Positions 1 through 64,000 of a DNA stretch of 64,000 nt are shown in pieces. Below the pieces are notes generated by a model. It had not been told where the DNA came from. It did not search any database and saw nothing but the letters and a program-made list of their open reading frames with translations. The stretch covers positions 1,039,494-1,103,493 of the forward strand of contig NZ_LMDV01000008.1 in NCBI RefSeq assembly GCF_001425175.1. The letters are read 5' to 3'. Position numbers and translations under genes: made by a program. Source of the stretch: Nocardioides sp. Root1257. GTDB taxonomy: Bacteria; Actinomycetota; Actinomycetes; Propionibacteriales; Nocardioidaceae. Each line of letters begins with the position of its first letter. Position 1 is the stretch's first letter.

Positions 1-110
1 AGCAGGCCGACGATGATCAGCACGATCCCGAAGAGCAGCTGGCCACGGAAGATCGTGACGATGCCGCTCACCACGAGGATGACGGCCAAGATCCAGAGAA
101 TGAATGCCAC
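1..110 (-). CDS. Small hydrophobic membrane protein, C-terminus cut by the window edge
   Basis: Read leftward from a GTG start (108-110), the frame stays open to the window edge and gives about 36 residues. It begins MAFILWILAVILVVSG, a transmembrane helix, then a short FRGQ turn and a second hydrophobic run (FGIVLIIVGLL). An AGGGAGG ribosome-binding site lies 7 nt before the GTG. The two-helix layout resembles the very short GPGG-motif membrane proteins of actinobacteria, but the part that would carry that motif is off the window. Function is unknown. The 90 bases between this gene and the next hold nothing I recognise. Confidence 0.6.
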   Translation of the reverse strand, partial: MAFILWILAVILVVSGIVTIFRGQLLFGIVLIIVGL

Positions 111-200
111 GGGTGTTCCCTCCCTTGGCGCGGTGTCTCCGCGCCGAGGGAACCCGTACCCACTCCTCGCGGAACTAACGCTCCGGTCCAGGCCACGTCC

Positions 201-995
201 CTAGGGCAGGATCGCGTCGACGTACCCGCCGTCGACCCGCAGTGCGCCCCCGGTGGTGGCCGAGGACAACGGTGAGCTCAGGTAGGTCACGAGGTGGGCG
301 ATCTCCTCGGGCTCGATCAGTCTCTGGATCAGCGACTGCGGTCGATGCCGCTTCATGAACTCGCGCTGCGCCTCGTCCCACGGCAGGTCCCGGTCGACGA
401 GCTGGTAGACGAAGTCCTCCACGCCGCCGGTGTGGGTGGGACCGGCGATCACCGAGTTCACCGTCACCCCGGTGCCGGCGGCCTCCTTGGCGAACCCGCG
501 GGAGACCGCGAGCAGTGCGGTCTTCGACATGCCGTAGTGGATCATCTCGGCCGGGATCACCACGGCCGAGTCGCTCGCGATGTAGAGGATCCGGCCCCAG
601 CCCCGGCCCGCCATCCGGGGCAGGTGGTGCCGGGTCAGTCGTACGGCGGCGAGCACGTTGACCTCGAAGAAGCGACGCCACTCCTCGTCGGTGATCTCCA
701 GAGCCGGACGGGACTCGAAGATGCCGAGGTTGTTGACCAGCACGTCCACCTCGGGCAGCGCCGCGACGGCCGTCTCGAAGCCCTCCTCCGAGGCCACGTC
801 GGCGACCACCGGGACGAGCACGGCGTCCGGCAGCTCGGCCCGGAGCTCGGCGATGCCGCGCTCGACCGAGTCGCTCGACCGCCCGTTCAAGCCGACGCGT
901 GCACCCGCCGCGGCCAGGCCGCGGGCGATCGCGAGGCCGATGCCCTGGGTCGAGCCGGTGACGAGGGCGGTGCGGCCCCGGAGGTCGATCTGCAC
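201..995 (-). CDS. SDR family NAD(P)-dependent oxidoreductase
   Basis: A classical short-chain dehydrogenase/reductase of 264 residues, the usual family length. The N-terminal Rossmann glycine motif TGSTQGIG (about residues 14-21), the NNLG structural motif (about 88-91) and the catalytic YGMSK (YxxxK, about 154-158) are all present, with a Ser-rich stretch (IASDSA) before it supplying the catalytic Ser. It reduces or oxidises an unidentified carbonyl or alcohol in the cytoplasm. It begins with GTG, 6 nt after the stop of the DUF5709 gene on the same strand, so the two are probably co-transcribed. The substrate cannot be told from sequence. Confidence 0.9.
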   Translation of the reverse strand: MQIDLRGRTALVTGSTQGIGLAIARGLAAAGARVGLNGRSSDSVERGIAELRAELPDAVLVPVVADVASEEGFETAVAALPEVDVLVNNLGIFESRPALEITDEEWRRFFEVNVLAAVRLTRHHLPRMAGRGWGRILYIASDSAVVIPAEMIHYGMSKTALLAVSRGFAKEAAGTGVTVNSVIAGPTHTGGVEDFVYQLVDRDLPWDEAQREFMKRHRPQSLIQRLIEPEEIAHLVTYLSSPLSSATTGGALRVDGGYVDAILP

Positions 996-1001
996 GAGCG
1001 C

Positions 1002-1427
1002 TCAGTCCTCGCGGTAGTCCTCGACGACGTGCATGGCTGCCTCCTCGGCGGACGCGGAGCCGTCATCGATCCCGACGTCGTCCCCGACGAGGTCCTTCTC
1101 CTGGTCCTCGCCGAGCCCCTCGTCCGGGTCGACGAGCCGGCCGGCGCGGACGTCGCCGACCTCGCCGTCCTCGAGGTCGTCGTCGGTCTCGGCGTACGGG
1201 TCGACGTCGGGCTCCTCCTGGGAGATCCGCTGGTCGATGCTCTCGCGGTGCTCCTCCTCCCAGGGCGTGTTGCCGTAGCCCTGGCCGGCGGAGTACTTCT
1301 CCGGCGGGGAGTAGCCGCGGTCCAGCTCGTCCTCGACGTCGGGGTCGCCGAGGTCGTCGATGTTGCCGGGCTGGTCCTCGTCGTCGACGCTGTAGTCGCC
1401 GTAGATCTCGCCGTCGTTTTCGCTCAC
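1002..1427 (-). CDS. DUF5709 domain-containing acidic protein
   Basis: A 141-residue, very acidic, low-complexity protein rich in Asp and Glu, with motifs [20 protein letters not shown] and REESIDQR-like text ([20 protein letters not shown]) that I associate with the actinobacterial DUF5709 family. No membrane segment or signal peptide. It starts with GTG at 1427. A TAGCGT hexamer lies 6 nt upstream (complement of 1434-1439), which suggests a leaderless transcript. Function unknown. It is upstream of the SDR gene in a likely two-gene operon. Confidence 0.8.
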
Positions 1428-1515
1428 GGGGCCACGCTACTGCGCCGGCGCAACCGGCGCCCCTCACCCGAAATGGCCGATTGCGGGTCGTGCTTCGGCG
1501 GGGGACCGTGGAGGC

Positions 1516-3861
1516 ATGGACCCGGACTTCGCGACCCTGGACCGGTGGTGGCGCGCGGCGAACTACCTCTCGGTCGGGCAGATCTACCTGATGGACAACC
1601 CGCTGCTGCTGGAGCCGCTGCGCGAGGAGCACGTCAAGCCGAGGCTGCTCGGCCACTGGGGCACCACCCCCGGCCTCAACTTCGTGTACGCCCACCTCAA
1701 CCGGGCGATCATGGCCCGAGGGCAGCGCATGATCTTCGTGACCGGCCCCGGCCACGGCGGCCCCGGGGTGGTTGCGTCGTCGTACCTCGAGGGCACGTAC
1801 TCCGAGGTCTACCCGAACGTCGGTCTCGACCTGCGCGGGCTGCAGCGCCTGTTCACCCAGTTCTCGTTCCCCGGTGGCATCCCCAGCCACGCGGCGCCGG
1901 AGACGCCCGGCTCGATCCACGAGGGCGGTGAGCTGGGCTACGCCCTCTCGCACGCGTACGGCGCCGCCTTCGACAACCCCGACCTCGTGGTCGCGGCGGT
2001 CGTCGGCGACGGCGAGGCGGAGACCGGTCCGCTGGCGACCAGCTGGCACAGCACGAAGTTCGTCGACCCGCGCCGCGACGGCGCCGTGCTGCCGATCCTG
2101 CACCTCAACGGCTACAAGATCGCCAACCCGACGGTGCTCGCCCGGATCCCCGAGGAGGAGCTGACCTCGCTGATGCGCGGCTACGGCCACATGCCGCACG
2201 TCGTCTCCGGCTCCGACCCGGCCCAGATGCACGCCGACTTCTCGGGCGCGCTGGCGGCGTGCCTCCACGAGATCGCCGACATCCAGGGCGAGGCGCGCGC
2301 CGCGTCGGCACCGCTGCCGCGGCGGCCCTGGCCGATGATCGTGCTCCGCTCGCCGAAGGGCTGGACCGGTCCGAAGGAGGTCGACGGCCTGAAGGTCGAG
2401 GGCTACTGGCGCTCGCACCAGGTGCCGTTCGCCAACGCGCGCTCCGACAAGGGGCACCGCAAGGTGCTCGAGGAGTGGTTGCGCGGCTACGGCCCCGAGG
2501 AGCTCTTCGACGAGGCGGGCGCACCGGCCGCCGACATCGCGGCCCTGCACCCCGAGGGCGACCTGCGGATGAGCGCCTCGCCGCACGCGAACGGCGGCCT
2601 GCTGCTGCGCGACCTCCGGATGCCGGACTTCCGTGACTACGCCGTGACGGTCGACCAGCCCGGGACCGGCAGCGCCGAGGCGACCCGGGTGCTCGGCCAG
2701 TTCCTGCGAGACGTGATGGCCGAGAACATGGAGACCTTCCGGCTGTTCTCACCCGACGAGAACAGCTCCAACCGGCTCGGTGACGTCATGGAGGTCACCG
2801 ATCGCACGTGGAACGCCGAGATCCTCGAGTACGACGACCACCTGGCGCCCGACGGCCGGATCATGGAGATCCTGTCCGAGCACACGTGCCAGGGGTGGCT
2901 CGAGGGCTACCTGCTCACGGGTCGACACGGCTTCTTCTCCTGCTACGAGGCGTTCATCCACCTCGTCGACTCGATGTTCAACCAGCACGCGAAGTGGCTG
3001 GAGTCGACCCGCAAGATCGCCTGGCGACGGCCCGTGGCATCGCTCAACTACCTGCTCACCTCGCACGTCTGGCGCCAGGACCACAACGGCTTCTCGCACC
3101 AGGACCCCGGCTTCATCGACCACGTCGTGAACAAGAAGGCCACGGTCGTGCGGGTCTACCTGCCGCCGGACGCGAACACGCTGCTGTCGGTCGGCGACCA
3201 CTGCCTGCGCTCCAAGCACTACGTCAACGTCATCGTCGCGGGCAAGCAGCCTGCTGTGCAGTACCTCTCGATGGACGACGCGATCGTCCACTGCTCGAAG
3301 GGCGTCGGCATCTGGGACTGGGCGTCCAACGACGCCGACGGCGAGCCGGACGTGGTGATGGCCTGCGCCGGCGACGTCCCGACGATGGAGACCCTGGCCG
3401 CCGTCCAGCTGCTCCGCGAGGAGTTGCCCGACCTGCGGATCCGCGTCGTGAACGTCGTCGACCTGATGCGCCTGCAGCCGGAGAAGGAGCACTCGCACGG
3501 GCTGTCCGACGCCGACTTCGACGCGCTGTTCACGCGCGACCGGCCGGTGATCTTCGCCTACCACGGCTACGCGACGCTGATCCACCGGCTGACCTACCGC
3601 CGCACCAACCACGACAACATCCACGTGCGCGGCTACAAGGAGGAGGGCACCACGACGACGCCGTTCGACATGACGGTGCTCAACGAGATCGACCGCTTCC
3701 ACCTGGCCATGGACGTCATCGACCGGGTGCCCCGGCTGCACGCGACGTCGGGCGCCGCGCGGGAGCGGTTCAAGGACGCGCTCATCCGGCACCGGCAGTA
3801 CGTCCGGACCGCCGGTGAGGACCTGGCGGAGATCCGTGACTGGGAGTGGGCGGGCCACTGA
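1516..3861 (+). CDS. xfp: Phosphoketolase (xylulose-5-phosphate/fructose-6-phosphate)
   Basis: Thiamine-diphosphate enzyme that splits xylulose 5-phosphate (and often fructose 6-phosphate) with phosphate into acetyl phosphate and a shorter sugar phosphate. The 781 residues match the normal phosphoketolase length (about 790-800). Family signatures visible are [15 protein letters not shown] near the N-terminus, [11 protein letters not shown] (about 46-56), GHGGPG (about 80-85) and the cofactor motif [15 protein letters not shown] (about 164 on). The ATG at 1516 is chosen because the conserved N-terminal [15 protein letters not shown] follows directly. The acetate kinase gene begins 1 nt after its stop, so acetyl phosphate can be turned straight into acetate and ATP. 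Confidence 0.96.
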
Positions 3862-3862
3862 C

Positions 3863-4891
3863 GTGCGCACCTTGGTCGTCAACCCGGGCTCGAGCAGCCT
3901 GAAGGTCTCGCTGCTCAGCGACGGCCAGGACGTGCCCGACGATGGAGGCCCGTACGACGCGGTCGGGGTCCGCTTCGTGCACGGCGGCGCGCACACGTCA
4001 GCCGTGCGTCTCGACGACCGGGTGCTCGAGGAGCTGGCGGAGGTCTCCCACCTGGCGCCGCTGCACAACCCGCCGGCACTCGGCGCGGCGCGCGACCTGC
4101 TCCGGCAGCACCCGGGGGTGCCGGTGGTGGCCTGCTTCGACACCGCGTTCCACTCGACGCTGCCGCCGGCAGCATCGACGTACGCCCTGCCACGGGAGTG
4201 GAACGAGCGCTTCGGACTGCGCCGGTACGGCTTCCACGGCCTCTCCCACTCCTACGCCTCCCGCCGGGCCGCGCACGTGCTCCGGCGCCCGGTCGAGGAG
4301 CTGCGCATCGTGTCGTGCCACCTGGGAGGCGGAGCCTCGCTGTGCGCGGTGCGAGGCGGCCGCTCCGTCGACACGACCATGGGGATGACCCCGATGGAGG
4401 GGCTGGTGATGCAGACCCGGTCGGGGTCGGTCGACCCGGGACTCCTCTTCCACCTGCTCGACCGCGGAGTCGCCGCCGACGAGCTGGAGCGCGTCCTCGA
4501 CCGCGAGTCCGGCCTGGCCGGGCTGACCGGCACCTCGGGCGATCTGCGCGAGGTGCGTGCCGCGGCCGATGCGGGTGCGGCCGACGCCGTCTCCGGGCTG
4601 GCGGTCTACGTGCACGCGCTGGTGCGCGGGATCGGCGCGATGGCTGCCGCCGCGGGCGGCATCGACGCCCTGGTGTTCACCGGTGGCGTGGGCGAGCACG
4701 CACCCGAGGTGCGCCGCGACGCCGGGCGCGCGCTCGCGTTCCTCGGGGTCGGTGTCGACGACCTGCTGAACGCGGAGGCGAGCTCCGACGCCGACGTCTC
4801 CGCGGCGGGGAGCACGGTCTCGACCCTCGTGGTGACGGCGCGGGAGGACCTCGAGATCGAGCGCGAGGTGCGCGGCGCGCTGGGGGTCTAG
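3863..4891 (+). CDS. ackA: Acetate kinase
   Basis: Transfers the phosphoryl group of acetyl phosphate to ADP, giving acetate and ATP, and would complete the phosphoketolase shunt. Motifs are the N-terminal [19 protein letters not shown] (about residue 122) and the phosphate-binding HLGGGASL (about residue 152), with [11 protein letters not shown] in the C-terminal half. At 342 residues it is shorter than the roughly 400 of enterobacterial AckA. The GTG at 3863 is 1 nt past the phosphoketolase stop and places VNPGSSS at residues 5-11. A longer upstream start would overlap xfp and has no family similarity. The stop shares the CTAG at 4888-4891 with convergent fbiC. Confidence 0.93.
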
Positions 4892-7419
4892 CGGACGCCG
4901 TACGTCGTGGTGCGCTCGCGGACCGGGCGGCCGATGCCGGCGCCGATCTCGACGAGCTCCGCCACGGTCTTGGCCGAGCCGTGCTCGGAGCCGGCCATCC
5001 GGGAGATCGTCTCCTCCATCAGGGTGCCGCCGACGTCGTTGGCGCCGGCCTGGAGCATCGCGCGGGTGCCGTCGACGCCGAGCTTGACCCAGGACGTCTG
5101 GATGTTGCTGATCCGCCCGTGCAGCATGATCCGCGCCATCGCGTGCACGGCCAGGTTGTCGCGCAGCGTCGGTCCCGGCCGGGCCACGCCGGCCAGGTAG
5201 ATCGGCGCCGACGTGTGCACGAACGGCAGTGGCACGAACTCGGTGAAGGCCGCGCCCCCGGCCTCGAACGACGCGTCCTGGATCCGGGCGAGCACCTTGA
5301 GGTGGCCGACCCAGTGGCGCGGGTGGTCGACGTGGCCGTACATCATCGTCGAGGTCGTCGGCAGGCCGACGCGGTGCGCGGTCGAGACGATCTCGACCCA
5401 GGTCTTGGTGGGCAGCTTGCCCTTGGTGAGCACCCAGCGGACCTCGTCGTCGAGGATCTCCGCCGCGGTGCCCGGCAGCGAGCCGAGGCCGGCCTCGCGG
5501 GCCTTGATCAGGAAGTCCTCGATGGACAGGCCGGTGCGGGCGGTGCCGTTGACGACCTCCATCGGCGAGAACGCGTGCACGTGCATGTCCGGCACCCGCT
5601 GCTTCACCGCGGAGACGAGGTCGAAGTACGCCGAGGCCGGCAACTCGGGGTCGATGCCCCCCTGCATGCAGACCTCGGTGGCGCCGAGGTCCCACGCCTC
5701 CTCGGCCCGGTCGGCGACCTCGTCGAGGGACAGGGAGTAGGCGTCGGCGTCGGTCCGCCGCTGCGCGAACGCACAGAACCGGCAGCCGACGTAGCAGACG
5801 TTGGTGAAGTTGATGTTCCGGTTGACGACGTAGGTGACGTCGTCGCCGACGGTCTCCTTGCGCAGGTCGTCGGCCAGCCGGCACACCTCCCGGAGCAGGT
5901 CGCCCTCGGCGGTCATCAGCGTTAGCGCGTGCTCGTCCGACAGGTTGCCCGGGTCCTTCTCGGCCGCCTTGAGCGCGTCCCAACCGGTGGTTGAGGAAGG
6001 CGCGCCAGCGCCTGTCTCGAAACCCCCGGTGCGGTCAGCGGCGCTCTGGACCTCGTCCCAGTCGCCGTAGACGTTGGCGAAGTCGGAGCGCCGGTCGTCC
6101 GTACGGCCCTCGGAGTCGACGGCCTCGAAGAGGTCGGTGCGCCCGACGCTCGCGAAACCGCCGTCGGGCTCCTGCCACGGCAGCCCGCTCGGGCGTACGC
6201 CGGGGCGCGCCAGGCCGTCCTCGGTCGCGAGCGCGGCGACGTGACCCGAGACGCGAGGATCCAGCCACGGCTCGCCCGCTCGGACGTACTCGGGGTGCAC
6301 GGTCAGCCGGGCCTGCAGGTCGAAGCCGCACTGCGCGGTGATCTCGCGCAGCCGCTCCAGCGAGGGCCAGGGACGCTCCGGGTTCACGTGGTCGGGGGTC
6401 AGCGGCGAGACGCCGCCCCAGTCGTCGACGCCGGCGCCGAGCAGGAGCCGGCACTCCTCCAGGTCGACCAGGTTGGGCGGCGCCTGCACGCGGGCCTTGG
6501 GGCCGAGCACGATGCGGGTGACCGCGATGGTGGCGCGGTACTCGTCCAGACCGAGGTCGTCGGCGTGCCGCATCGCGGTGTCCGGCTTGGCCCTGAAGTT
6601 CTGGACGATGACCTCCTGGACGGAGCCGAAGGCCCGGGAGACCTGGCGCAGCGCGAAGATCGTCTCGGCGCGCTCCTCGAGCGTCTCCCCGATGCCGACC
6701 AGCAGGCCGGTGGTGAAGGGGATCGAGAGCCGGCCCGCGTCCTCGAGCACCCGCATCCGGACGTCGGGGTCCTTGTCGGGGGAGCCGAAGTGCGCCTCAC
6801 CCTTGGTCTCGAACAGCCGCCGCGACGTCGTCTCCAGCATCATCCCCATCGAGGGGGAGACCGGCTTGAGCCGGTTCAGCTCCTCCCACGACATGACGCC
6901 GGGGTTCAGGTGCGGCAGCAGCCCGGTCTCCTCGAGCACCCGCACCGCCATCGCGCGCACGTAGGCGAGCGTCGAGTCGTAGCCCTGCTCGTCCAGCCAC
7001 GCGCGGGCCTCGGGCCAGCGATCCTCCGGCCGGTCGCCCAGCGTGAAGAGCGCCTCCAGGCAACCCATCGCGGCGCCCTGCGAGGCGATGTCGAGGATCT
7101 CGTCAGGGGAGAGGAACATGGCGTGCCCGGCGCGGGTGAGCTGACCCGGCGACTCGACGAAGGTGCAGTAGTGGCAGCGGTCCCGGCAGAGCTTGGTGAC
7201 CGGGATGAAGACCTTGGGGGAGTACGTCACCACGGCCGGCCTGCCCGCGGCGACCAGACCGGCGTCGCGCACCTTCGCGGCGGCGGCCGTCAGGCGGTCC
7301 AGGTCGGCACCGGTGGCGGCGAGGAGCACCGTGGCCTCGTCGACGTCGAGAGCGGCGCCGCGCTCGGCGCGCGCGAGCGCCCGACGGACCTGCTGGGGCG
7401 TGGGCTGCTGCTCGTTCAT
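4888..7419 (-). CDS. fbiC: Bifunctional FO synthase FbiC (CofG-CofH fusion)
   Basis: Makes FO, the 5-deazaflavin chromophore of coenzyme F420, from tyrosine and the pyrimidine intermediate of riboflavin synthesis. It is a fusion of two radical SAM enzymes. The first cluster motif is CRDRCHYC (about residues 77-84, CofG half); the second is CYVGCRFC (about 540-547, CofH half). At 843 residues it fits actinobacterial FbiC. The ATG at 7419 is preferred over the upstream in-frame start because a TAGCCT hexamer lies 7 nt before it. About residues 466-478, between the halves, are encoded by a palindromic repeat (see 5986-6024). F420 made here could serve the LLM oxidoreductase at 34.2 kb. Confidence 0.96.
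5986..6024. repeat. Dispersed palindromic repeat inside fbiC
   Basis: A 39-bp element, GGTGGTTGAGG plus an inner GGCGC-GCCA-GCGCC hairpin and a terminal CTCGAAACC. It is nearly identical to the 37-bp copy at 26742-26778, differing by two single-base insertions that make it 39 bp, a multiple of three. On the coding strand it reads through as [13 protein letters not shown], a Gly/Ala/Ser/Thr linker between the CofG and CofH halves. Related copies are at 25709-25748 and 34147-34185. I infer a mobile or amplified REP-like element; the sequence shows only the repeated copies. Confidence 0.8.
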
Positions 7420-7602
7420 CCCTGTCAGGCTAGCGTCACCGGCCAGGACCCCATGTCGCCCTGGCCAGTGACGCACGCCACGCCGGCCCCGGGTCCCCCG
7501 ACATCGGGCCGGCGCATCGAGCGGCGGTCGACCCGGAGGCCGGCCCGCCCTTCATCGAGAGCGCCTTGTGTCCGAAATGATGCTGCATCCGTGACCGATA
7601 TT

Positions 7603-7669
7603 CGTGTCCGAAACCGGCCATGGCAGAGATCGGACTGTCCGATCTTTGCCATGGCCGCTGACGGACACG
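7603..7669. repeat. 67-bp nested palindrome upstream of an HTH regulator
   Basis: Symmetric about base 7636. Outer arms are CGTGTCCG / CGGACACG (7603-7610 and 7662-7669). The inner arms are 20 nt each (7616-7635 and 7637-7656), begin GGCCATGGCA, and pair completely except one G-T. Five unpaired bases separate outer and inner arms on each side. The 10-mer GTGTCCGAAA occurs at 7568-7577 and again at the left arm (7604-7613). It lies in the otherwise gene-free 7420-7716 stretch between divergent fbiC and the regulator gene. It could be an operator, a transcribed hairpin or a repeat element. Confidence 0.75.
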
Positions 7670-7716
7670 CCGGGGCGGGAGCCGGCTGGTGTGCTGAGGC
7701 ATGCGACGATCACGCG

Positions 7717-8730
7717 GTGGTCTCGGATGCCGGCTCTCGCGCGCCCCATCCGTCCGTGCAGCCGCCCCTGCAGCCCGCCGCGCTGGCAGCGCTGGACGTG
7801 CTGCGCATCGGGCTCCGTTCCCGTGTCGACTCGGTCGCCGAGCTGGCGGCGCTCGCCATGCGTGACGAGACCGAGGTGCGACGCGACCTGGCGCTCCTGC
7901 ACGACGAGGGCTTCGTCGAGCTGCGCGGCGACCGGATCGGCTACTCGGCGCCGGACGAGGTCGTCGCCGACGTCGTACGTCGTCGCGCCGGCGACCTCGG
8001 CGCGGACATGCTGCGGCGACTCGCCGACCTCGCGGAGCTGGTCGGCCAGCTGCCGGCGCTGGCGCACGAGTGGGAGAGCGGGGCCGGTGACTCCCACCTG
8101 TTCGACGTCGAGGTCTTCCACGGTCCCGAGGCGGTCGTCGACCTCTGGCACCTCCGGCAGGGCCGCGAGACGGCGCGTCGTACGGACGTGGTCCTCCCCG
8201 ACGCGGCGCGCCTCTACGTGGCCGACCCGGCCATGCAGCAGGTCTGGCACGAGGCGAGCAGGGGATCGGGGCGTCGCGCCCGGGTGCTCGCCTCGATCGC
8301 GGACGGCGTGCACCCCGCCGCCCAGCAGCGGATCGACGAGGAGCTGGCGGGCGGGGTCGAGATCCGGCTGATGGAGCGGCCGCCCGGCTGGTTCTGGGTC
8401 ACCGACGACACCACCGTGGCGCTGCCGCTGGCGTGGGGCGAGAGCTGGCCGACCTCCGTCATCGCGGTCCGCAGTCGCGCGGTCGCCGGGATGGCGAGCT
8501 GGTTGTTCGAGCAGCTGTGGGACCGGGCGGTGCCGGTGCGCGCCGGCTCCGCCGCGTGGGACTCCCTGCTCACGCTGATGAACGGCGGCGCGACGCTCGA
8601 GGCCGCGTCGCGGGTGCTCGGGATCTCCGAGCGCACCGGACGCCGTCGCGTCTCCGAGGCGATGGAGCACTACAACGTGAGCTCCATGCTCGCGCTGGGC
8701 GTGGTGTGGGGCGAGGCCCGGCGCTCCTGA
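7717..8730 (+). CDS. HTH transcriptional regulator (TrmB/LuxR-like architecture)
   Basis: A 337-residue protein with an N-terminal winged-helix-like segment (LRIGLRSRVDSVAELAALAM then RRDLALLHDEGFVE) and a C-terminal HTH-like region (EAASRVLGISERTGRRRVSE) typical of LuxR-type domains. The middle resembles the phospholipase D-like or sensor region seen in TrmB-type actinobacterial regulators. It probably binds DNA in the cytoplasm; ligand and targets are unknown. The GTG at 7717 has a GACGAT hexamer 6 nt upstream. In-frame starts exist further up (for example ATG 7651), but they fall inside the palindrome. Convergent with the MMPL gene. Confidence 0.75.
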   Translation: MVSDAGSRAPHPSVQPPLQPAALAALDVLRIGLRSRVDSVAELAALAMRDETEVRRDLALLHDEGFVELRGDRIGYSAPDEVVADVVRRRAGDLGADMLRRLADLAELVGQLPALAHEWESGAGDSHLFDVEVFHGPEAVVDLWHLRQGRETARRTDVVLPDAARLYVADPAMQQVWHEASRGSGRRARVLASIADGVHPAAQQRIDEELAGGVEIRLMERPPGWFWVTDDTTVALPLAWGESWPTSVIAVRSRAVAGMASWLFEQLWDRAVPVRAGSAAWDSLLTLMNGGATLEAASRVLGISERTGRRRVSEAMEHYNVSSMLALGVVWGEARRS

Positions 8731-8764
8731 GCGCCGGGCCCGCACGCCACGGACCCAGACGGAC

Positions 8765-10912
8765 TCAGACGGACACGGACTCCGGCTCGGTCGCCGGGTC
8801 GGCGCTGTCCTCCGGCGGCACCACCGGCGGCTTGCGGTCCAGCGCGCTGGGCCACCAGATCCGGCCGCCGAGGTCGAGGTTGATGGCCGTCACCAGCACC
8901 GACCGGACGATCATCGTGTCGAGCAGGACGCCCAGCGCGATGGCGGTGCCGATCTGGAGCGCGAACGTGAGCGGCATCGTGGCCAGCGCGCCGAACGTCG
9001 CCGCGAGGACGATGCCCGCTGCGGTGATCACGCCGCCCGTGGACGCGAGCGCGATCAGCGAGCCGCGACGCGTGCCCTTGGTCGCGGTCTCCTCGCGCAC
9101 CCGGGTCATCAGGAAGATGTTGTAGTCGATGCCCAGGGCGACCAGGAACACGAACGCATAGAGCGGGAAGCCGGGATCCGTGTGCGGACGGTCGAAGACC
9201 AGGTCGAAGACCACTCCCGAGAGACCCAGGGCGGCGGCGAAGGACAGGATCACCGTCCCGATCAGGATCAGCGGCGAGGCGATCGCGCGCAGCAGCCCCA
9301 TCAGGATCAGCATCACCGCGAGCAGCATGATCGGGATGACGACCTTGTTGTCGCGGGCCGAGGCGTCCTCGATGTCGATCGTGACCGCCGTCCAGCCGCC
9401 CACCTGGGCGTCGGCGCCGTCCACCGCGTGCACGGCGTCGCGGACCTCGTGGACGGCATCGATCGACTGGACGTCGAGGGCGTCGGCGGTGAGGTTGACC
9501 AGGATCAGCGCCGTGCCGTCCTTCTCGGCGGCGACCACCGGATCCGCGATGCCGTCGATCCCCTCCAGCGACGCGACGACCGCGTCGGCCTGGTCGGAGC
9601 TCGCGATGATCTGGACCGGCGAGCTCGCGTCGACCAGCCCGTGCTCGACCAGGAGCTCGTTGCCCGCCACGGACTCGACGTCGTGGCCGGCGACGTAGAC
9701 CTCGTCGTTCGGGATGCCCGAGGTGTCGAGGCGCAGGGCGCCGAGCGCGACCACGAGCAGGGCGATCGTGGTGAAGATCCAGACCTTCCGGGGCCGCGGT
9801 GCGATCCGGTTGCCGGTGCGGGCCCAGAAGCCGGACTCGGTCGGCTCCTCGGTGCCGAAGCGCGGGATGAACGGCCAGAACACCCAGCGGCCACAGATGA
9901 CCAGCAGCGCGGGCAGCAGGGTGACCATGACGAGGAAGGTGCAGGCCACCGCGACGGCGTTCGCCGGGCCGAGCCCGGCGGTGGAGTTGAGCTCGGCGAA
10001 CATCAGGCAGAGCAGGCCGACGACGACCGTCGAGGCACTGGCGAAGATCGCCGGCGCGGCGCGGTGGAGTGCGAACGCCATCGCCTCGTGCCGGTCCTCG
10101 TGACGGCGGAGCTCTTCTCGATACCGTGCGACGAGCAGCAGGGCGTAGTCCGTCCCGGCGCCGATCACCAGCACCGTCATGATGAACTGCGTCTGCCCGT
10201 TGATCGTCATGTCGGCGTACTTCGCGAGCAGGTAGAGCACGCCCATCGCGATCCCGAGACTCACGACGGCGCAGAAGATCGGCAGCGCCCACAGGATCGG
10301 GCTGCGGTAGCTGACCAGCAGGATCAGGACGACCGCGCACAGCGTGATCAGGAGCAGCCGGCCGTCCATGCCCGCGAACGCCGCAGCCTGGTCGGCGGTC
10401 GTGCCACCGGCGCCGGCGACGTAGACCTCGACGCCCGGGATCGCGGTGATGTCACGGACCTGGTCGGCGACGTCGGGCATGTCCTCCCACAGCGCGTCAC
10501 CCCGGTTGATCGTGAAGTCGAGCTTCGCGACCTGACCGTCCTCGGAGACGTACGGCGCGGGGATCCCCGCCGCCGTGGCGCTCTGGGGCGTGATGACGTT
10601 CGAGACACCCTCGATGTCGGCGATCTCGGTGGCGTGGGACTCGATCGCGGCGAGGTCCTCGTCGGTGAGCCCGGACGCCTTGTAGTAGACGACGGTCGTC
10701 ACCAGGTCGTTGGGGTCCTGGAACGCCTCCAGCCGCTTGATCGCCTGGGTCGACTCGGCGCTCTGCGGCAGCCAGGACTCGGCCTCGTTGTTCTGGACGC
10801 TGGTGAGCTTGCCCGCGAAGGATCCGAAGATCCCGAGCAGCACGAGGACGCCCACGAGGACGAGCCACTTGGTCACGGGTCCGGTCAGCTTGCCGGCGAT
10901 CTGACGGTGCAT
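8765..10912 (-). CDS. MMPL family transporter
   Basis: A 715-residue RND-superfamily membrane protein of the MMPL type, exporting lipids or drugs. The topology fits the family: one N-terminal transmembrane helix (about residues 14-34), a large extracytoplasmic loop, a block of five to six helices (about 180-345) including GAGTDYALLLVARYREELRR, a second loop and a second helix block (about 510-680) including VALGIDYNIFLMTRVREE. These paired GxDYxxxxxxRxRE motifs are MMPL signatures. The likely start is ATG 10912. The gene is divergent from the acyl-CoA synthetase. The substrate cannot be inferred. Confidence 0.93.
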   Translation of the reverse strand: MHRQIAGKLTGPVTKWLVLVGVLVLLGIFGSFAGKLTSVQNNEAESWLPQSAESTQAIKRLEAFQDPNDLVTTVVYYKASGLTDEDLAAIESHATEIADIEGVSNVITPQSATAAGIPAPYVSEDGQVAKLDFTINRGDALWEDMPDVADQVRDITAIPGVEVYVAGAGGTTADQAAAFAGMDGRLLLITLCAVVLILLVSYRSPILWALPIFCAVVSLGIAMGVLYLLAKYADMTINGQTQFIMTVLVIGAGTDYALLLVARYREELRRHEDRHEAMAFALHRAAPAIFASASTVVVGLLCLMFAELNSTAGLGPANAVAVACTFLVMVTLLPALLVICGRWVFWPFIPRFGTEEPTESGFWARTGNRIAPRPRKVWIFTTIALLVVALGALRLDTSGIPNDEVYVAGHDVESVAGNELLVEHGLVDASSPVQIIASSDQADAVVASLEGIDGIADPVVAAEKDGTALILVNLTADALDVQSIDAVHEVRDAVHAVDGADAQVGGWTAVTIDIEDASARDNKVVIPIMLLAVMLILMGLLRAIASPLILIGTVILSFAAALGLSGVVFDLVFDRPHTDPGFPLYAFVFLVALGIDYNIFLMTRVREETATKGTRRGSLIALASTGGVITAAGIVLAATFGALATMPLTFALQIGTAIALGVLLDTMIVRSVLVTAINLDLGGRIWWPSALDRKPPVVPPEDSADPATEPESVSV

Positions 10913-10948
10913 GGGAGAACTCTTTCAGAGGGCGGGGACAGGGGCATC

Positions 10949-10960
10949 GGGGTTTTCCCC
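10949..10960. promoter_or_regulatory. Possible operator between MMPL and acyl-CoA synthetase genes
   Basis: GGGGTTTTCCCC is a perfect 12-bp inverted repeat (4-bp arms, GGGG/CCCC, around TTTT) followed by TAG, 37 bp before the MMPL start in the divergent intergenic region. GGGG-N4-CCCC boxes recall sites of some actinobacterial response regulators, but nothing in the window names the binder. Confidence 0.3.
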
Positions 10961-11046
10961 TAGTCCGGATGGGCAGTTGGACCGGCGGCTGCGCCCGAAC
11001 TCATCCGACGGTCCACGTCCCTATTCCGGGAGGGGCCCGTCGCGAG

Positions 11047-11061
11047 TACGTTCGGCGCATG
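11047..11061 (+). promoter_or_regulatory. Leaderless-type -10 element and ATG of the acyl-CoA synthetase
   Basis: TACGTT (11047-11052) followed by 6 nt and ATG (11059-11061). The same spacing is seen before many genes in this window, so this ATG is the likely original start of the acyl-CoA synthetase, although it is out of frame with the rest of the gene. Confidence 0.5.
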
Positions 11062-12569
11062 TACCCCGGCACCCCTGGGCGGCTCGGACGCCCGACAAGC
11101 CCGCGCTGGTCATGGCCGGCTCCGGCCGCACCCTCACGTACGCCGAGCTCGACGAGCGGAGCCTGCGACTCGCCCACGTCCTCCAGGACGCCGGCCTCGG
11201 CGTCGGCGACGTCGTCGCACTGCTCTCGGACAACCGGCCCGAGGCGTACGAGGCCTACTGGGCGGCGCTGCGATCGGGTCTCTACATCACGGCGGTCAAC
11301 CACAACCTGTCCGCCGAGGAGGTCTCCTACATCGTGCGCGACTGCGGCGCGAAGGCCCTGCTCGTGTCCCCGGCCAAGAGCGACCTCGCGGCCCACCTCG
11401 ACGTCGACGTACCGACCACGCTGACGTTCGGGAGCGAGTACGAGGACGCCCTGGCGGCGGCGAGCAGCGAACCGCTCGCCGAGCAGCCGCACGGCGACGA
11501 CCTGCTCTACTCCTCCGGCACCACGGGCCGGCCGAAGGGGATCAAGCCGCCGCTGCCGCAGATCGCCGTCGACGAGCCGGGCTACGTCTACCCGACGGTC
11601 TTCGGAGCCCTCTACGGCTTCGACGAGGACACCGTCTACCTGTCACCGGCGCCGGTCTACCACGCGGCGCCGCTGCGCTTCGGCGGCGTCATCCACGCGC
11701 TGGGCGGCACGCTGGTGATGATGGAGAAGTTCGACGCGGAGGGCGCCCTGCGCGCGATCGAGCGCCACCAGGTCACCCACACGCAGATGGTCCCGACGAT
11801 GTTCGTGCGGATGCTCAAGCTCCCCGACGACGTCCGGGCGTCGTACGACGTGAGCTCGCTGCGGACGGTCGTGCACGCCGCCGCTCCGTGCCCGGTCGAC
11901 GTGAAGCGCCGGATGATCGACTGGTTCGGCCCGATCATCCACGAGTACTACGCCTCCACCGAGTCCAACGGGGCGACCTTCATCGACTCCGCCGCGTGGC
12001 TGGAGAAGCCCGGCTCGGTCGGCACCGCGCTGATGGGCGTGATCCGGATCTGCGGCGACGACGGCAGCCTGCTCGGGCCCGGCGAGGTCGGCACCGTCTA
12101 CTTCGAGCGCGAGGAGCGCACCTTCAGCTACCACAACGACCCGGAGCGCACGGCGTCCACGCAGCACCCCGAGCACGCCAGCTGGACGACCGTCGGCGAC
12201 CTCGGCTACCTCGACGAGGACGGCTACCTGTTCCTCACCGACCGCAAGGCGTTCATGATCATCTCCGGCGGGGTGAACATCTACCCGCAGGAGATCGAGG
12301 ACCTCTTCAGCCTGCACCCGGCCGTCACCGACATCGCGGTCATCGGCGTCCCCGACGACGAGATGGGGGAGCGGGTGGTCGCGTTCGTGGAGGTCGCCCC
12401 GGCAGCGACCCCGGGCGACGAGCTCGCCGCCGAGCTCACGGCGTACGCGCGCGAGCACATCGCCCACTTCAAGGTGCCGAAGGAGTTCCACTTCCGCGAC
12501 GAGCTCCCGCGCACGCCCACCGGCAAGATGGTCAAGGGCAAGCTGCGCGAGGAGTACGCGGGCCCGTAG
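11059..12569 (+). CDS. Acyl-CoA synthetase (AMP-binding), apparently frameshifted after the start
   Basis: Adenylate-forming enzyme that activates a carboxylic acid to its acyl-CoA. Visible motifs are the P-loop YSSGTTGRPKGI (from about base 11509), YYASTESNG (adenylate-forming A5 motif), the GDLGYLDEDGYLFLTDR block and the C-terminal lysine motif PRTPTGKMVKGKLREEY. From ATG 11059 the peptide starts MYPGTP, as fatty-acyl-CoA synthetases of this type do, but the conserved ARTPDKPALVMAGSG that should follow is in the +2 frame. One inserted base near 11074 would join them as MYPGTHWAARTPDK. Without it, translation would have to start at ATG 11112 and lose about 17 residues. Either a real lesion or a sequencing error. 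Confidence 0.85.
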
Positions 12570-12588
12570 TCGGGCTCAGTGGTCGGGC

Positions 12589-12759
12589 TCAGTGGTTGTC
12601 GTAGTTGCCGACCTGGCCCTGGGCCTTCCACTTGGCGCGCCGGGCGTCGTGGCCGAGCTTCGCGCCGCCCTTGTCCTTGGCGGTGCCGCGCGGCCGTCCG
12701 AGCCAGGTGACGGTGGCGATGAACGCCACCACGACGATGATCGTGATCGTCCAGAACAT
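12589..12759 (-). CDS. Small single-pass membrane protein
   Basis: A 56-residue ORF starting MFWTITIIVVVAFIATVTWL, one N-terminal transmembrane helix, followed by a basic cytoplasmic tail (GRPRGTAKDKGGAKLGHDAR) ending GNYDNH. ATG at 12759. The strong helix plus charged tail and its fit between two flanking genes support it being real. No family that I recognise. The stop lies just past the convergent acyl-CoA synthetase, across a direct repeat of CGGGCTCAGTGGT. Confidence 0.65.
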   Translation of the reverse strand: MFWTITIIVVVAFIATVTWLGRPRGTAKDKGGAKLGHDARRAKWKAQGQVGNYDNH

Positions 12760-12795
12760 GTGCGACTCCCCCGAGTAGGTGCTGGTCGGCAGAGA

Positions 12796-13683
12796 CTACG
12801 CCGCGCGTCGCCGCTCCCACCGCGAAACGCCGATCATCACCAGCCCTGCCAGCAGGCAGCCGGCGATCGCGTCGACGACGTAGTGCTCGGCGAAGTAGGT
12901 CAGCGCCAGGGCCATGGCGAGCGGGTAGAGGAGCAGCAGCCACCGCCACGACGTGCGGAGCCGCGAGATGCCGTACAGCGCCACCAGGCAGGCGATGCCG
13001 CAGTGCAGCGACGGCATGGCGGCGACCTTGTTGGCCATGCCGAACATGACCATCGTCTGCCGGTGCAGGTCGAGGCCGCCCAGCTCGATGCCCGACCAGC
13101 CGCGGCTGGTGATCCGGTGCACCTCCGGCAGGTAGCCGTCGCGCGAGGCCATCCACGGCGGCGCCATCGGGTAGAGGACGTAGATCGTCAGCCCGGCGTA
13201 CAGCAGCGTGATGTAGCGCCGCAGCCAGCGCACCCACTCGTCGCGGTTGCGGACCCACAGCACGCCGGCCAGCACCAGTGCGACCAGGAAGTGCGACGCG
13301 TAGACGGTCGTCAAGACGGCGTCGTGCCAGTGCGGGGGCAGGGTCTTGAGGCACGGGTCGCCGCACCATGCGTGCTGGAGGCGCACGGTCGGAGCGGTGC
13401 CGAGACCGAGCCACTCGTCGACGCGGATCGGCATCGAGTAGTGCGGAGCGATGCCGATCTCGTCGGCCAGTCCGCGGCCCAGCCAGTAGCCGACCATCAG
13501 CAGCAGCGGCTTCCACCAGTCGCGCCAGAAGTCGAGGTAGGGCCGGGGCTCCTCGGCGTACCAGGCGATCGTGCCGACCCAGATCCAGAGGATCACCCCG
13601 GCCGGGTCGTTGGGGATGCCGACCAGCAGGCACCACGCCAGCAGCACGACGACGTACGTCGCCATCGCGGTCCTGCGGGTCAC
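12796..13683 (-). CDS. PAP2 superfamily membrane phosphatase / lipid phosphotransferase
   Basis: A 295-residue protein with about six transmembrane segments and the PAP2 catalytic motifs MPSLHCGIA (PSxxH, near residue 225) and FAEHYVVDAIAG (HxxxD, near 262). The family removes phosphate from lipid phosphates or transfers phospho-groups, as in the Aur1/Ipt1-like subgroup this layout resembles. The active site faces the outside of the membrane. It starts with GTG at 13683, overlapping the stop of the upstream GT-C-like gene by GTGA, so the two are translationally coupled. The pairing suggests a shared role in envelope lipid or glycan assembly, which is inference. Confidence 0.85.
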   Translation of the reverse strand: MTRRTAMATYVVVLLAWCLLVGIPNDPAGVILWIWVGTIAWYAEEPRPYLDFWRDWWKPLLLMVGYWLGRGLADEIGIAPHYSMPIRVDEWLGLGTAPTVRLQHAWCGDPCLKTLPPHWHDAVLTTVYASHFLVALVLAGVLWVRNRDEWVRWLRRYITLLYAGLTIYVLYPMAPPWMASRDGYLPEVHRITSRGWSGIELGGLDLHRQTMVMFGMANKVAAMPSLHCGIACLVALYGISRLRTSWRWLLLLYPLAMALALTYFAEHYVVDAIAGCLLAGLVMIGVSRWERRRAA

Positions 13684-15077
13684 TCGCCCCCCTGATGGAT
13701 GGCCCGGTAGATCGTCCAGTCGCCGGTGCTGGCCCGCAGATCGTAGTGATCGGCGAGCACGCCGTCGGCGACCGAGGCGTCGATGCCCCACGAGCCCAGC
13801 GACGTGCCGGCCACGACGACCCAGGTCGGCCGGCCGTCGCCCGCGAGCAGCGCCGACAGGTCGTCCAGGTCCGGGTCGTGCACCCGCACCGGAAGGCTCC
13901 AGAGGTCGGGGTAGGGACTGCTCATCCCGGTCGCCTGGAGGATGTTGGGGCCGCCGAACGCGACCACCGCCGTGTCGCCCGGCCGGGCGTGGGCGTCGAG
14001 CCACGCGACGGCCGGCTCCTCGGGCCGCGCGATCGGCTGCACCGCCACCCAGACCAGCGCGGCGACGGTCGAGGTCGCGACGACCCCGTACGCCGCGGTG
14101 ACCAGCCGCCCGGGGTGGGCGGCCCGCTGCGCGGCGGCGGCCGTGAGCAGCACGAGTCCGGGCACCAGGCCCATCAGGTAGTGCAGCCAGTAGCTGCCGC
14201 CACCGAGGACCACGAAGAGCTCCCAGGCGAGCACCGCCAGGGCCGGCCACCACAGCCAGGACCCGCGCGCCCGGCGGGCGAGCGCGATCGCCAGGAGCGG
14301 TGCGCCGGTGGCGACCAGCGCGAGCAGCATGCCGCCGAGCCGGGTGGTCGTCGACCCGGTCGCCGAGGCGGCGATGACCGCCGCCGCGTCGTGGCGGAAC
14401 ACCACGACGGCGTCCCACAGCTCGCCCGGTGCGGTCCCCAGGAGTGCGGCACCGGCTACGGCCACGGCGACCGTGACCAGGGCGCCCGCGGCGACCGCGC
14501 CCAGCGCGCCCCACCGCCGCCGCGCCACCAGGAGCACGATGGCCAGCACGAACACGTCCAGCAGGCTCTGCTTGACCAGCGCGCCGCCAGCGCCCAGGAC
14601 GCCGGCGAGGACCGCCCACGGCAGCCAGCGCTCCGACCGGCTCGCGGCGACCACCGCGGCGCTGCCGCCGATCAGGAACGGCAGCCCGAGCAGCTCGCCG
14701 TTGACGACCGTCCCGCCGAAGAGAGGGGTGACCGTGAGGAGCGCGGCGGTGGCCGCGGTGAGCACCGGGGCCGCGGGCCGGTCCGGCGCGGCGAGCCGTC
14801 CGAGCAGCCCGCTCAGCAGCACCGCGGCGACGACGGCCACGATGCCGAGCGCCCGGAACGCCCACCCGCCTCCGGCAGCGTCCGCGAGCGCCGCCAGCGC
14901 GATCAGGCCCGGCGGCCGGTCGACGAAGTAGTCGCCGTAGAGCGACGACCCCGGCGACCACTGCCCGGCGAGCAGCAGGAGACCGCCCTCGTCGGGGCTG
15001 AGCGGGCGGCCGGCGTACGGGACCGCGGCGAGGCCGGCGACGGCAGCCAGCAGCCCGACCTGGACGCGCGGACTCAC
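13680..15077 (-). CDS. Polytopic GT-C-type glycosyltransferase-like protein (GT39/ArnT-like)
   Basis: A 465-residue membrane protein with roughly ten helices. Near the N-terminus it has PLSPDEGG and DYFVDRPPG, the acidic motif followed by a D-RPP motif in the first extracellular loop that is typical of GT-C enzymes using polyprenyl-phosphate sugars. The C-terminal region (about residue 350 on) is a soluble extracytoplasmic domain. The donor and acceptor are unknown. Starts with GTG 15077 overlapping the stop of the YidH-like gene; its own stop overlaps the PAP2 start. I rate the GT-C assignment moderate because it rests on topology and one motif region. Confidence 0.75.
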   Translation of the reverse strand: MSPRVQVGLLAAVAGLAAVPYAGRPLSPDEGGLLLLAGQWSPGSSLYGDYFVDRPPGLIALAALADAAGGGWAFRALGIVAVVAAVLLSGLLGRLAAPDRPAAPVLTAATAALLTVTPLFGGTVVNGELLGLPFLIGGSAAVVAASRSERWLPWAVLAGVLGAGGALVKQSLLDVFVLAIVLLVARRRWGALGAVAAGALVTVAVAVAGAALLGTAPGELWDAVVVFRHDAAAVIAASATGSTTTRLGGMLLALVATGAPLLAIALARRARGSWLWWPALAVLAWELFVVLGGGSYWLHYLMGLVPGLVLLTAAAAQRAAHPGRLVTAAYGVVATSTVAALVWVAVQPIARPEEPAVAWLDAHARPGDTAVVAFGGPNILQATGMSSPYPDLWSLPVRVHDPDLDDLSALLAGDGRPTWVVVAGTSLGSWGIDASVADGVLADHYDLRASTGDWTIYRAIHQGGE

Positions 15078-15427
15078 GCGAAGGAGAAGGCGAGCAGGAC
15101 CGCTCCGACGAGCACCGCGCCGGTCAGCAGGAAGCCCAGGTTGAACGCCGGGAGCGGAGCACTGGTGCGCATCGCCCGCTCGACCCGGGCCCACCGCACC
15201 ATCGCGAAGAGGGTGACGAGCCCGCCCAGCAGGACCAGCAGGATCGCGAGGACGTCGCGCACCCAGGTCGTCTCCGGCAGGCCGATGGCGTGCAGCGCGA
15301 CGCCGCCGGCCAGCATCGCCAGCGCGGTGCGCACCCAGGCCAGGAAGGTGCGCTCGTTGGCGAGCGTGTAGCGGGGGTCCGGCTCGCTGCCGGCGTCGTA
15401 GACCCAGTGCGGCCGACGTTGCGTCAT
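15074..15427 (-). CDS. YidH family (DUF202) membrane protein
   Basis: A 117-residue protein with three transmembrane helices and the DUF202 signature PRYTLANERTFLAWVRTALA near the N-terminus. The family has no firm function. The ATG at 15427 (MTQRRP) has AAGG and GAGG sequences just upstream and is preferred to an ATG 9 nt earlier. It is the first gene of a three-gene overlapping operon with the GT-C-like and PAP2 genes, and diverges from the thioesterase gene. Confidence 0.88.
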   Translation of the reverse strand: MTQRRPHWVYDAGSEPDPRYTLANERTFLAWVRTALAMLAGGVALHAIGLPETTWVRDVLAILLVLLGGLVTLFAMVRWARVERAMRTSAPLPAFNLGFLLTGAVLVGAVLLAFSFA

Positions 15428-15470
15428 GGCCCTCATCCTTCCGTATGCCGGGCACCCTAGGCTCGCCGAC

Positions 15471-16283
15471 GTGACTTACGAGTTCGACACCCACACTGCG
15501 GTCCACCCGAACGGCGACGGCACGTACGCCGCCGAGCTCGCCGCGGGCTGGGTGGTCGGCGGTGGCGTCAACGGCGGCTACCTGCTCGCCGTGATCGGTA
15601 CGGCGCTGCGCGCGACCTTCCCGACGAAGCCCGACCCGCTGGCCGTGTCGGCCTACTACCTCGCGGCCGGGACGCCCGGGCCGGCCGAGGTCGCGGTCGA
15701 CGTGCGCCGTGAGGGCGGCAGCGTGGCGACCGCCTCCGTCGAGCTGCGTCAGGAAGGCCAGGCGAGGATCGCCGCGCTCGCGACGTACGGCGACCTGGAC
15801 CGTCTCGGCGACGACGTCCGGACCACCGCGGAGGAGCCGTTCCTGCCGCCGCCCGACGAGTGCGTCGCGAACACGCTGGCGCCGGAGGAGATCCTCACGA
15901 TGGCGCCGATGATGGGGCGCTTCGACATGCGCTTCCACCCCGACCACGTCGGCTGGGCGGTGGGGCAGCCCAGCGGCAGGGGCGAGATCTCGGCGTGGTT
16001 CCGGCTCGCCGACGGCCGCGAGCCCGACCCCGTCACGCTGCTGATGGTCCTCGACGCGCTGCCGCCGGTGACCTTCGACCTCGGGATGATGGGCTGGGCG
16101 CCGACGCTGGAGCTGACCGCGCACGTCCGCGCCAAGCCCGCCCCGGGCTGGCTGAAGGTCCGGCACGCGACCCGCAACATGGCGGGCGGCATGTTCGAGG
16201 AGGACTGCGAGGTCTGGGACTCGACCGGCCGCCTGGTCGCGCAGAGCCGCCAGCTCGCCCGCCAGCCGCGCCCGATCCCCTGA
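15471..16283 (+). CDS. Acyl-CoA thioesterase family protein (double hotdog)
   Basis: A 270-residue protein with two tandem hotdog-like halves. The N-terminal half holds WVVGGGVNGGYLLAVIG, typical of TesB-like / 4HBT_3 thioesterases, which hydrolyse acyl-CoA to free acid and CoA in the cytoplasm. The C-terminal half includes TFDLGMMGWAPTLELTAHVR. The GTG at 15471 is chosen because TAGGCT (15458-15463) lies 7 nt upstream, the leaderless pattern of this genome; the longer upstream reading has no family character. The acyl substrate is not predictable. Confidence 0.87.
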   Translation: MTYEFDTHTAVHPNGDGTYAAELAAGWVVGGGVNGGYLLAVIGTALRATFPTKPDPLAVSAYYLAAGTPGPAEVAVDVRREGGSVATASVELRQEGQARIAALATYGDLDRLGDDVRTTAEEPFLPPPDECVANTLAPEEILTMAPMMGRFDMRFHPDHVGWAVGQPSGRGEISAWFRLADGREPDPVTLLMVLDALPPVTFDLGMMGWAPTLELTAHVRAKPAPGWLKVRHATRNMAGGMFEEDCEVWDSTGRLVAQSRQLARQPRPIP

Positions 16284-16295
16284 CCCGACCACCCC

Positions 16296-17192
16296 TCAGT
16301 CGAAGGACCGGCGCGGCACCGAGACGATCCAGCGACGGCGAGGATGCTCGGTGACGTTCCAGAGCCGGTCGGTGCGCTCGTCGTACGCGAGGTCCTCGGG
16401 TCCCATCGGCAGCGCCTTGCGCCGCTCGCGGAGGTCGCCGGGCTCGCCGGACCACAGCGAGCCGAATCCCCACGGACCGTGCGACGACGAGACGTAGAGC
16501 CGGCCGCGGATCCGGGCGACGCCCTGGGCGCGGACGACGTCGTGGTCGGACACGGTGACGGCACCGCCGTCGATCGGCATCTCGGCGATCCGCCGGGTCT
16601 GGCGGCGGCCGCCGTACTCCCCGACGACGAGGTTGGGCGGGTCGGTCGAGTCGTCGACGGTGAGGAACGAGAAGCGCAGCGGCTCGTCCCCCTCGTCGAC
16701 CTCGGGTGACAGCCGGAACCGCACCGGCAGCAGGTGGTCGCCGTCAGCGCCGCGAACGACGTCACCGGCATCGCACACCCACAGGCCGGCGCGGGTGGCC
16801 GCGACGTACAGCTGCGACCCGTGCCAGCCGAGCCCACCGGCGTGGATGCGCAACGGCTCGTGCCCGTCGGCCGTGGGGAGCACGAGGCTGACGTGCTGGT
16901 AGCGGCGCCGACGCAGGTCGACGAGGGACAGCCGCGAGCCGCCGCCCTTCGCGTACCAGGTCGTCGCCACGAGCCCCCGGTCCGGCGACAGCGCGATGCC
17001 CTGCGGCCACCACTCGCGGTCGGCACGGTCGGCGCGGTCCCAGGTCCAGGCGCGGTGCCGCGACAGGCAGGGCGCCAGCGTGCGGCGCAGCCGTCGGTCG
17101 AGCGGGACCCTGGCCAGGCCGACCCGCCCGCCGTGGCGCGCCACGAGCGCGTCGACCTCGGCGGTCAGGTCCGGGGTGCGGGTGAGGTGCAC
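16296..17192 (-). CDS. Hypothetical protein, probable beta-propeller fold
   Basis: A 298-residue protein without signal peptide or membrane helices. It has repeated strand-like blocks with WxxGIxLSPD, LYVAATRAGLWVCD, LYVSSSHGPWGFGS and AYDERTDRLWNVTEHP, which look like blades of a propeller (SGL/strictosidine-synthase-like), but I cannot name a family. GTG 17192 is preceded at 7 nt by TACCGT on the minus strand. It diverges from the NUDIX gene with only 36 bp between start codons. Confidence 0.7.
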   Translation of the reverse strand: MHLTRTPDLTAEVDALVARHGGRVGLARVPLDRRLRRTLAPCLSRHRAWTWDRADRADREWWPQGIALSPDRGLVATTWYAKGGGSRLSLVDLRRRRYQHVSLVLPTADGHEPLRIHAGGLGWHGSQLYVAATRAGLWVCDAGDVVRGADGDHLLPVRFRLSPEVDEGDEPLRFSFLTVDDSTDPPNLVVGEYGGRRQTRRIAEMPIDGGAVTVSDHDVVRAQGVARIRGRLYVSSSHGPWGFGSLWSGEPGDLRERRKALPMGPEDLAYDERTDRLWNVTEHPRRRWIVSVPRRSFD

Positions 17193-17199
17193 CAGCGGA

Positions 17200-17221
17200 A
17201 CGGTAGCCGGACCGATAGCGT
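17200..17221. promoter_or_regulatory. Back-to-back leaderless-type promoters
   Basis: Complement of 17200-17205 is TACCGT, 7 nt before the minus-strand GTG 17192. 17216-17221 is TAGCGT, 7 nt before the plus-strand ATG 17229. The two -10-like hexamers are 10 bp apart, so both transcripts would start at the first base of their start codons. This fixes both starts. Confidence 0.6.
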
Positions 17222-17228
17222 CGGCGAC

Positions 17229-17603
17229 ATGGCCGCGGTGGTGGGTGCAGCGATCATCCGCGACGGTCGCGTCCTGGCCGCCCGTCGTACGGCGCCGCCC
17301 GCGACCGCCGGGCGCTGGGAGCTCCCGGGCGGCAAGGTCGAGCCGGGGGAGACGCCCGACGAGGCGCTGGTCCGCGAGATCCGGGAGGAGCTCGGCTGCA
17401 CGGTCGCCGTGGTCGGGTGGCTGCCGGGCGCGGTGCCCATCGGCGAGCGGCACGAGCTGCGGGTCGCGGTCGTCGACCTGGTCGACGGCGAGCCCGAGCC
17501 GCACGAGCACGACGCCGTCCGCTGGCTGGCCGCCGACGAGCTCGAGGACGTGGACTGGCTCGAGCCCGACGTACCGTTCCTGGCGCACCTCCCGCTGGGA
17601 TGA
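17229..17603 (+). CDS. NUDIX hydrolase (MutT-like (d)NTP pyrophosphohydrolase)
   Basis: A 124-residue protein with a complete Nudix box, the GX5EX7REUXEEXGU pattern seen as GGKVEPGETPDEALVREIRE then ELGC (about residues 38-62). Length and the preceding RWELPGGK resemble MutT/YfcD-like enzymes that clear oxidised or non-canonical nucleoside triphosphates by hydrolysis to the monophosphate. ATG 17229 follows a TAGCGT hexamer by 7 nt. The substrate is inferred only from the MutT-like length. Confidence 0.9.
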   Translation: MAAVVGAAIIRDGRVLAARRTAPPATAGRWELPGGKVEPGETPDEALVREIREELGCTVAVVGWLPGAVPIGERHELRVAVVDLVDGEPEPHEHDAVRWLAADELEDVDWLEPDVPFLAHLPLG

Positions 17604-17625
17604 AGGCGGCTGGGATGATGACGTC

Positions 17626-17907
17626 GTGCGGGGCATCTTCTTCGGTGAGGACGACGCGGCGGCCGTGGTCGCGCGGCTGACGTCGGCCGGCTTCGAGGCG
17701 CGGCTCGAGCGCGAGCGCCTGGCCGGCGAGGACGACGACGAGGACCACCCCTGGGCGGTGCTGACCGATGCACCCGAGCTGGTGCTGGAGCTGCTGGTCG
17801 ACGAGTTCGAGGGCTGGCTGGACACCGACCCGGCGGAGCAGGTCGCGAGCCCGCCGCTGCAGCTCCCCACGGGGCCTCGGAAGATAAAGCGCCCGCCCGG
17901 TGGTTGA
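17626..17907 (+). CDS. Small conserved hypothetical protein
   Basis: A 93-residue acidic protein starting VRGIFFGEDDAAAVVARLTS, with a compact alpha/beta pattern like a ferredoxin-like or SPOR-like fold; no known motif. GTG 17626 has GATGAT 6 nt upstream. It lies between NUDIX and mshB in the same direction. Its last codons and stop (GGTGGTTGA) match the first bases of the dispersed repeat found elsewhere in the window (GGTGGTTGAGG at 17899-17909), so the C-terminus may have been reshaped by a partial copy; that is a weak inference. Confidence 0.7.
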   Translation: MRGIFFGEDDAAAVVARLTSAGFEARLERERLAGEDDDEDHPWAVLTDAPELVLELLVDEFEGWLDTDPAEQVASPPLQLPTGPRKIKRPPGG

Positions 17908-17928
17908 GGGGGTGTCCGACCCCGACCC

Positions 17929-17934
17929 TAGGAT
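17929..17934 (+). promoter_or_regulatory. -10 element of mshB, leaderless type
   Basis: TAGGAT, then 6 nt, then the mshB ATG at 17941. There is no Shine-Dalgarno-like sequence between them. Confidence 0.55.
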
Positions 17935-17940
17935 TCCCTC

Positions 17941-18849
17941 ATGAGCTTCGACCAGCGCCTCCTGCTCGTCCACGCGCACCCCGACGACGAGTGCATCGGC
18001 AACGGCGCCACGATGGCGAAGTACGTCGCCGAGGGTCGCGGCGTCACGCTGGTGACCTGCACCGCCGGTGAGATGGGGGAGATCCTGGTCCCCGAGCTGG
18101 AGCACCTCGCGGCCGACAAGGAGGACCGCCTGGGCGAGCACCGCAAGGGCGAGATCGCCAACGCGATGCAGGTCCTCGGCGTCACCGACCACCGCTGGCT
18201 GGGCGGCTTCGGACGGTTCCGCGACTCCGGCATGAAGTGGCACGACGACGGCTACGCCATCCCGGCCGATGACATCCATGACAACGCGTTCTGGGCGGCC
18301 GACCTGACCGTCGCGGCCGACTACCTCGTCGAGATCATCCGCGACGTCCGGCCGCAGGTGATGGCGACCTACGACCCGTTCGGCGGCTACGGGCACCCCG
18401 ACCACATCCAGGCCCACCGGGTCGCGATGTACGCCGCGCAGCTCGCCGCCGTGCCGTCGTACCGCAAGGACCTCGGCGAGCCGTGGGAGATCGCGAAGAT
18501 CTACTGGAACGCGATGTCCGAGAGCCGGATGCGGGCCGGGCTCCGGGCGCTGCGCGACGCCGGCGACTCCACGAGCTTCGAGGGCATGGACCCCGACGGT
18601 CCGCTGCCGCCGTTCGTGACCGCCGACGAGAACCTCGCGGCCGCCGTCGACGCGCAGGAGCACGTCGAGCAGAAGCTGGACGCGCTCCGGGCCTACCCGA
18701 CCCAGGTCACCACCGACGGTCCCTTCTTCGCGCTGTCCAACAACGTCGGCAGCACCGCCTGGGGCATCGAGTACTACCGGATCGTCAAGGGCCAGCTCGG
18801 CGACCTCGGCGAGGACGGTCTCGAGACCGACCTCTTCTCCGGCATCTGA
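17941..18849 (+). CDS. mshB: Mycothiol biosynthesis deacetylase MshB
   Basis: Zinc enzyme that deacetylates N-acetyl-glucosaminyl-inositol, the second committed step of mycothiol synthesis. The LmbE-like fold shows the zinc motif AHPDDE (about residues 12-17) and the second zinc histidine in GYGHPDHIQAHR (about 157-168). At 302 residues it has MshB length, and the distinctive GGFGRFRDSGMKW supports MshB over the related Mca. ATG 17941 has a leaderless-type promoter. It overlaps the next gene by ATGA, which marks an operon. Confidence 0.95.
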   Translation: MSFDQRLLLVHAHPDDECIGNGATMAKYVAEGRGVTLVTCTAGEMGEILVPELEHLAADKEDRLGEHRKGEIANAMQVLGVTDHRWLGGFGRFRDSGMKWHDDGYAIPADDIHDNAFWAADLTVAADYLVEIIRDVRPQVMATYDPFGGYGHPDHIQAHRVAMYAAQLAAVPSYRKDLGEPWEIAKIYWNAMSESRMRAGLRALRDAGDSTSFEGMDPDGPLPPFVTADENLAAAVDAQEHVEQKLDALRAYPTQVTTDGPFFALSNNVGSTAWGIEYYRIVKGQLGDLGEDGLETDLFSGI

Positions 18850-19184
18850 TGCGGTTCGTCGTCGCTCTCGGCTCTCTGCTCGCCGGGGCCGCGACGGCGA
18901 TCGCGACGGTCGCCCTCCACCAGCTGGTCTGGGGGCTGGCGCTGGCCGTCGTCGCCACGGCCGTCACCGTCCTGGCGCTGCCGCCGGGCTGGTCGACCCG
19001 GCTGGCCTTCGTCGTCGGTTTCGACGCCATGCTGGGCTGGCTGACCGTGCCGCGCGCGGAGGGCGACTACCTGATCAGCCAGAACTGGCAGGGCTACGCC
19101 GTGCTCGGCTTCGGCATGGTGCTGCTCGTCGTCGGGGTCTCGACCCTGCCCCGTCCGGGTCGGTCGGTGACGGACGCTCCTTAG
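18849..19184 (+). CDS. Small polytopic membrane protein following mshB (DUF6113-like)
   Basis: A 111-residue protein with about four transmembrane helices (MRFVVALGSLLAGAATAIAT, then VWGLALAVVATAVTVLAL, a central and a C-terminal helix). Its ATG overlaps the mshB stop codon (TGATG), so translation is coupled. A similar small membrane protein after mshB is common in actinobacteria and I believe it is DUF6113. Function unknown. Confidence 0.75.
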   Translation: MRFVVALGSLLAGAATAIATVALHQLVWGLALAVVATAVTVLALPPGWSTRLAFVVGFDAMLGWLTVPRAEGDYLISQNWQGYAVLGFGMVLLVVGVSTLPRPGRSVTDAP

Positions 19185-19193
19185 GATGTGCGC

Positions 19194-20936
19194 GTGACGA
19201 AGACCCCCCGAGATGCCAGCGGCCGCGAGTCCGCCGGCGGCAAGGTCGTGGTCCTGCTCCTGGGCGGCCTGCTGGTCCTGGTCGGGGGCGCGTACGCCGC
19301 GGCGTACTTCGCGGCCGGCGACAAGGTGCCGCGCGGCACCACGGTCGCGGGCGTCGAGATCGGTGGCCTGACGCCCACCGCGGCCGAGGACGAGCTCACC
19401 GCCGGGCTCGAGGACCGGGTCGACCGGCCGATCCCGGTGAGCGTCGACGGCACGACGGCGACCATCGACCCGACCGACGCCGGCCTGACGGTCGACGTGG
19501 CCGCCACCGTCGACCAGGCCGGTGGCGGGAAGAGCTGGGCTCCCGGCGACCTCTGGGACTACTGGACCGGCGGCGACGAGCAGGACCCGGTCGTGACCGT
19601 CGACCAGGCGTCCTTCGACAAGGCGCTCGACGGCCTGGCCGACGAGGTGGGCACGGCAGCGACCGACGGCGCCGTGGCCTTCAAGAAGGCACGCATCGTC
19701 GTCACGGACCCGGCGCCCGGGGAGGGCTTCGACCCGGAGGCGGCGCGGACCGCGGTGCTCGGCTCCTACCTCTCGGAGGACGACGAGGTCGCCGAGCTGG
19801 AGACGACCGTGGTCCAGCCCGACATCGACGACGCCGACGTGCAGAAGGCCCTGGACACCTTCGCCAACCCGGCCATGTCCGGCCCGGTGACGCTGGTCTT
19901 CGGCGACTCGCCGGTCGAGCTCCAGCCGCGCGACTTCTCCCGGGCCCTGGCGATGAAGGCCGAGGGCGGCGAGCTGGTGCCGGACCTCGACACCGACCGG
20001 CTCACGAAGCTGGTCGAGTCGGACGTGAGCGAGAAGGACAAGCCGGTCGACGCCACCGTGGAGCTGGTCAACGGCAAGCCACGCGTCGTGCCCGCGAAGC
20101 CCGGGGTCACCTTCGACCCGGCCGACGTCAGCAGCGCCTTCCTCGAGCTCGTCAGCCGCAACGGCGACGACCGCAGGATGAAGGTCGAGGCGACGGTCGC
20201 CGAGCCCGAGTTCACCACCGCTGACGCCAAGGCCCTCGGCATCAAGGAGCGCGTCTCGACGTTCACGACGTACTACCCGTACGCCGAGTACCGCAACGTC
20301 AACATCGGGCGTGCGGCGGAGCTGATCGACGGCACCGTCCTCAAGCCGGGCGACACCTTCTCGCTCAACGACATCGTCGGCGAGCGCACGGTCGAGAACG
20401 GCTTCACCACCGGCTTCATCATCAGCAACGGCCTCTTCAAGGAGGACCTCGGCGGCGGCGTCTCGCAGATGGCGACGACGACGTTCAACGCCATGTACTT
20501 CGCCGGGCTCAAGGACATCGAGCACAAGCCGCACTCCGTCTACATCGACCGCTACCCCGAGGGCCGGGAGGCGACGGTCGCGTGGGGCTCGGTCGACCTC
20601 CGGTTCCAGAACGACACCGACCACGGCGTGCTGGTCCACGCCACCGTGCAGCCGGGCTCGAGCTCGTCGCAGGGGGTCGTGACGGTCTCGATGTACTCCA
20701 CCAAGACCTGGGACATCACCAGCAAGACCTCGCCGCGCTACAACTACCGCTCGCCGGGCACCCAGACGCAGAACACCGAGGACTGCGTCCCCAACACGGG
20801 CTACGACGGCTTCGACGTCGACGTGACGCGCTACTTCCACCACGTCGGCGACGACGCGGTCGTGAGGTCCGAGAAGTTCCACACCAGCTACATCGCCTCC
20901 GACACGGTCATCTGCAAGCCGCCCAAGAAGGGCTAG
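19194..20936 (+). CDS. VanW family protein with N-terminal membrane anchor
   Basis: A 580-residue protein with a single N-terminal transmembrane helix (VVVLLLGGLLVLVGGAYAAAY), two repeated putative peptidoglycan-binding modules of about 110 residues (each ending in a DGTTATIDPTDAGLTV-like or NGKPRVVPAKPGVTFD-like block) and a VanW domain (about residues 350-480) with STFTTYYPY, NVNIGRAAELIDG and GGGVSQMATTTFNAM. It is probably exported and cell-wall associated; VanW domains have no settled activity. GTG 19194 is chosen because TAGGAT (19182-19187) lies 6 nt upstream; GTG 19188 is the alternative. Confidence 0.88.
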   Translation: MTKTPRDASGRESAGGKVVVLLLGGLLVLVGGAYAAAYFAAGDKVPRGTTVAGVEIGGLTPTAAEDELTAGLEDRVDRPIPVSVDGTTATIDPTDAGLTVDVAATVDQAGGGKSWAPGDLWDYWTGGDEQDPVVTVDQASFDKALDGLADEVGTAATDGAVAFKKARIVVTDPAPGEGFDPEAARTAVLGSYLSEDDEVAELETTVVQPDIDDADVQKALDTFANPAMSGPVTLVFGDSPVELQPRDFSRALAMKAEGGELVPDLDTDRLTKLVESDVSEKDKPVDATVELVNGKPRVVPAKPGVTFDPADVSSAFLELVSRNGDDRRMKVEATVAEPEFTTADAKALGIKERVSTFTTYYPYAEYRNVNIGRAAELIDGTVLKPGDTFSLNDIVGERTVENGFTTGFIISNGLFKEDLGGGVSQMATTTFNAMYFAGLKDIEHKPHSVYIDRYPEGREATVAWGSVDLRFQNDTDHGVLVHATVQPGSSSSQGVVTVSMYSTKTWDITSKTSPRYNYRSPGTQTQNTEDCVPNTGYDGFDVDVTRYFHHVGDDAVVRSEKFHTSYIASDTVICKPPKKG

Positions 20937-20993
20937 GGCGCCACGGCGCCAGCACCCCGCGTGACCGTCGCCACGTCGCCTCGTTGACGGTGC

Positions 20994-21815
20994 ATGCGAC
21001 GCCTCCTCGGACTCCTGCTGGTCCCGTTGGTCCTCGGACTGCTCAGCCTCGCCGCGCCGACGTACGCCGCACCGCCGACGTTCCCGACGTCGCCCTTCGG
21101 CGAGCCGACCGGCGCGAACGACTGGGACTGCACGCCGACCGCGCAGCGACCGACGCCGGTGATCATCGTGCACGGCACCTTCGGCGACCGGAAGAGCCTG
21201 CTCGACGACCTCTCGGCGGCCATGGTCGACCGGGGCTTCTGCGTCTTCTCCCTCGACTACGGCAACCGCGGGACCGGTGACATCGCGGCGTCGGCGCGAC
21301 AGCTGAAGAAGTTCGTCGGCAAGGTCCGCCGGGCGACCGGCGCTGCGAAGGTGTCGATGGTCGGGCACTCGCAGGGCGGCATGATGCCGCGCTACTACAT
21401 CAGGTTCCTCGGCGGCGCGAAGGTCGTCGACGACCTCGTCGGCCTCTCACCCTCCAACCACGGGACCACGATCGTGGGCGATCCCGGCAACCCGCTCACC
21501 GGGGCGCTCTGCCCGGCGTGCGACCAGCAGGCCGCGGGCTCGCCGTTCCTGACCCGGCTCAACGCGGGCGACGAGACGCCCGGCACGGTGAGCTACACCC
21601 AGATCACCACCCGCTACGACGAGGTCGTGGTGCCCTACACCTCCGCCTACCTGGCCGCAGGTCCGCGCACCACCAACGTCACCGTCCAGGACCTGTGCGC
21701 GGCCGACCTCGCCGAGCACGTCACGATCCCGATGAGCCGGACGGCGATCGCGGTCACCCTGAACGCGCTCACCCGGCGCGGTCCGGCCGACCCGGGCTTC
21801 AGGCCGGACTGCTGA
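20994..21815 (+). CDS. Secreted triacylglycerol lipase / esterase (class 2 lipase-like)
   Basis: A 273-residue alpha/beta hydrolase with a signal peptide (MRRLLGLLLVPLVLGLLSLA, probable cleavage after PTYA). The oxyanion motif PVIIVHGTFG and the nucleophile elbow GHSQGG (Ser, about residue 124) are clear; the His is probably in AEHVTIP near the C-terminus. Several cysteines (DWDC, CVF, CPAC, DLC, RPDC) suggest disulfides in the exported protein. It hydrolyses lipid esters outside the cell. The 3' end overlaps the convergent AGE gene by 17 nt. Confidence 0.9.
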   Translation: MRRLLGLLLVPLVLGLLSLAAPTYAAPPTFPTSPFGEPTGANDWDCTPTAQRPTPVIIVHGTFGDRKSLLDDLSAAMVDRGFCVFSLDYGNRGTGDIAASARQLKKFVGKVRRATGAAKVSMVGHSQGGMMPRYYIRFLGGAKVVDDLVGLSPSNHGTTIVGDPGNPLTGALCPACDQQAAGSPFLTRLNAGDETPGTVSYTQITTRYDEVVVPYTSAYLAAGPRTTNVTVQDLCAADLAEHVTIPMSRTAIAVTLNALTRRGPADPGFRPDC

Positions 21816-22965
21816 GCGCCCGCGCGAAGGCCGGCCAGACCGGCAGCCGCGGCACCAGGGTCGCCTGGATGGCGTGGTAGACGTCCGGCTTGCCGACCCA
21901 GGTGCCTGACGCCGGCCGGTTCGCCGGGTCGAGCTCGTGGTGCCACGACCCGTGCTCCCGGTCGACGAGGTAGCGCTCGGCGTACCCCCACCACTGCTCG
22001 GCGCAGATCTCGTAGACGCGGTCGCCGCTCACCTGGGCGAGCGTCGCCGCCGCGGCGATGGCCTCGGTGGCGACCCAGTGCATCCGCTGCCGCACCACGG
22101 GAGTGCTGTCCCAGTCGACGGTGTAGACGAAGCCGGCGGCGCCGTCGACCGCCCAGCCCTCGCGGACGCCCGCGTCGAACAGCGCGACCGCGTCGTCGAG
22201 CATCCAGGCCGGCGCGGCGTCGCCGAGCGCGGCCCGCAGCGCCAGCGTCAGCCGGCTCCACTCGAACCAGTGGCCGACCGTCGCGCCGTACGGCCGGAAC
22301 GGGTGCGCGGGCTCGTCGCGGTGGTAGTCGGGCACAGGCCGCCACTCAGCGTCGAAGTGCTCGGGGATCCGCCAGTCGTGGGACCGCGCGAACCCGTGCA
22401 CGACCCGGGTCACGATCCGCTCGGCACGCGCGACGTCGCCGACCGCGAGCAGCGCCTCGACCGTGTGCATGTTGGCGTTGACGCCGCGGTAGGCGTCGAG
22501 GGTCGTCCACGACTCGTCCCACTCCTCGACGACCATCCCTGCGTCCTCGTCCCAGAAGCGGGTGTCGAGCACGTGCAGGGCCTCGGCCAGCAGGTCCTCG
22601 CCGCCGGGGCGACCGGCGATCGCGGCCGACGACGCCGCGAGCACGACGAACGCGTGCTCGTACGCCGTCTTGGTGCGGGTCACCGGCCCGTCCGGCCCGA
22701 CCGCGGCGTACCAGCCCCCGTGCGCCGGGTCGCGGAACCGCCCGGCGAGAGCGGCGATCCCGTGGTCGACGAGCTCCGCGGCGTACGGCCGCCCCATCAG
22801 GTGCGCCAGCGCGAACACGTGGGTCATCCGGCAGGTGATCCACAGCTCGACCGGCCGCTCCAGCTCCGGCCGGCCGTCGTCGTCGAGCCACGCGAACCCG
22901 CCGTCAGGGTGCACCGACGCGCGTGCGAACTCCAGCAGCCGGTCGGTCTCCTCCGCGAGCTTCAT
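21799..22965 (-). CDS. AGE family epimerase/isomerase
   Basis: A 388-residue (alpha/alpha)6-barrel protein of the N-acylglucosamine 2-epimerase superfamily, as shown by TRMTHVFALAHLMGRP-like text (CRMTHVFALAHLMGRP), YEHAFVVLAASS, RGVNANMHTVEALLA and the active-site block PYGATVGHWFEWSRLTLALR. Members interconvert mannose and fructose, sulfoquinovose or N-acyl-hexosamines; sequence alone does not tell which. The ATG at 22965 has GAGG about 8 nt upstream and is 11 nt after the aspS-like stop, so it is probably co-transcribed from the T-box leader. That would place a sugar epimerase under aminoacyl-tRNA control, which is odd. Confidence 0.88.
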   Translation of the reverse strand: MKLAEETDRLLEFARASVHPDGGFAWLDDDGRPELERPVELWITCRMTHVFALAHLMGRPYAAELVDHGIAALAGRFRDPAHGGWYAAVGPDGPVTRTKTAYEHAFVVLAASSAAIAGRPGGEDLLAEALHVLDTRFWDEDAGMVVEEWDESWTTLDAYRGVNANMHTVEALLAVGDVARAERIVTRVVHGFARSHDWRIPEHFDAEWRPVPDYHRDEPAHPFRPYGATVGHWFEWSRLTLALRAALGDAAPAWMLDDAVALFDAGVREGWAVDGAAGFVYTVDWDSTPVVRQRMHWVATEAIAAAATLAQVSGDRVYEICAEQWWGYAERYLVDREHGSWHHELDPANRPASGTWVGKPDVYHAIQATLVPRLPVWPAFARALSSPA

Positions 22966-22975
22966 CGGTCGAGCC

Positions 22976-24247
22976 TCATGGGGTGAGCCTATGGAGGTCC
23001 CGGGGGAAGAGCGTCACCTCCCGGATGTTGGCGACGCCCGTCAGCCGCGCGGTCCAGCGCTCCAGCCCGATCGCGAACCCGCCGTGCGGCGGCATCCCGT
23101 GCTCGAACGCCTGCAGGTACGACGCGTAGGTCGCCGGGTCCTCGCCCCGCGCGCGGATCGCAGCGTCGTACGACGAGGGACGGTGCAGCCGCTGCCCGCC
23201 GGTGACCAGCTCGAGCCCGCGGAAGAGCAGGTCGAAGCTGTTCGACCACCGCGGCTCGGGCGACGGGTGGGTGTAGAACGGCCGCTTCGCCATCGGGTAG
23301 CCCTCGACGGCGAGGAAGTCGCTGCCGTGCTCCGCGAGCGCCCACGCGCCGAGCGCCCGCTCGTGCTCCGGGGCGAGGTCGGGCTCGTCCTCCGGGGCGC
23401 CGACCAGCGCGAGGGCGTCGCGGAAGTGGATCACCGGGATCTCGTCGGGCACCACCGGCAGCGCGGCGCCCGCGCGCTCGACCGCTTCCGGGGCGTGTTG
23501 GTGGATGCCCGCGACCATGCCGGCGAGCACCTGCCGCAGCACGGCGAGCACGTCGTGGTGGTCGTCGATGAACCCCAGCTCGACGTCGAGCGACACGTAC
23601 TCGGCCAGGTGCCGCACGGTGTCGTGCGGCTCGGCGCGGAAGACTGGGCCGACCTCGTAGACGCGCTCGAAGACGCCGACGAGCTGCTGCTTGTAGAACT
23701 GCGGACTCTGCGCGAGGTACGCCGGCCGGCCGAAGTAGTCGACCTCGAAGACGTTGGCGCCGGACTCGGTGGCCGACGCCACGAACTTCGGGGTCTGCAC
23801 CTCGGTGAAGCCGACTGAGTCGAGAGTCGACCGGAAGCCCCGGACCGACGCGGCGGCCAGCTCCCAGCGGGCCCGCTGTCCCGGGTGTCGCCAGGCGACC
23901 GGGGCGTGGTCGAGCAGCGTCGGCAGCGAGGCGTTCAGCTCGGGCCGCCACAGCTCGACCGGTGGGGTGGCGGCCGGCTCCGTGAGCAGAGTGATCTCCG
24001 GGTCGGTGACCTCGACCCCGCCGGGAGCCTGGGCGTTCGCGGCCAGGGTCCCGACGACCTCGACGGTCGTCTCCTCCGGCGGCAGCGCGGTGCCGCCGCG
24101 GACGACGACCTGGGCGAGGCCGGAGCGGTCACGCAGCACGAGGAACGCGACGGCCGAGAGCTCCCGGCGCCGGTGGACCCAGCCGCGGAGCCGGACGGTG
24201 TCGCCCGGGGTGGTGGTCGGCAGTGATGAGCAGAGAGTGCGTTGCAC
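22976..24247 (-). CDS. aspS: Archaeal-type aspartyl-tRNA synthetase (probably non-discriminating AspRS)
   Basis: Class IIb synthetase of 423 residues: an N-terminal OB anticodon-binding domain (GDTVRLRGWVHRRRELSAVA) then a catalytic core with motif 2 around VGPVFRAEPHDTVRHLAEY and motif 3 GFAIGLERWTARL. It lacks the GAD insertion of bacterial AspRS, hence the archaeal or AspS2 type. The amino-acid pocket block PMAKRPFYTHPSPE with RPFYT favours aspartate over asparagine. Such enzymes often charge both tRNA-Asp and tRNA-Asn, the latter fixed by GatCAB; that is family knowledge. GTG 24247 is chosen because CTGGAGGT is placed correctly upstream and is part of the T-box switch. Confidence 0.9.
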   Translation of the reverse strand: MQRTLCSSLPTTTPGDTVRLRGWVHRRRELSAVAFLVLRDRSGLAQVVVRGGTALPPEETTVEVVGTLAANAQAPGGVEVTDPEITLLTEPAATPPVELWRPELNASLPTLLDHAPVAWRHPGQRARWELAAASVRGFRSTLDSVGFTEVQTPKFVASATESGANVFEVDYFGRPAYLAQSPQFYKQQLVGVFERVYEVGPVFRAEPHDTVRHLAEYVSLDVELGFIDDHHDVLAVLRQVLAGMVAGIHQHAPEAVERAGAALPVVPDEIPVIHFRDALALVGAPEDEPDLAPEHERALGAWALAEHGSDFLAVEGYPMAKRPFYTHPSPEPRWSNSFDLLFRGLELVTGGQRLHRPSSYDAAIRARGEDPATYASYLQAFEHGMPPHGGFAIGLERWTARLTGVANIREVTLFPRDLHRLTP

Positions 24248-24411
24248 GGTTACCTCCAGTGGCAGGAAAGCCCTGGAGGTGTGGGCGGGGGCGAAGTCGC
24301 GGTGCCACCACACCTTTGCCAACGGATCGCTGGCCTCTCGTCGGCACGCCGGACGCGCGGGCGTCCGGATCTCCGCCGGCTCGCGGGAGGGTTGTCAGGC
24401 CTCGGGATACC
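24248..24411 (-). ncRNA. T-box riboswitch, translational type, upstream of the AspRS gene
   Basis: On the minus strand the leader contains the T-box sequence GGTGGCACCGCG (complement of 24298-24309). The variable base is C, which would pair with the G73 discriminator of tRNA-Asp and tRNA-Asn. Downstream, ACCTCCAG (complement of 24273-24280) is perfectly complementary to the Shine-Dalgarno region CTGGAGGT (complement of 24252-24259) just before the GTG start, so the switch can hide the ribosome-binding site. A 5' region contains GACAAC (complement of 24391-24396), adjacent Asp and Asn codons and candidate specifiers. A strong CCGGACGC hairpin lies between. The 5' end is inferred from the -10 position. 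Confidence 0.85.
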
Positions 24412-24417
24412 GCGGCC

Positions 24418-24427
24418 AGCGTACGCT
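24418..24427. promoter_or_regulatory. Shared palindromic -10 element for AspRS leader and DUF389 gene
   Basis: AGCGTACGCT is a perfect 10-bp palindrome that reads TACGCT on both strands. On the plus strand TACGCT (24422-24427) is 7 nt before the DUF389 GTG. On the minus strand TACGCT (complement of 24418-24423) would start the AspRS T-box leader near 24411. The two promoters overlap and may exclude each other. Confidence 0.5.
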
Positions 24428-24434
24428 GCGCCGC

Positions 24435-25406
24435 GTGGTCGTGCACTTCCGATTGACGTCGCCTCCGGCGATCACCAAGCAGCTCGTGCACCTGCTCTCG
24501 GACCAGGCGTGGGTCACGAACGTCACGCTGCAGGAGGGGGCGGTCGTGCGGCCGCCGGGCGACCTCGTCGAGTGCGACGTCGCCCGCGAGAAGGCGGGGG
24601 TGCTGCTCAACCAGCTCCAGGGCCTGGGGCTGGACCGCTCCGGCGGCATCATCATCACGACTCCCACCGGCGCACCGTTCGACGCCGCCCGTCGGCTCGA
24701 GGCGGCCGCGCCCGGACACCCCGACGACGCGGTCATCTGGGAGGCGGTCGAGGCGCAGGCCGAGGCGGGGGCGGTCCCGACCGTCTCGTTCCACGTCTTC
24801 CTGGTGCTGGCGGTGGCACTGGCCTCGATCGCGGTCATCACCGACTCCGCGGTGCTGGTCGTCGGCGCGATGGTCGTCGGCCCCGAGTACAGCGCGGTGG
24901 CGGCGTGCTGCGCGGGCATCGCGCTCGGTCGGTGGAGCCTGTTCGCCCGTGGGGTCCGGCTCCTGGTGCTGTCGTTCCTCTTCGCGATCGCTGTGGTCGC
25001 GCTGCTCGCCCTGGCCGCCAAGGGGCTCGGGATGATCACGCTCGACGAGGTGACCCGCCCGCGGCCCAACACCGGCTTCATCTGGCACCCCGACCAGTGG
25101 TCCTTCATCGTCGCGCTGATCGCCGGCGCGGCCGGCGCACTGGCGCTGGCGCTGTCCAAGACGGCAACGCTGGTCGGCGTCTTCATCAGCGTCACCACGG
25201 TTCCGGCGGCCGGCAACCTCGCACTCGGCCTGGCGTTCTGGGACCGCGGCGAGATCGACGGCTCGGGGGCGCAGCTGCTCGTCAACATCGGCGGGATGGT
25301 GATCGCCGGTGCCGTGGTGCTCCTGCTGATGCGGTGGTGCTGGCCCTGGTTGACCTCCGCGTCCGAGCGGGTCTTCGGGCGGCAGTCCGACCTCGCGAAC
25401 GACTAG
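24435..25406 (+). CDS. DUF389 family membrane protein
   Basis: A 323-residue protein with an N-terminal soluble part of about 110 residues and six transmembrane helices after it. The block ITDSAVLVVGAMVVGPEYSA, with conserved GAMVVGPEY, is the DUF389 core. The family has no established reaction. GTG 24435 follows TACGCT by 7 nt; GTG 24441 is an alternative. It is divergent from the AspRS gene, and its stop shares CTAG (25403-25406) with the convergent GNAT gene. Confidence 0.88.
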   Translation: MVVHFRLTSPPAITKQLVHLLSDQAWVTNVTLQEGAVVRPPGDLVECDVAREKAGVLLNQLQGLGLDRSGGIIITTPTGAPFDAARRLEAAAPGHPDDAVIWEAVEAQAEAGAVPTVSFHVFLVLAVALASIAVITDSAVLVVGAMVVGPEYSAVAACCAGIALGRWSLFARGVRLLVLSFLFAIAVVALLALAAKGLGMITLDEVTRPRPNTGFIWHPDQWSFIVALIAGAAGALALALSKTATLVGVFISVTTVPAAGNLALGLAFWDRGEIDGSGAQLLVNIGGMVIAGAVVLLLMRWCWPWLTSASERVFGRQSDLAND

Positions 25407-26299
25407 CCGGGCGACCGGGGCAGCGCCAGGTAGCGGTAGGCGTGGTGGGTGACGAACCCCAGTCCCTCGTAGAGCGCCAGGGCGGGGGCGTTGTCGCCCA
25501 GCACCTGGAGGTACGCCGTGGTCGCGCCGTGCACGGCGCCCCACTCCAGCAGCTCCGCCATCACCGCGACGCCGAGTCCCTGGCGCCGGTGCTCCGGATC
25601 GACCTCGATGCCGCGGAACCCGACCCAGTCGTCGGCGTACGCCGCGATGCCGCTGGCCCGGTCGCCGAGCCGGACGGTCACCAGCCCACCGTCCTCCTCG
25701 TACGACACCGGTGGTGGGGGTGTGAGCGCAGCGAGCCTCGAAACCACCCGACGGCTGGCCTGCGCCACCGACGCGACCTGGAAGAGCGTGTCCGCGTCGT
25801 TGCTCTCCGGCACCCAGCCGTGGCCGCGGAAGAGCGCGTCCTCGGCGGAGTCGGGCAGCACCGCGGCGATCGGCCGGCCGGTGCGGGTCGCGTAGAACTC
25901 GACGACGCGCTCGTAGTCCCCGTCGGCACCAGACGGCGCGACGGCCAGCACCGAGTTCGCGCGACGGGCGGTCGACGTGGGGGAGTGCCGCAGGGTCCAG
26001 TCGCCGAGCGGCTCCGTGGCCAGGTCGGGGAAGAGGGCCAGGGCGCGGCGCTGGGCATCGAGCGGGGTGACCCGGTGCCGGACCGACGGACGCGGCGGCA
26101 CCGGCTTGCCGGAGACGATGTCGGCGATCGCGATCGGCACCGCCGGACCGCTCTCGGGCTGGACGACGCAGGTCCCGTCGGCCCACGACAGGCAGGTGCC
26201 GAGGACGTCGGTGAGCGCCGGTCCGCCGGACGGCCCGGTCTCGCCGCGGAGCACCCGCCGCACTACGACGCGCTGCCCGACGACGTGTGGACCAAGCAT
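25403..26299 (-). CDS. GNAT family N-acetyltransferase
   Basis: A 298-residue protein. The C-terminal half is a GNAT domain with the acetyl-CoA loop EHRRQGLGVAVMAELL (about residues 232-247) and GATTAYLQVLGDNAPALALYEGLGF, both standard. The N-terminal part (VVGQRVVVRRVLRGE, TDVLG) is a small barrel seen in similar actinobacterial fused acetyltransferases. The acceptor is unknown. About residues 185-197 (VVSRLAALTPPPP) are encoded by a dispersed palindromic repeat (25709-25748). The ATG at 26299 lies within an 18-bp palindrome; GTC/GTG codons just downstream are possible alternatives. Divergent from the ferredoxin gene. Confidence 0.85.
   Translation of the reverse strand: MLGPHVVGQRVVVRRVLRGETGPSGGPALTDVLGTCLSWADGTCVVQPESGPAVPIAIADIVSGKPVPPRPSVRHRVTPLDAQRRALALFPDLATEPLGDWTLRHSPTSTARRANSVLAVAPSGADGDYERVVEFYATRTGRPIAAVLPDSAEDALFRGHGWVPESNDADTLFQVASVAQASRRVVSRLAALTPPPPVSYEEDGGLVTVRLGDRASGIAAYADDWVGFRGIEVDPEHRRQGLGVAVMAELLEWGAVHGATTAYLQVLGDNAPALALYEGLGFVTHHAYRYLALPRSPG
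25709..25748. repeat. Dispersed palindromic repeat inside the GNAT gene
   Basis: A 40-bp copy with GGTGGT near one end, an inner GAGCGCAGCGAGC core and CTCGAAACCACC at the other. It shares ends and layout with the fbiC, dapC and ileS-distal copies but has a different core. In the GNAT frame it encodes VVSRLAALTPPPP, between two parts of the protein. Confidence 0.7.
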
Positions 26300-26308
26300 G
26301 TGCTTGGT
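26291..26308. promoter_or_regulatory. 18-bp palindrome over the GNAT start codon, probable operator
   Basis: ACCAAGCATGTGCTTGGT is a perfect inverted repeat with 8-bp arms (ACCAAGCA/TGCTTGGT) or a full 18-bp dyad. It contains the GNAT start codon on the minus strand. The AAGCA...TGCTT form resembles operators of TetR-family regulators of acyl-CoA metabolism, but the regulator is not in the window. It is 90 bp upstream of the ferredoxin start and could act on both genes. Confidence 0.5.
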
Positions 26309-26397
26309 CACATCGTGAGGCGGGTCCACGGACGACACGGTCGGGATACTAGGCTGTCCCCGAACGCGTGCTCCCGTCATGTCTCCAGGAGGAATCG

Positions 26398-26724
26398 GTG
26401 ACCTACGTCATCTCCCAGCCGTGCGTCGACCTCAAGGACCGGGCCTGCGTTGACGAGTGCCCCGTTGACTGCATCTACGAGGGCAAGCGGATGCTCTACA
26501 TCCACCCCGACGAGTGCGTCGACTGCGGTGCCTGCGAGCCGGTCTGCCCGGTCGAGGCGATCTTCTACGAGGACGACGTCCCCGAGGAGTCCAAGGGCTA
26601 CTACGACGCCAACGTGCACTTCTTCGACGACCTCGGCTCGCCGGGCGGCGCCGCCAAGATGGGCGAGATCGACCACGACCACCCGATGATCGCCGCGCTG
26701 CCGCCGCAGGAGACCGGCCACTGA
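26398..26724 (+). CDS. fdxA: Seven-iron ferredoxin (3Fe-4S / 4Fe-4S)
   Basis: A 108-residue soluble electron carrier. The N-terminus has [19 protein letters not shown] and then [16 protein letters not shown], cysteine spacing typical of the actinobacterial 7Fe ferredoxins FdxA/FdxC. GTG 26398 is 6 nt after AGGAGG, a strong ribosome-binding site, and TACTAG upstream (26347-26352) may be its -10. It passes electrons to oxidoreductases, possibly cytochrome P450s. The ferredoxin-dapC order is conserved in actinobacteria as far as I recall. Confidence 0.95.
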
Positions 26725-26741
26725 GCTCGCCGGAGAAACTC

Positions 26742-26778
26742 GGTGGTTGAGGAGGCGCGCCAGCGCCGTCTCGAAACC
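26742..26778. repeat. Dispersed palindromic repeat forming the start of dapC
   Basis: A 37-bp copy (GGTGGTTGAGG, inner GGCGC-GCCA-GCGCC, terminal GTCTCGAAACC). The dapC GTG at 26743 is its second base, and codons 1-12 are the repeat, read VVEEARQRRLET. A GGAG ribosome-binding site lies outside the repeat, 7 nt before the GTG. Confidence 0.8.
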
Positions 26779-27870
26779 CGCGTCTCCAGCAGGCTCCCCG
26801 ACTTCCCCTGGGACGCCCTGGTCGAGCACGCGGAGCGTGCCCGCGCCCACCCGGACGGGATCGTCGACCTCTCGATCGGTACGCCGGTCGACCCGACGCC
26901 CGCGGTGGTCCAGGACGCGCTGCGGGCGGCCGCCGACTCGCCGGGCTACCCCCTGACGATCGGCACGCAGGCGACCCGCCAGGCGTGCATCGACTGGCTG
27001 TCGCGCCGCCACGGGGTGACCGGACTGGGCCTCGACGGCGTGCTGCCGACGATCGGCTCGAAGGAGCTGGTCGCGGCACTGCCCGGCCAGCTCGGCATCG
27101 GCCCCGGTGACCTCGTCGCGTGGCCCGAGCTCGCCTACCCGACGTACGAGGTCGGTGCGGCGCTCGCGGGTGCCCGCGGGGTCGCGACCGACTCCCTGAC
27201 CTCGCTCGGACCCGAGACCCCGGCGCTGCTGTGGATCAACTCGCCGTCCAACCCGACCGGGCGGGTGCTGCCGCCCGAGCACCTGAAGAAGGTCGTCGAC
27301 TGGTGCCGCGAGCGCGGCACGATCCTGGTCTCCGACGAGTGCTACCTCGAGTGCGCCTGGGACGCGACGCCGATGTCGGTGCTGCACCCCTCGATCAGCG
27401 GCGGCTCGCACGAGGGGATCCTCGCGGTCCACTCGCTCTCGAAGCGCTCCAACCTCGCGGGCTACCGCTGCGCGTTCGTGGCCGGCGACCCCGCCCTGGT
27501 GGGCGAGCTGCTCGCGGTCCGCAAGAACCTCGGCCTGATCATGCCCGGCCCGCAGCAGGCCGCGATGGTGGCCGCCCTCGACGACGACGAGCACGTGGTC
27601 GAGCAGCACGCGCGGTACGCCGCGCGCCGCGCCAAGCTCCGCGAGGCACTGGAGACGGCCGGCTTCCGCGTCGACCACTCGGAGGCGTCGCTCTACCTGT
27701 GGAGCACGCAGGACGAGGACTGCTGGACGACGATCTCGTGGCTGGCCGAGCGCGGCATCCTGGCCGCGCCGGGCTCCTTCTACGGCTCCGCCGGCGCGCG
27801 GCACGTCCGGGTCGCGTTCACCGCGACCGACGAGCGCGTCGACGCCGCGGTGGGCCGACTGGCTGGCTAG
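26743..27870 (+). CDS. dapC: Succinyldiaminopimelate transaminase
   Basis: PLP enzyme of the aspartate aminotransferase fold that makes N-succinyl-L,L-diaminopimelate in lysine and peptidoglycan synthesis. In 375 residues it shows the DapC-type start SRLPDFPWDALVEHAERAR and GIVDLSIGTPVDPTP, the INSPSNPTGRVLP motif, SDECYLECAW (PLP Asp/Tyr) and the lysine in VHSLSKRSNLAGYR. The first 12 codons derive from a dispersed repeat, and the conserved sequence begins at VSSRLPDFPWD, so the mature N-terminus may be foreign. dapD and dapE are 2-9 kb downstream. The stop shares CTAG with the convergent DUF5999 gene. Confidence 0.93.
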   Translation: MVEEARQRRLETRVSSRLPDFPWDALVEHAERARAHPDGIVDLSIGTPVDPTPAVVQDALRAAADSPGYPLTIGTQATRQACIDWLSRRHGVTGLGLDGVLPTIGSKELVAALPGQLGIGPGDLVAWPELAYPTYEVGAALAGARGVATDSLTSLGPETPALLWINSPSNPTGRVLPPEHLKKVVDWCRERGTILVSDECYLECAWDATPMSVLHPSISGGSHEGILAVHSLSKRSNLAGYRCAFVAGDPALVGELLAVRKNLGLIMPGPQQAAMVAALDDDEHVVEQHARYAARRAKLREALETAGFRVDHSEASLYLWSTQDEDCWTTISWLAERGILAAPGSFYGSAGARHVRVAFTATDERVDAAVGRLAG

Positions 27871-27880
27871 CTCGCCAGCC
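27861..27880. terminator. Possible bidirectional terminator between convergent genes
   Basis: GGCTGGC (27861-27867) and GCCAGCC (27874-27880) form 7-bp arms around TAGCTC, with both genes' stop codons inside. There is no T tract, so termination is inferred from position only. Confidence 0.4.
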
Positions 27881-28049
27881 CGATGGTGGCGTCGTGCCCG
27901 TCCGGCGTCAGGTAGTGCCCGTCGTCGAAGAGGATCACCCCGTTGCACAGCCGGCACCAGCCCTGGTCGCCGTGGTGGTCAGAGGTCACCTGGGCGGTGC
28001 AGCAGTCGGCTGAGTCGCGGTCCGGGCAGGTCGGTGAGTGGGTGCACAT
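27867..28049 (-). CDS. DUF5999 family Cys-rich small protein
   Basis: A 60-residue protein starting MCTHSPTCPDRDSADCC with further WCRLCNGVILFDDGHYLTPDG, the DUF5999 pattern. Several cysteines and histidines suggest metal binding; function unknown. ATG 28049 has GGAGAC about 8 nt upstream. Convergent with dapC, sharing the CTAG at 27867-27870. The 140-bp gap to the next gene on the right (28050-28189) holds only a weak GAGCGG/CCGCTC hairpin (28108-28125) that I could not assign. Confidence 0.85.
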   Translation of the reverse strand: MCTHSPTCPDRDSADCCTAQVTSDHHGDQGWCRLCNGVILFDDGHYLTPDGHDATIGLAS

Positions 28050-28189
28050 CGTCGGTCTCCAAGGGAACGTGGTCTACGTCTCCATCGGCACAGTGTCGGT
28101 GAAGCCTGAGCGGTTGTGTCCGCTCACTCCCAGCATGCGCCTGCCCACGGACATCCGCAGGTGCTTCTCCACACCCGGCGCGTCGTGGC

Positions 28190-29152
28190 CTAGGGATAGA
28201 CGTCGACGTGCACGTGGTCGCGGTGCTCCAGGACGGCACGGTCGCCCGGCCCGTCGGGCGCCACGTAGCGCCGCCAGCCGTCGCCGGACTTCGAGCCCGC
28301 CGTCCAGATCCGGCCGTCGAAGATCACGGTCCTGATGTCGAGCCGGTCGGCCTGCGCCACGAGGTACTGGGCGATCGCCCAGCCGCGGATCTTGTTGTCC
28401 GCGCTGATCGGGCGGACGAAGATGTCGACGGCCCGGCCCTCGTAGTGGGCCGAGCCCGGCATGTGGCCGCTCTGGACCCCGCCGGGCGCGAACCCGCCGA
28501 GCGGCGGGTCGTCGAAGACCTCGGAGACCTCGCGGCGCACCACCTCGGCGCGGTGGGTCAGCCCGGTGCGGGTCAGCCGCACCGACGCGCCGTCGGGGGT
28601 GCCACCGAGCCGGCAGCTGAAGGCGTGCCGCGAGTTGCCGGTGAGGGCCGAGGCGAGCACCCGCGCGTCCGCCTCGTGGTCGGCGTACGCCTCCGGGAAG
28701 CCGGAGCGCTGCACCCGCTGCGCGGCGACCGTGACCCGCATCGACTCGTAGCCGTCGAGCTTCGCGAGCTCGTCGTAGAACCTGTTGGTGGCGTAGTAGG
28801 GGTCCTGGATCTCGGCGCGGGTGCCCCAGCCCTGCGACGGCCGCTGCTGGAAGAGGCCGAGCGAGTCGCGGTCGCCGGACTCCAGGTTGTAGAGCTTCGA
28901 CTCCTGGTACGCCGTCGCCAGGGCGATCGTCGCGGCCCGGGCGGGCATGCCCCGGTCGACCGCGACGGCGGTGATCAGCGCGGCGTTCTCGGCCTGCTCG
29001 AGGTCGAGCGTCACCGTGCGCCCGCCGACGCTGGCGGTGCACTCATCCGGCTGGAAGAGGGGGGTCACCTGGCGGACCAGGCCGTAGCCGACGACGGCGG
29101 CGACCCCGACACCGGCGAGGCCGACCACGGCCACGCCCGTGCGGAGCTTCAT
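28190..29152 (-). CDS. Exported protein with lysozyme-like N-terminal half
   Basis: A 320-residue protein with an N-terminal signal or anchor helix (VAVVGLAGVGVAAVVGYGLV). The middle (AATIALATAYQESKLYNLES, DSLGLFQQRPSQGWGT, YESMRVTVAAQRVQRSGFPEAY) resembles the lytic transglycosylase or resuscitation-like module of actinobacterial surface proteins. The C-terminal part (HMPGSAHYEGRAVDIFVRPI, EHRDHVHVDVYP) matches the zinc-peptidase/D-alanyl-D-alanine carboxypeptidase-like shape, with candidate metal ligands His and Asp. It probably acts on the cell wall. ATG 29152 follows CACACT by 6 nt. Confidence 0.7.
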   Translation of the reverse strand: MKLRTGVAVVGLAGVGVAAVVGYGLVRQVTPLFQPDECTASVGGRTVTLDLEQAENAALITAVAVDRGMPARAATIALATAYQESKLYNLESGDRDSLGLFQQRPSQGWGTRAEIQDPYYATNRFYDELAKLDGYESMRVTVAAQRVQRSGFPEAYADHEADARVLASALTGNSRHAFSCRLGGTPDGASVRLTRTGLTHRAEVVRREVSEVFDDPPLGGFAPGGVQSGHMPGSAHYEGRAVDIFVRPISADNKIRGWAIAQYLVAQADRLDIRTVIFDGRIWTAGSKSGDGWRRYVAPDGPGDRAVLEHRDHVHVDVYP

Positions 29153-29204
29153 GGAGACAGTGTGCGGAGGCGGGCCAAGCGCCTGGAAATCCTCAGCGCA
29201 GTCC

Positions 29205-30164
29205 TCAGTTGGCGTGCAGGGCCGCGTTGAGCTCGACGCCGTCGCTCTTCCACGGCACGGCCTCGATGGCGCCGGTCACCGAGTTGCGACGGAAGAGCAC
29301 GTTGCTGGCGCCGGAGAGCTCGAGCGCCTTGACCACCCGCGTCCGGCTGTGCGCCGGGTCGAGGTCGGGGACCGTGACCTTGGTGCCGGCCGTGACGTAG
29401 CAGCCGGCCTCGACCACGCAGTCGTCGCCGAGCGAGATGCCGATGCCGGCGTTCGCGCCGAGCAGGCACCGCTCGCCGATCGAGATCACCTGCTTCCCAC
29501 CCCCCGAGAGGGTGCCCATGATCGAGGCGCCGCCGCCGACGTCGGAGCCGTCGCCGACCACCACGCCGGCGGAGATCCGGCCCTCGACCATGCTCGCGCC
29601 CAGCGTGCCGGCGTTGTAGTTGACGAAGCCCTCGTGCATCACCGTCGTGCCCTCGGCCAGGTGCGCGCCGAGGCGGACCCGGTCGGCATCGGCGATCCGG
29701 ACGCCGGCCGGGACGACGTAGTCGACCATCCGGGGGAACTTGTCGATGCCGAAGACCGTCAAGTGGCGGCCGTTGGCCTGCAACCGGGCGCGGGCGCTCT
29801 CGAAGCCGGCGACCGCGCACGGGCCGGCGCTCGTCCACACGACGTTCGCGAGCAGCCCGAAGATGCCGTCCAGGCTGACCGAGTGCGGCGTGACCAGGCG
29901 CGAGGAGAGCAGGTGCAGGCGCAGCCAGACGTCCTCGGTGGAGGTCGGCGGCGCCTGGAGGTCGGCGATCTCGACGAGCAGCACCTCCCGGGTCACCGCC
30001 CGGTCCTCGTCGCGCGACTGGAGCCGGCCGAGATCGGCCGGGGTGACGGCGTCGTCCGGCTTCTCGCCGAGCGCCGGGCTGGGGAACCAGACGTCCAGGA
30101 CGTTGCCGGCGTTGTCGAGGGTGGCGAGGCCGAAGCCCCAGGCAGTGGTCGGTACGGCGCTCAC
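29205..30164 (-). CDS. dapD: Tetrahydrodipicolinate N-succinyltransferase
   Basis: Succinylates 2,3,4,5-tetrahydrodipicolinate with succinyl-CoA in the lysine pathway. The 319 residues include the actinobacterial N-terminal domain ([20 protein letters not shown]) and a left-handed parallel beta-helix with hexapeptide repeats ([40 protein letters not shown]). The sequence [21 protein letters not shown] is typical of this DapD class. GTG 30164 has TAGGCT on the minus strand 8 nt upstream (complement of 30173-30178); the longer upstream reading overlaps the DinB gene. Works with the dapC and dapE products. Confidence 0.95.
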
Positions 30165-30196
30165 GGGCGTACAGCCTAGGGGTCGCGGGCGGGCCG

Positions 30197-30691
30197 CTAC
30201 TGCCCGGTCCGCCCGTCGATGCACTCGCGCAGCAGGTCGGCGTGACCGCAGTGCCGCGCGTACTCCTCGATGAGGTGGACGACCACCTCGCGCATCTCCA
30301 GGTCGCCGTCGTCGTGCTGGCCGAGGTGGTCCATCGGGTGGCTCTCCTGGAACTCCCGGGCGTAGGCGACCTCGGCCCGCCAGGCCGCCCAGGCCTCGGC
30401 GACGACCGCGTCGTCGGCGACCGCGCCGTCGAAGTCGGCGTCGCGGTGCTCGTCCTTGCCCCACATCTTCGGCAGGTCGAGGCGGCGGTCCATCACCCGG
30501 CGCCACCACGAGAACTCGACCGCCGCGAGGTGCCGCAGCAGGCCGAGCAGGGACAGCGTCGAGGGCGGCACCGACCGGCGGGCGAGCTGCTCGGCGTCGA
30601 GCCCCTCGCACTGGCGCTCGAAGGTGGCTCGGAAGTGGTCCAGGTACTCCTGGAGGACGGCGGGCTCGCCGCGCGTCGGCTCGTCGGTCAT
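30197..30691 (-). CDS. DinB family (DUF664) protein
   Basis: A 164-residue four-helix protein of the DinB-like superfamily. It shows [20 protein letters not shown], then [20 protein letters not shown] with a metal-binding His, and [20 protein letters not shown] with two more His, giving the three-His metal site seen in mycothiol-dependent or bacillithiol-dependent members. In a mycothiol producer it may be a thiol transferase; that is inference. ATG 30691 is taken as the start because the DUF664 start [14 protein letters not shown] follows. Confidence 0.85.
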
Positions 30692-30769
30692 GGGCACACC
30701 CGACCATCCGGCAGCGGCTCGCCGCAATCCGATTCGCCCGGCGTACGGCGGGCGCCGTACGCTGGACCC

Positions 30770-30970
30770 ACAGGCGTCTGAGCCGTCATCAGCGGCGAGC
30801 CTCCGGAAGAAAGCCCTCCGTCGTCAGGCGGGGAGCAAGTAGAACCGGACGGGTAGGCCCGTCACAGCCGTGATCGAGTGGTCGCTCCTCCTTGGAGGGG
30901 TGGCAAGCGAGGTGGTACCGCGGCTCACGTCGTCCTCGTGTCCGAGACACGAGACCCGCAGGAGCCACCG
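30770..30970 (+). ncRNA. T-box riboswitch upstream of ileS
   Basis: The T-box sequence GGTGGTACCGCGG is at 30911-30923; its variable base T would pair with A73 of tRNA-Ile. A candidate ATC specifier in a TCATCAGCGG context lies at 30788-30790, and another ATC is at about 30871. GGCTC (30922-30926) can pair with GAGCC (30962-30966) next to the Shine-Dalgarno region, which fits the translational T-boxes known for actinobacterial ileS. An 8-bp CTCGTGTC/GACACGAG hairpin (30935-30953) sits between them. The start is placed from the TACGCT -10 at 30758-30763. Confidence 0.88.
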
Positions 30971-33900
30971 ATGACCTACCCGAAGAACGACTCCGGCAGC
31001 GTGCCCTCGAGCCCGCGCTTCCCGGAGATCGAGGAGCGCATCCTCGAGTTCTGGGAGCAGGACGGCACCTTCCAGGCGAGCATCGACCAGCGCGACGCGG
31101 GGGAGGACGGCGCCAACGAGTTCGTCTTCTACGACGGCCCGCCGTTCGCCAACGGCCTGCCGCACTACGGCCACCTGCTCACCGGCTACGTCAAGGACCT
31201 GATCCCGCGCTACCAGACGATGCGCGGCAAGAAGGTCGAGCGTCGCTTCGGTTGGGACACCCACGGCCTGCCCGCCGAGCTCGAGGCGATGCGGCTCAAC
31301 GGCATCAAGACCACCGACGAGATCCTCGAGATGGGCATCGACGAGTTCAACGAGGCCTGCCGCGCGTCGGTGATGAAGTACACCGGCGACTGGCGCGAGT
31401 ACGTCACCCGCCAGGCACGCTGGGTCGACTTCGACAACGACTACCGGACCATGAACCCCGACTACATGGAGTCGGTGATCTGGGCCTTCCAGCAACTGTT
31501 CGACAAGGGCCTGGTCTACGAGGGCTTCCGGGTGCTGCCCTACTGCTGGAACGACGAGACCCCGCTCTCCAACCACGAGCTGCGGATGGACGACGACGTC
31601 TACCAGATGCGGCAGGACCCGGCCGTCACCGTCGGGTACGACGTGACGACGGACGGCCCGTTCCAGGGCGCCAAGCTGCTCGTCTGGACGACGACGCCGT
31701 GGACGCTGCCGAGCAACCTCGCGGTGATGGTCGGCGAGGACATCGACTACGTCGTCGTGTCGGTCGAGGGGGTGCGCTACATCCTGGCCGAGGCGCGGCT
31801 CTCGTCGTACGCCCGCGAGCTGGGCGACGACCCGGAGGTCACCTGGCGAGGCACGGGCGCCGACCTGGTCGGTCTCGTCTACGACCCGCCGTTCTCCTAC
31901 TACCGCGGTCACGAGCGGGCCTTCCGCGTGGTGCCCGCCGAGTTCGTGACGACCACCGACGGCACCGGGATGGTGCACACCGCCGGCGCCTTCGGTGAGG
32001 ACGACAAGGTCGTCACCGACCGCGAGGGCATCGAGGCGGTGATGCCGGTCGGCAAGGACGGGAAGTTCACGTTCCCGGTCACCGACTACGAGGGCCTGCA
32101 GGTCTTCGACGCCAACCTCCAGATCATCGACGACCTCAAGGGCGGTGGCGGCTCCGTCACGCCCGGCACGGTCCTGCTGCGCCGCGAGACCTACGACCAC
32201 AGCTACCCGCACTGCTGGCGCTGCCGCGAGCCCCTGATCTACAAGGGCGTCTCGTCGTGGTTCGTCGAGGTCACCGCGATCAAGCAGCGGATGCTGGAGC
32301 TCAACCAGGAGATCAACTGGGTCCCCGACCACATCCAGGACGGCCAGTTCGGCCGGTGGCTGGAGAACGCCCGCGACTGGTCGATCACCCGCAACCGCTT
32401 CTGGGGCTCCCCGGTGCCGGTGTGGAAGAGCGACGACCCGACGTACCCGCGCCTCGACGTCTACGGCTCGTTCGAGCAGATCGAGGCCGACTTCGGCCGG
32501 CTGCCGCGCAACCACCAGGGCGAGCCCGACCTGCACCGTCCGTACGTCGACGACCTGGTGCGCCCGAACCCCGACGACCCGACCGGGAAGTCGATGATGC
32601 GGCGCGTCCCGGACGTCCTCGACGTGTGGTTCGACTCCGGGTCGATGTCGTTCGCCCAGGTGCACGTGCCGTTCGAGAACGAGGACTGGTTCCAGCACCA
32701 CTTCCCGGCGGACTTCATCGTCGAGTACATCGGCCAGACCCGCGGCTGGTTCTACACGCTGCACATCCTGGCGACCGCGATCTTCGACAAGCCCGCGTTT
32801 GAGAACTGCATCAGCCACGGCATCGTGCTCGGCTCCGACGGCAACAAGATGTCGAAGTCGCTGCGCAACTACCCCGACGTCCGCGAGGTCTTCGACCGCG
32901 ACGGCGCTGACGCGATGCGCTGGTTCCTGATGTCGTCGCCGATCCTGCGCGGCGGCAACCTGATCGTCACCGAGCAGGGCATCCGCGACTCGGTGCGCCA
33001 AGTGCTGATCCCGCTCTGGAACAGCTGGTACTTCTTCCAGCTCTACGCCAACGCCGCCACGAGCGGGCAGGGGTACGACGCGTCCGCCTCGACGGCGTCG
33101 ACGGACCCGCTGGACCGCTACCTGCTCGCCAAGTGCCGCGACTTCGTCGAGGAGATGACGACGTCGCTGGACGCGTACGCCGTGGCCGACGCGTGCGACG
33201 CGACGCGGTCCTTCCTCGACGTGCTGACGAACTGGTACATCCGCCGCTCGCGCGACCGCTTCTGGGGCGACAACCCGGCGGCCTTCGACACGCTCTACAC
33301 GGTGCTCGAGGTCGTCTGCCGGGCCACGTCGCCGCTGATGCCGCTGACGACCGAGGAGGTCTGGCGCGGGCTGACCGGAGGCCGCTCGGTGCACCTCGCC
33401 GACTGGCCGCTGGTCGACGAGCTGCCTGCCGACGACGCGCTGGTCGCAGCGATGGACCAGGTCCGCGAGGTCTGCTCGGCGGCGTCCGCGCTGCGCAAGG
33501 CCCGCAACCTGCGCAACCGGCTGCCGCTGGCCTCGCTGACGGTCGTCGTCGACGACCCGGCCGCGCTGACCGGGTTCGAGGCGATCGTGCGCGACGAGGT
33601 CAACGTCAAGGACGTCCGGCTGCTCGCCACCGACTCCGACGAGGCCGCGGCGTACGGCGTCGAGCAGAAGCTGACCGTCAACGCCCGCGCTGCCGGCCCG
33701 CGGCTGGGCAAGGACGTGCAGGTCGCGATCAAGGGCTCGAAGTCGGGGGACTGGTCGGTCGCCGAGGACGGCACGGTCACGTCGGGCGGCCTGGCGCTGG
33801 AGGAGGGGGAGTACACCCTCGAGACCGTCGCCGGCTCCGCCGACGGTGGTACGGCGACCGGCGTGCTGCGCAGCGGCGGCTTCGTCGTCCTCGACACCGA

Positions 33901-34144
33901 GGTCACCCCCGAGCTGGCGACCGAGGGGCTCGCCCGCGACCTGGTCCGCCAGGTCCAGCAGGCCCGCCGCGACGCCGGCCTCGACGTCTCCGACCGGATC
34001 GCGCTGACCATCGGCGGCTCCGCCGACGTCCTGGCCGCGGCCGAGACGCACCGCGACCTGGTGATGGCCGAGACGCTGTCCACGTCGTACGACCTGGTCG
34101 CGGGCGACGCCCCGGAGCCGCAGGTGACCGTCGCCAAGGCGTAG
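30971..34144 (+). CDS. ileS: Isoleucyl-tRNA synthetase
   Basis: Class I synthetase, 1057 residues, the long type. Signatures are [12 protein letters not shown] (HIGH region, about residues 57-68), the editing domain with [13 protein letters not shown], the W-R-C block [10 protein letters not shown] and KMSKS (in [16 protein letters not shown]), followed by the anticodon-binding domain and a long C-terminal extension. Length and layout match the eukaryote-like type II IleRS often linked to mupirocin tolerance (family knowledge). Expression is under the T-box just upstream. ATG 30971 is part of the switch, with CAGGAG before it. Confidence 0.97.
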
Positions 34145-34146
34145 GT

Positions 34147-34185
34147 GGTTTCGAGGCTCAGGCGCCAGGCCCGAGCCTCGAAACC
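34147..34185. repeat. Palindromic repeat between convergent ileS and LLM oxidoreductase genes
   Basis: GGTTTCGAGGCTC (34147-34159) and GAGCCTCGAAACC (34173-34185) are perfect 13-bp arms around a GC-rich loop. It shares the GGTTTCGAG...CTCGAAACC ends with the copies in fbiC, GNAT and dapC. Here it is intergenic, just past the ileS stop, and could serve as a bidirectional terminator. Confidence 0.75.
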
Positions 34186-34201
34186 TCCCGCACGCGACAG
34201 G

Positions 34202-35050
34202 TCAGCCGGAGATGCCCAGACGGCCCGCGAGGCGGTCGAGGGAGCCGAGGACCTCGTCCTCGGACTTGTCCGGGACGCCCCAGATCAGCTCGGTGGCGCC
34301 CTGCTCGGCCCAGGTCATCAGGTCCTGCGGGTCGGGCTTGAAGGCGATCAGGATCCGGATCTCGGGAGCGCCGTCGCGGCCGGCGTCGGCCCAGGCGGTC
34401 TTGAGCGCCTCGATCTGGGCGCTGATGTCGGACTGGGTGGGTGTGGTCATCCAGCCGTCGGCGTTGGCGGCGATCCAGGCGAAGGTCTTGGGGCCGCCGC
34501 CGGCGCCGATGATCAGCGGGATGTGGGCCGCCGGCTTGGGGAAGGCCCAGGACGGCCCGAACGACACGAACTCGCCGTCGTACGACGCCTCCTCCTGCGT
34601 CCAGAGCGAGCGCATCGCCTCGACGTACTCCTTGAGCACGGTGCGGCGCTTGGCGGCGGGCACGTGGTGGTCCGAGAGCTCGTCGGTGTTCCAGCCGAAG
34701 CCGGCGCCGATCTCGACCCGGCCGCCGGAGAGGTAGTCGAGCGTGGCGATCTGCTTGGCCAGCGTGATCGGGTCGGACTCGACCGGCAGCGCGACCGCGG
34801 TGGAGAGCTTGATCCGCGACGTCACCTGTGCGGCGGTCGCCAGCGAGACCCACGGGTCGAGGGTGCGCGTGTAGCGGTCGTCGGGCAGCGTCTCGTCGCC
34901 CGTGCCGGGGTGCGCGGCGGTCCGCTTCACCGGGATGTGGGTGTGCTCGGGCACGTAGAACGTGTCGAAGCCCCGCTCCTCCGCGGCCGCAGCGAGAGTG
35001 GCCGGCCGGATGCCGCGGTCGGAGGTGAAGAGGACGAGTCCGTTGCGCAT
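34202..35050 (-). CDS. LLM class F420-dependent oxidoreductase
   Basis: A 282-residue luciferase-like TIM-barrel oxidoreductase. The FDTFYVPEHTHIPVKR start, DPWVSLATAAQVTSRIKLST and GGRVEIGAGFGWNTDEL are typical of the actinobacterial F420-dependent group. The family moves hydride between F420 and small organic substrates; the partner substrate is unknown. fbiC in the same window can supply the coenzyme. The ATG at 35050 is very close to a KstR-type box at 35061-35074, so expression may follow steroid metabolism (inference). Confidence 0.88.
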   Translation of the reverse strand: MRNGLVLFTSDRGIRPATLAAAAEERGFDTFYVPEHTHIPVKRTAAHPGTGDETLPDDRYTRTLDPWVSLATAAQVTSRIKLSTAVALPVESDPITLAKQIATLDYLSGGRVEIGAGFGWNTDELSDHHVPAAKRRTVLKEYVEAMRSLWTQEEASYDGEFVSFGPSWAFPKPAAHIPLIIGAGGGPKTFAWIAANADGWMTTPTQSDISAQIEALKTAWADAGRDGAPEIRILIAFKPDPQDLMTWAEQGATELIWGVPDKSEDEVLGSLDRLAGRLGISG

Positions 35051-35060
35051 GCGCCCACAC

Positions 35061-35074
35061 TAGAACGTGTTCCA
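35061..35074. promoter_or_regulatory. KstR-like operator before the LLM oxidoreductase gene
   Basis: TAGAACGTGTTCCA fits the TNNAACNNGTTNNA consensus that I recall for KstR, the TetR regulator of cholesterol catabolism. It is 11-24 nt upstream of the LLM start codon, where it could block a promoter. No other steroid gene is in the window. Confidence 0.55.
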
Positions 35075-35103
35075 CTTTTCTGGACAGGGTGTCCGGGGTG
35101 GAA

Positions 35104-35193
35104 GAGTTTCATCGGCCGGCCGATGAAACTCACGCCTGGACGATGAAGGTTTGTCGTCCGAGCATGAGAAACGTCGGCCGGCCGATGAAACTC
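35104..35193. repeat. Cluster of three palindromic units upstream of dapE
   Basis: Unit 1 (35104-35131) is a perfect 28-bp palindrome with the 14-bp arm GAGTTTCATCGGCC. Unit 2 (35138-35159) has GGACGA/TCGTCC arms around a 10-nt loop. Unit 3 (35168-35193) repeats the right 20 bp of unit 1 exactly (35112-35131 equals 35174-35193, 62 bp apart), with a changed left arm. It lies between the divergent LLM and dapE genes, 50-140 bp before the dapE start. It could be multiple operator sites or a repeat element. Confidence 0.75.
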
Positions 35194-35244
35194 CCGTCCC
35201 GACCAAGCCGCCTCCGCGCAGGCCGGGCTGGTTGGATGGACACC

Positions 35245-36306
35245 GTGACGACCCTCGACCTGACGACCGACGTCGTGTCGCTGACCCGGCAGCTCGTCGA
35301 CATCGAGTCCGTGAGCCTGCACGAGCAGGAGATCGCGGACGCCGTCGAGGTCGCGCTGCGGGGGCTCGGGCACCTCGAGGTCACCCGGCACGGCAACAAC
35401 GTCGTCGCCCGTACCGACCTCGGTCGGTCCGAGCGCGTCCTCATCGCCGGGCACCTCGACACCGTCCCGCTCAACGACAACCTGCCCTCCCGGTTGGCCG
35501 AAGGCGTCCTGCACGGTCTCGGCAGCTGCGACATGAAGGGTGGCGACGCGGTCATGCTGCGCATCGCCGGGACGGTGCCCGAGCCCAACCGCGACCTGAC
35601 CTTCGTCTTCTACGAGGCCGAGGAGATCGCGGCCGTCCACAACGGCCTGCGCAAGCTCGTCGAGTCCGACCCCGCGCTGCTGGAGGCCGACTTCGCGATC
35701 CTGATGGAGCCGTCCAACGCCGGCGTCGAGGCTGGCTGCCAGGGCACGCTCCGGGTGGAGGTGCGCACGACCGGCGAGCGCGCCCACAGCGCCCGCTCGT
35801 GGATGGGCTCCAACGCGATCCACAAGGCCGGGGCCGTGCTCCGCCTGCTCGACGACTACGAGCCGCGCCGGCCGGTCATCGACGGGCTGGAGTACCACGA
35901 GGGCCTGAACGCGGTGTTCGTCCGCGGCGGCGTCGCCGGCAACGTGGTGCCCGACGAGTGCGTCGTCGAGGTCAACTACCGCTTCGCGCCGGACCGCTCC
36001 GAGGCCGAGGCCGAGTCGTTCGCCCGCGAGTTCTTCGAGGGGTACGACGTGAGCGTCACCGACTCCGCGCCGGGAGCGCTGCCCGGGCTCGACCGGCCGG
36101 CCGCGAGGGACTTCCTCGCCGTCGTCGGCGGGGAGCCGGCGCCGAAGTTCGGCTGGACCGACGTCGCGCGCTTCTCCGCCCTCGGCGTACCCGCCGTGAA
36201 CTTCGGACCCGGCGACCCGTTGCTCGCCCACAAGCAGGAGGAGCGCGTGCCCGTGGCCGACATCGAGCGTTGCGAGAACGTCCTGAGGGAGTGGCTCACC
36301 GCATGA
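35245..36306 (+). CDS. dapE: Succinyl-diaminopimelate desuccinylase
   Basis: M20 family zinc hydrolase that removes succinate from N-succinyl-L,L-diaminopimelate, the step after DapC. The 353 residues include the metal-ligand blocks GHLDTVPLND (His/Asp), LGSCDMKGGDAV (bridging Asp), EAEEIA (catalytic Glu and ligand Glu), the dimerisation domain and a C-terminal LLAHKQEE with the last His. GTG 35245 is chosen because TTGGAT lies 7 nt upstream (35232-35237); ATG 35236 is possible. The next gene starts inside its stop codon (ATGA). Confidence 0.94.
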   Translation: MTTLDLTTDVVSLTRQLVDIESVSLHEQEIADAVEVALRGLGHLEVTRHGNNVVARTDLGRSERVLIAGHLDTVPLNDNLPSRLAEGVLHGLGSCDMKGGDAVMLRIAGTVPEPNRDLTFVFYEAEEIAAVHNGLRKLVESDPALLEADFAILMEPSNAGVEAGCQGTLRVEVRTTGERAHSARSWMGSNAIHKAGAVLRLLDDYEPRRPVIDGLEYHEGLNAVFVRGGVAGNVVPDECVVEVNYRFAPDRSEAEAESFAREFFEGYDVSVTDSAPGALPGLDRPAARDFLAVVGGEPAPKFGWTDVARFSALGVPAVNFGPGDPLLAHKQEERVPVADIERCENVLREWLTA

Positions 36307-37034
36307 GAGCGAAGTTCAAGGGTCCGATCATCCAGCGCCGCAACCAGGTCGACCAGGGCACCACCGACCAGCGGCTGCTCGACTCGCGCGGCCAGACCGA
36401 CTGGGTGCACACCGACCCCTGGCGGGTGCTGCGGATGCAGGCGGAGTTCGTGGAGGGCTTCGGCGCCTTCGCCGAGCTCGGCCCGGCGATCGCCGTCTTC
36501 GGCTCCGCGCGAACGCCCACCGACAGTCCCTGGTACGCCGCGGGGGAGGTCGCCGGCCGTCGCCTCGTCGAGGAGGGCTTCGCGGTGATCACGGGCGGCG
36601 GCCCGGGCGCGATGGAGGCCGCCAACAAGGGAGCCTGCGAGGCCGGCGGCGTGAGCGTGGGCCTCGGCATCGAGCTGCCGTGGGAGTCCGGCCTCAACGA
36701 GTGGGTCGACGTCGGCGTGAACTTCCGCTACTTCTTCGCCCGCAAGACCATGTTCGTGAAGTACTCCCAGGGCTTCATCGTGCTGCCCGGCGGCGTCGGC
36801 ACCCTCGACGAGCTGTTCGAGGCGCTGACACTGGTCCAGACCGGCAAGATCACCGACTTCCCGATCGTGCTGGTGGGCTCGGCGTACTGGCAGGGGCTCC
36901 TCGACTGGATGCGCGACACCTCCCTGGCCAACGGCACGATCAGCCAGGTCGACCTCGACCGCCTGATCCTCACCGACGACGTCGACGAGGCCGTCGCACT
37001 GATGGTCGCAGCGAGGAAGGCGCACCGGTCGTGA
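36303..37034 (+). CDS. LOG family protein (TIGR00730, cytokinin riboside monophosphate phosphoribohydrolase-like)
   Basis: A 243-residue Rossmann-like protein with VITGGGPGAMEAANKGA (GGGxGxM motif, about residues 97-113) and LPGGVGTLDELFEALT (PGGxGT motif, about 165-179). LOG enzymes split nucleoside monophosphates into base and ribose 5-phosphate. The N-terminus (FKGPIIQRRNQVDQGTTDQR) is an extension seen in the actinobacterial branch beside dapE. It is coupled to dapE by an ATGA overlap. Confidence 0.93.
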   Translation: MRAKFKGPIIQRRNQVDQGTTDQRLLDSRGQTDWVHTDPWRVLRMQAEFVEGFGAFAELGPAIAVFGSARTPTDSPWYAAGEVAGRRLVEEGFAVITGGGPGAMEAANKGACEAGGVSVGLGIELPWESGLNEWVDVGVNFRYFFARKTMFVKYSQGFIVLPGGVGTLDELFEALTLVQTGKITDFPIVLVGSAYWQGLLDWMRDTSLANGTISQVDLDRLILTDDVDEAVALMVAARKAHRS

Positions 37035-37348
37035 TGTGGTTCTTCGCCGTCCTGGTGGTGCTCGCCCTCGGTGGGGTGGCCCTGCTGGCCGCGGGCCGGG
37101 GCACCCCGATGGCCGAGGTGTACGACGACCGGCCCGACTCCAGCGTGCCCGCGACCGGGCCGCTCGCGGCCGACGACATCCGGCGGGTCCGCTTCTCGCT
37201 GGCCTTCCGCGGCTACCGGATGTCGGAGGTCGACGCCCTGCTCGACCGGCTCGCCCAGGAGCGTGACGAACCGGCTCCCGGGGGGCTGCCGGAGGCGGCC
37301 CCGGAGCCTGCTCCGGACCCGCTGCGTGGCGACGACCACACCGGGTAG
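37034..37348 (+). CDS. DivIVA domain-containing small membrane protein
   Basis: A 104-residue protein with one N-terminal transmembrane helix (WFFAVLVVLALGGVALLAAG) and a short DivIVA-type segment, ADDIRRVRFSLAFRGYRMSE then VDALLDRLAQERD (about residues 46-78), which may bind other DivIVA-type septal or polar proteins. Its C-terminus is Pro/Ala-rich. The ATG at 37034 overlaps the previous stop (GTGATG); GTG 37031 is an equally good start. Operon with dapE and the LOG gene. Confidence 0.85.
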   Translation: MWFFAVLVVLALGGVALLAAGRGTPMAEVYDDRPDSSVPATGPLAADDIRRVRFSLAFRGYRMSEVDALLDRLAQERDEPAPGGLPEAAPEPAPDPLRGDDHTG

Positions 37349-37363
37349 GGCACACTCGCACCC

Positions 37364-37789
37364 GTGTCGACCGAGGTGATCGTCTACGTCCTCACCGCGC
37401 TGGCTGCTGTCGTCGTGGTGCTGACCCGGCTGCGGCTGGGCCGCGAGAGCGGGGGTGCGGGACGCCTGAACATGGGCCCCGGCCTCGTCAACCTGCACAC
37501 GATCGCCGGGTCGCTGGCCCTCGTGTCGTGGGTCGTCTTCCTGGTCGCCCCCGACGACACGTTCGTCGGCAGCTCGACCTTCGGGGTGCTCTCGCTGGCG
37601 TGCTGGTGGATCACGGTCTTCGCCGGCCTGCTGATCCTGGTCCGCTGGCGCCGGCCGCGCGGTCGCCACGCCTCGGCGGGCAGCGCGGACTCCTGGTCCG
37701 ACGGTCCCGGGCTGTCGATCCTGGCGCACGTCGGCATGCTCGTCGGGGTCTGCGTCTTCACCTGGGCCTACCTCAAGACCTACGTCTGA
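37364..37789 (+). CDS. Four-helix integral membrane protein
   Basis: A 141-residue protein with about four hydrophobic segments (VIVYVLTALAAVVVVLTRL, NLHTIAGSLALVSWVVFLVA, LACWWITVFAGLLILV, LAHVGMLVGVCVFTWAYL). No family named. GTG 37364 is 16 nt after the DivIVA-domain gene, so it may be the last gene of the dapE group. Confidence 0.75.
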   Translation: MSTEVIVYVLTALAAVVVVLTRLRLGRESGGAGRLNMGPGLVNLHTIAGSLALVSWVVFLVAPDDTFVGSSTFGVLSLACWWITVFAGLLILVRWRRPRGRHASAGSADSWSDGPGLSILAHVGMLVGVCVFTWAYLKTYV

Positions 37790-37812
37790 CCCGGTGTGAC
37801 AGGGTGCGGGGC

Positions 37813-38574
37813 ATGCGTCTCGGGACCCTCCTCACCGCCGCCGCCACCCTCGTCGCCGGATCGCTGCTCGCGACCCCGACCGTCGCGCCGTCGTACGCCG
37901 GGCCCGCCCCGGTCGATCGTCCGGCCGTCGTCGAGCGGGTGGTGATCGGGCACTCGGTCCGGGGCCGTCCCATCACCGCGTGGCACCTCGGCGAGCCGGG
38001 CAAGCGGCGGGTGCTGCTCATGGCCACCATGCACGGCGACGAGGGCAAGCCGCGCCAGATCCTCACGACGCTGCGCGACGGGCGGCCGATCCGCGGCATC
38101 GACCTGTGGGTCGTGCCGGTCTACAACCCCGACGGCCTGGCCCGCGGCACCCGCAAGAACGCCCACGGCGTCGACCTCAACCGCAACTTCCCCTACCGCT
38201 GGGCCGACCTCGACGGCTCCTACGAGTCCGGTCCGCGCGCGGCGTCCGAGCCCGAGACCCGGGCGATGATGACGTTCCTCCGCAAGATCAGGCCCGCGCG
38301 GATCATCAGCTTCCACCAGCCGCTGTACGGCGTCGACACGGACACCAAGGACCGCGGGTTCTCCACCCGGGTGGCGCGCGCGCTCGACCTGCCCCGCAAG
38401 TCGTTCACCTGCGGCGGGGTCTGCCACGGCACGATGACCGGCTGGTTCAACAGCCGCTTCGGCGGCTCGGCCGTCACCGTCGAGTACGGCTACCGTCCGG
38501 CCGGCCGGACGCTGACCGGGCGGGCGCCGAGCCGGCTGCTGCAGCTCTTCGGCGCCCACCGGGCAGGTCGCTAG
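37813..38574 (+). CDS. Secreted M14 family zinc carboxypeptidase
   Basis: A 253-residue M14 family peptidase with a signal peptide (MRLGTLLTAAATLVAGSLLA, cleavage probably after SYA). Zinc and catalytic motifs are MATMHGDEG (HxxE, about residues 73-76), HGVDLNRNFPYRW (NR motif) and ISFHQPLYGVD (third zinc His); a likely catalytic Glu is in TVEYGYRP. The Cys pair CGGVC may form a disulfide outside the cell. M14 members of this kind cut peptides or peptidoglycan stems; which is not clear. Confidence 0.88.
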   Translation: MRLGTLLTAAATLVAGSLLATPTVAPSYAGPAPVDRPAVVERVVIGHSVRGRPITAWHLGEPGKRRVLLMATMHGDEGKPRQILTTLRDGRPIRGIDLWVVPVYNPDGLARGTRKNAHGVDLNRNFPYRWADLDGSYESGPRAASEPETRAMMTFLRKIRPARIISFHQPLYGVDTDTKDRGFSTRVARALDLPRKSFTCGGVCHGTMTGWFNSRFGGSAVTVEYGYRPAGRTLTGRAPSRLLQLFGAHRAGR

Positions 38575-38576
38575 CC

Positions 38577-39371
38577 CTACCGCCCCTCGAAGGTCGGCTT
38601 CTCCTTCGCGACGAACGCAGCGACCGCGGCCCGGTGGTCGGCGGTCGCGCCCGTCTTGGTCATCATCGCGCTCTCGAACTCCAGCGCCTCCTCGAAGGAG
38701 TGGCCGGCGGCGTACGCGACGGACTGCCGCATCGCGCCGAGCGCGACCGTCGGGCCGGCCGCGAGTCGGGCGGCCAGCGCGCCGACCTCGGCCGCGAGCT
38801 CGTCGGCCGGGACGACCTTGGTCGCGAGCCCGAGCTCGAGCGCGTCGGCGGCGCTGATCGTGCGGGGGAGGTAGAGCAGCTCGATCGCCTTGGCGCGGCC
38901 GACCAGCTGCTGGAGGTGGTAGCTGGCGCCCGTGTCGCAGGAGAGGGCGACGTTGGCGAAGGCGAGGTTGAAGCCGGCGGTGTCCGCGACGATCCGCAGG
39001 TCACAGGCGAAGGCGAGGCTGGAGCCGGCGCCGGCCGCGACGCCGTTGACCGCGGCGATCACCGGCTTGGCCATGCCGGCCAGCGCCGTCACCGTCGGGT
39101 TGTAGTGCTCGTCGACGGTCGTGAAGAGCGCGTCGCTGCCGCCGTTCTCGAGCAGCTCGATGTGCTCCTTGAGGTCCTGCCCGGTGCAGAACGCCTTGCC
39201 GGTGCCGGTCAGCACCACGCAGCGCACCTCGGGGTCGTCCGCGACCTGCCGGATCGTGTCGCGCAGCAGCACCTTGGTCTCGATGTTGAGGCTGTTGTAG
39301 GCCTCGGGACGGTTCAGCGTGATGGTGGCGACGCCGTCAGTGACGTCGAGCAGCACGGGGGAGTCGGTCAT
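38577..39371 (-). CDS. Enoyl-CoA hydratase/isomerase (crotonase family)
   Basis: A 264-residue crotonase-fold protein with VLTGTGKAFCTGQDLKEH (first oxyanion loop) and NGVAAGAGSSLAFACDLRIV (second oxyanion loop with GAGSS), then NLAFANVALSCDTGASYHL. The Asp in the third loop position (SCDTGASY) fits PaaG-type isomerases. It sits 21 nt after a PaaX-family regulator on the same strand, which suggests a role in phenylacetyl-CoA or related degradation; the rest of a paa cluster is absent. Confidence 0.9.
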   Translation of the reverse strand: MTDSPVLLDVTDGVATITLNRPEAYNSLNIETKVLLRDTIRQVADDPEVRCVVLTGTGKAFCTGQDLKEHIELLENGGSDALFTTVDEHYNPTVTALAGMAKPVIAAVNGVAAGAGSSLAFACDLRIVADTAGFNLAFANVALSCDTGASYHLQQLVGRAKAIELLYLPRTISAADALELGLATKVVPADELAAEVGALAARLAAGPTVALGAMRQSVAYAAGHSFEEALEFESAMMTKTGATADHRAAVAAFVAKEKPTFEGR

Positions 39372-39392
39372 GCGTGCATCCTGTCAGGCCGA

Positions 39393-40169
39393 TCAGGCAC
39401 CCAGGCAGCGGGCGACGAACCGGTCGGTGCCGGGCTTGAGCCGGGTCGCCGCGGACGCGAACAGGGCAGCGGCGTCGCGGCCCGGCCAGTCGTCCGGGAG
39501 CAGCGCGTCCGGCAGACCCGGGTCGGCGAAGAGGAACTTGCGCCACTCGTGCACGAGGTGGAAGCGGGCGGCGAAGGCGGCCTCGTCCTCGTCGTCGTGG
39601 GCGTCGAGGTGGCGCACGACCAGGCCGTCGGCCGACTCCAGCCAGCCGTCGTACGACGAGCGCAGCCGGCTCAGGTCCCACGCGCTGGTCGGCTCGGGGT
39701 CGAAGCCGTCGGCCCACGCGGTCCGGGCGGTGGCGCCGGCCCGCGCGAGGACCGACTCGAGCTCGGTCCGGCGGAACGGGCTCACCCAGACGTTGTCGGC
39801 GAGCTCGGCGTAGCCGACGAAGGCGAGGTCGGCGCGCAGCCGGGTCCGGACCGGCCGAGCGGCCGGGGGGTCGACGAAGGCGACGTGCCAGCGCCCGTCC
39901 CACGTCGGCAGGTGCCGGCGGTAGACCCGGTCGCCGGCCTCGTCGAGGCGACGGTTGGCCTGGTCGGTGGTGCGGTAGCCACGCCCTCCGCTGAGCTGGA
40001 CCGGTTCGAGCCAGCCCTGCATCACCATCCGGGAGATCGCGGTCCGGACCGCGGGGGCGGCGATGCCGACTGGGTCCAGCATCCGCACGACGGCGGCCAC
40101 CGGTGCCTCGCTGCCGCGGGCGCGCAGGTGGTCGCCGTACACGTCGAAGAGTGCCGAGCGGGCCTGCAT
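39393..40169 (-). CDS. PaaX family transcriptional regulator
   Basis: A 258-residue regulator with the PaaX layout: an N-terminal winged helix (YGDHLRARGSEAPVAAVVRM, AVRTAISRMVMQGWLEPV), a central domain (GRGYRTTDQANRRLDEAGDR) and the PaaX C-terminal region (DLSRLRSSYDGWLE). PaaX senses phenylacetyl-CoA and represses aromatic degradation (family knowledge). ATG 40169. The adjacent crotonase-family gene is the obvious target. Confidence 0.9.
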   Translation of the reverse strand: MQARSALFDVYGDHLRARGSEAPVAAVVRMLDPVGIAAPAVRTAISRMVMQGWLEPVQLSGGRGYRTTDQANRRLDEAGDRVYRRHLPTWDGRWHVAFVDPPAARPVRTRLRADLAFVGYAELADNVWVSPFRRTELESVLARAGATARTAWADGFDPEPTSAWDLSRLRSSYDGWLESADGLVVRHLDAHDDEDEAAFAARFHLVHEWRKFLFADPGLPDALLPDDWPGRDAAALFASAATRLKPGTDRFVARCLGA

Positions 40170-40224
40170 GCGCTGAGTCTGCCAGCCGCGGCCGGATGAC
40201 CCGCGGTGCACCGAGCATGTCCCA

Positions 40225-40384
40225 GGGCGCGTCTCCCCATTCGTGGCCTGCTGCGCGTCGCCCATCACGCGCGCTGGCTTCGTTGCCGTTCGCTCGACGT
40301 GCCGCTGGCACGCCTTCGCTCCGGCGCCTTGCCATCGCACGCGCTGGACAACGCTCGCGACGACCAGAATGGGGACATGCGCCC
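40225..40384. mobile_element. 160-bp MITE-like element with terminal inverted repeats
   Basis: Left end 40225-40242 (GGGCGCGTCTCCCCATTC) and right end 40367-40384 (GAATGGGGACATGCGCCC) are inverted repeats matching at 16 of 18 positions. The inside has no ORF. It lies in the 40170-40491 gap between the PaaX gene and the DUF3117 gene, the largest non-coding stretch of the region. Terminal repeats, small size and lack of coding potential suggest a non-autonomous element or a conserved repeat; I could not identify target-site duplications. Around 40413-40418, GATAAT may be the -10 for the downstream genes. Confidence 0.5.
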
Positions 40385-40491
40385 TAGTGCTCCACGTCAC
40401 CGCCTCATAGGGGATAATGGTGCGTGCACATGGCGCAGCGGGCTCGCTCGGAGGCTCGTTCGGCCCCTGACAGGCGAAGGAAGGTGCGCGG

Positions 40492-40659
40492 ATGGCGGCG
40501 ATGAAGCCGCGGACGGGCGACGGTCCGCTGGAGGTCACCAAGGAGGGACGCGGCATCGTGATGCGCGTCCCGCTCGAAGGCGGTGGCCGCCTCGTTGTCG
40601 AACTCAACGCCGAGGAGGCCGGTGCTCTCGGGGATGCCCTCAAGGACGTCGTCGGCTGA
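40492..40659 (+). CDS. DUF3117 domain-containing small protein
   Basis: A 55-residue protein starting MAAMKPRTGDGPLEVTKEGR and ending GALGDALKDVVG. This near-invariant DUF3117 protein occurs in most actinobacteria; function unknown. AAGGAAGG lies about 9 nt before the ATG. Stop is 4 nt before the pepA start, so the two are probably co-transcribed. Confidence 0.93.
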   Translation: MAAMKPRTGDGPLEVTKEGRGIVMRVPLEGGGRLVVELNAEEAGALGDALKDVVG

Positions 40660-40663
40660 CGCC

Positions 40664-42211
40664 GTGTCGGCCCCGAAGCTCCAACTTCCGAGACAGGTCT
40701 CACCCCCCGACTTCGCGCTGAGCGCGACACCGCCCCACGGTGTCGTCGGCGTCGAGGTGGTGGCACTGCCGGTCCTCCCGGGCGAGGACGGCACCGCGCC
40801 GCTGCTGGGTCCGGGTGCGGCCGAGCTCGCGGACCTGCTGGACGTCGACCTGGTCGGCGTCCTCGAGGTCGCTGGCGCGACCGGGCGCGCCGGTGAGGTC
40901 ACGAGCATCCCGGTGCCCCAGGGCACCGCGGACAACGCCGACCTCGGCCTGGTGCTGCTGGTCGGGGTGGGCGCGCAGCGCGGACAGGACTTCCGCCGCG
41001 CGGGCGCCGCGCTGGCGCGAGCGGTCCGCGACCGCGCCTCGGTGGCGACCACGATCCCCGCGATCGCGCCCGACGAGGCGCTGACGCCGTTCGTGGTCGG
41101 CACCATGCTCGGCTCGTTCGGGTTCCAGTGGCGCTCCGGTCCGCCGGAGCACCAGCCGGTCGCCCAGGTGGTGCTCGCCGACCTGTCGCCCGACCTCCAG
41201 CCGGTGCTGGTGCGCGCGGTCGCCGTCGGCGGCGCGGGCTGGCGCTCACGGATGCTGGCGACGGTCCCCGCCAACCTGAAGAACCCGCCGTGGCTCGCCG
41301 ACCAGGCGCGTGCGGTCGCCGCCGAGCACGGGCTCGACATCACCGTGTGGGACGAGCAGCAGCTCGCCGACGGCGGCTTCGGGGGGATCCTGACGATCGG
41401 CCAGGCGTCGGCGACGCCGCCGCGCCTGATCCGCCTCGACTACGCGCCGCCCAAGGCCGGACGGCGTACGCCGACGGTCGCGCTCGTGGGCAAGGGCATC
41501 ACCTTCGACACCGGCGGGCTCTCGATCAAGCCGGGCGAGGCGATGGTCAACATGAAGCGCGACATGACGGGCGGGGCGGTCGTCCTGTCGACGATGGCCG
41601 CGCTCGCCGCGGTCGGCTGCCCGGTCCGGGTGGTCGGGCTGATCGCCGCGGCCGAGAACGCGATCGGCGGCAACGCCGTACGCCCCGGCGACGTCGTGCG
41701 CCACTACGGCGGCCGCACCACCGAGGTCACCAACACCGACGCCGAGGGGCGGGTCGTGCTCGCCGATGCGCTCGCGTACGCCGTCGCCGAGGTCGAGCCG
41801 GACGTCATCGTCGACGTCGCGACCCTCACCGGGGCGATGAAGGTCGCGCTCGGGCAGCAGGTGGGCGGCTTCTTCGCCAACGACGACGTGCTCGCGGGCC
41901 TGCTCGCGGCGGCCGCGGAGACCGCCGGCGAGCCGCTGTGGCGGTTCCCGCTGAGCGACTCCTACGAGGCCAAGCTGAGCTCGACGGTCGCCGACGCCGA
42001 CAACGGGGCCGGCGGACCGGGTGCGATCACCGCGGCGCTCTTCCTCCAGCACTTCGTGGGGGAGATCCCGTGGGCGCACCTCGACGTCGCGTCGGTGGGC
42101 GATGCCCCGGAGGAGTCCTACGAGTGGACGACCGGACCGACCGGCTTCGGGGCGCGAGCGCTGCTGGAGTGGCTGGGCTCGGCGGAGCCGCTGGCCGGGA
42201 TCGGGAGCTAG
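40664..42211 (+). CDS. pepA: Leucyl aminopeptidase
   Basis: M17 family dimanganese/dizinc peptidase that removes N-terminal residues from peptides in the cytoplasm. The 515 residues include the family core VALVGKGITFDTGGLSIKPG (metal ligands Lys and Asp), NMKRDMTGGA, AENAIGGNAVRPGDVVRHYG and NTDAEGRVVLADAL, which is the M17 signature block, then DVATLTGAM. GTG 40664 (VSAPKLQLP) follows the DUF3117 stop closely; longer starts would overlap that gene. Confidence 0.95.
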   Translation: MSAPKLQLPRQVSPPDFALSATPPHGVVGVEVVALPVLPGEDGTAPLLGPGAAELADLLDVDLVGVLEVAGATGRAGEVTSIPVPQGTADNADLGLVLLVGVGAQRGQDFRRAGAALARAVRDRASVATTIPAIAPDEALTPFVVGTMLGSFGFQWRSGPPEHQPVAQVVLADLSPDLQPVLVRAVAVGGAGWRSRMLATVPANLKNPPWLADQARAVAAEHGLDITVWDEQQLADGGFGGILTIGQASATPPRLIRLDYAPPKAGRRTPTVALVGKGITFDTGGLSIKPGEAMVNMKRDMTGGAVVLSTMAALAAVGCPVRVVGLIAAAENAIGGNAVRPGDVVRHYGGRTTEVTNTDAEGRVVLADALAYAVAEVEPDVIVDVATLTGAMKVALGQQVGGFFANDDVLAGLLAAAAETAGEPLWRFPLSDSYEAKLSSTVADADNGAGGPGAITAALFLQHFVGEIPWAHLDVASVGDAPEESYEWTTGPTGFGARALLEWLGSAEPLAGIGS

Positions 42212-42215
42212 GACA

Positions 42216-42857
42216 CTAGTCGGCGTCCGGGCTCCACTCCTTCTTCGCGAGCAGCAGCCCGTCCCCGACGGGGAGCAGCAGCGACACCAGGCCGTCGTGC
42301 TCGGCGACCTGACGGCCCAGGTCGCGGATGGCGACCGTCTCCTCGTCGCGCTGGGCGGGGTCGGCGACCCGGTCGTGCCAGAGCGCGTTGTCGAAGGCCA
42401 CCACGCCGCCGGGGCGCAGCAGGCGCAGCGCCTCGGCCAGGTAGGCCGAGTACTCGCGCTTGTCGCCGTCGCAGAACACCAGGTCGTAGTGACCGTCGGT
42501 CAGCCGCGGCAGCACGTCGAGCGCCGCACCGGAGATGGTGCGGGCCCGCTGGGTCGCGAAGCCGGCCTCGGTGAAGGACTGCCGGGCCAGGCGCTGGTGC
42601 TCGGTCTCGATGTCGACGGTGGTCAGCACGCCGTCGGCGCGCATGCCGCGCAGCAGCCACAGACCGGAGACGCCGGTGCCGGTCCCGATCTCGACCACGG
42701 CGCGGGCTTCGAGGGCCGAGGCCAGGAACTGGAGCGTGGCCCCACCTCCCGAGCCGATCGGCGTCACGCCGACCTCCTCGGCCCGGGCCCTGGCGGCCGC
42801 CAGGACGGCGTCCTCGGCGACGAACTCCTCGGCGTAGGACCAACTCGCTGGCTTCAC
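42216..42857 (-). CDS. O-methyltransferase (Rv1220c-like)
   Basis: A 213-residue SAM-dependent methyltransferase of the COMT-like family 3. The SAM motif is [17 protein letters not shown] (about residues 59-75), with [26 protein letters not shown] and [13 protein letters not shown]. The substrate is unknown. GTG 42857 has TACGTT on the minus strand 6 nt upstream. It diverges from sigE, the same arrangement as Rv1220c-sigE in mycobacteria. Confidence 0.9.
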
Positions 42858-43054
42858 GGGCTCAACGTATCGCGCCCGGAGTGCCGGACGCGGGAACACC
42901 GGGCCGGGGTCGCTCGTTCTCCCCATCGAGGCACGGACGAGGGACACTGGCTTCACAGGAATCTCTCAGTACGTGTCCCTACGGTGAGGAAGGACAAGAC
43001 GTGTTCGGCGGATCCGCGCGACAGCGCGACACAGTGCACTCGAAGGAGGCTCCG

Positions 43055-43648
43055 GTGGAGACCACCCCGGACCAGCACGTGCCCTCCTGGGAGGAGATCG
43101 TCGAGCAGCACTCCGACCGGGTCTACCGGCTCGCCTACCGCCTGACCGGCAACCGGCACGACGCCGAGGACCTCACCCAGGAGGTCTTCGTCCGCGTCTT
43201 CCGGTCGCTGTCGACGTACACGCCCGGCACCTTCGAGGGCTGGCTGCACCGCATCACCACCAACCTCTTCCTCGACCAGGCCCGTCGCAAGCAGCGGATC
43301 CGGTTCGACGCCCTCTCCGACGAGCGCGCCGAGCGGCTCACCTCGTCGGCGCCGACGCCGGACCTGGCGTACGTCGACCGCACCTTCGACGACGACATCG
43401 AGAGCGCGCTCGCCACGCTGCCGCCCGACTTCCGCGCGGCCGTCGTGCTGTGCGACGTCGAGGGCCTCACCTACGAGGAGATCGCCGAGATCCTCGGCAC
43501 CAAGCTCGGCACCGTCCGCTCCCGCATCCACCGCGGCCGTGCCATGCTGCGCACCGCGCTCGCCCACCGGGCTCCTTCCGAAGGACGGGTGCGGTACGCC
43601 GGGCCTGCGTCCGGCCAGCTGCTGTCGGGCTGGGGGAGCACCTCGTGA
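43055..43648 (+). CDS. sigE: ECF RNA polymerase sigma factor SigE (envelope stress)
   Basis: A 197-residue ECF sigma-70 factor. Region 2 is [20 protein letters not shown] and [13 protein letters not shown], with [20 protein letters not shown]; region 4 is [47 protein letters not shown]. The text closely follows mycobacterial SigE, and rseA and htrA follow in the same order. GTG 43055 is 5 nt after AAGGAGG; in-frame starts further upstream would be longer but have no ribosome site. A GGGACAC/GTGTCCC inverted repeat (42941-42979) lies in the upstream region and may be regulatory. Confidence 0.94.
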
Positions 43649-44103
43649 TGGGTCCGGTCGGCCACCTCGGGCCCCGCGTCAGCGCGCTCCTCGACGGGCA
43701 GCTGTCCGCGGAGGAGACCGAGCGTGCGTGGTCGCACGTGCACACCTGCCACACCTGCCGCGACCAGGTCGAGCGCGAGGGCTGGGTGAAGACCCGCCTC
43801 GCCGGCCTGTCCTTCGGCGCGACGTCGACGCCCGACAGCCTCAAGGGCTCGCTGCTCGGTGCGCTGCCGGCGACACCGTCCGACTCGTTCCTCGTCGAGG
43901 ACCGCGAGCACCGGCGCCGTCAGATCGGGCTGGTCGCCCTCGGGGGTGGCGCCGTCGGCGCCGCCGTGATGGGCGTGCTGGCGCTCGGGGTCGCCCCGGC
44001 CGACGCGCCCGCCAACGACCGCCGGGCGCCGGCGTCGATCACGCACTCCCAGGCTCCGCGGGTCCCGTCCCCGTCCCAGCCGACGCTGACCCGCCGGGAC
44101 TAG
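43648..44103 (+). CDS. rseA: Anti-sigma factor with ZAS motif (RseA-like)
   Basis: A 151-residue protein with the zinc-associated anti-sigma motif HVHTCHTC (HxxxCxxC, about residues 31-38) in its N-terminal half. That is the part that binds SigE in the mycobacterial homologue. A hydrophobic stretch (LVALGGGAVGAAVMGVLALG) suggests a membrane anchor. The ATG at 43648 overlaps the sigE stop, giving tight coupling for stoichiometric control. Confidence 0.9.
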   Translation: MGPVGHLGPRVSALLDGQLSAEETERAWSHVHTCHTCRDQVEREGWVKTRLAGLSFGATSTPDSLKGSLLGALPATPSDSFLVEDREHRRRQIGLVALGGGAVGAAVMGVLALGVAPADAPANDRRAPASITHSQAPRVPSPSQPTLTRRD

Positions 44104-44131
44104 TCCTTGTCCCGCGGGACATGATGGAGCC

Positions 44132-45454
44132 GTGAGTCACGACGACGTCCCGCCGTCCGGCGCGGAGCCGACCCAGCCGCTGCCCGATCCGCAGTCGGCT
44201 GGCCAGCTGTCGGCCGGTCAGCAGCCGTACAGCCCGTCGCCGCCCCCGGCCGGGCCGGTGCCGAGCTGGGTGCCGCCGACGTACCAGGCGCCGCCGTACC
44301 CGCAGCCGTTCGGGGCACCGCCCCAGCAGCACCGGCAGCCTCCACCTCCCCGGGGCCGGGTGCCCGCCTGGCTCTGGCCGGTCGTGTGCGTGCTGGCCCT
44401 CGTGATCGGCGTGCTCGGCGGCCTGGTCGGCGGCGCCGCCTACGAGGGGCTGCGCGACCAGCCCGGCACGGTCGCCGGCGGCCTCGCCGACGTGGACACC
44501 GTCTCCGAGCCGCCCCTCGAGGCCGACAACGGCTCGATCGCGGCCGTCGCCCAGAAGATGCTGCCCAGCACGGTGCAGATCATCGCCGAGTACGACGGCC
44601 AGGCCGGCGGGGCGACCGGATCCGGGTTCGTGCTCGACCGGCAGGGCCACGTCATCACCAACAACCACGTGGTCGCCGACGCCGCGTCCGACGACGGCCC
44701 GATCGAGATCGTCGACCAGGACGGCAACCACTACGACGCGAAGATCGTCGGGCGCAGCCCGGTCTACGACCTCGCCGTCCTCTACGTGCCCCAGGCGCGC
44801 CGCCTGTCGCCGGCCGCGCTCGGCTCGTCCCGGCGTCTCGTCGTCGGTGAGGGTGTCGTCGCGATCGGCTCGCCGCTCGGGCTGAGCTCGACCGTCACGG
44901 CCGGCATCATCAGTGCCCTGCACCGGCCGGTCACGACCGGGGACTCGGGCAACGACTCGTCGTACATCAACGCCGTCCAGACCGACGCCGCGATCAACCC
45001 CGGCAACTCGGGCGGGCCGCTGGTCAACCTGCGCGCCCAGGTCGTCGGCGTGAACTCCGCGATCGCCACCACGGGCGGCTCGGTCGGCGGCGAGTCCGGC
45101 AACATCGGCGTCGGCTTCGCGATCCCGATCGAGCAGGTGAAGATCACCGCCGACCAGATCCTGCGCACCGGCGAGGCGCGCTACCCCGTGATCGGCGCGA
45201 AGGTGCGCACCGGCGGCGACTCCGACGGCAAGGGCGCCGAGGTCGACTCCGTCCAGCCGGACACCCCGGCCGAGTCGGGCGGCCTGGAGAAGGGCGACGT
45301 GATCACCGAGGTCGACGGGGCCCGCGTCACCGACGGCATCGCCCTGATCGTCGCCATCCGCACCCACCAGCCCGGCGAGAAGGTCGAGTTCACGGTGCTG
45401 CGCGACGGCAAGGAGCGCCAGATCAGCCTCACCCTCGACGGCGAGGTCGGCTAG
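44132..45454 (+). CDS. htrA: HtrA/DegP-like membrane-anchored serine protease with PDZ domain
   Basis: A 440-residue protein with a Pro/Gln-rich cytoplasmic N-terminus (about residues 1-75), one transmembrane helix (LWPVVCVLALVIGVLGGLVG), a trypsin-like domain with TNNHVV (His), SPVYDLAV (Asp) and NPGNSGGP (Ser) and a C-terminal PDZ domain (SVQPDTPAESGGLEKGDVI). It degrades or refolds damaged proteins outside the membrane. It is the third gene of the sigE locus, 28 nt after rseA. CATGAT lies 6 nt before the GTG. The stop shares CTAG with the convergent small gene. Confidence 0.95.
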   Translation: MSHDDVPPSGAEPTQPLPDPQSAGQLSAGQQPYSPSPPPAGPVPSWVPPTYQAPPYPQPFGAPPQQHRQPPPPRGRVPAWLWPVVCVLALVIGVLGGLVGGAAYEGLRDQPGTVAGGLADVDTVSEPPLEADNGSIAAVAQKMLPSTVQIIAEYDGQAGGATGSGFVLDRQGHVITNNHVVADAASDDGPIEIVDQDGNHYDAKIVGRSPVYDLAVLYVPQARRLSPAALGSSRRLVVGEGVVAIGSPLGLSSTVTAGIISALHRPVTTGDSGNDSSYINAVQTDAAINPGNSGGPLVNLRAQVVGVNSAIATTGGSVGGESGNIGVGFAIPIEQVKITADQILRTGEARYPVIGAKVRTGGDSDGKGAEVDSVQPDTPAESGGLEKGDVITEVDGARVTDGIALIVAIRTHQPGEKVEFTVLRDGKERQISLTLDGEVG

Positions 45455-45666
45455 CCGGGTGACGAGCGGCGGCGCCGCACGAGGTCGCGAAGGCGCCGTC
45501 GGGGCCGGGGAGCCGGCTGGTCCTGGGGGCGCGCCGCGACCGCGTCGAGCCCGATGCGGATCCCGTGGTCGCCGTCGGCGCGGACCGGGACCTCGAGCCC
45601 GCCGTCCTTCGCGAACCTGACCGCCTGAGCGTTCTTCCAGAGGTCCTCGCCGAACGGCTTGCTCAT
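45451..45666 (-). CDS. Small hypothetical protein, operon partner of the HTH gene
   Basis: A 71-residue protein starting MSKPFGEDLWKNAQAVRFA, with GGLEVPVRADGDHG and a basic Arg-rich C-terminus that suggests nucleic acid or membrane contact. I cannot name a family. ATG 45666 is 8 nt after the stop of the excisionase-type HTH gene, with GAGCTGAGG before it. It occupies the position where mycobacteria have tatB after htrA, but on the opposite strand and with no TatB features. Confidence 0.75.
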   Translation of the reverse strand: MSKPFGEDLWKNAQAVRFAKDGGLEVPVRADGDHGIRIGLDAVAARPQDQPAPRPRRRLRDLVRRRRSSPG

Positions 45667-45673
45667 GGTGGCC

Positions 45674-45913
45674 TCAGCTCTCCGGCTGCTCGGCGTCGAC
45701 GAAGGGGTGCTCGTCGACGAAGGTACGCGTCTCGGAGTACATCCGCTGGATGAACTCCTCCAGCTGCGCCGACTCGACGCGCCACTGACCGCGTCCACCG
45801 ATCTTGATGGCGGGCAGGTCGCCGCGCCGGACCAGCGCGTAGACCTGCGCGCTCGAGGTGTTCAGGACCTCGGCAACGTCGGCGAGCGTGAGGAACCGGG
45901 GCGTCGCGGACAT
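45674..45913 (-). CDS. Excisionase-family helix-turn-helix DNA-binding protein (BldC-like)
   Basis: A 79-residue protein made mostly of a winged HTH: PRFLTLADVAEVLNTSSAQV then YALVRRGDLPAIKIGGRGQW, RVESAQLEEFIQ. This is the MerR-like/excisionase fold of BldC-type regulators. It sits divergently from the SAF-CpaE genes, so it may control them. ATG 45913, with GACGAT 6 nt upstream on the minus strand. Confidence 0.88.
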   Translation of the reverse strand: MSATPRFLTLADVAEVLNTSSAQVYALVRRGDLPAIKIGGRGQWRVESAQLEEFIQRMYSETRTFVDEHPFVDAEQPES

Positions 45914-46012
45914 GGGCCCATCGTCGCATCCCGGACCGGGGTCGCGCGTGACGCCTCGCGTGCCTGTGGATGACCGGGTTTCGCCCTCGGCGGCAGGGGT
46001 GATCATGTCGTC

Positions 46013-46726
46013 GTGAGTCTCGGGGTCAGGCAGGACGGCCCGGACACCGGCCGTCGGGCCGGAGACCGGGCGGCGACGGCGGTGCCCTCCGCCGCACGCG
46101 CCACCACGCCGGGGTGGCGCGACCCCCGGCTGTGGGTCGGCCTGCTGATCGTGGCCGTCTCGGTGGTCGCCGGGTCCCGGCTGCTGGCCGCGGCGGACGA
46201 CACGGTGGCGGTGTGGGCGGTGTCGGCCGACGCGGGACCGGGCGCGGCCCTCACCGAGGACGACCTGGTCGTGCACCGGGTGCGGTTCTCCGACGCGGAC
46301 GACCTGGCCGGCTACTACCGCGCCGACGACACGCTGCCCGCCGACCTGCGGCTCGTGCGGGCCGTCGGTGCCGGGGAGCTGCTGCCGCGCGGCGCGGTCG
46401 GTGCCGCGGACCAGCCGGCCGACTCGGTCGAGCTTCCGGTCGCCGTGGAGTCCGAGCAGGTCCCTCCGGCCGTGCACGCCGGCTCCGTCGTGGACGTCTA
46501 CCTGATCGGCGATCCGGCCCGCGGTGCGGCCGCGAGCGGAGAGCCCGGCACACCGGTGCTGCGTGAGGCGACCGTCGTGGACGCGCCCGGCGCCGACGAC
46601 GGGCTCGGTGGAGCGAGTGGGCGGCGCCAGCTGGTCCTGGCGGTGCCGCAGGCCGACGCGGCTGCCTACTTCGCGGCAGTCGCCGCGCTCGAGAGCCCGC
46701 TGCTCACCGTCGTACGCCGAGGCTGA
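46013..46726 (+). CDS. SAF domain protein, CpaB-like
   Basis: A 237-residue protein with a basic cytoplasmic N-terminus, one transmembrane helix (LWVGLLIVAVSVVAGSRLLA) and an extracytoplasmic SAF domain with GPGAALTEDDLVVHRVRFSD and LPRGAVGAADQ. CpaB in Flp/Tad pilus systems has the same layout. No pilin, secretin or ATPase CpaF is found here. GTG 46013, GATCAT-like hexamer 6 nt upstream. The CpaE-like gene starts 1 nt after its stop. Confidence 0.8.
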   Translation: MSLGVRQDGPDTGRRAGDRAATAVPSAARATTPGWRDPRLWVGLLIVAVSVVAGSRLLAAADDTVAVWAVSADAGPGAALTEDDLVVHRVRFSDADDLAGYYRADDTLPADLRLVRAVGAGELLPRGAVGAADQPADSVELPVAVESEQVPPAVHAGSVVDVYLIGDPARGAAASGEPGTPVLREATVVDAPGADDGLGGASGRRQLVLAVPQADAAAYFAAVAALESPLLTVVRRG

Positions 46727-46727
46727 G

Positions 46728-47948
46728 ATGGCCGACCGGGTCGTCATCCTGATCGTCGCCTCCGGCGCCGCGTGGGAGCCCGAGGCGCTCCGGCTGCTCG
46801 GCGACCATCCGCGGATCGTCGTGCTCAAGCGCTGCGTCGACGTCGACGACCTGCTCGCGGCAGCGACCGCTGGGCAGGCCGACGTGGCCGTGGTCGGGCT
46901 GGAGGCGCCCGGTCTGGACCGCGCGGCCGTCGACCACCTGCGGGCCCACGCCGTGCGCCCGGTCGCGATCGCCGCCGGCGGAGCCACCCTCGACGGCGGG
47001 CGGCTGCGGGCCGGACGCATCGGCATCCCGGTCGTCGTCACCGACGACCACCTCGAGACCCTCGCCGACGCGATCTGTGCCGACGACCGGCCGCCGACGG
47101 TGGTGCGCCGTCCGGTCGACCCGGCGCCCGTCGGGCCTCCGGCGCGCGCGGTGCCGACGATGGCGGGCCGGGTCGTCGCCGTCTGGGGTCCGGCCGGGGC
47201 CGGACGCAGCACCGTTGCCGCGGCGCTGGCTGCGGAGATCGGTCGTCGCCGACGCCGGGTGGTGCTCGTCGACGCCGATCCGTACGGCGGGGCGCTCGCC
47301 CAGCAGCTCGGCATCCTGGACGAGGTGTCCGGTCTGCTCGCCGCCGTACGCCTCGAGGCCGGCGGCCAGCTCGAGACGCGGCTCGGCTCGGTGCAGCGGG
47401 GGATCGACCAGCACCTGAGCGTGGTGACCGGCCTCCCGCGGTCGGACCGCTGGGTGGAGGTCCGGCCCGGCACGGTCGACCAGCTGGTGTCGCTCGCCGC
47501 CGCCGGCGCCGAGGTGGTCGTCGACACCGGCTTCAGCCTCGAGGAGGAGCTGGTCCCCGACCTCGGCGGCCGACCCGGCCGCAACCAGATGACCCTGGAG
47601 GCGCTGGACGCCGCGGACGAGGTGCTCGTCGTCGGCGGTGCCGACCCCGTCGGGCTCTCCCGGCTGGCTCGGGCACTGGTCGAGCTGGGCGAGCGCCGCA
47701 GCGTTCGCACCGTCCAGGTGGTCGTCAACCGGATGCGACCGACCCTCGGTTGGAGCGAGCGCGAGATCACGGCGATGGTCTCCGGGTTCGCCCGGCCGAG
47801 CGCCCTGCACTTCCTGCCCGACGACCAGCAGGCCGTCGACCGGGCCCTGGTCAGCGGCCGGACCCTGGTCGAGTGCGGTGACTCCGACCTCGGCCGGGCC
47901 GTGGGCCGTGTCGTCGACGGCCTGTTGCCGGTGCCCGCCGAGACCTGA
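46728..47948 (+). CDS. CpaE-like ParA/MinD-type ATPase
   Basis: A 406-residue protein with an N-terminal receiver-like domain (about residues 1-120, including VADVAVVGLEAPGLDRAAVD-like text) and a MinD/ParA fold. The deviant P-loop is VAVWGPAGAGRSTVAAALA (Walker A, about residues 149-165, GPAGAGRST), followed by VVLVDADPYGG. This fits CpaE-type proteins that position pilus or secretion machinery. ATG 46728 directly after the SAF gene. A weak GC hairpin follows the stop (GAGGC...GCCTC, about 47961-47979). Confidence 0.8.
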   Translation: MADRVVILIVASGAAWEPEALRLLGDHPRIVVLKRCVDVDDLLAAATAGQADVAVVGLEAPGLDRAAVDHLRAHAVRPVAIAAGGATLDGGRLRAGRIGIPVVVTDDHLETLADAICADDRPPTVVRRPVDPAPVGPPARAVPTMAGRVVAVWGPAGAGRSTVAAALAAEIGRRRRRVVLVDADPYGGALAQQLGILDEVSGLLAAVRLEAGGQLETRLGSVQRGIDQHLSVVTGLPRSDRWVEVRPGTVDQLVSLAAAGAEVVVDTGFSLEEELVPDLGGRPGRNQMTLEALDAADEVLVVGGADPVGLSRLARALVELGERRSVRTVQVVVNRMRPTLGWSEREITAMVSGFARPSALHFLPDDQQAVDRALVSGRTLVECGDSDLGRAVGRVVDGLLPVPAET

Positions 47949-48047
47949 TCGACACAAAACGAGGCGCCCGGATGCCTCAGGCGCCGCGCAGATCGGCCGA
48001 ACCTTCCCCTGTGGGAACTCGATGACCTGGAGCCGGCGGCCGCCGAC

Positions 48048-48791
48048 ATGGAGGCGCGCCTGCTGTACCCGAGCGGGCGGCGCACGCCTGCCCTCTCGCC
48101 CCTGCTCGGCTCGGTGGTCCCCGCCCTGCTGCCGCGGATGTCGCGCGTCGAGCTCGAGATGCTCGGCGCGATGCGCGGTCCGGTCAGCCCCACCGTGCTG
48201 CCGGCCGGAGCGCCGCCCGACCTGCTCGTGAGCCAGGTGCGGGTGCGCGCGCAGCTGGTGCGCTTCTACCTCGACCTGCTGCCCGGTCTCGACCGCACCC
48301 ACCGCAACGGCATCGACGCGCTCTGCGACGTCGCCACCGTGCTGCACCTCGAGCGCTGGATCCAGCCAGCCGTCGCGAGCGAGACGATGCGGCCGCTGCG
48401 CCAGCTCGTGGGTCCCGAGGAGGAGCTCGGCTTCGGGCCGTCGTACGACGAGGTGCTCGACGTGCTGCACGGCATCGCCGACTTCACCGGCAGCGCCCAG
48501 CGGGTGCAGGCCGTGACCCAGGCATGGGTCGGTCGTCCGGAGGTCTACTGGGACGGCATCGCCGACGCCTTCCTGGCCACCGCCGCGATCACCGGTCGCC
48601 AGTCCTCGCTGCGGATGGTGACCCGGGTGACCGCGGTGTCCAGCGCGACCGTGCGCCGCAGCCCGGTCTTCCGGGCCACCCGCCTGCGCGCCGCCGCCGT
48701 GATCCTCGCCGACGTCGTCGAGGAGGACCTGGTCGCCGCCGCCAGCGAGCCGTGGCTGGCCGGGATCGCAGCCGGCCCGACGCTCGCGTAG
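48048..48791 (+). CDS. Hypothetical protein downstream of the CpaE-like gene
   Basis: A 247-residue mainly helical protein (VRVRAQLVRFYLDLLPGLDR, DALCDVATVLHLERWIQPAV) without signal peptide or obvious motif; not recognised. The frame is open upstream to CTG 48009 (LWELDDLEPAAADMEARLL), so the true start could be earlier than ATG 48048, whose ribosome site is weak. It is same-strand with the SAF and CpaE-like genes and may be part of that set. Confidence 0.65.
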   Translation: MEARLLYPSGRRTPALSPLLGSVVPALLPRMSRVELEMLGAMRGPVSPTVLPAGAPPDLLVSQVRVRAQLVRFYLDLLPGLDRTHRNGIDALCDVATVLHLERWIQPAVASETMRPLRQLVGPEEELGFGPSYDEVLDVLHGIADFTGSAQRVQAVTQAWVGRPEVYWDGIADAFLATAAITGRQSSLRMVTRVTAVSSATVRRSPVFRATRLRAAAVILADVVEEDLVAAASEPWLAGIAAGPTLA

Positions 48792-48794
48792 TCC

Positions 48795-50123
48795 CTAGGC
48801 GGCGAAGAGCAGGTAGAGGCCACCCACGGTGAAGGCGATCATCGCGGCGAGCAGCGGCAGCTGACCGGTGAGCTGGTGGCGCCTGGGCAGGATCCTGATC
48901 GCCCGGTCGTGCGCCGCGATCACGCCGAGCACGTGCCCGGCGACGACGGCGAGCACCTTGACGTTAGCCAGCAGGGTCGGGTGGTAGCTCAGCCAGTAGC
49001 TCACGTCGAGGTTGCCGGTGCCGAGCAGGTTGCTGCCGTTGCTGAGCGGGTCGCTCATCTGGATCAGCGTCAGCTGGCCGACCTCGACCAGGTAGCTGAG
49101 GTAGTGCGCGATCACGTAGCCGACCACGATCGGCACCACCGAGTGCGCGAAGAGGTCCGGCAGCTGGCGGCGCTGCAGGTCGTCGCCGAGCCCCGTGAGC
49201 ATCGTGCCGGCCGCGAAGATCGCGCCGACGCCGACGCAGAAGGTGAGCAGCGCGAGGTTGTTGAGCAGGTACGCCGACGTGGTGCTGCCCTGGACGAACT
49301 GCACCCAGTGCGTGGAGTCCTTGAACGAGTCGAACGCGGTGCTGCCGAAGAGGACGGCGACCACGCCGACCAGTCCGGGCAGTGCGGGCGTCGAGTCCAG
49401 GTTGGCGAGCGGGCTGCGGATCAGCAGCACGCCGTCGCGGCGACCCCACGCCGACATCCGCGACACCAGCGTCGAGTAGACCTCGAACGGGTCGGCGCGC
49501 TCGTAGAAGACGTTGCCGAAGAGGGCGCCGCCGACCAGCATCACCGCGACGTACGCCGCGACCCAGAGCCGCACCGGGCCGAGCTCGGTCGAGTAGGGGT
49601 AGACCAGCTCGAGCCACACGAAGGCGAAGAGGCCGACCGCCGCCGGCCAGTGCCCGAGGCGCTCGGGGTAGGTGAAGACGCCCCGCTCGGGGTCGCTGCC
49701 CGACACTTTCGCGAACGCGAGGTTGATGGTGCGGACCGGGCTGATCGCCTTCCAGACGGGACCGAAGAAGAGGGAGAGCGGGACCAGGCCCACCCACCAC
49801 CACACGTAGAACACCCCGAAGACGGGGTTGATGACGAGGTCCTTGCCGAGGACGGCCGCAGCGCCGACGTACAGGAAGAGCGCGAAGCCGAGCGCACGCC
49901 ACAGCACCCGCCACCAGGTCGAGTCGACGATGCCGGCGAGCCAGGCAGGGGCGGGACGGCCGCTGGTGGCGGCGTCGTAGCGCGGGTTGCGCCAGGCGAT
50001 CGCGAGGACCGTGAACGACACGACCAGGGCGGCGGTCGCGCCGGCGATCGCCAGCTCGGGCGAGATCGGCAGGTCCTTGGGACCGCCGACGCCGTGCGCG
50101 AGCGTGATGCCGTCGAAGGACAC
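48795..50123 (-). CDS. Polytopic membrane protein (fenitrothion hydrolase/FedA-like)
   Basis: A 442-residue protein with about ten transmembrane helices. The N-terminus LAHGVGGPKDLPISPELAIA then helix resembles the membrane proteins annotated as fenitrothion hydrolase (FedA) in actinobacteria; the real role of these is unclear. A His-rich loop is absent. GTG 50123, 12 nt after the lipoprotein stop, so both are in one operon. Confidence 0.7.
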   Translation of the reverse strand: MSFDGITLAHGVGGPKDLPISPELAIAGATAALVVSFTVLAIAWRNPRYDAATSGRPAPAWLAGIVDSTWWRVLWRALGFALFLYVGAAAVLGKDLVINPVFGVFYVWWWVGLVPLSLFFGPVWKAISPVRTINLAFAKVSGSDPERGVFTYPERLGHWPAAVGLFAFVWLELVYPYSTELGPVRLWVAAYVAVMLVGGALFGNVFYERADPFEVYSTLVSRMSAWGRRDGVLLIRSPLANLDSTPALPGLVGVVAVLFGSTAFDSFKDSTHWVQFVQGSTTSAYLLNNLALLTFCVGVGAIFAAGTMLTGLGDDLQRRQLPDLFAHSVVPIVVGYVIAHYLSYLVEVGQLTLIQMSDPLSNGSNLLGTGNLDVSYWLSYHPTLLANVKVLAVVAGHVLGVIAAHDRAIRILPRRHQLTGQLPLLAAMIAFTVGGLYLLFAA

Positions 50124-50135
50124 CTCAGGCAGCCG

Positions 50136-50498
50136 TCAGTGCACTTCGAGCTGGACGATGACCTTGTCCAGGTGGTGCGACTCGACGTCGACCGTGCCCG
50201 GCTGGTCCATGCCCTTGATCGTCTGCGTCGACTCGCCGGCCGGGTACTCGAGCTCCTGCTCCGGCGAGGAGTGCACGTGGATCTCACCGGCCACGTCGGC
50301 CGTCACCTGGAGCTCGACGTCCTGACCCTTGGCGACCTCGACGCGGTCGCCGTTGGGGGTGACCGAGTCGCCGTCGAAGGTCACCTTGATGACCAACGGG
50401 TCGGACGAGCCCGAGTCGGACGGCGTGTCCTCGCTGCCGCAGGCGGTCGCGAGAGTGAGAGTGGCCAGCACGGTGGCGGCTACGAGCAGACGGCGCAT
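50136..50498 (-). CDS. Lipoprotein, cupredoxin-like fold possible
   Basis: A 120-residue protein with a lipobox signal peptide (MRRLLVAATVLATLTLATAC, Cys 20 modified). The body (VEVAKGQDVELQVTADVAGE, IHVHSSPEQELEYPAGE) has the strand order and His/Glu-rich ligand region of small cupredoxin-like domains, though the Cys ligand is missing. ATG 50498 has GATTCT 6 nt upstream. The pairing with the polytopic gene suggests a copper or redox partner, which is inference. Confidence 0.75.
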   Translation of the reverse strand: MRRLLVAATVLATLTLATACGSEDTPSDSGSSDPLVIKVTFDGDSVTPNGDRVEVAKGQDVELQVTADVAGEIHVHSSPEQELEYPAGESTQTIKGMDQPGTVDVESHHLDKVIVQLEVH

Positions 50499-50591
50499 GG
50501 TGCCAGAATCCCATGGGGCACCAAGCGTCGGTACGGTGACCCTGGCGCCGGTCGGGACGGGACGCCGACACCCAACACGAGGGGGCAGCGG

Positions 50592-52049
50592 ATGACGGAG
50601 CGGCTACGCCCGCGCGACGTGGCCCTGCTGGCCGAGGAGTCGGCCTCGACCCCGATGCACAACGCGACGGTCGAGATCTTCGAGCCCGGGCCGGCCGGGT
50701 TCGACTACGCCCGCCTGGTCGAGCTCGTGCAGGACCGCATCTCGTTCGTGCCGCGCTACCGCCAGCGGGTCCAGTTCGTGCCGGGCCGGTTCGCCAACCC
50801 GGTGTGGGTCGACGACGAGCAGTTCGACATCGGCTTCCACGTGCGCCGCTCGGCCCTGCCGCGGCCGGGGAGCCTCGAGCAGCTCCGCGAGCTCGTCTCC
50901 CGGATCGTCTCCCGCCCGCTGGACCGCAGCCGTCCGCTGTGGGAGGTGTACGTCGTCGAGGGACTCGCCGACGGACAGTTCGCCCTGCTCACCAAGTCGC
51001 ACCACGTGCTCGTGGACGGCATCGACACCGTCGACATCGGCCAGGTGCTCCTCGACACCAGCGCGGAGACCAAGGAGCTCGGCTCGGACGAGTGGCGCGC
51101 CCGGCGCGCGCCGTCGCCGTTCTCGCTGATGGCCGGCGCGGTCAAGGACTCCGCCACCGACGCCGGGACCGTGGTCGACACCGTGCGCACGACGACCGGC
51201 TCGGTGCTGCGTGGCGCCGCCGCGGGGGCGCGGACGACCGGGCGGGTCGTCGACGCCCTGACCAACCGGACGCCCCGCGCGGAGTCGCCGATCATCGGGC
51301 CGCTCTCGCAGCAGCGCCGGGTGGTCACCGTGCGCACCGACCTCGCCGACCACCGCAAGGTGCGCGAGGCGCACGGCGGCAGCATCAACGACGTCGTGCT
51401 CGCGGCGGTGACCGGCGGCCTCCGGGCCTGGCTGATGACGCGCGGCGAGTCGATGCGCGGCATCCGCAAGATCCGGGCGCTGGTGCCGGTCTCGGTCATC
51501 GACGACGAGCTCGAGGCGACCGCGATGGGCAGCCAGATCGCGGCCCACTTCGTCGACCTCCCCGTCGGGGAGGCCAGCCCGATCGTCCGCCTGCACCAGG
51601 TCTCGTACTCGTTCCTCGCCCACAAGGAGGCCGGTCGCGCGATCCCGGCGTCCCGCCTCGCGGGCATGTCCGGCTTCGCTCCGGCGACGTTCCACGCGCT
51701 CGGGGCCCGGGTCGCGGGTGCCGAGCGTCGCCGGGGCTACCAGCTCTGCGTCACCAACGTGCCCGGGCCGCAGGCGCCGCTCTACGCCGCCGGCGCCCGG
51801 ATGGTCGCGACCTACCCCGTGCCGCCGCTCTTCGAGGGCCGGCCGCTGGCGATCGGCGTGACGTCGTACGACGGCTCCGTCTTCTACGGGTTCAACGCCG
51901 ACCGCGACATGCTGCCGGACGCCGACCTCCTCGGGCAGTGCCTGCGGGAGGCGCTCGACGAGCTCGTCGACACGGCTTCCCCGAGCCGCACCCGCGCCCC
52001 GCGCGGCCGTCGCAAGCGCAAGGCCCCCGAGACCACGGAGACGTCGTGA
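50592..52049 (+). CDS. WS/DGAT domain acyltransferase (wax ester synthase/diacylglycerol acyltransferase)
   Basis: A 485-residue protein with the acyltransferase motif HHVLVDGID (HHxxxDG, about residues 137-145), the N-terminal RPRDVALLAEESASTPMHNA, and the C-terminal CVTNVPGPQAPLYAAGA and SYDGSVFYGFNAD that mark the family. These enzymes esterify acyl-CoA to diacylglycerol or alcohols to make storage lipid. ATG 50592 with GAGGGGG upstream. It is coupled by GTGA overlap to the DUF6912 gene. Confidence 0.93.
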   Translation: MTERLRPRDVALLAEESASTPMHNATVEIFEPGPAGFDYARLVELVQDRISFVPRYRQRVQFVPGRFANPVWVDDEQFDIGFHVRRSALPRPGSLEQLRELVSRIVSRPLDRSRPLWEVYVVEGLADGQFALLTKSHHVLVDGIDTVDIGQVLLDTSAETKELGSDEWRARRAPSPFSLMAGAVKDSATDAGTVVDTVRTTTGSVLRGAAAGARTTGRVVDALTNRTPRAESPIIGPLSQQRRVVTVRTDLADHRKVREAHGGSINDVVLAAVTGGLRAWLMTRGESMRGIRKIRALVPVSVIDDELEATAMGSQIAAHFVDLPVGEASPIVRLHQVSYSFLAHKEAGRAIPASRLAGMSGFAPATFHALGARVAGAERRRGYQLCVTNVPGPQAPLYAAGARMVATYPVPPLFEGRPLAIGVTSYDGSVFYGFNADRDMLPDADLLGQCLREALDELVDTASPSRTRAPRGRRKRKAPETTETS

Positions 52050-52411
52050 CGACCCGGATCTACCTGCCGCTCACCGTCGCCGGTCTCGCGGACCTGCACG
52101 CCTCGGGCGAGGTGACGGTGACCGACGACGCCGTGGTCGCGCCCGACGACAGCGAGGACGGCGAGTACGCCGCCCTGATGACCGCGGCCGACGCGTCAGC
52201 GGGGATGCTCGCGGGCCCCGGACGCCGGATCGTGGTCGTCGCCGAGCTGGAGAAGGAGCCGGAGACGGGCTGGACGGTGCCGCTCAAGCGGCTCGTCGCC
52301 GTGCACGCCGACCCCGAGGACCGCCCGGTCGACGCCGACCCCGACGAGGACCTCGGGTGGTACGGCGTGCAGGAGATCCCGACACTTTTGGGCTCCCACG
52401 ACGGGGAGTGA
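52046..52411 (+). CDS. DUF6912 family protein
   Basis: A 121-residue acidic protein starting VTTRIYLPLTVAGLADLHAS, with EYAALMTAADASAGML and RRIVVVAEL, as in the actinobacterial DUF6912 family. No known activity. GTG 52046 overlaps the WS/DGAT stop. Confidence 0.8.
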   Translation: MTTRIYLPLTVAGLADLHASGEVTVTDDAVVAPDDSEDGEYAALMTAADASAGMLAGPGRRIVVVAELEKEPETGWTVPLKRLVAVHADPEDRPVDADPDEDLGWYGVQEIPTLLGSHDGE

Positions 52412-52424
52412 GAGCATCGCAGGC

Positions 52425-54053
<1,629 letters not shown>

Positions 54054-54063
54054 GCGCCGACGT

Positions 54064-54105
54064 ACGACGAAGGCCCCGCCGGCATGCCGGCGGGGCCTTC
54101 GTCGT
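54064..54105. terminator. Bidirectional hairpin terminator
   Basis: A perfect 42-bp inverted repeat, two 20-nt arms (the left arm begins ACGACGAAGG, the right ends CCTTCGTCGT) around AT, placed between the stops of pruA and the convergent OYE gene. No T tract follows, as often in high-GC genomes. Confidence 0.8.
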
Positions 54106-54114
54106 CGTGCTGGG

Positions 54115-55185
54115 TCAGCTGGCGAGCGTCGGGTAGTCCGTGTAGCCCTCGGCGCCGCCGCCGTAGAACGTGGCCTCGTCGGGCTGGTTGAGCTCGGCGC
54201 CGGTCTCCCAGCGCTTCGGCAGGTCCGGGTTGGCCAGGAACAGGCGGCCGACCGCCACCGCGTCGGCCAGGTCCTGGTCCAGGATCGCCTGGGCCTTCTC
54301 GCGGGTGGTGATCCGGCCGAAGCCGTCGTTGGCGATCAGGACACCGCCGAAGCTCGCGCGGAGCTGCTGCACGAGCTCGTCGCTCGGCTCGGCCAGCACG
54401 CTGAGGTAGGCCAGGCCGAGCGGGGCGATGCCCTCGATCAGCGCGGTGTACGTCGCGGCCGTGTCGGCCTCGTCGGTCTCGGTCGCGCCCTGGATGTTGT
54501 GGGCGGGCGAGATCCGGATGCCGACCCGCTCGGCGCCGATCGCCTCGGCGACGGCCCGGGTGACCTCGATGCCGAACCGGGCCCGGTCGGCGGGGGAGCC
54601 GCCGTACTCGTCGCTGCGCTCGTTGGAGCCCGGCGCGAGGAACTGGTGGATGAGGTAGCCGTTGGCGGCGTGCACCTCGACACCGTCCAGCCCGGCCTCG
54701 ATCGCGTTGCGGGCGGCGGTGACGTACTCGTCGATGACCGCGGGGATCTCGTCGGTCGCGATCTCGCGCGGGACCGGGAACGGCTTCGGGCCGTCGGCGG
54801 TGAACATCTCGTCGGGCGCGGCCAGCGCGCTGGGCGCGATGATCTCCTGGCCGCCGGTGTTGTCGGGGTGGGAGATCCGACCGGCGTGCATCAGCTGCGC
54901 GACGATCCGGCCCCCGTTAGCGTGCACGGCGTCGGCGACGCGACGCCAGCCGGCGAGCTGCTCGGGGGAGTGGAAGCCGGGAGTGTTCAGGTAGCCCTGG
55001 CCCCGGGCGCTCGGCTGCGAGCCCTCGGTGATGATCAGGCCGGCGGAGGCGCGCTGGGCGTAGTACTCCACCGCCAGGTCACCCGGCACCGTGCCCTCGG
55101 CGCGGTTGCGGGTCAGGGGCGCCATCACGAGACGGTTGGGCAGCTCCCAGGACTGGACGGTCAGGGCATCGAAAAGATCGGGCAC
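54115..55185 (-). CDS. Old Yellow Enzyme family alkene reductase
   Basis: A 356-residue FMN-binding TIM barrel of the OYE family that reduces activated C=C bonds with NAD(P)H. Signatures are LPNRLVMAPLTRNRAEG, GGRIVAQLMHAGRISHP and the His/Asn catalytic block DGVEVHAANGYLIHQFL (about residues 175-191), then VGIRISPAHNIQG. GTG 55185 has AGAGGAG 8 nt upstream; an overlapping ATG in another frame is not used. Confidence 0.93.
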   Translation of the reverse strand: MPDLFDALTVQSWELPNRLVMAPLTRNRAEGTVPGDLAVEYYAQRASAGLIITEGSQPSARGQGYLNTPGFHSPEQLAGWRRVADAVHANGGRIVAQLMHAGRISHPDNTGGQEIIAPSALAAPDEMFTADGPKPFPVPREIATDEIPAVIDEYVTAARNAIEAGLDGVEVHAANGYLIHQFLAPGSNERSDEYGGSPADRARFGIEVTRAVAEAIGAERVGIRISPAHNIQGATETDEADTAATYTALIEGIAPLGLAYLSVLAEPSDELVQQLRASFGGVLIANDGFGRITTREKAQAILDQDLADAVAVGRLFLANPDLPKRWETGAELNQPDEATFYGGGAEGYTDYPTLAS

Positions 55186-55284
55186 GCGTGCATCTCCTCT
55201 GGTCGGGTCGCCGATGTGCTGCGACCCAGGGAGAACCAGGCCTGGTGACCGCAGGATTCCCCCGTCGGTGGAGAATGGGCCGCG

Positions 55285-55455
55285 ATGAACGTCACGGTTT
55301 GGCTGGTCGCGCTGCACCTGGGGGCGCTGCACCCCGTCGAGAAGGCGCTGACGCTGCTCCTGGCGTTCGGCCCGTTCGTGGTGCTGGCGATCCTGATCGT
55401 CGTACGCCGGCGCCAGGATGCCGGCGAGGACGAGGAGGCTCAGCGCGACAAGTAG
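55285..55455 (+). CDS. Small single-pass membrane protein
   Basis: A 56-residue protein (MNVTVWLVALHLGALHP, then the helix LTLLLAFGPFVVLAILIVV and a charged tail RRRQDAGEDEEAQRDK). ATG 55285 is preceded at 8 nt by GAGAAT. It overlaps the 3' end of the convergent DUF2505 gene by 16 nt. Function unknown. Confidence 0.75.
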   Translation: MNVTVWLVALHLGALHPVEKALTLLLAFGPFVVLAILIVVRRRQDAGEDEEAQRDK

Positions 55456-55922
55456 TCGCGCGCGACCTTCTCCTCGGCGCGCAACGCCTTGCTGAGCATG
55501 TCGGAGATCAGCTTCTCCACCTTGCCGCCGACCAGCGGGATGTTGACGGTGATCTCGACCTCGACCGTCTCGGTCGTCGTGCCGTCGGACTCGACCAGGC
55601 TGATCGAGCCCGCCATCTGCCCGGGCTTGCCGGGGATGGTGACGTGCAGGTCGGCGTAGGACTCCGAGGTCCACTCCTCGCGCTGCACGATGTTGATCTC
55701 CGAGCCGACGAGCCGCTTCGCGAACGACGGCAGGCCCTCGGCCGGCTGCACCTGGTCGACGACGGCGGTCGTCACGTCTCCCGAGGTCTCCATCTCGAAC
55801 GTCCCGCGCAGGCCGCCCTGGGCCTCGATCACCTCGGCGCGGTAGGCCGGGTCGTCCAGCATCGCACCCACGGCGGCGAGCGGTGCGTCGTACGTCATCG
55901 TGTGCGTGAGGCGGGTGCCCAT
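55440..55922 (-). CDS. DUF2505 domain-containing protein
   Basis: A 160-residue SRPBCC/START-like fold protein with LTHTMTYDAPLAAVGAMLDD, SFAKRLVGSEINIVQREEW and VNIPLVGGKVEKLISDML, the DUF2505 pattern. It is coupled by an ATGA overlap to a paralogue just upstream. May bind a hydrophobic ligand; unproven. Confidence 0.9.
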   Translation of the reverse strand: MGTRLTHTMTYDAPLAAVGAMLDDPAYRAEVIEAQGGLRGTFEMETSGDVTTAVVDQVQPAEGLPSFAKRLVGSEINIVQREEWTSESYADLHVTIPGKPGQMAGSISLVESDGTTTETVEVEITVNIPLVGGKVEKLISDMLSKALRAEEKVARDYLSR

Positions 55923-56401
55923 CAGTGCTCCTTGAGGTAGGCGATGCCGGCCTGCTGCTCGGCCTCGATGCCGGCGGTGACCTGCTCGGCCAGCAGCTTC
56001 TCCAGCTTGCCGCCGATCAGCGGCACCTTGATCTTGAGGTCGAGCTCGATGATCTCGCGGGTCGCGGCGCCGTCCGGCACCAGGGTGATCGTGCCCTGCA
56101 CCTCCGACGGCTTGCCGGGCGCCTCGATGACCAGGGTGCCGCCGGAGGCGTCGGCCCACTCCTCGCGCTGGATCGAGCGCGTCGTGTCGCCGGCGAAGGT
56201 CCGCGCGAACGCCGGCAGCCCGTCGGTGCGGTCCACGCGCTCGACGGTCAGCGAGAAGCCGTCGCCGACCCGCTCGACGGTGACGTCGGCGGAGACGACG
56301 TCGGCGGCCGCGCACCCGGCCTCCCGGAAGGCAGGGTCGGCGAGCATCGCGAAGACCTCGACGGGGGAGGCGTCGTAGGTGAGCTCGTGTCGGAACTTCA
56401 T
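55922..56401 (-). CDS. DUF2505 domain-containing protein (paralogue)
   Basis: A 159-residue protein aligned end to end with its neighbour: FRHELTYDASPVEVFAMLAD, AFARTFAGDTTRSIQREEW, IKVPLIGGKLEKLLAEQV. This pair looks like a tandem duplication. ATG 56401 is chosen because MKFRHELTYDAS is the family start. Divergent from the tryptophan dioxygenase gene. Confidence 0.9.
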   Translation of the reverse strand: MKFRHELTYDASPVEVFAMLADPAFREAGCAAADVVSADVTVERVGDGFSLTVERVDRTDGLPAFARTFAGDTTRSIQREEWADASGGTLVIEAPGKPSEVQGTITLVPDGAATREIIELDLKIKVPLIGGKLEKLLAEQVTAGIEAEQQAGIAYLKEH

Positions 56402-56445
56402 GGCCGCCATCATGCCCACCGGCAAACCTGACTACCGTCGGGGCC

Positions 56446-57267
56446 ATGAGTGACCAGACCAGCACCGACGAGAGCTTCGTGTCCTTCGGCGAGCAGGGTG
56501 CGCAGCTGACCTACGGCAGCTACCTCCGGCTCCCGCAGCTGCTGGACGCCCAGCACCTCGAGTCGGACCCGCCGGCCCACGACGAGCTGCTGTTCATCAC
56601 GATCCACCAGGTCTACGAGCTCTGGTTCAAGCAGCTCCTGCACGAGGTCACGGCGGCCCGTGACGCGATGCTCACGGGCGCCGACGGGGGCCGGCTGTGG
56701 TGGGCGCAGCACCTGCTGGCGCGCGTGCACGTCATCGAGCGGGTGCTGATCCAGCAGGTCGACGTGCTGGAGACGATGACGCCGCAGGACTTCCTGGAGT
56801 TCCGCCAGCAGCTCGCCCCGGCCAGCGGCTTCCAGTCCGTGCAGTTCCGCGAGCTGGAGTTCCTCTCGGGCGCCAAGGACGCGTCGTACGTCCAGCGGTT
56901 CAAGGGGCTCACGGAGGCCGAGCGCCAGCACCTCGACGCCCGACTCAGCGAGCCGACGCTGTGGGACGCGTTCCTGGTGGCCCTCGGCTCCGTGGGCCTG
57001 GCCGCCGGCACGGACGAGGAGGTGACGGCCTCGCTGCGCACGGCCGCCCACGACCGGGACCAGTACGCCGTGGTGTGGGCCCTGGCGGAGGCGCTGCTCC
57101 AGCACGACGAGCTCGCGGCCAGCTGGCGCGCCCGCCACGTGGTGATGGTCGAGCGGATGATCGGGGCGAAGTCCGGCACCGGCGGCTCGAGCGGCGCGAC
57201 GTACCTGCGCTCCCGCCTGCCGGTCCAGTACTACCCGCTGCTCTGGGAGCTGCGCAGCGAGCTCTGA
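56446..57267 (+). CDS. kynA: Tryptophan 2,3-dioxygenase
   Basis: Heme enzyme that opens the indole ring of tryptophan to N-formylkynurenine, the first step of the kynurenine route. The 273 residues match the bacterial enzyme length; family blocks are LTYGSYLRLPQLLDAQ, HDELLFITIHQVYELWFKQL (active-site His/Tyr region), FLEFRQQLAPASGFQSVQFR and MVERMIGAKSGTGGSSGATY. ATG 56446 follows TACCGT by 7 nt. The other kynurenine genes are not in the window. Confidence 0.95.
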   Translation: MSDQTSTDESFVSFGEQGAQLTYGSYLRLPQLLDAQHLESDPPAHDELLFITIHQVYELWFKQLLHEVTAARDAMLTGADGGRLWWAQHLLARVHVIERVLIQQVDVLETMTPQDFLEFRQQLAPASGFQSVQFRELEFLSGAKDASYVQRFKGLTEAERQHLDARLSEPTLWDAFLVALGSVGLAAGTDEEVTASLRTAAHDRDQYAVVWALAEALLQHDELAASWRARHVVMVERMIGAKSGTGGSSGATYLRSRLPVQYYPLLWELRSEL

Positions 57268-57337
57268 GGAGCGCCGCGACCCGCGGGTAACCGACCCGTC
57301 TTGGCCCGGGACGCACCCGCGTCCTAGTGTCGGAGTC

Positions 57338-60300
57338 GTGTCAACGACGACGCACGATGCGGACAAGTCTGCCCTTCTCACCCAGGCCATCGAGGTCGCT
57401 CGCAGCGGAAGGGGGAGCGGCGGCCCGCCGCACGAGTCCGTCGACGCGCTGCTGCTCGCCTACTACCGCCGGGTGGCCACCGAGGACATCGCCGAGCGCT
57501 CCGACGTGGACGTGTACGGCGCCTTCGCGTCGCACTACCGGCTGGCGGGCACCCGCCCGCAGGGCACCGCCCGCGTCCGGGTCTTCACGCCGGGGCCGAG
57601 CGACCAGGGCTGGTCGGCGGACGGCCACTCCGTGGTCGAGGTCGTCGTCGACGACATGCCGTTCCTCGTCGACTCGCTGACGATGGAGCTCTCGCGCCAG
57701 CTGCACGACGTGCACCTGGTCATCCACCCGCTCTTCGACGTCGTCCGCGACATCACCGGCACGCTCCAGGAGGTGCGCCCGGTCGCCGTCGGCGACGCCG
57801 AGGTCGACGAGGGCGACGGCGTCCGCGAGTCGTGGATGCACGTCGAGATCGACCGGATCCCCGAGGACGAGGACGTCGCCGCGCTGGAGGACTCGATCCA
57901 GCGGGTGCTGCGCGACGTCCGCGAGTCCGTCGAGGACTGGGACAAGATGCACGCGCAGGTCGCGGAGGTCGTCCGTGAGCTCGAGGCCGACCCGCCGACC
58001 GGGGTCGACCCGGACGAGGTGAAGCAGACGGCCGCGCTCCTGCAGTGGCTGGGCGACGCGCACTTCACGTTCCTCGGCTACCGCGAGTACCGCCTCGAGC
58101 AGCAGGGTGAGGACGAGTACCTCCGCGGTGTCCCCGGCACCGGCCTCGGCATCCTGCGCGCCGACCAGGACATGGGGACGACGTCGGGCCGGCTGCCGGC
58201 CGCGGCCGCCGCCAAGGCCCGCGAGAAGACGCTGCTGGTGCTCACCAAGGCCAACTCGCGCTCGACGGTGCACCGCCCGGCGTACCTCGACTACGTCGGC
58301 GTCAAGAAGTTCGAGAACGGCGAGGTCGTCGGCGAGCGACGCTTCCTCGGCCTCTACTCGAGCGCGGCGTACACCGAGTCCCTCACCCGCATCCCCCTGC
58401 TGCGCGAGCGCGCCGCCGCGGTGCTGAACCGCATCGGCTTCGAGCCGATGAGCCACGACGGCAAGGCGCTGATGGACACGCTCGAGACCTATCCGCGCGA
58501 CGAGCTCTTCCACACGACGGTCGACGAGCTGGCGCCGATGGCGGAGCAGGCGATGCACGCGCGCGAGCGCCGCCAGCTGCGGATCTTCATCCGGCGCGAC
58601 ACCTATGGGCGCTACGTCTCGGTGCTCGTCTACCTGCCCCGCGACCGCTACAACACGACCGTCCGCGAGCGGTTCTCCGAGATCCTGCGTGAGCGGCTGG
58701 GCGGCGAGTCCGTCGAGTTCACGGTCCGGCTCACCGAGTCGACGACCGCGCGCGTGCACTTCGTCGTGCACCCGGCGAAGGGCGCATCGATCCCGGAGGA
58801 GTTCGACACCGCCGACCTGGAGCGCCGGATGGCCGACGCGTCCCGGTCGTGGCGCGACGACTTCACCACCGCCGTCATCGCGGGGTACGGCGAGGAGGAC
58901 GGCGCCCGCCTCGCCCGGGGCTTCCACGCGTCGTTCCCGGAGGCGTACAAGGAGGACTTCTCGCCCCGCATCGCGGCCGCCGACGTCGGTCGTCTCGAGG
59001 CGCTCCAGGTCGTCGACGACCGCGGCGGCATCGACCTGTCGCTCTACGAGGACCTGGACGCGGGCCGCGGCGAGGCCCGGCTCAAGGTCTTCCGGGTCGG
59101 ATCCCCCCTGTCGCTGTCGCAGGTCCTCCCGATGCTGTCGTCGATGGGCGTGGAGGTCGTCGACGAGCGGCCCTACGAGCTCGACGGGCTGGACCGTCCG
59201 ACCTACATCTACGAGTTCGGCCTGCGCTACGGCTCCGGCATCCCCGACAAGGGCCGCGAGCTGTTCCACGACGCGATCCGTGCGGTCTGGGACGGCTTCA
59301 ACGAGATCGACGGCTTCAACGCCCTCGTGCTCGCGGCGGGCCTGACCTGGCGGCAGGCCACGCTGCTGCGCGCGTACGCGAAGTACATGCGGCAGGGCGG
59401 CTCGCCGTTCGCCCTCGACTACATCGAGGAGGCGCTGCTCAACAACGTCGACATCACCCGTCTGCTCGTGCGCCTCTTCGAGGCGCGGTTCGACCCCAGC
59501 GCGGCAGACCCGGGCGCCGACCGGTCGTCGACGGAGGAGGGGATCGAGGAGCGGATCGCCCGCGCGCTCGACGACGTCGCGAGCCTCGACCACGACCGCA
59601 TCCTGCGGTCGTACCTGACCCACGTCCGCGCGACGCTGCGCACCAATTACTTCCAGCCGGCCGCCGAGGGCGGACCGAAGCCCTACATCTCGCTCAAGCT
59701 CGAACCCGACGCGATCCCGGACCTCCCGGCCCCGCGGCCGAAGTACGAGATCTTCGTCTACTCGCCCCGGGTCGAGGGCTCGCACCTGCGCTTCGGCGCC
59801 GTCGCGCGCGGCGGCCTGCGCTGGTCGGACCGACGCGACGACTTCCGCACCGAGGTGCTCGGCCTGGTGAAGGCGCAGATGGTGAAGAACACCGTGATCG
59901 TGCCGGTCGGCGCCAAGGGCGCGTTCTTCTGCAAGCAGCTGCCCGACCCGGGCGACCGGGACGCGTGGCTGGCCGAGGGCGTCGCCTGCTACACGACCTT
60001 CATCTCCGGCCTGCTCGACATCACCGACAACCTCGTCGACGGCGCGACCGTCCCGCCGCGCGACGTGGTGCGCCACGACGGCGACGACTCCTACCTGGTG
60101 GTCGCGGCCGACAAGGGCACCGCGACGTTCTCCGACATCGCCAACGGCGTCTCGAAGGACTACGGGTTCTGGCTGGGCGACGCCTTCGCCAGCGGTGGCT
60201 CGGTCGGCTACGACCACAAGGCGATGGGCATCACCGCGCGCGGCGCCTGGGTCTCGGTGCAGCGGCACTTCCGCGAGCGCGGCATCGACTGCCAGACCGA

Positions 60301-62227
60301 GGAGTTCACCTGCGTCGGCATCGGCGACATGTCCGGAGACGTCTTCGGCAACGGCCTGCTCTGCTCGGAGAAGACGCTGCTGGTGGCGGCCTTCGACCAC
60401 CGCGACATCTTCCTCGACCCGACGCCCGACGCGGCCGCGTCGTACGCCGAGCGCAAGCGGCTCTTCGACCTGCCGCGGTCGAGCTGGCAGGACTACGACA
60501 AGGACCTGATCTCGGCGGGCGGTGGCGTGTACTCGCGCTCGCTCAAGCGGATCCCGATCGACGACGCGGTGCGTACGGCGCTCGGCATCGGCGCCGGCGT
60601 CGAGGCGATGACGCCCGCGGACCTGATGAGCGCGATCCTCAAGGCGCCGGTCGACCTGCTGTGGAACGGCGGCATCGGCACGTACGTCAAGGGCTCGTCG
60701 GAGTCGCACGCGGACGCCGGCGACAAGGCCAACGACGGCATCCGGGTCGACGGGCGCAACGTCCGCGCCCGGTCCATCGGCGAGGGCGGCAACCTGGGTC
60801 TCACGCAGCTCGGGCGCATCGAGTACTCCCGCGAGGGCTGCGACGGCGTGGGCGGCCGGATGAACACCGACTTCATCGACAACTCCGCGGGCGTCGACAC
60901 CTCCGACCACGAGGTCAACCTGAAGATCCTGCTCGACCGGGTCGTCAAGGACGGCGACCTGACGGAGAAGCAGCGCAACCAGCTGCTGGCCGAGATGACC
61001 GACGAGGTCGCTGCCCTGGTGCTGCGCGACAACTACGAGCAGAACATCGCGCTCGCGAACGCCCTCGACCACGCGCCCTCGATGCTGCACGTCCACGAGG
61101 AGTGGATGGGGCGGCTCGAGCGCGACGGGTTCCTGGATCGCGAGCTCGAGGGACTGCCGTCGGTGCAGGAGGTCCGCCGTCGCGACGACAGCGGCGAGGG
61201 CCTCTCGGCGCCCGAGCTGTCGGTGCTGCTCGCCTGGACCAAGATCGTGCTCGAGCAGGAGCTGCTCGACTCCGACCTGCCCGACGACCCGTACCTCGAC
61301 CTCGACCTGCGCGCCTACTTCCCGACCCAGGTCCGCGAGGGCTTCGGTCCCCAGGTGGAGCAGCACCCGCTGCGCCGCGAGATCATCGTGACCCAGGTGG
61401 TCAACGACCTGGTCAACGGCGCGGGCATGACCTACTGGCCGCGCCTCGCCGGCGAGACCGGGGCGACCGCGGGCGAGCTGACCCGGGCCAACTTCGTGGC
61501 CCGGGAGATCTTCGGCTCGCTCGACCTGCGCCGGGAGCTGATGACCTTCGACAACCAGCTCGACGCCGCGCTGCAGACCCGGATGCGCCTGGAGATGCGC
61601 ACCCTCGTCGAGCGGGCCTCGCGCTGGCTGGTCAACAACCGCCGGCCACCGCTGGACAGCGCCGGCACGGTGGAACAGTTCTCGGCGCCGGTCCAGCGCA
61701 CGATGGCGGAGCTGCCCGAGCTGATGATCGGCCGGGAGCTCGCGGCGTACGTCGCGCGCAAGGAGTCGCTGGAGGCCTCGGGTGTCCCGGAGGCGCTGGC
61801 GTCCCGGATCGCGGTCCTGCCGCCGGCGTACATGCTGCTCGGCGTCATGGAGGTCGCGAACCGCGAGGACGTCGACCCCGCTGTGGTCGCTCGGGTGCAC
61901 TTCGCCCTCGGCGAGCGGCTGGGCCTGCCCGGGCTGGTGCAGCGCATCCTCGGGCTGCCGCGCGCGGACCGGTGGCAGACGATGGCGCGGGCGGCCCTGC
62001 GCGACGACCTGCACGCGGTCCACGCCCAGCTGACCGGACAGGTGCTGGCGCGGACGTCGGCCGACGACTCCGCGGAGGCGCGGATCGCCGCGTGGGAGGA
62101 CGCCGAGTCGGTCGTCGTGCCCCGCGCGGTGGCGACGCTCGAGGAGATCTGCACGGACGACGCGGCCGACCTGGCGCGACTCTCGGTCGGGCTGCGGGTC
62201 GTGCGGGGACTGCTCGCCTCCGGCTGA
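57338..62227 (+). CDS. gdhB: NAD-specific glutamate dehydrogenase, 180-kDa type
   Basis: A 1629-residue protein of the large (GDH180) class, which deaminates glutamate to 2-oxoglutarate. The catalytic region (about residues 740-1230) has RGGLRWSDRRDDFRTEVLGL, VKAQMVKNTVIVPVGAKGAF, the nucleotide-binding block CVGIGDMSGDVFGNG and the later SIGEGGNLGLTQ. N-terminal parts carry ACT-like regulatory segments (VVVDDMPFLVDSLTME), and a long C-terminal helical domain follows. GTG 57338 has TAGTGT 7 nt upstream. It fits with pruA and tryptophan catabolism in supplying carbon from amino acids. Confidence 0.95.
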   Translation: MSTTTHDADKSALLTQAIEVARSGRGSGGPPHESVDALLLAYYRRVATEDIAERSDVDVYGAFASHYRLAGTRPQGTARVRVFTPGPSDQGWSADGHSVVEVVVDDMPFLVDSLTMELSRQLHDVHLVIHPLFDVVRDITGTLQEVRPVAVGDAEVDEGDGVRESWMHVEIDRIPEDEDVAALEDSIQRVLRDVRESVEDWDKMHAQVAEVVRELEADPPTGVDPDEVKQTAALLQWLGDAHFTFLGYREYRLEQQGEDEYLRGVPGTGLGILRADQDMGTTSGRLPAAAAAKAREKTLLVLTKANSRSTVHRPAYLDYVGVKKFENGEVVGERRFLGLYSSAAYTESLTRIPLLRERAAAVLNRIGFEPMSHDGKALMDTLETYPRDELFHTTVDELAPMAEQAMHARERRQLRIFIRRDTYGRYVSVLVYLPRDRYNTTVRERFSEILRERLGGESVEFTVRLTESTTARVHFVVHPAKGASIPEEFDTADLERRMADASRSWRDDFTTAVIAGYGEEDGARLARGFHASFPEAYKEDFSPRIAAADVGRLEALQVVDDRGGIDLSLYEDLDAGRGEARLKVFRVGSPLSLSQVLPMLSSMGVEVVDERPYELDGLDRPTYIYEFGLRYGSGIPDKGRELFHDAIRAVWDGFNEIDGFNALVLAAGLTWRQATLLRAYAKYMRQGGSPFALDYIEEALLNNVDITRLLVRLFEARFDPSAADPGADRSSTEEGIEERIARALDDVASLDHDRILRSYLTHVRATLRTNYFQPAAEGGPKPYISLKLEPDAIPDLPAPRPKYEIFVYSPRVEGSHLRFGAVARGGLRWSDRRDDFRTEVLGLVKAQMVKNTVIVPVGAKGAFFCKQLPDPGDRDAWLAEGVACYTTFISGLLDITDNLVDGATVPPRDVVRHDGDDSYLVVAADKGTATFSDIANGVSKDYGFWLGDAFASGGSVGYDHKAMGITARGAWVSVQRHFRERGIDCQTEEFTCVGIGDMSGDVFGNGLLCSEKTLLVAAFDHRDIFLDPTPDAAASYAERKRLFDLPRSSWQDYDKDLISAGGGVYSRSLKRIPIDDAVRTALGIGAGVEAMTPADLMSAILKAPVDLLWNGGIGTYVKGSSESHADAGDKANDGIRVDGRNVRARSIGEGGNLGLTQLGRIEYSREGCDGVGGRMNTDFIDNSAGVDTSDHEVNLKILLDRVVKDGDLTEKQRNQLLAEMTDEVAALVLRDNYEQNIALANALDHAPSMLHVHEEWMGRLERDGFLDRELEGLPSVQEVRRRDDSGEGLSAPELSVLLAWTKIVLEQELLDSDLPDDPYLDLDLRAYFPTQVREGFGPQVEQHPLRREIIVTQVVNDLVNGAGMTYWPRLAGETGATAGELTRANFVAREIFGSLDLRRELMTFDNQLDAALQTRMRLEMRTLVERASRWLVNNRRPPLDSAGTVEQFSAPVQRTMAELPELMIGRELAAYVARKESLEASGVPEALASRIAVLPPAYMLLGVMEVANREDVDPAVVARVHFALGERLGLPGLVQRILGLPRADRWQTMARAALRDDLHAVHAQLTGQVLARTSADDSAEARIAAWEDAESVVVPRAVATLEEICTDDAADLARLSVGLRVVRGLLASG

Positions 62228-62260
62228 TCGCGCGACGGGGCCAACCTCGGAGGACGTTCG

Positions 62261-62770
62261 ATGCATCAGAGGGGTGTGGACTTCGACGAGTTCTTCCGGG
62301 CGAGCTGGCCGCGTCTCTACCGGACGGCGTACGCCGTCGCCGGTGACGCGGCGTCGGCGGAGGACGCGCTCCAGGGTGCGTACATGAAGGCCTACGCCTC
62401 CTGGCGTCGGGTCAGCCGGGCCGAGCACCCGGAGGCCTACGTCCGCAGGATCGTCGTCAACGAGATCCTCGGCACCCGCCGCCTCGGCTGGTGGCAGCGC
62501 GAGCGACCCCACGCGGCGCCCGAGCCGCCAGGTCGGGTGGCGCCGCCGGACGTCGGGATCGTCCAGCACGATGCCGTGTGGAGCGCCGTGCAGGGTCTGC
62601 CGCCGCGGCAGCGCGCCGTGGTCGTGCTGCGCTACTACGAGGACCTCTCCGAGGAGCAGATCGCCGAGGTCCTCGGCTGCTCCCGCGGGACGGTCAAGTC
62701 CCAGGCCTCGGCCGCGCTCGCCAACCTGCGTCGCGACGCGGCCCACCTCTCGATCGGAGAACGCCCATGA
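62261..62770 (+). CDS. SigE-family ECF RNA polymerase sigma factor
   Basis: A 169-residue ECF sigma factor with region 2 (FDEFFRASWPRLYRTAYAVA, SAEDALQGAYMKAYASWRRV) and region 4 (VQGLPPRQRAVVVLRYYEDL, EEQIAEVLGCSRGTVKSQAS), like the Streptomyces-type SigE family. ATG 62261 is 8 nt after GGAGGACG. It is coupled by ATGA to the next gene, which is the likely regulator or partner. Distinct from the sigE at 43 kb. Confidence 0.92.
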   Translation: MHQRGVDFDEFFRASWPRLYRTAYAVAGDAASAEDALQGAYMKAYASWRRVSRAEHPEAYVRRIVVNEILGTRRLGWWQRERPHAAPEPPGRVAPPDVGIVQHDAVWSAVQGLPPRQRAVVVLRYYEDLSEEQIAEVLGCSRGTVKSQASAALANLRRDAAHLSIGERP

Positions 62771-63588
62771 CCACCGACCTGCGCGAGCTGTTGCACGACG
62801 AGATCGACCGCGTCATCGCCCCGCCCGGCGACCTGGACGCCGTCCGGGCCGGAGGGCAGCGCCTGCGTCGACGTCGAGGTGCCGCTGCCGTCGCCGGCGC
62901 GGCCCTGGTCGTCGGTGCCGTCGTGGCGGGCTTCGCCGTCGGCGGGTCGACGGACCCGGGGTCCGAGCGCGGTGTCGACCCGGTCGGCAGGCTCGACTTC
63001 TCCCAGGGCCTGCGTGCGTACGCCGATCCGGGCGAGGTGATCCACCTGGGGGGACGCGAGTTCGGCGCGGCGCGGATGTCGTACCTGGACACCGACGCCG
63101 CGGCGACGCCGTACGGCGTGCTGTTCTACGACCGCGGGCGCCCGATGCTCCTCGAGGAGTCGGGGGTCAGCGTCGCCCTCGAGACCGACGTGGACGCCAC
63201 CCGGAGCCACCCGACCGCCAAGGCCGACTCCCAGTCGCCCCTCGTCGCCTACGGCGTCACCCGGGACGGTCAGGCCGAGGCGGTCGTCCGCGACCTGTCG
63301 TCGGACGAGCAGGTCGGGCGTCTCGCGGTCCCGCAGGGGACGATCATCGACGCGCTGGACGCCGGTGTCGTGTTCCTCCGCACGGACGACGGGACGACCA
63401 CGTGGGACCCGAGGACGGGCGAGACCCAGGACCTCGCCGGGCCGGAGACGCGCGTCGCCGACGTGCGCAACGGCGTCCTGCTGTACGACGGCCCCGCGCC
63501 CGACGGTCCGGCGGCTGCGGCGTACCGGCTGGTGAAGGGGACCGTCGACGCACAGCTCACCTTCGACGGCGGGCACGTCCTGGACTGA
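62767..63588 (+). CDS. Membrane-anchored partner of the sigma factor, cut short by TGA
   Basis: A 273-residue product with a short cytoplasmic N-terminus (TTDLRELLHDEIDRVIAPPG), one transmembrane helix (AAAVAGAALVVGAVVAGFAV) and an extracytoplasmic beta-rich region (HLGGREFGAARMSYLD, GRPMLLEESGVSVALETDVD). Such genes follow SigE-family sigma factors and may act as anti-sigma or accessory factors; no ZAS motif is present. It stops at TGA 63586-63588, but the same frame stays open for another 75 codons with similar character, so the natural product was probably 349 residues. Confidence 0.8.
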   Translation: MTTDLRELLHDEIDRVIAPPGDLDAVRAGGQRLRRRRGAAAVAGAALVVGAVVAGFAVGGSTDPGSERGVDPVGRLDFSQGLRAYADPGEVIHLGGREFGAARMSYLDTDAAATPYGVLFYDRGRPMLLEESGVSVALETDVDATRSHPTAKADSQSPLVAYGVTRDGQAEAVVRDLSSDEQVGRLAVPQGTIIDALDAGVVFLRTDDGTTTWDPRTGETQDLAGPETRVADVRNGVLLYDGPAPDGPAAAAYRLVKGTVDAQLTFDGGHVLD

Positions 63589-63816
63589 TCCCCGGTCCTC
63601 GCCTCGACGACAGGAGGAGCGCCCCTGCGCCTCGACGTCCCGAAGGGCGTCCAGTTCTTCACCATCGACACCGACGGCTCCGTGCTCGCGGCGGTGCGCG
63701 GCTCGCGGCCGAAGGCGACCGTGTACGACTGCGAGCTCCCGTCGGGGTCGTGCGAGCGCCTGGGCACGATCGCCGGTCGCGGTGGCGACCCGGAGTTCAT
63801 CGGCAACGACATGTGA
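63589..63816 (+). pseudogene. Continuation of the sigma-partner reading frame past the in-frame TGA
   Basis: In the same frame as the gene above, with no other stop until TGA 63814-63816, the peptide reads SPVLASTTGGAPLRLDVPKG, then VQFFTIDTDGSVLAAVR, VYDCELPSGSCERLG and GGDPEFIGNDM. The TDGSVLAAV and CELPSGSC blocks look like coding text of the same domain. No start codon with a ribosome site is evident, although an AGGAGG (63611-63616) occurs, so an internally started fragment cannot be excluded. Confidence 0.6.
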
Positions 63817-63823
63817 CCGTCGG

Positions 63824-63829
63824 TAGGCT
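63824..63829 (+). promoter_or_regulatory. -10 element of the amidase gene, leaderless type
   Basis: TAGGCT, then 7 nt, then ATG 63837, with no ribosome-binding site between. Confidence 0.5.
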
Positions 63830-63836
63830 GCCGGGC

Positions 63837-64000
63837 ATGGACCTGGCCGGGGTGGCGGAGATCGCGCGCACGGCCGCTGGTGGCACGCACGGCGCTCGCC
63901 AGGCGGCCGAGGCCGCACTCGCCCGCATCGCCGACCGCGACCCTGACCTCAACGCCTTCTCGCGGGTGCTCGCCGAGGAGGCGCTGGCGGAGGCCGACGC
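63837..64000 (+). CDS. Amidase family protein, N-terminus only
   Basis: The 54 residues inside the window, MDLAGVAEIARTAAGGTHGA, RQAAEAALARIADRDPDLNA and FSRVLAEEALAEADA, match the N-terminal helical cap of amidase-signature hydrolases (AtzE/GatA-like), whose Ser-Ser-Lys core would be beyond the edge. The conserved ARIADRDPDLNAF is the basis of the call. The start is supported by the leaderless-type promoter. The gene continues past the window end. Confidence 0.75.
   Translation, partial: MDLAGVAEIARTAAGGTHGARQAAEAALARIADRDPDLNAFSRVLAEEALAEAD

Follow-up and report, generated by a model that had tools for sequence, protein, structure and literature searches.

A putative tRNA-Asp-responsive translational T-box with an ultrashort Stem I ahead of a second, archaeal-type aspartyl-tRNA synthetase gene in Nocardioides

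In the Actinobacteria, T-boxes that act on translation have been described for ileS, as set out in the cited parts of PMC1262725 and PMC7583486. According to the sections drawn on here from a review (PMC7583486) and a single-molecule study (PMC10651847), ileS T-boxes, or T-boxes with a truncated Stem I, cannot do without Stem II with its S-turn and the IIA/B pseudoknot. In excerpt, PMC2494555 lists ileS for the Actinobacteria and many T-boxes in Symbiobacterium, and TBDB scanned the Actinobacteria with a class II model (PMC7778990, in part); the terms “aspS” and “aspartyl” do not occur in the available portion of the TBDB main text (PMC7778990), and its entry tables may list such leaders. Nor is aspS named for actinobacterial translational T-boxes in the cited parts of PMC1262725, PMC7583486, PMC7778990, and PMC10651847. 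That some Actinobacteria have an extra aspartyl-tRNA synthetase (AspRS) is already in print: the relevant section of PMC4206432 places genomes, mainly of Actinobacteria, in a group with an additional AspRS. Literature searches for aspS2 with a T-box, or for the residues that decide AspRS specificity, gave nothing useful.

Our analysis of a 64,000-nucleotide stretch of Nocardioides sp. Root1257 DNA (hereafter, the window) suggests that the leader of aspS2 is very probably a tRNA-Asp-responsive T-box riboswitch that acts on translation and governs a second AspRS, of the archaeal type. The leader lies on the minus strand at about 24411–24248 and contains a T-box core, an antisequestrator, and an 8-bp Shine-Dalgarno (SD) sequestrator. 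The elements that an earlier note on this DNA had picked out are all present: the core GGTGGCACCGCG (24309–24298, minus strand), the perfect 8-bp complementarity of ACCTCCAG (24280–24273) to CTGGAGGT (24259–24252), a GACAAC hexamer (24396–24391), and a variable bulge base, C, that suits the G73 carried by both tRNA-Asp and tRNA-Asn of this genome. The SD sequence GGAGG (24257–24253) is inside CTGGAGGT, 5 nt ahead of the GTG start at 24247. G73 is found on tRNA-Asp in this genome and in seven others, which fits the bulge UGGC; in Amycolatopsis, where the bulge reads UGGU, pairing with G73 would be a wobble. A predicted −10 box, TACGCT (24423–24418, minus strand; consensus match), would place the transcript start at about 24411, in agreement with the far end that the note had assigned to the leader. 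Among the 51 related leaders of alignment A1 (the near leaders, which come from several families), 39 have a TANNNT box 17–19 nt ahead of the point where the aligned row begins, against 3.3 of 51 expected from shuffles (interval 8–30 nt), and a −10-like box at so fixed a distance suggests that the transcript probably begins directly before Stem I. A covariance model of the 51 leaders, the window's included, gives the window leader 147.5 bits and the next match in the window 10.2 bits. Taken by itself, the folding energy of the full leader (z −2.20; 8 of 200 shuffles equally good) is weak evidence.

The gene itself, aspS2 (22976–24247, minus strand, GTG start at 24247), encodes an archaeal-type AspRS of 423 residues that scores 523.6 bits against NF003483 (cut-off 353) and 337.7 bits, under the cut-off of 368.4, against TIGR00458 (aspS_nondisc). 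Its closest solved structure is T. thermophilus AspRS2 (1n9w/3kfu; E 8e-112). In alignment, H25 and the P of NAQAPGG in AspS2 recur in T. thermophilus AspRS2 and in the 1wyd enzyme, and 3nel has W and K there. We take these two aligned positions to be the residues that decide AspRS specificity, and AspS2 is probably a nondiscriminating enzyme that would aspartylate tRNA-Asn as well. The own genome contains gatB, and no AsnRS is among the matches of the searches of that genome. Each of the 31 genomes tested, among them 30 with aspS2, has a bacterial-type AspRS that scores over the cut-off (in 2 of the 31 it is split or cut by contig ends); this rules out AspS2 as the sole AspRS, and AspS2 is therefore a spare enzyme. 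Downstream, an AGE epimerase/D-mannose isomerase-like gene (21799–22965, minus strand; PF07221; NF051846, 477.3 bits, under the cut-off of 600) starts 10 nt past the aspS2 stop and is probably on the same transcript. Its co-regulation, raised in the earlier note, is plausible in this genome given the narrow gap, and the epimerase may be riding along with the regulation of aspS2; as a member of a conserved unit it is ruled out, since the arrangement recurs in just 2 of 74 relatives.

The leader accompanies aspS2 well beyond this genome. A protein scan yielded 78 loci, 75 of which (L004–L078, with L079–L081 excluded) entered a count of the core, defined as [AG]GTGG[CT][AG]CC[AG]CG or GGTGGCACAGCG lying no more than 260 nt ahead of the aspS2 match. 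The core is upstream in 73 of the 75; it is not found in L053 or in L055, which has only 237 nt upstream. Of the excluded loci, L079 is nearly devoid of upstream sequence, L080 (43% identity) shows only a core with two mismatches, and L081 (35%) shows none. In a class sample, aspS2 (E 1e-80) is present in 17 of 296 genomes, all 17 with the core upstream by eye; model R1 finds 11 of these and misses mainly long leaders, and its three further matches stand before a bacterial-type aspS (G128), another archaeal-type AspRS (G182), and serS (G225). In a genus sample of 196 genomes, aspS2 occurs in 65, the R1 leader in 64, and both in 63, that is, the leader is present in 63 of 65 aspS2 genomes versus 1 of 131 genomes without aspS2 (Fisher p 8e-48, a value that includes kinship, many of the model rows coming from the same genus). 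In 62 of the 63, the leader match and the aligned start of the gene are −4 to +159 nt apart; the distance is +300 in G1016, whose gene match is without its N-terminal half. Two aspS2 genes of the genus sample have no R1 match: G1126, where the gene match begins at the first contig base, and G1073. The orphan leader (L199, G1178:C1, 236–393), with no aspS2, is followed by unrelated sequence and then by an opposite-strand neighbour gene that resembles the window gene at 19188–20936; it looks like a remnant left after aspS2 loss. Farther afield, aspS2 is present in 9 of 299 genomes of the class of the Gaiellasilicea genome (core in 8 of the 9) and in 46 of 400 Chloroflexota genomes (core in 25 of 30 loci fetched), and behind the core 15 of those 25 have a G+C-rich stretch ending in a T-run (pattern match; terminator-like). 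The leader is missing before aspS2 in the distant L166. In G007 (L121 and L137, G007:C895), aspS2 is split near residue 81–95 by roughly 3 kb of foreign sequence, with the leader before the first part.

The pairings on which a translational switch would depend are conserved in the near leaders. The antisequestrator (24314–24278, minus strand) comprises the 7-bp helix A1, 24314–24308 with 24284–24278, and the 3-bp helix A2, 24300–24298 with 24287–24285, which flank the T-box bulge UGGCACC (24307–24301). All of its cells (100%, 49 distinct rows) are paired, with a U-A to A-U double change in 10; 8 of the 10 pairs are uninformative because they are invariant. The SD sequestrator (24280–24252, minus strand) pairs 24280–24273 with 24259–24252, has 24280–24278 in common with the antisequestrator, and is paired in 94.1% of cells in its helix. 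Stem III (24334–24318, minus strand) has double changes in 4 of 5 pairs and 100% of cells paired. Stem IIA and a candidate IIB pseudoknot occupy 24359–24337 (minus strand): IIA joins 24359–24357 with 24349–24347, its pair 58–67 changing from C-G to U-A in 4 rows (one covarying pair), and we infer a IIB pseudoknot pairing with the conserved GACGAG, the letters of which are nearly invariant.

Covariation was counted for each of the two alternative folds, with the relatedness of the rows included in all counts. The antisequestrator fold has 99.6% of cells paired (40–59% in slid versions), double changes in 9 of 22 pairs versus 3.6 in shuffles, and 49 double-change cells versus 12.4; its “further pair types,” 14 versus 12.5 in shuffles with 53 of 500 as high, are not clearly above. 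The corresponding figures for the sequestrator fold are 97.2% of cells, 10 of 20 pairs, and 50 double-change cells versus 14.3 in shuffles. In a model-free ranking of column pairs, the highest places go to pairs from Stem I, A1, Stem III, and IIA, with a few unsupported pairs intermixed lower down. Both folds thus covary, and in most rows the switch nucleotide covaries with its partners in both: columns 125/159/190 read U-A-U in 24 leaders, A-U-A in 12, and U-A-A or U-A-C in 15 of the 51, the last being those in which the outer sequestrator pair is broken (column 159 versus 190, Fisher p 1.3e-4, kinship included). In L037 and L049 the sequestrator pairing is lost. These results, together with the core in 73 of 75 loci, bear out the proposal of a T-box leader before an archaeal-type AspRS, and the comparative alignment put forward in the note as a check finds the core kept in close relatives, with covariation. 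The sequestrator state is the stabler one in 49 of 51 leaders, by a mean of 7.5 kcal/mol over all 51, which fits the need of an off-by-default switch. Only 3 nt are common to both folds, and the model of the antisequestrator state retains a 5-bp hairpin (UCCAG/CUGGA) over part of the SD, so that SD release may be partial.

Stem I is ultrashort (24403–24387, minus strand). GAGG (24403–24400) pairs with CCUC (24390–24387) to form 4 bp under a 9-nt terminal loop, with double changes in 3 of the 4 pairs and 99.5% of cells paired (49 distinct rows), and a plain Stem II hairpin, CCGC/GCGG (24386–24373, minus strand), was assigned by eye, its details not being conserved. In motif scans, none of the 51 near leaders showed the S-turn signature AGUA after Stem I, which the window's ileS T-box has, and one of the 51 had a GAAGAA-like string; the near leaders are likewise without the apical module of Stem I. 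That ileS T-box, 6.5 kb from the aspS2 leader and passed over in the earlier note, served as an internal control. It lies at 30768–30940 on the plus strand, with the ileS start at about 30972, and has AUC in its Stem I loop, the S-turn signature, and a UGGU bulge. By eye, aspS2 leaders take four forms: a long Stem I with Stem II, a long Stem I without Stem II, an ultrashort Stem I (e.g., GGAG-CAGACA-CUCC) with Stem II, and an ultrashort Stem I without the S-turn signature, the form of the window leader. In a tree built from 92 AspS2 proteins, the minimal form requires 6 changes, at least 4 of them forced by well-supported branches (midpoint root, hand-given architecture labels, and a hand-picked subset of loci, from which L165 was dropped as too short), and the reduced form may have arisen repeatedly. 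Intrasporangiaceae leaders seem to do without Stem II and IIA/B as well.

No Rfam family matches at gathering in the whole window. MicroRNA models match below cut-off, on both strands, at a near-perfect inverted repeat (54060–54108; arms of about 25 bp, no loop, one gap). The earlier note had named an RF00230 search as a check, and on its face the outcome is negative: the aspS2 leader is unmatched by RF00230 (gathering 93 bits) even at E 10, no T-box appears at that threshold in the 901 bases around it, and the single place found in the whole genome at E 10 is the ileS T-box (window 30768–30940, plus strand, 36.9 bits). At gathering, no T-box is found in the loci of 20 relatives, and the short leaders of L120, L056, L160, L133, and L158 are unmatched at E 1. 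At this looser threshold, 8 of 11 aspS2 loci match at the leader (L073, 87.5 bits; L078, 81.8; L072, 80.9; L069, 80.3; L129, 54.2; L065, 47.6; L159, 44.3; L046, 35.5), those of L071, L052, and L158 being the exceptions; even full-length aspS2 leaders thus reach at most 87.5 bits, under the 93-bit cut-off. Because homologous long leaders match at 80–87 bits, and because core and covariation are kept in close relatives, we take the RF00230 miss as a false negative; as a verdict on T-box identity it is rejected, since relatives with a full Stem I match.

A degenerate T-box, which would bind no tRNA and merely keep aspS2 translation low or respond to something else, might also be without an apical Stem I module, an S-turn signature, and an RF00230 match, and the cited part of PMC7583486 holds the Stem II domain to be essential where Stem I is truncated. 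We consider such decay very unlikely: specifier, bulge, Stem I, Stem III, and both switch helices are conserved and covarying in 51 leaders from several families, and the reduced form stands in separate branches of the aspS2 tree. Counting against the T-box reading, the two known stabilizers of tRNA binding, the apical module and the S-turn, are unseen, which bears on how tightly the tRNA would bind. That the near leaders recognize tRNA-Asp without either, an anticodon-like U-GAC-purine loop and the T-box/NCCA pairing being enough, is a tentative proposal to which we give slightly less than even odds. The near leaders could break the Stem II rule, could have decayed, or could use another contact, for which the conserved GCGUACCGACGAGAGG, which could still make IIA/B, is a candidate.

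The specifier is GAC (Asp; 24396–24394, minus strand), in the Stem I loop with U before it and a purine after it. GAC is at this position in 51 of 51 near leaders (following base G in 32, A in 19), which had been selected with a pattern that requires TGAC and a purine directly after it, and no near row failed it; 23 leaders had been set aside beforehand as divergent, including L017, L023, and L025, which carry GAC by eye. The triplet behind GAC varies (GAC in 18, GAA in 11, AAC in 10, ACC in 4, others in the rest), and the AAC found there in the window is not conserved, so the earlier preference for Asp is upheld. The first candidate for the specifier had been the GAC in CCGACGAGAGG (about 24342–24340), on the 3′ side of an internal loop; it was rejected because this stretch lies past IIA and the Stem I hairpin bears GAC under covarying pairs. 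Outside the near group, the other readable Actinomycetota leaders have GAC by eye, except L073 and L070. L073 (Gaiellaceae) reads AAC by eye, and the RF00230 alignment likewise puts AAC in the specifier columns; L070 has GAG and L076 (Sulfobacillus) GAU, both by eye. Several long leaders have C or U after GAC, contrary to the usual purine. In the Chloroflexota the specifier is readable by eye in 21 of 25 core-bearing leaders, as GAC in 20 and AAC in 1 (L180). With AAC at the specifier in L073 (about 2227–2469) and L180 (about 1000–1370), which belong to two phyla, the same enzyme type is apparently wired to tRNA-Asn in two separate lineages, each of which seems to have undergone an Asp-to-Asn specifier switch.

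Across several genes the specifier matches the gene: AUC with ileS, UCC with serS (G225), GAC with aspS2, and GAC with the bacterial-type aspS (G128). The G128 leader (L120, G128:C2, 1501–1667, minus strand) is a near-type GAC leader scoring 114.9 bits, about 60 nt from the gene match and with no obvious SD sequestrator, and the G225 leader (L197, G225:C45, 1573–1819, minus strand) is a long T-box with specifier UCC (RF00230, 62.8 bits); these two leader–gene pairings support the specifier reading. The G225 leader is also a Ser T-box in an actinomycete, outside ileS. In G182 (L198, G182:C1, 1458–1693, minus strand) a long Asp T-box precedes an archaeal-type AspRS (NF003483, 480.1 bits) that differs from the window enzyme at both of the N-terminal positions that we take to decide specificity.

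The earlier note had floated a two-codon T-box, in which the GACAAC loop binds tRNA-Asp or tRNA-Asn and either, when uncharged, induces the enzyme. GAC and AAC are indeed adjacent in the window, the two tRNAs both have G73, AspS2 has the H and P residues of nondiscriminating relatives, and AAC replaces GAC in two long aspS2 leaders (L073, L180). Yet AAC follows GAC in just 10 of 51 leaders, L004 and L007, near relatives on the tree, have GAC in its place, and an AAC specifier would sit directly against the stem, leaving no room in the loop for a following purine; induction through either tRNA therefore appears highly improbable. Least likely of all, by a further step, is a leader that senses tRNA-Asn only through AAC, for although the discriminator fits and the enzyme family is named aspartate--tRNA(Asn) ligase, GAC and not AAC is invariant in the 51 leaders (picked with the GAC-holding pattern), and GAC also stands ahead of the bacterial-type aspS in G128.

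For a tRNA-Asp T-box we propose the following course, modelled on folding energies and on the ileS T-boxes. By default the sequestrator hairpin would cover the SD and aspS2 would be little translated. Uncharged tRNA-Asp would pair twice, through its anticodon GUC with GAC in the loop of Stem I and through its free GCCA end with the UGGC bulge, stabilizing the antisequestrator, which would take ACC 24280–24278 from the sequestrator, free the SD, and turn on AspS2. Charged tRNA would be shut out of the bulge, as in T-boxes generally. AspS2 would then be called up when the main AspRS fails to keep tRNA-Asp charged, through starvation or an AspRS inhibitor. Induction of AspS2 when tRNA-Asp is uncharged is likely as far as sequence can tell, AspS2 is probably a nondiscriminating reserve enzyme for a failing main AspRS, and its role as protection against an AspRS inhibitor is a guess.

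If the aspS2 leader works in this way, a T-box can decode tRNA with fewer parts than one would expect from the ileS and glyQS structures, and the leader would offer a compact object for structural work. It would also mean that Actinobacteria hold spare synthetases in reserve via T-boxes and that Rfam's T-box model overlooks a class of T-boxes. Should minimal recognition prove true, the leader would be a tRNA-sensing switch of a size below what present models permit.

In Clostridium acetobutylicum, the T-box of tRNA-dependent amidation is reportedly linked with an extra AspRS and with the making of Asn-tRNA, links that the aspS2 leader would share; it is said to be a two-codon switch in an operon with an amidotransferase, and in this it differs from the aspS2 leader. 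Leaders that RF00230 does match, including the long aspS2 leaders of Chloroflexota and Gaiellaceae, have the same type of downstream gene, GAC (rarely AAC), the T-box, and Stem III, but the long aspS2 leaders have a full Stem I, unlike the window leader, and the T-run stretch in 15 of 25 Chloroflexota leaders (pattern match) is as in transcriptional T-boxes. The long Stem I of glyQS-type T-boxes grips the tRNA at its elbow. These T-boxes are without Stem II, and so without a Stem II S-turn, like the near aspS2 leaders. They keep the long, elbow-gripping Stem I (cited part of PMC7583486), unlike the near aspS2 leaders. The translational ileS T-boxes of Nocardia farcinica, Mycobacterium, and the window resemble the aspS2 leader in a short Stem I whose loop holds the specifier, an IIA-like element, Stem III, a T-box bulge, and an SD sequestrator set against an antisequestrator. 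The ileS T-box differs in its specifier AUC and bulge UGGU, which in the aspS2 leader are GAC and UGGC, and in a long Stem II whose S-turn braces the codon–anticodon helix (PMC7583486 and PMC10651847, in part), whereas the near aspS2 leaders are without the S-turn signature.
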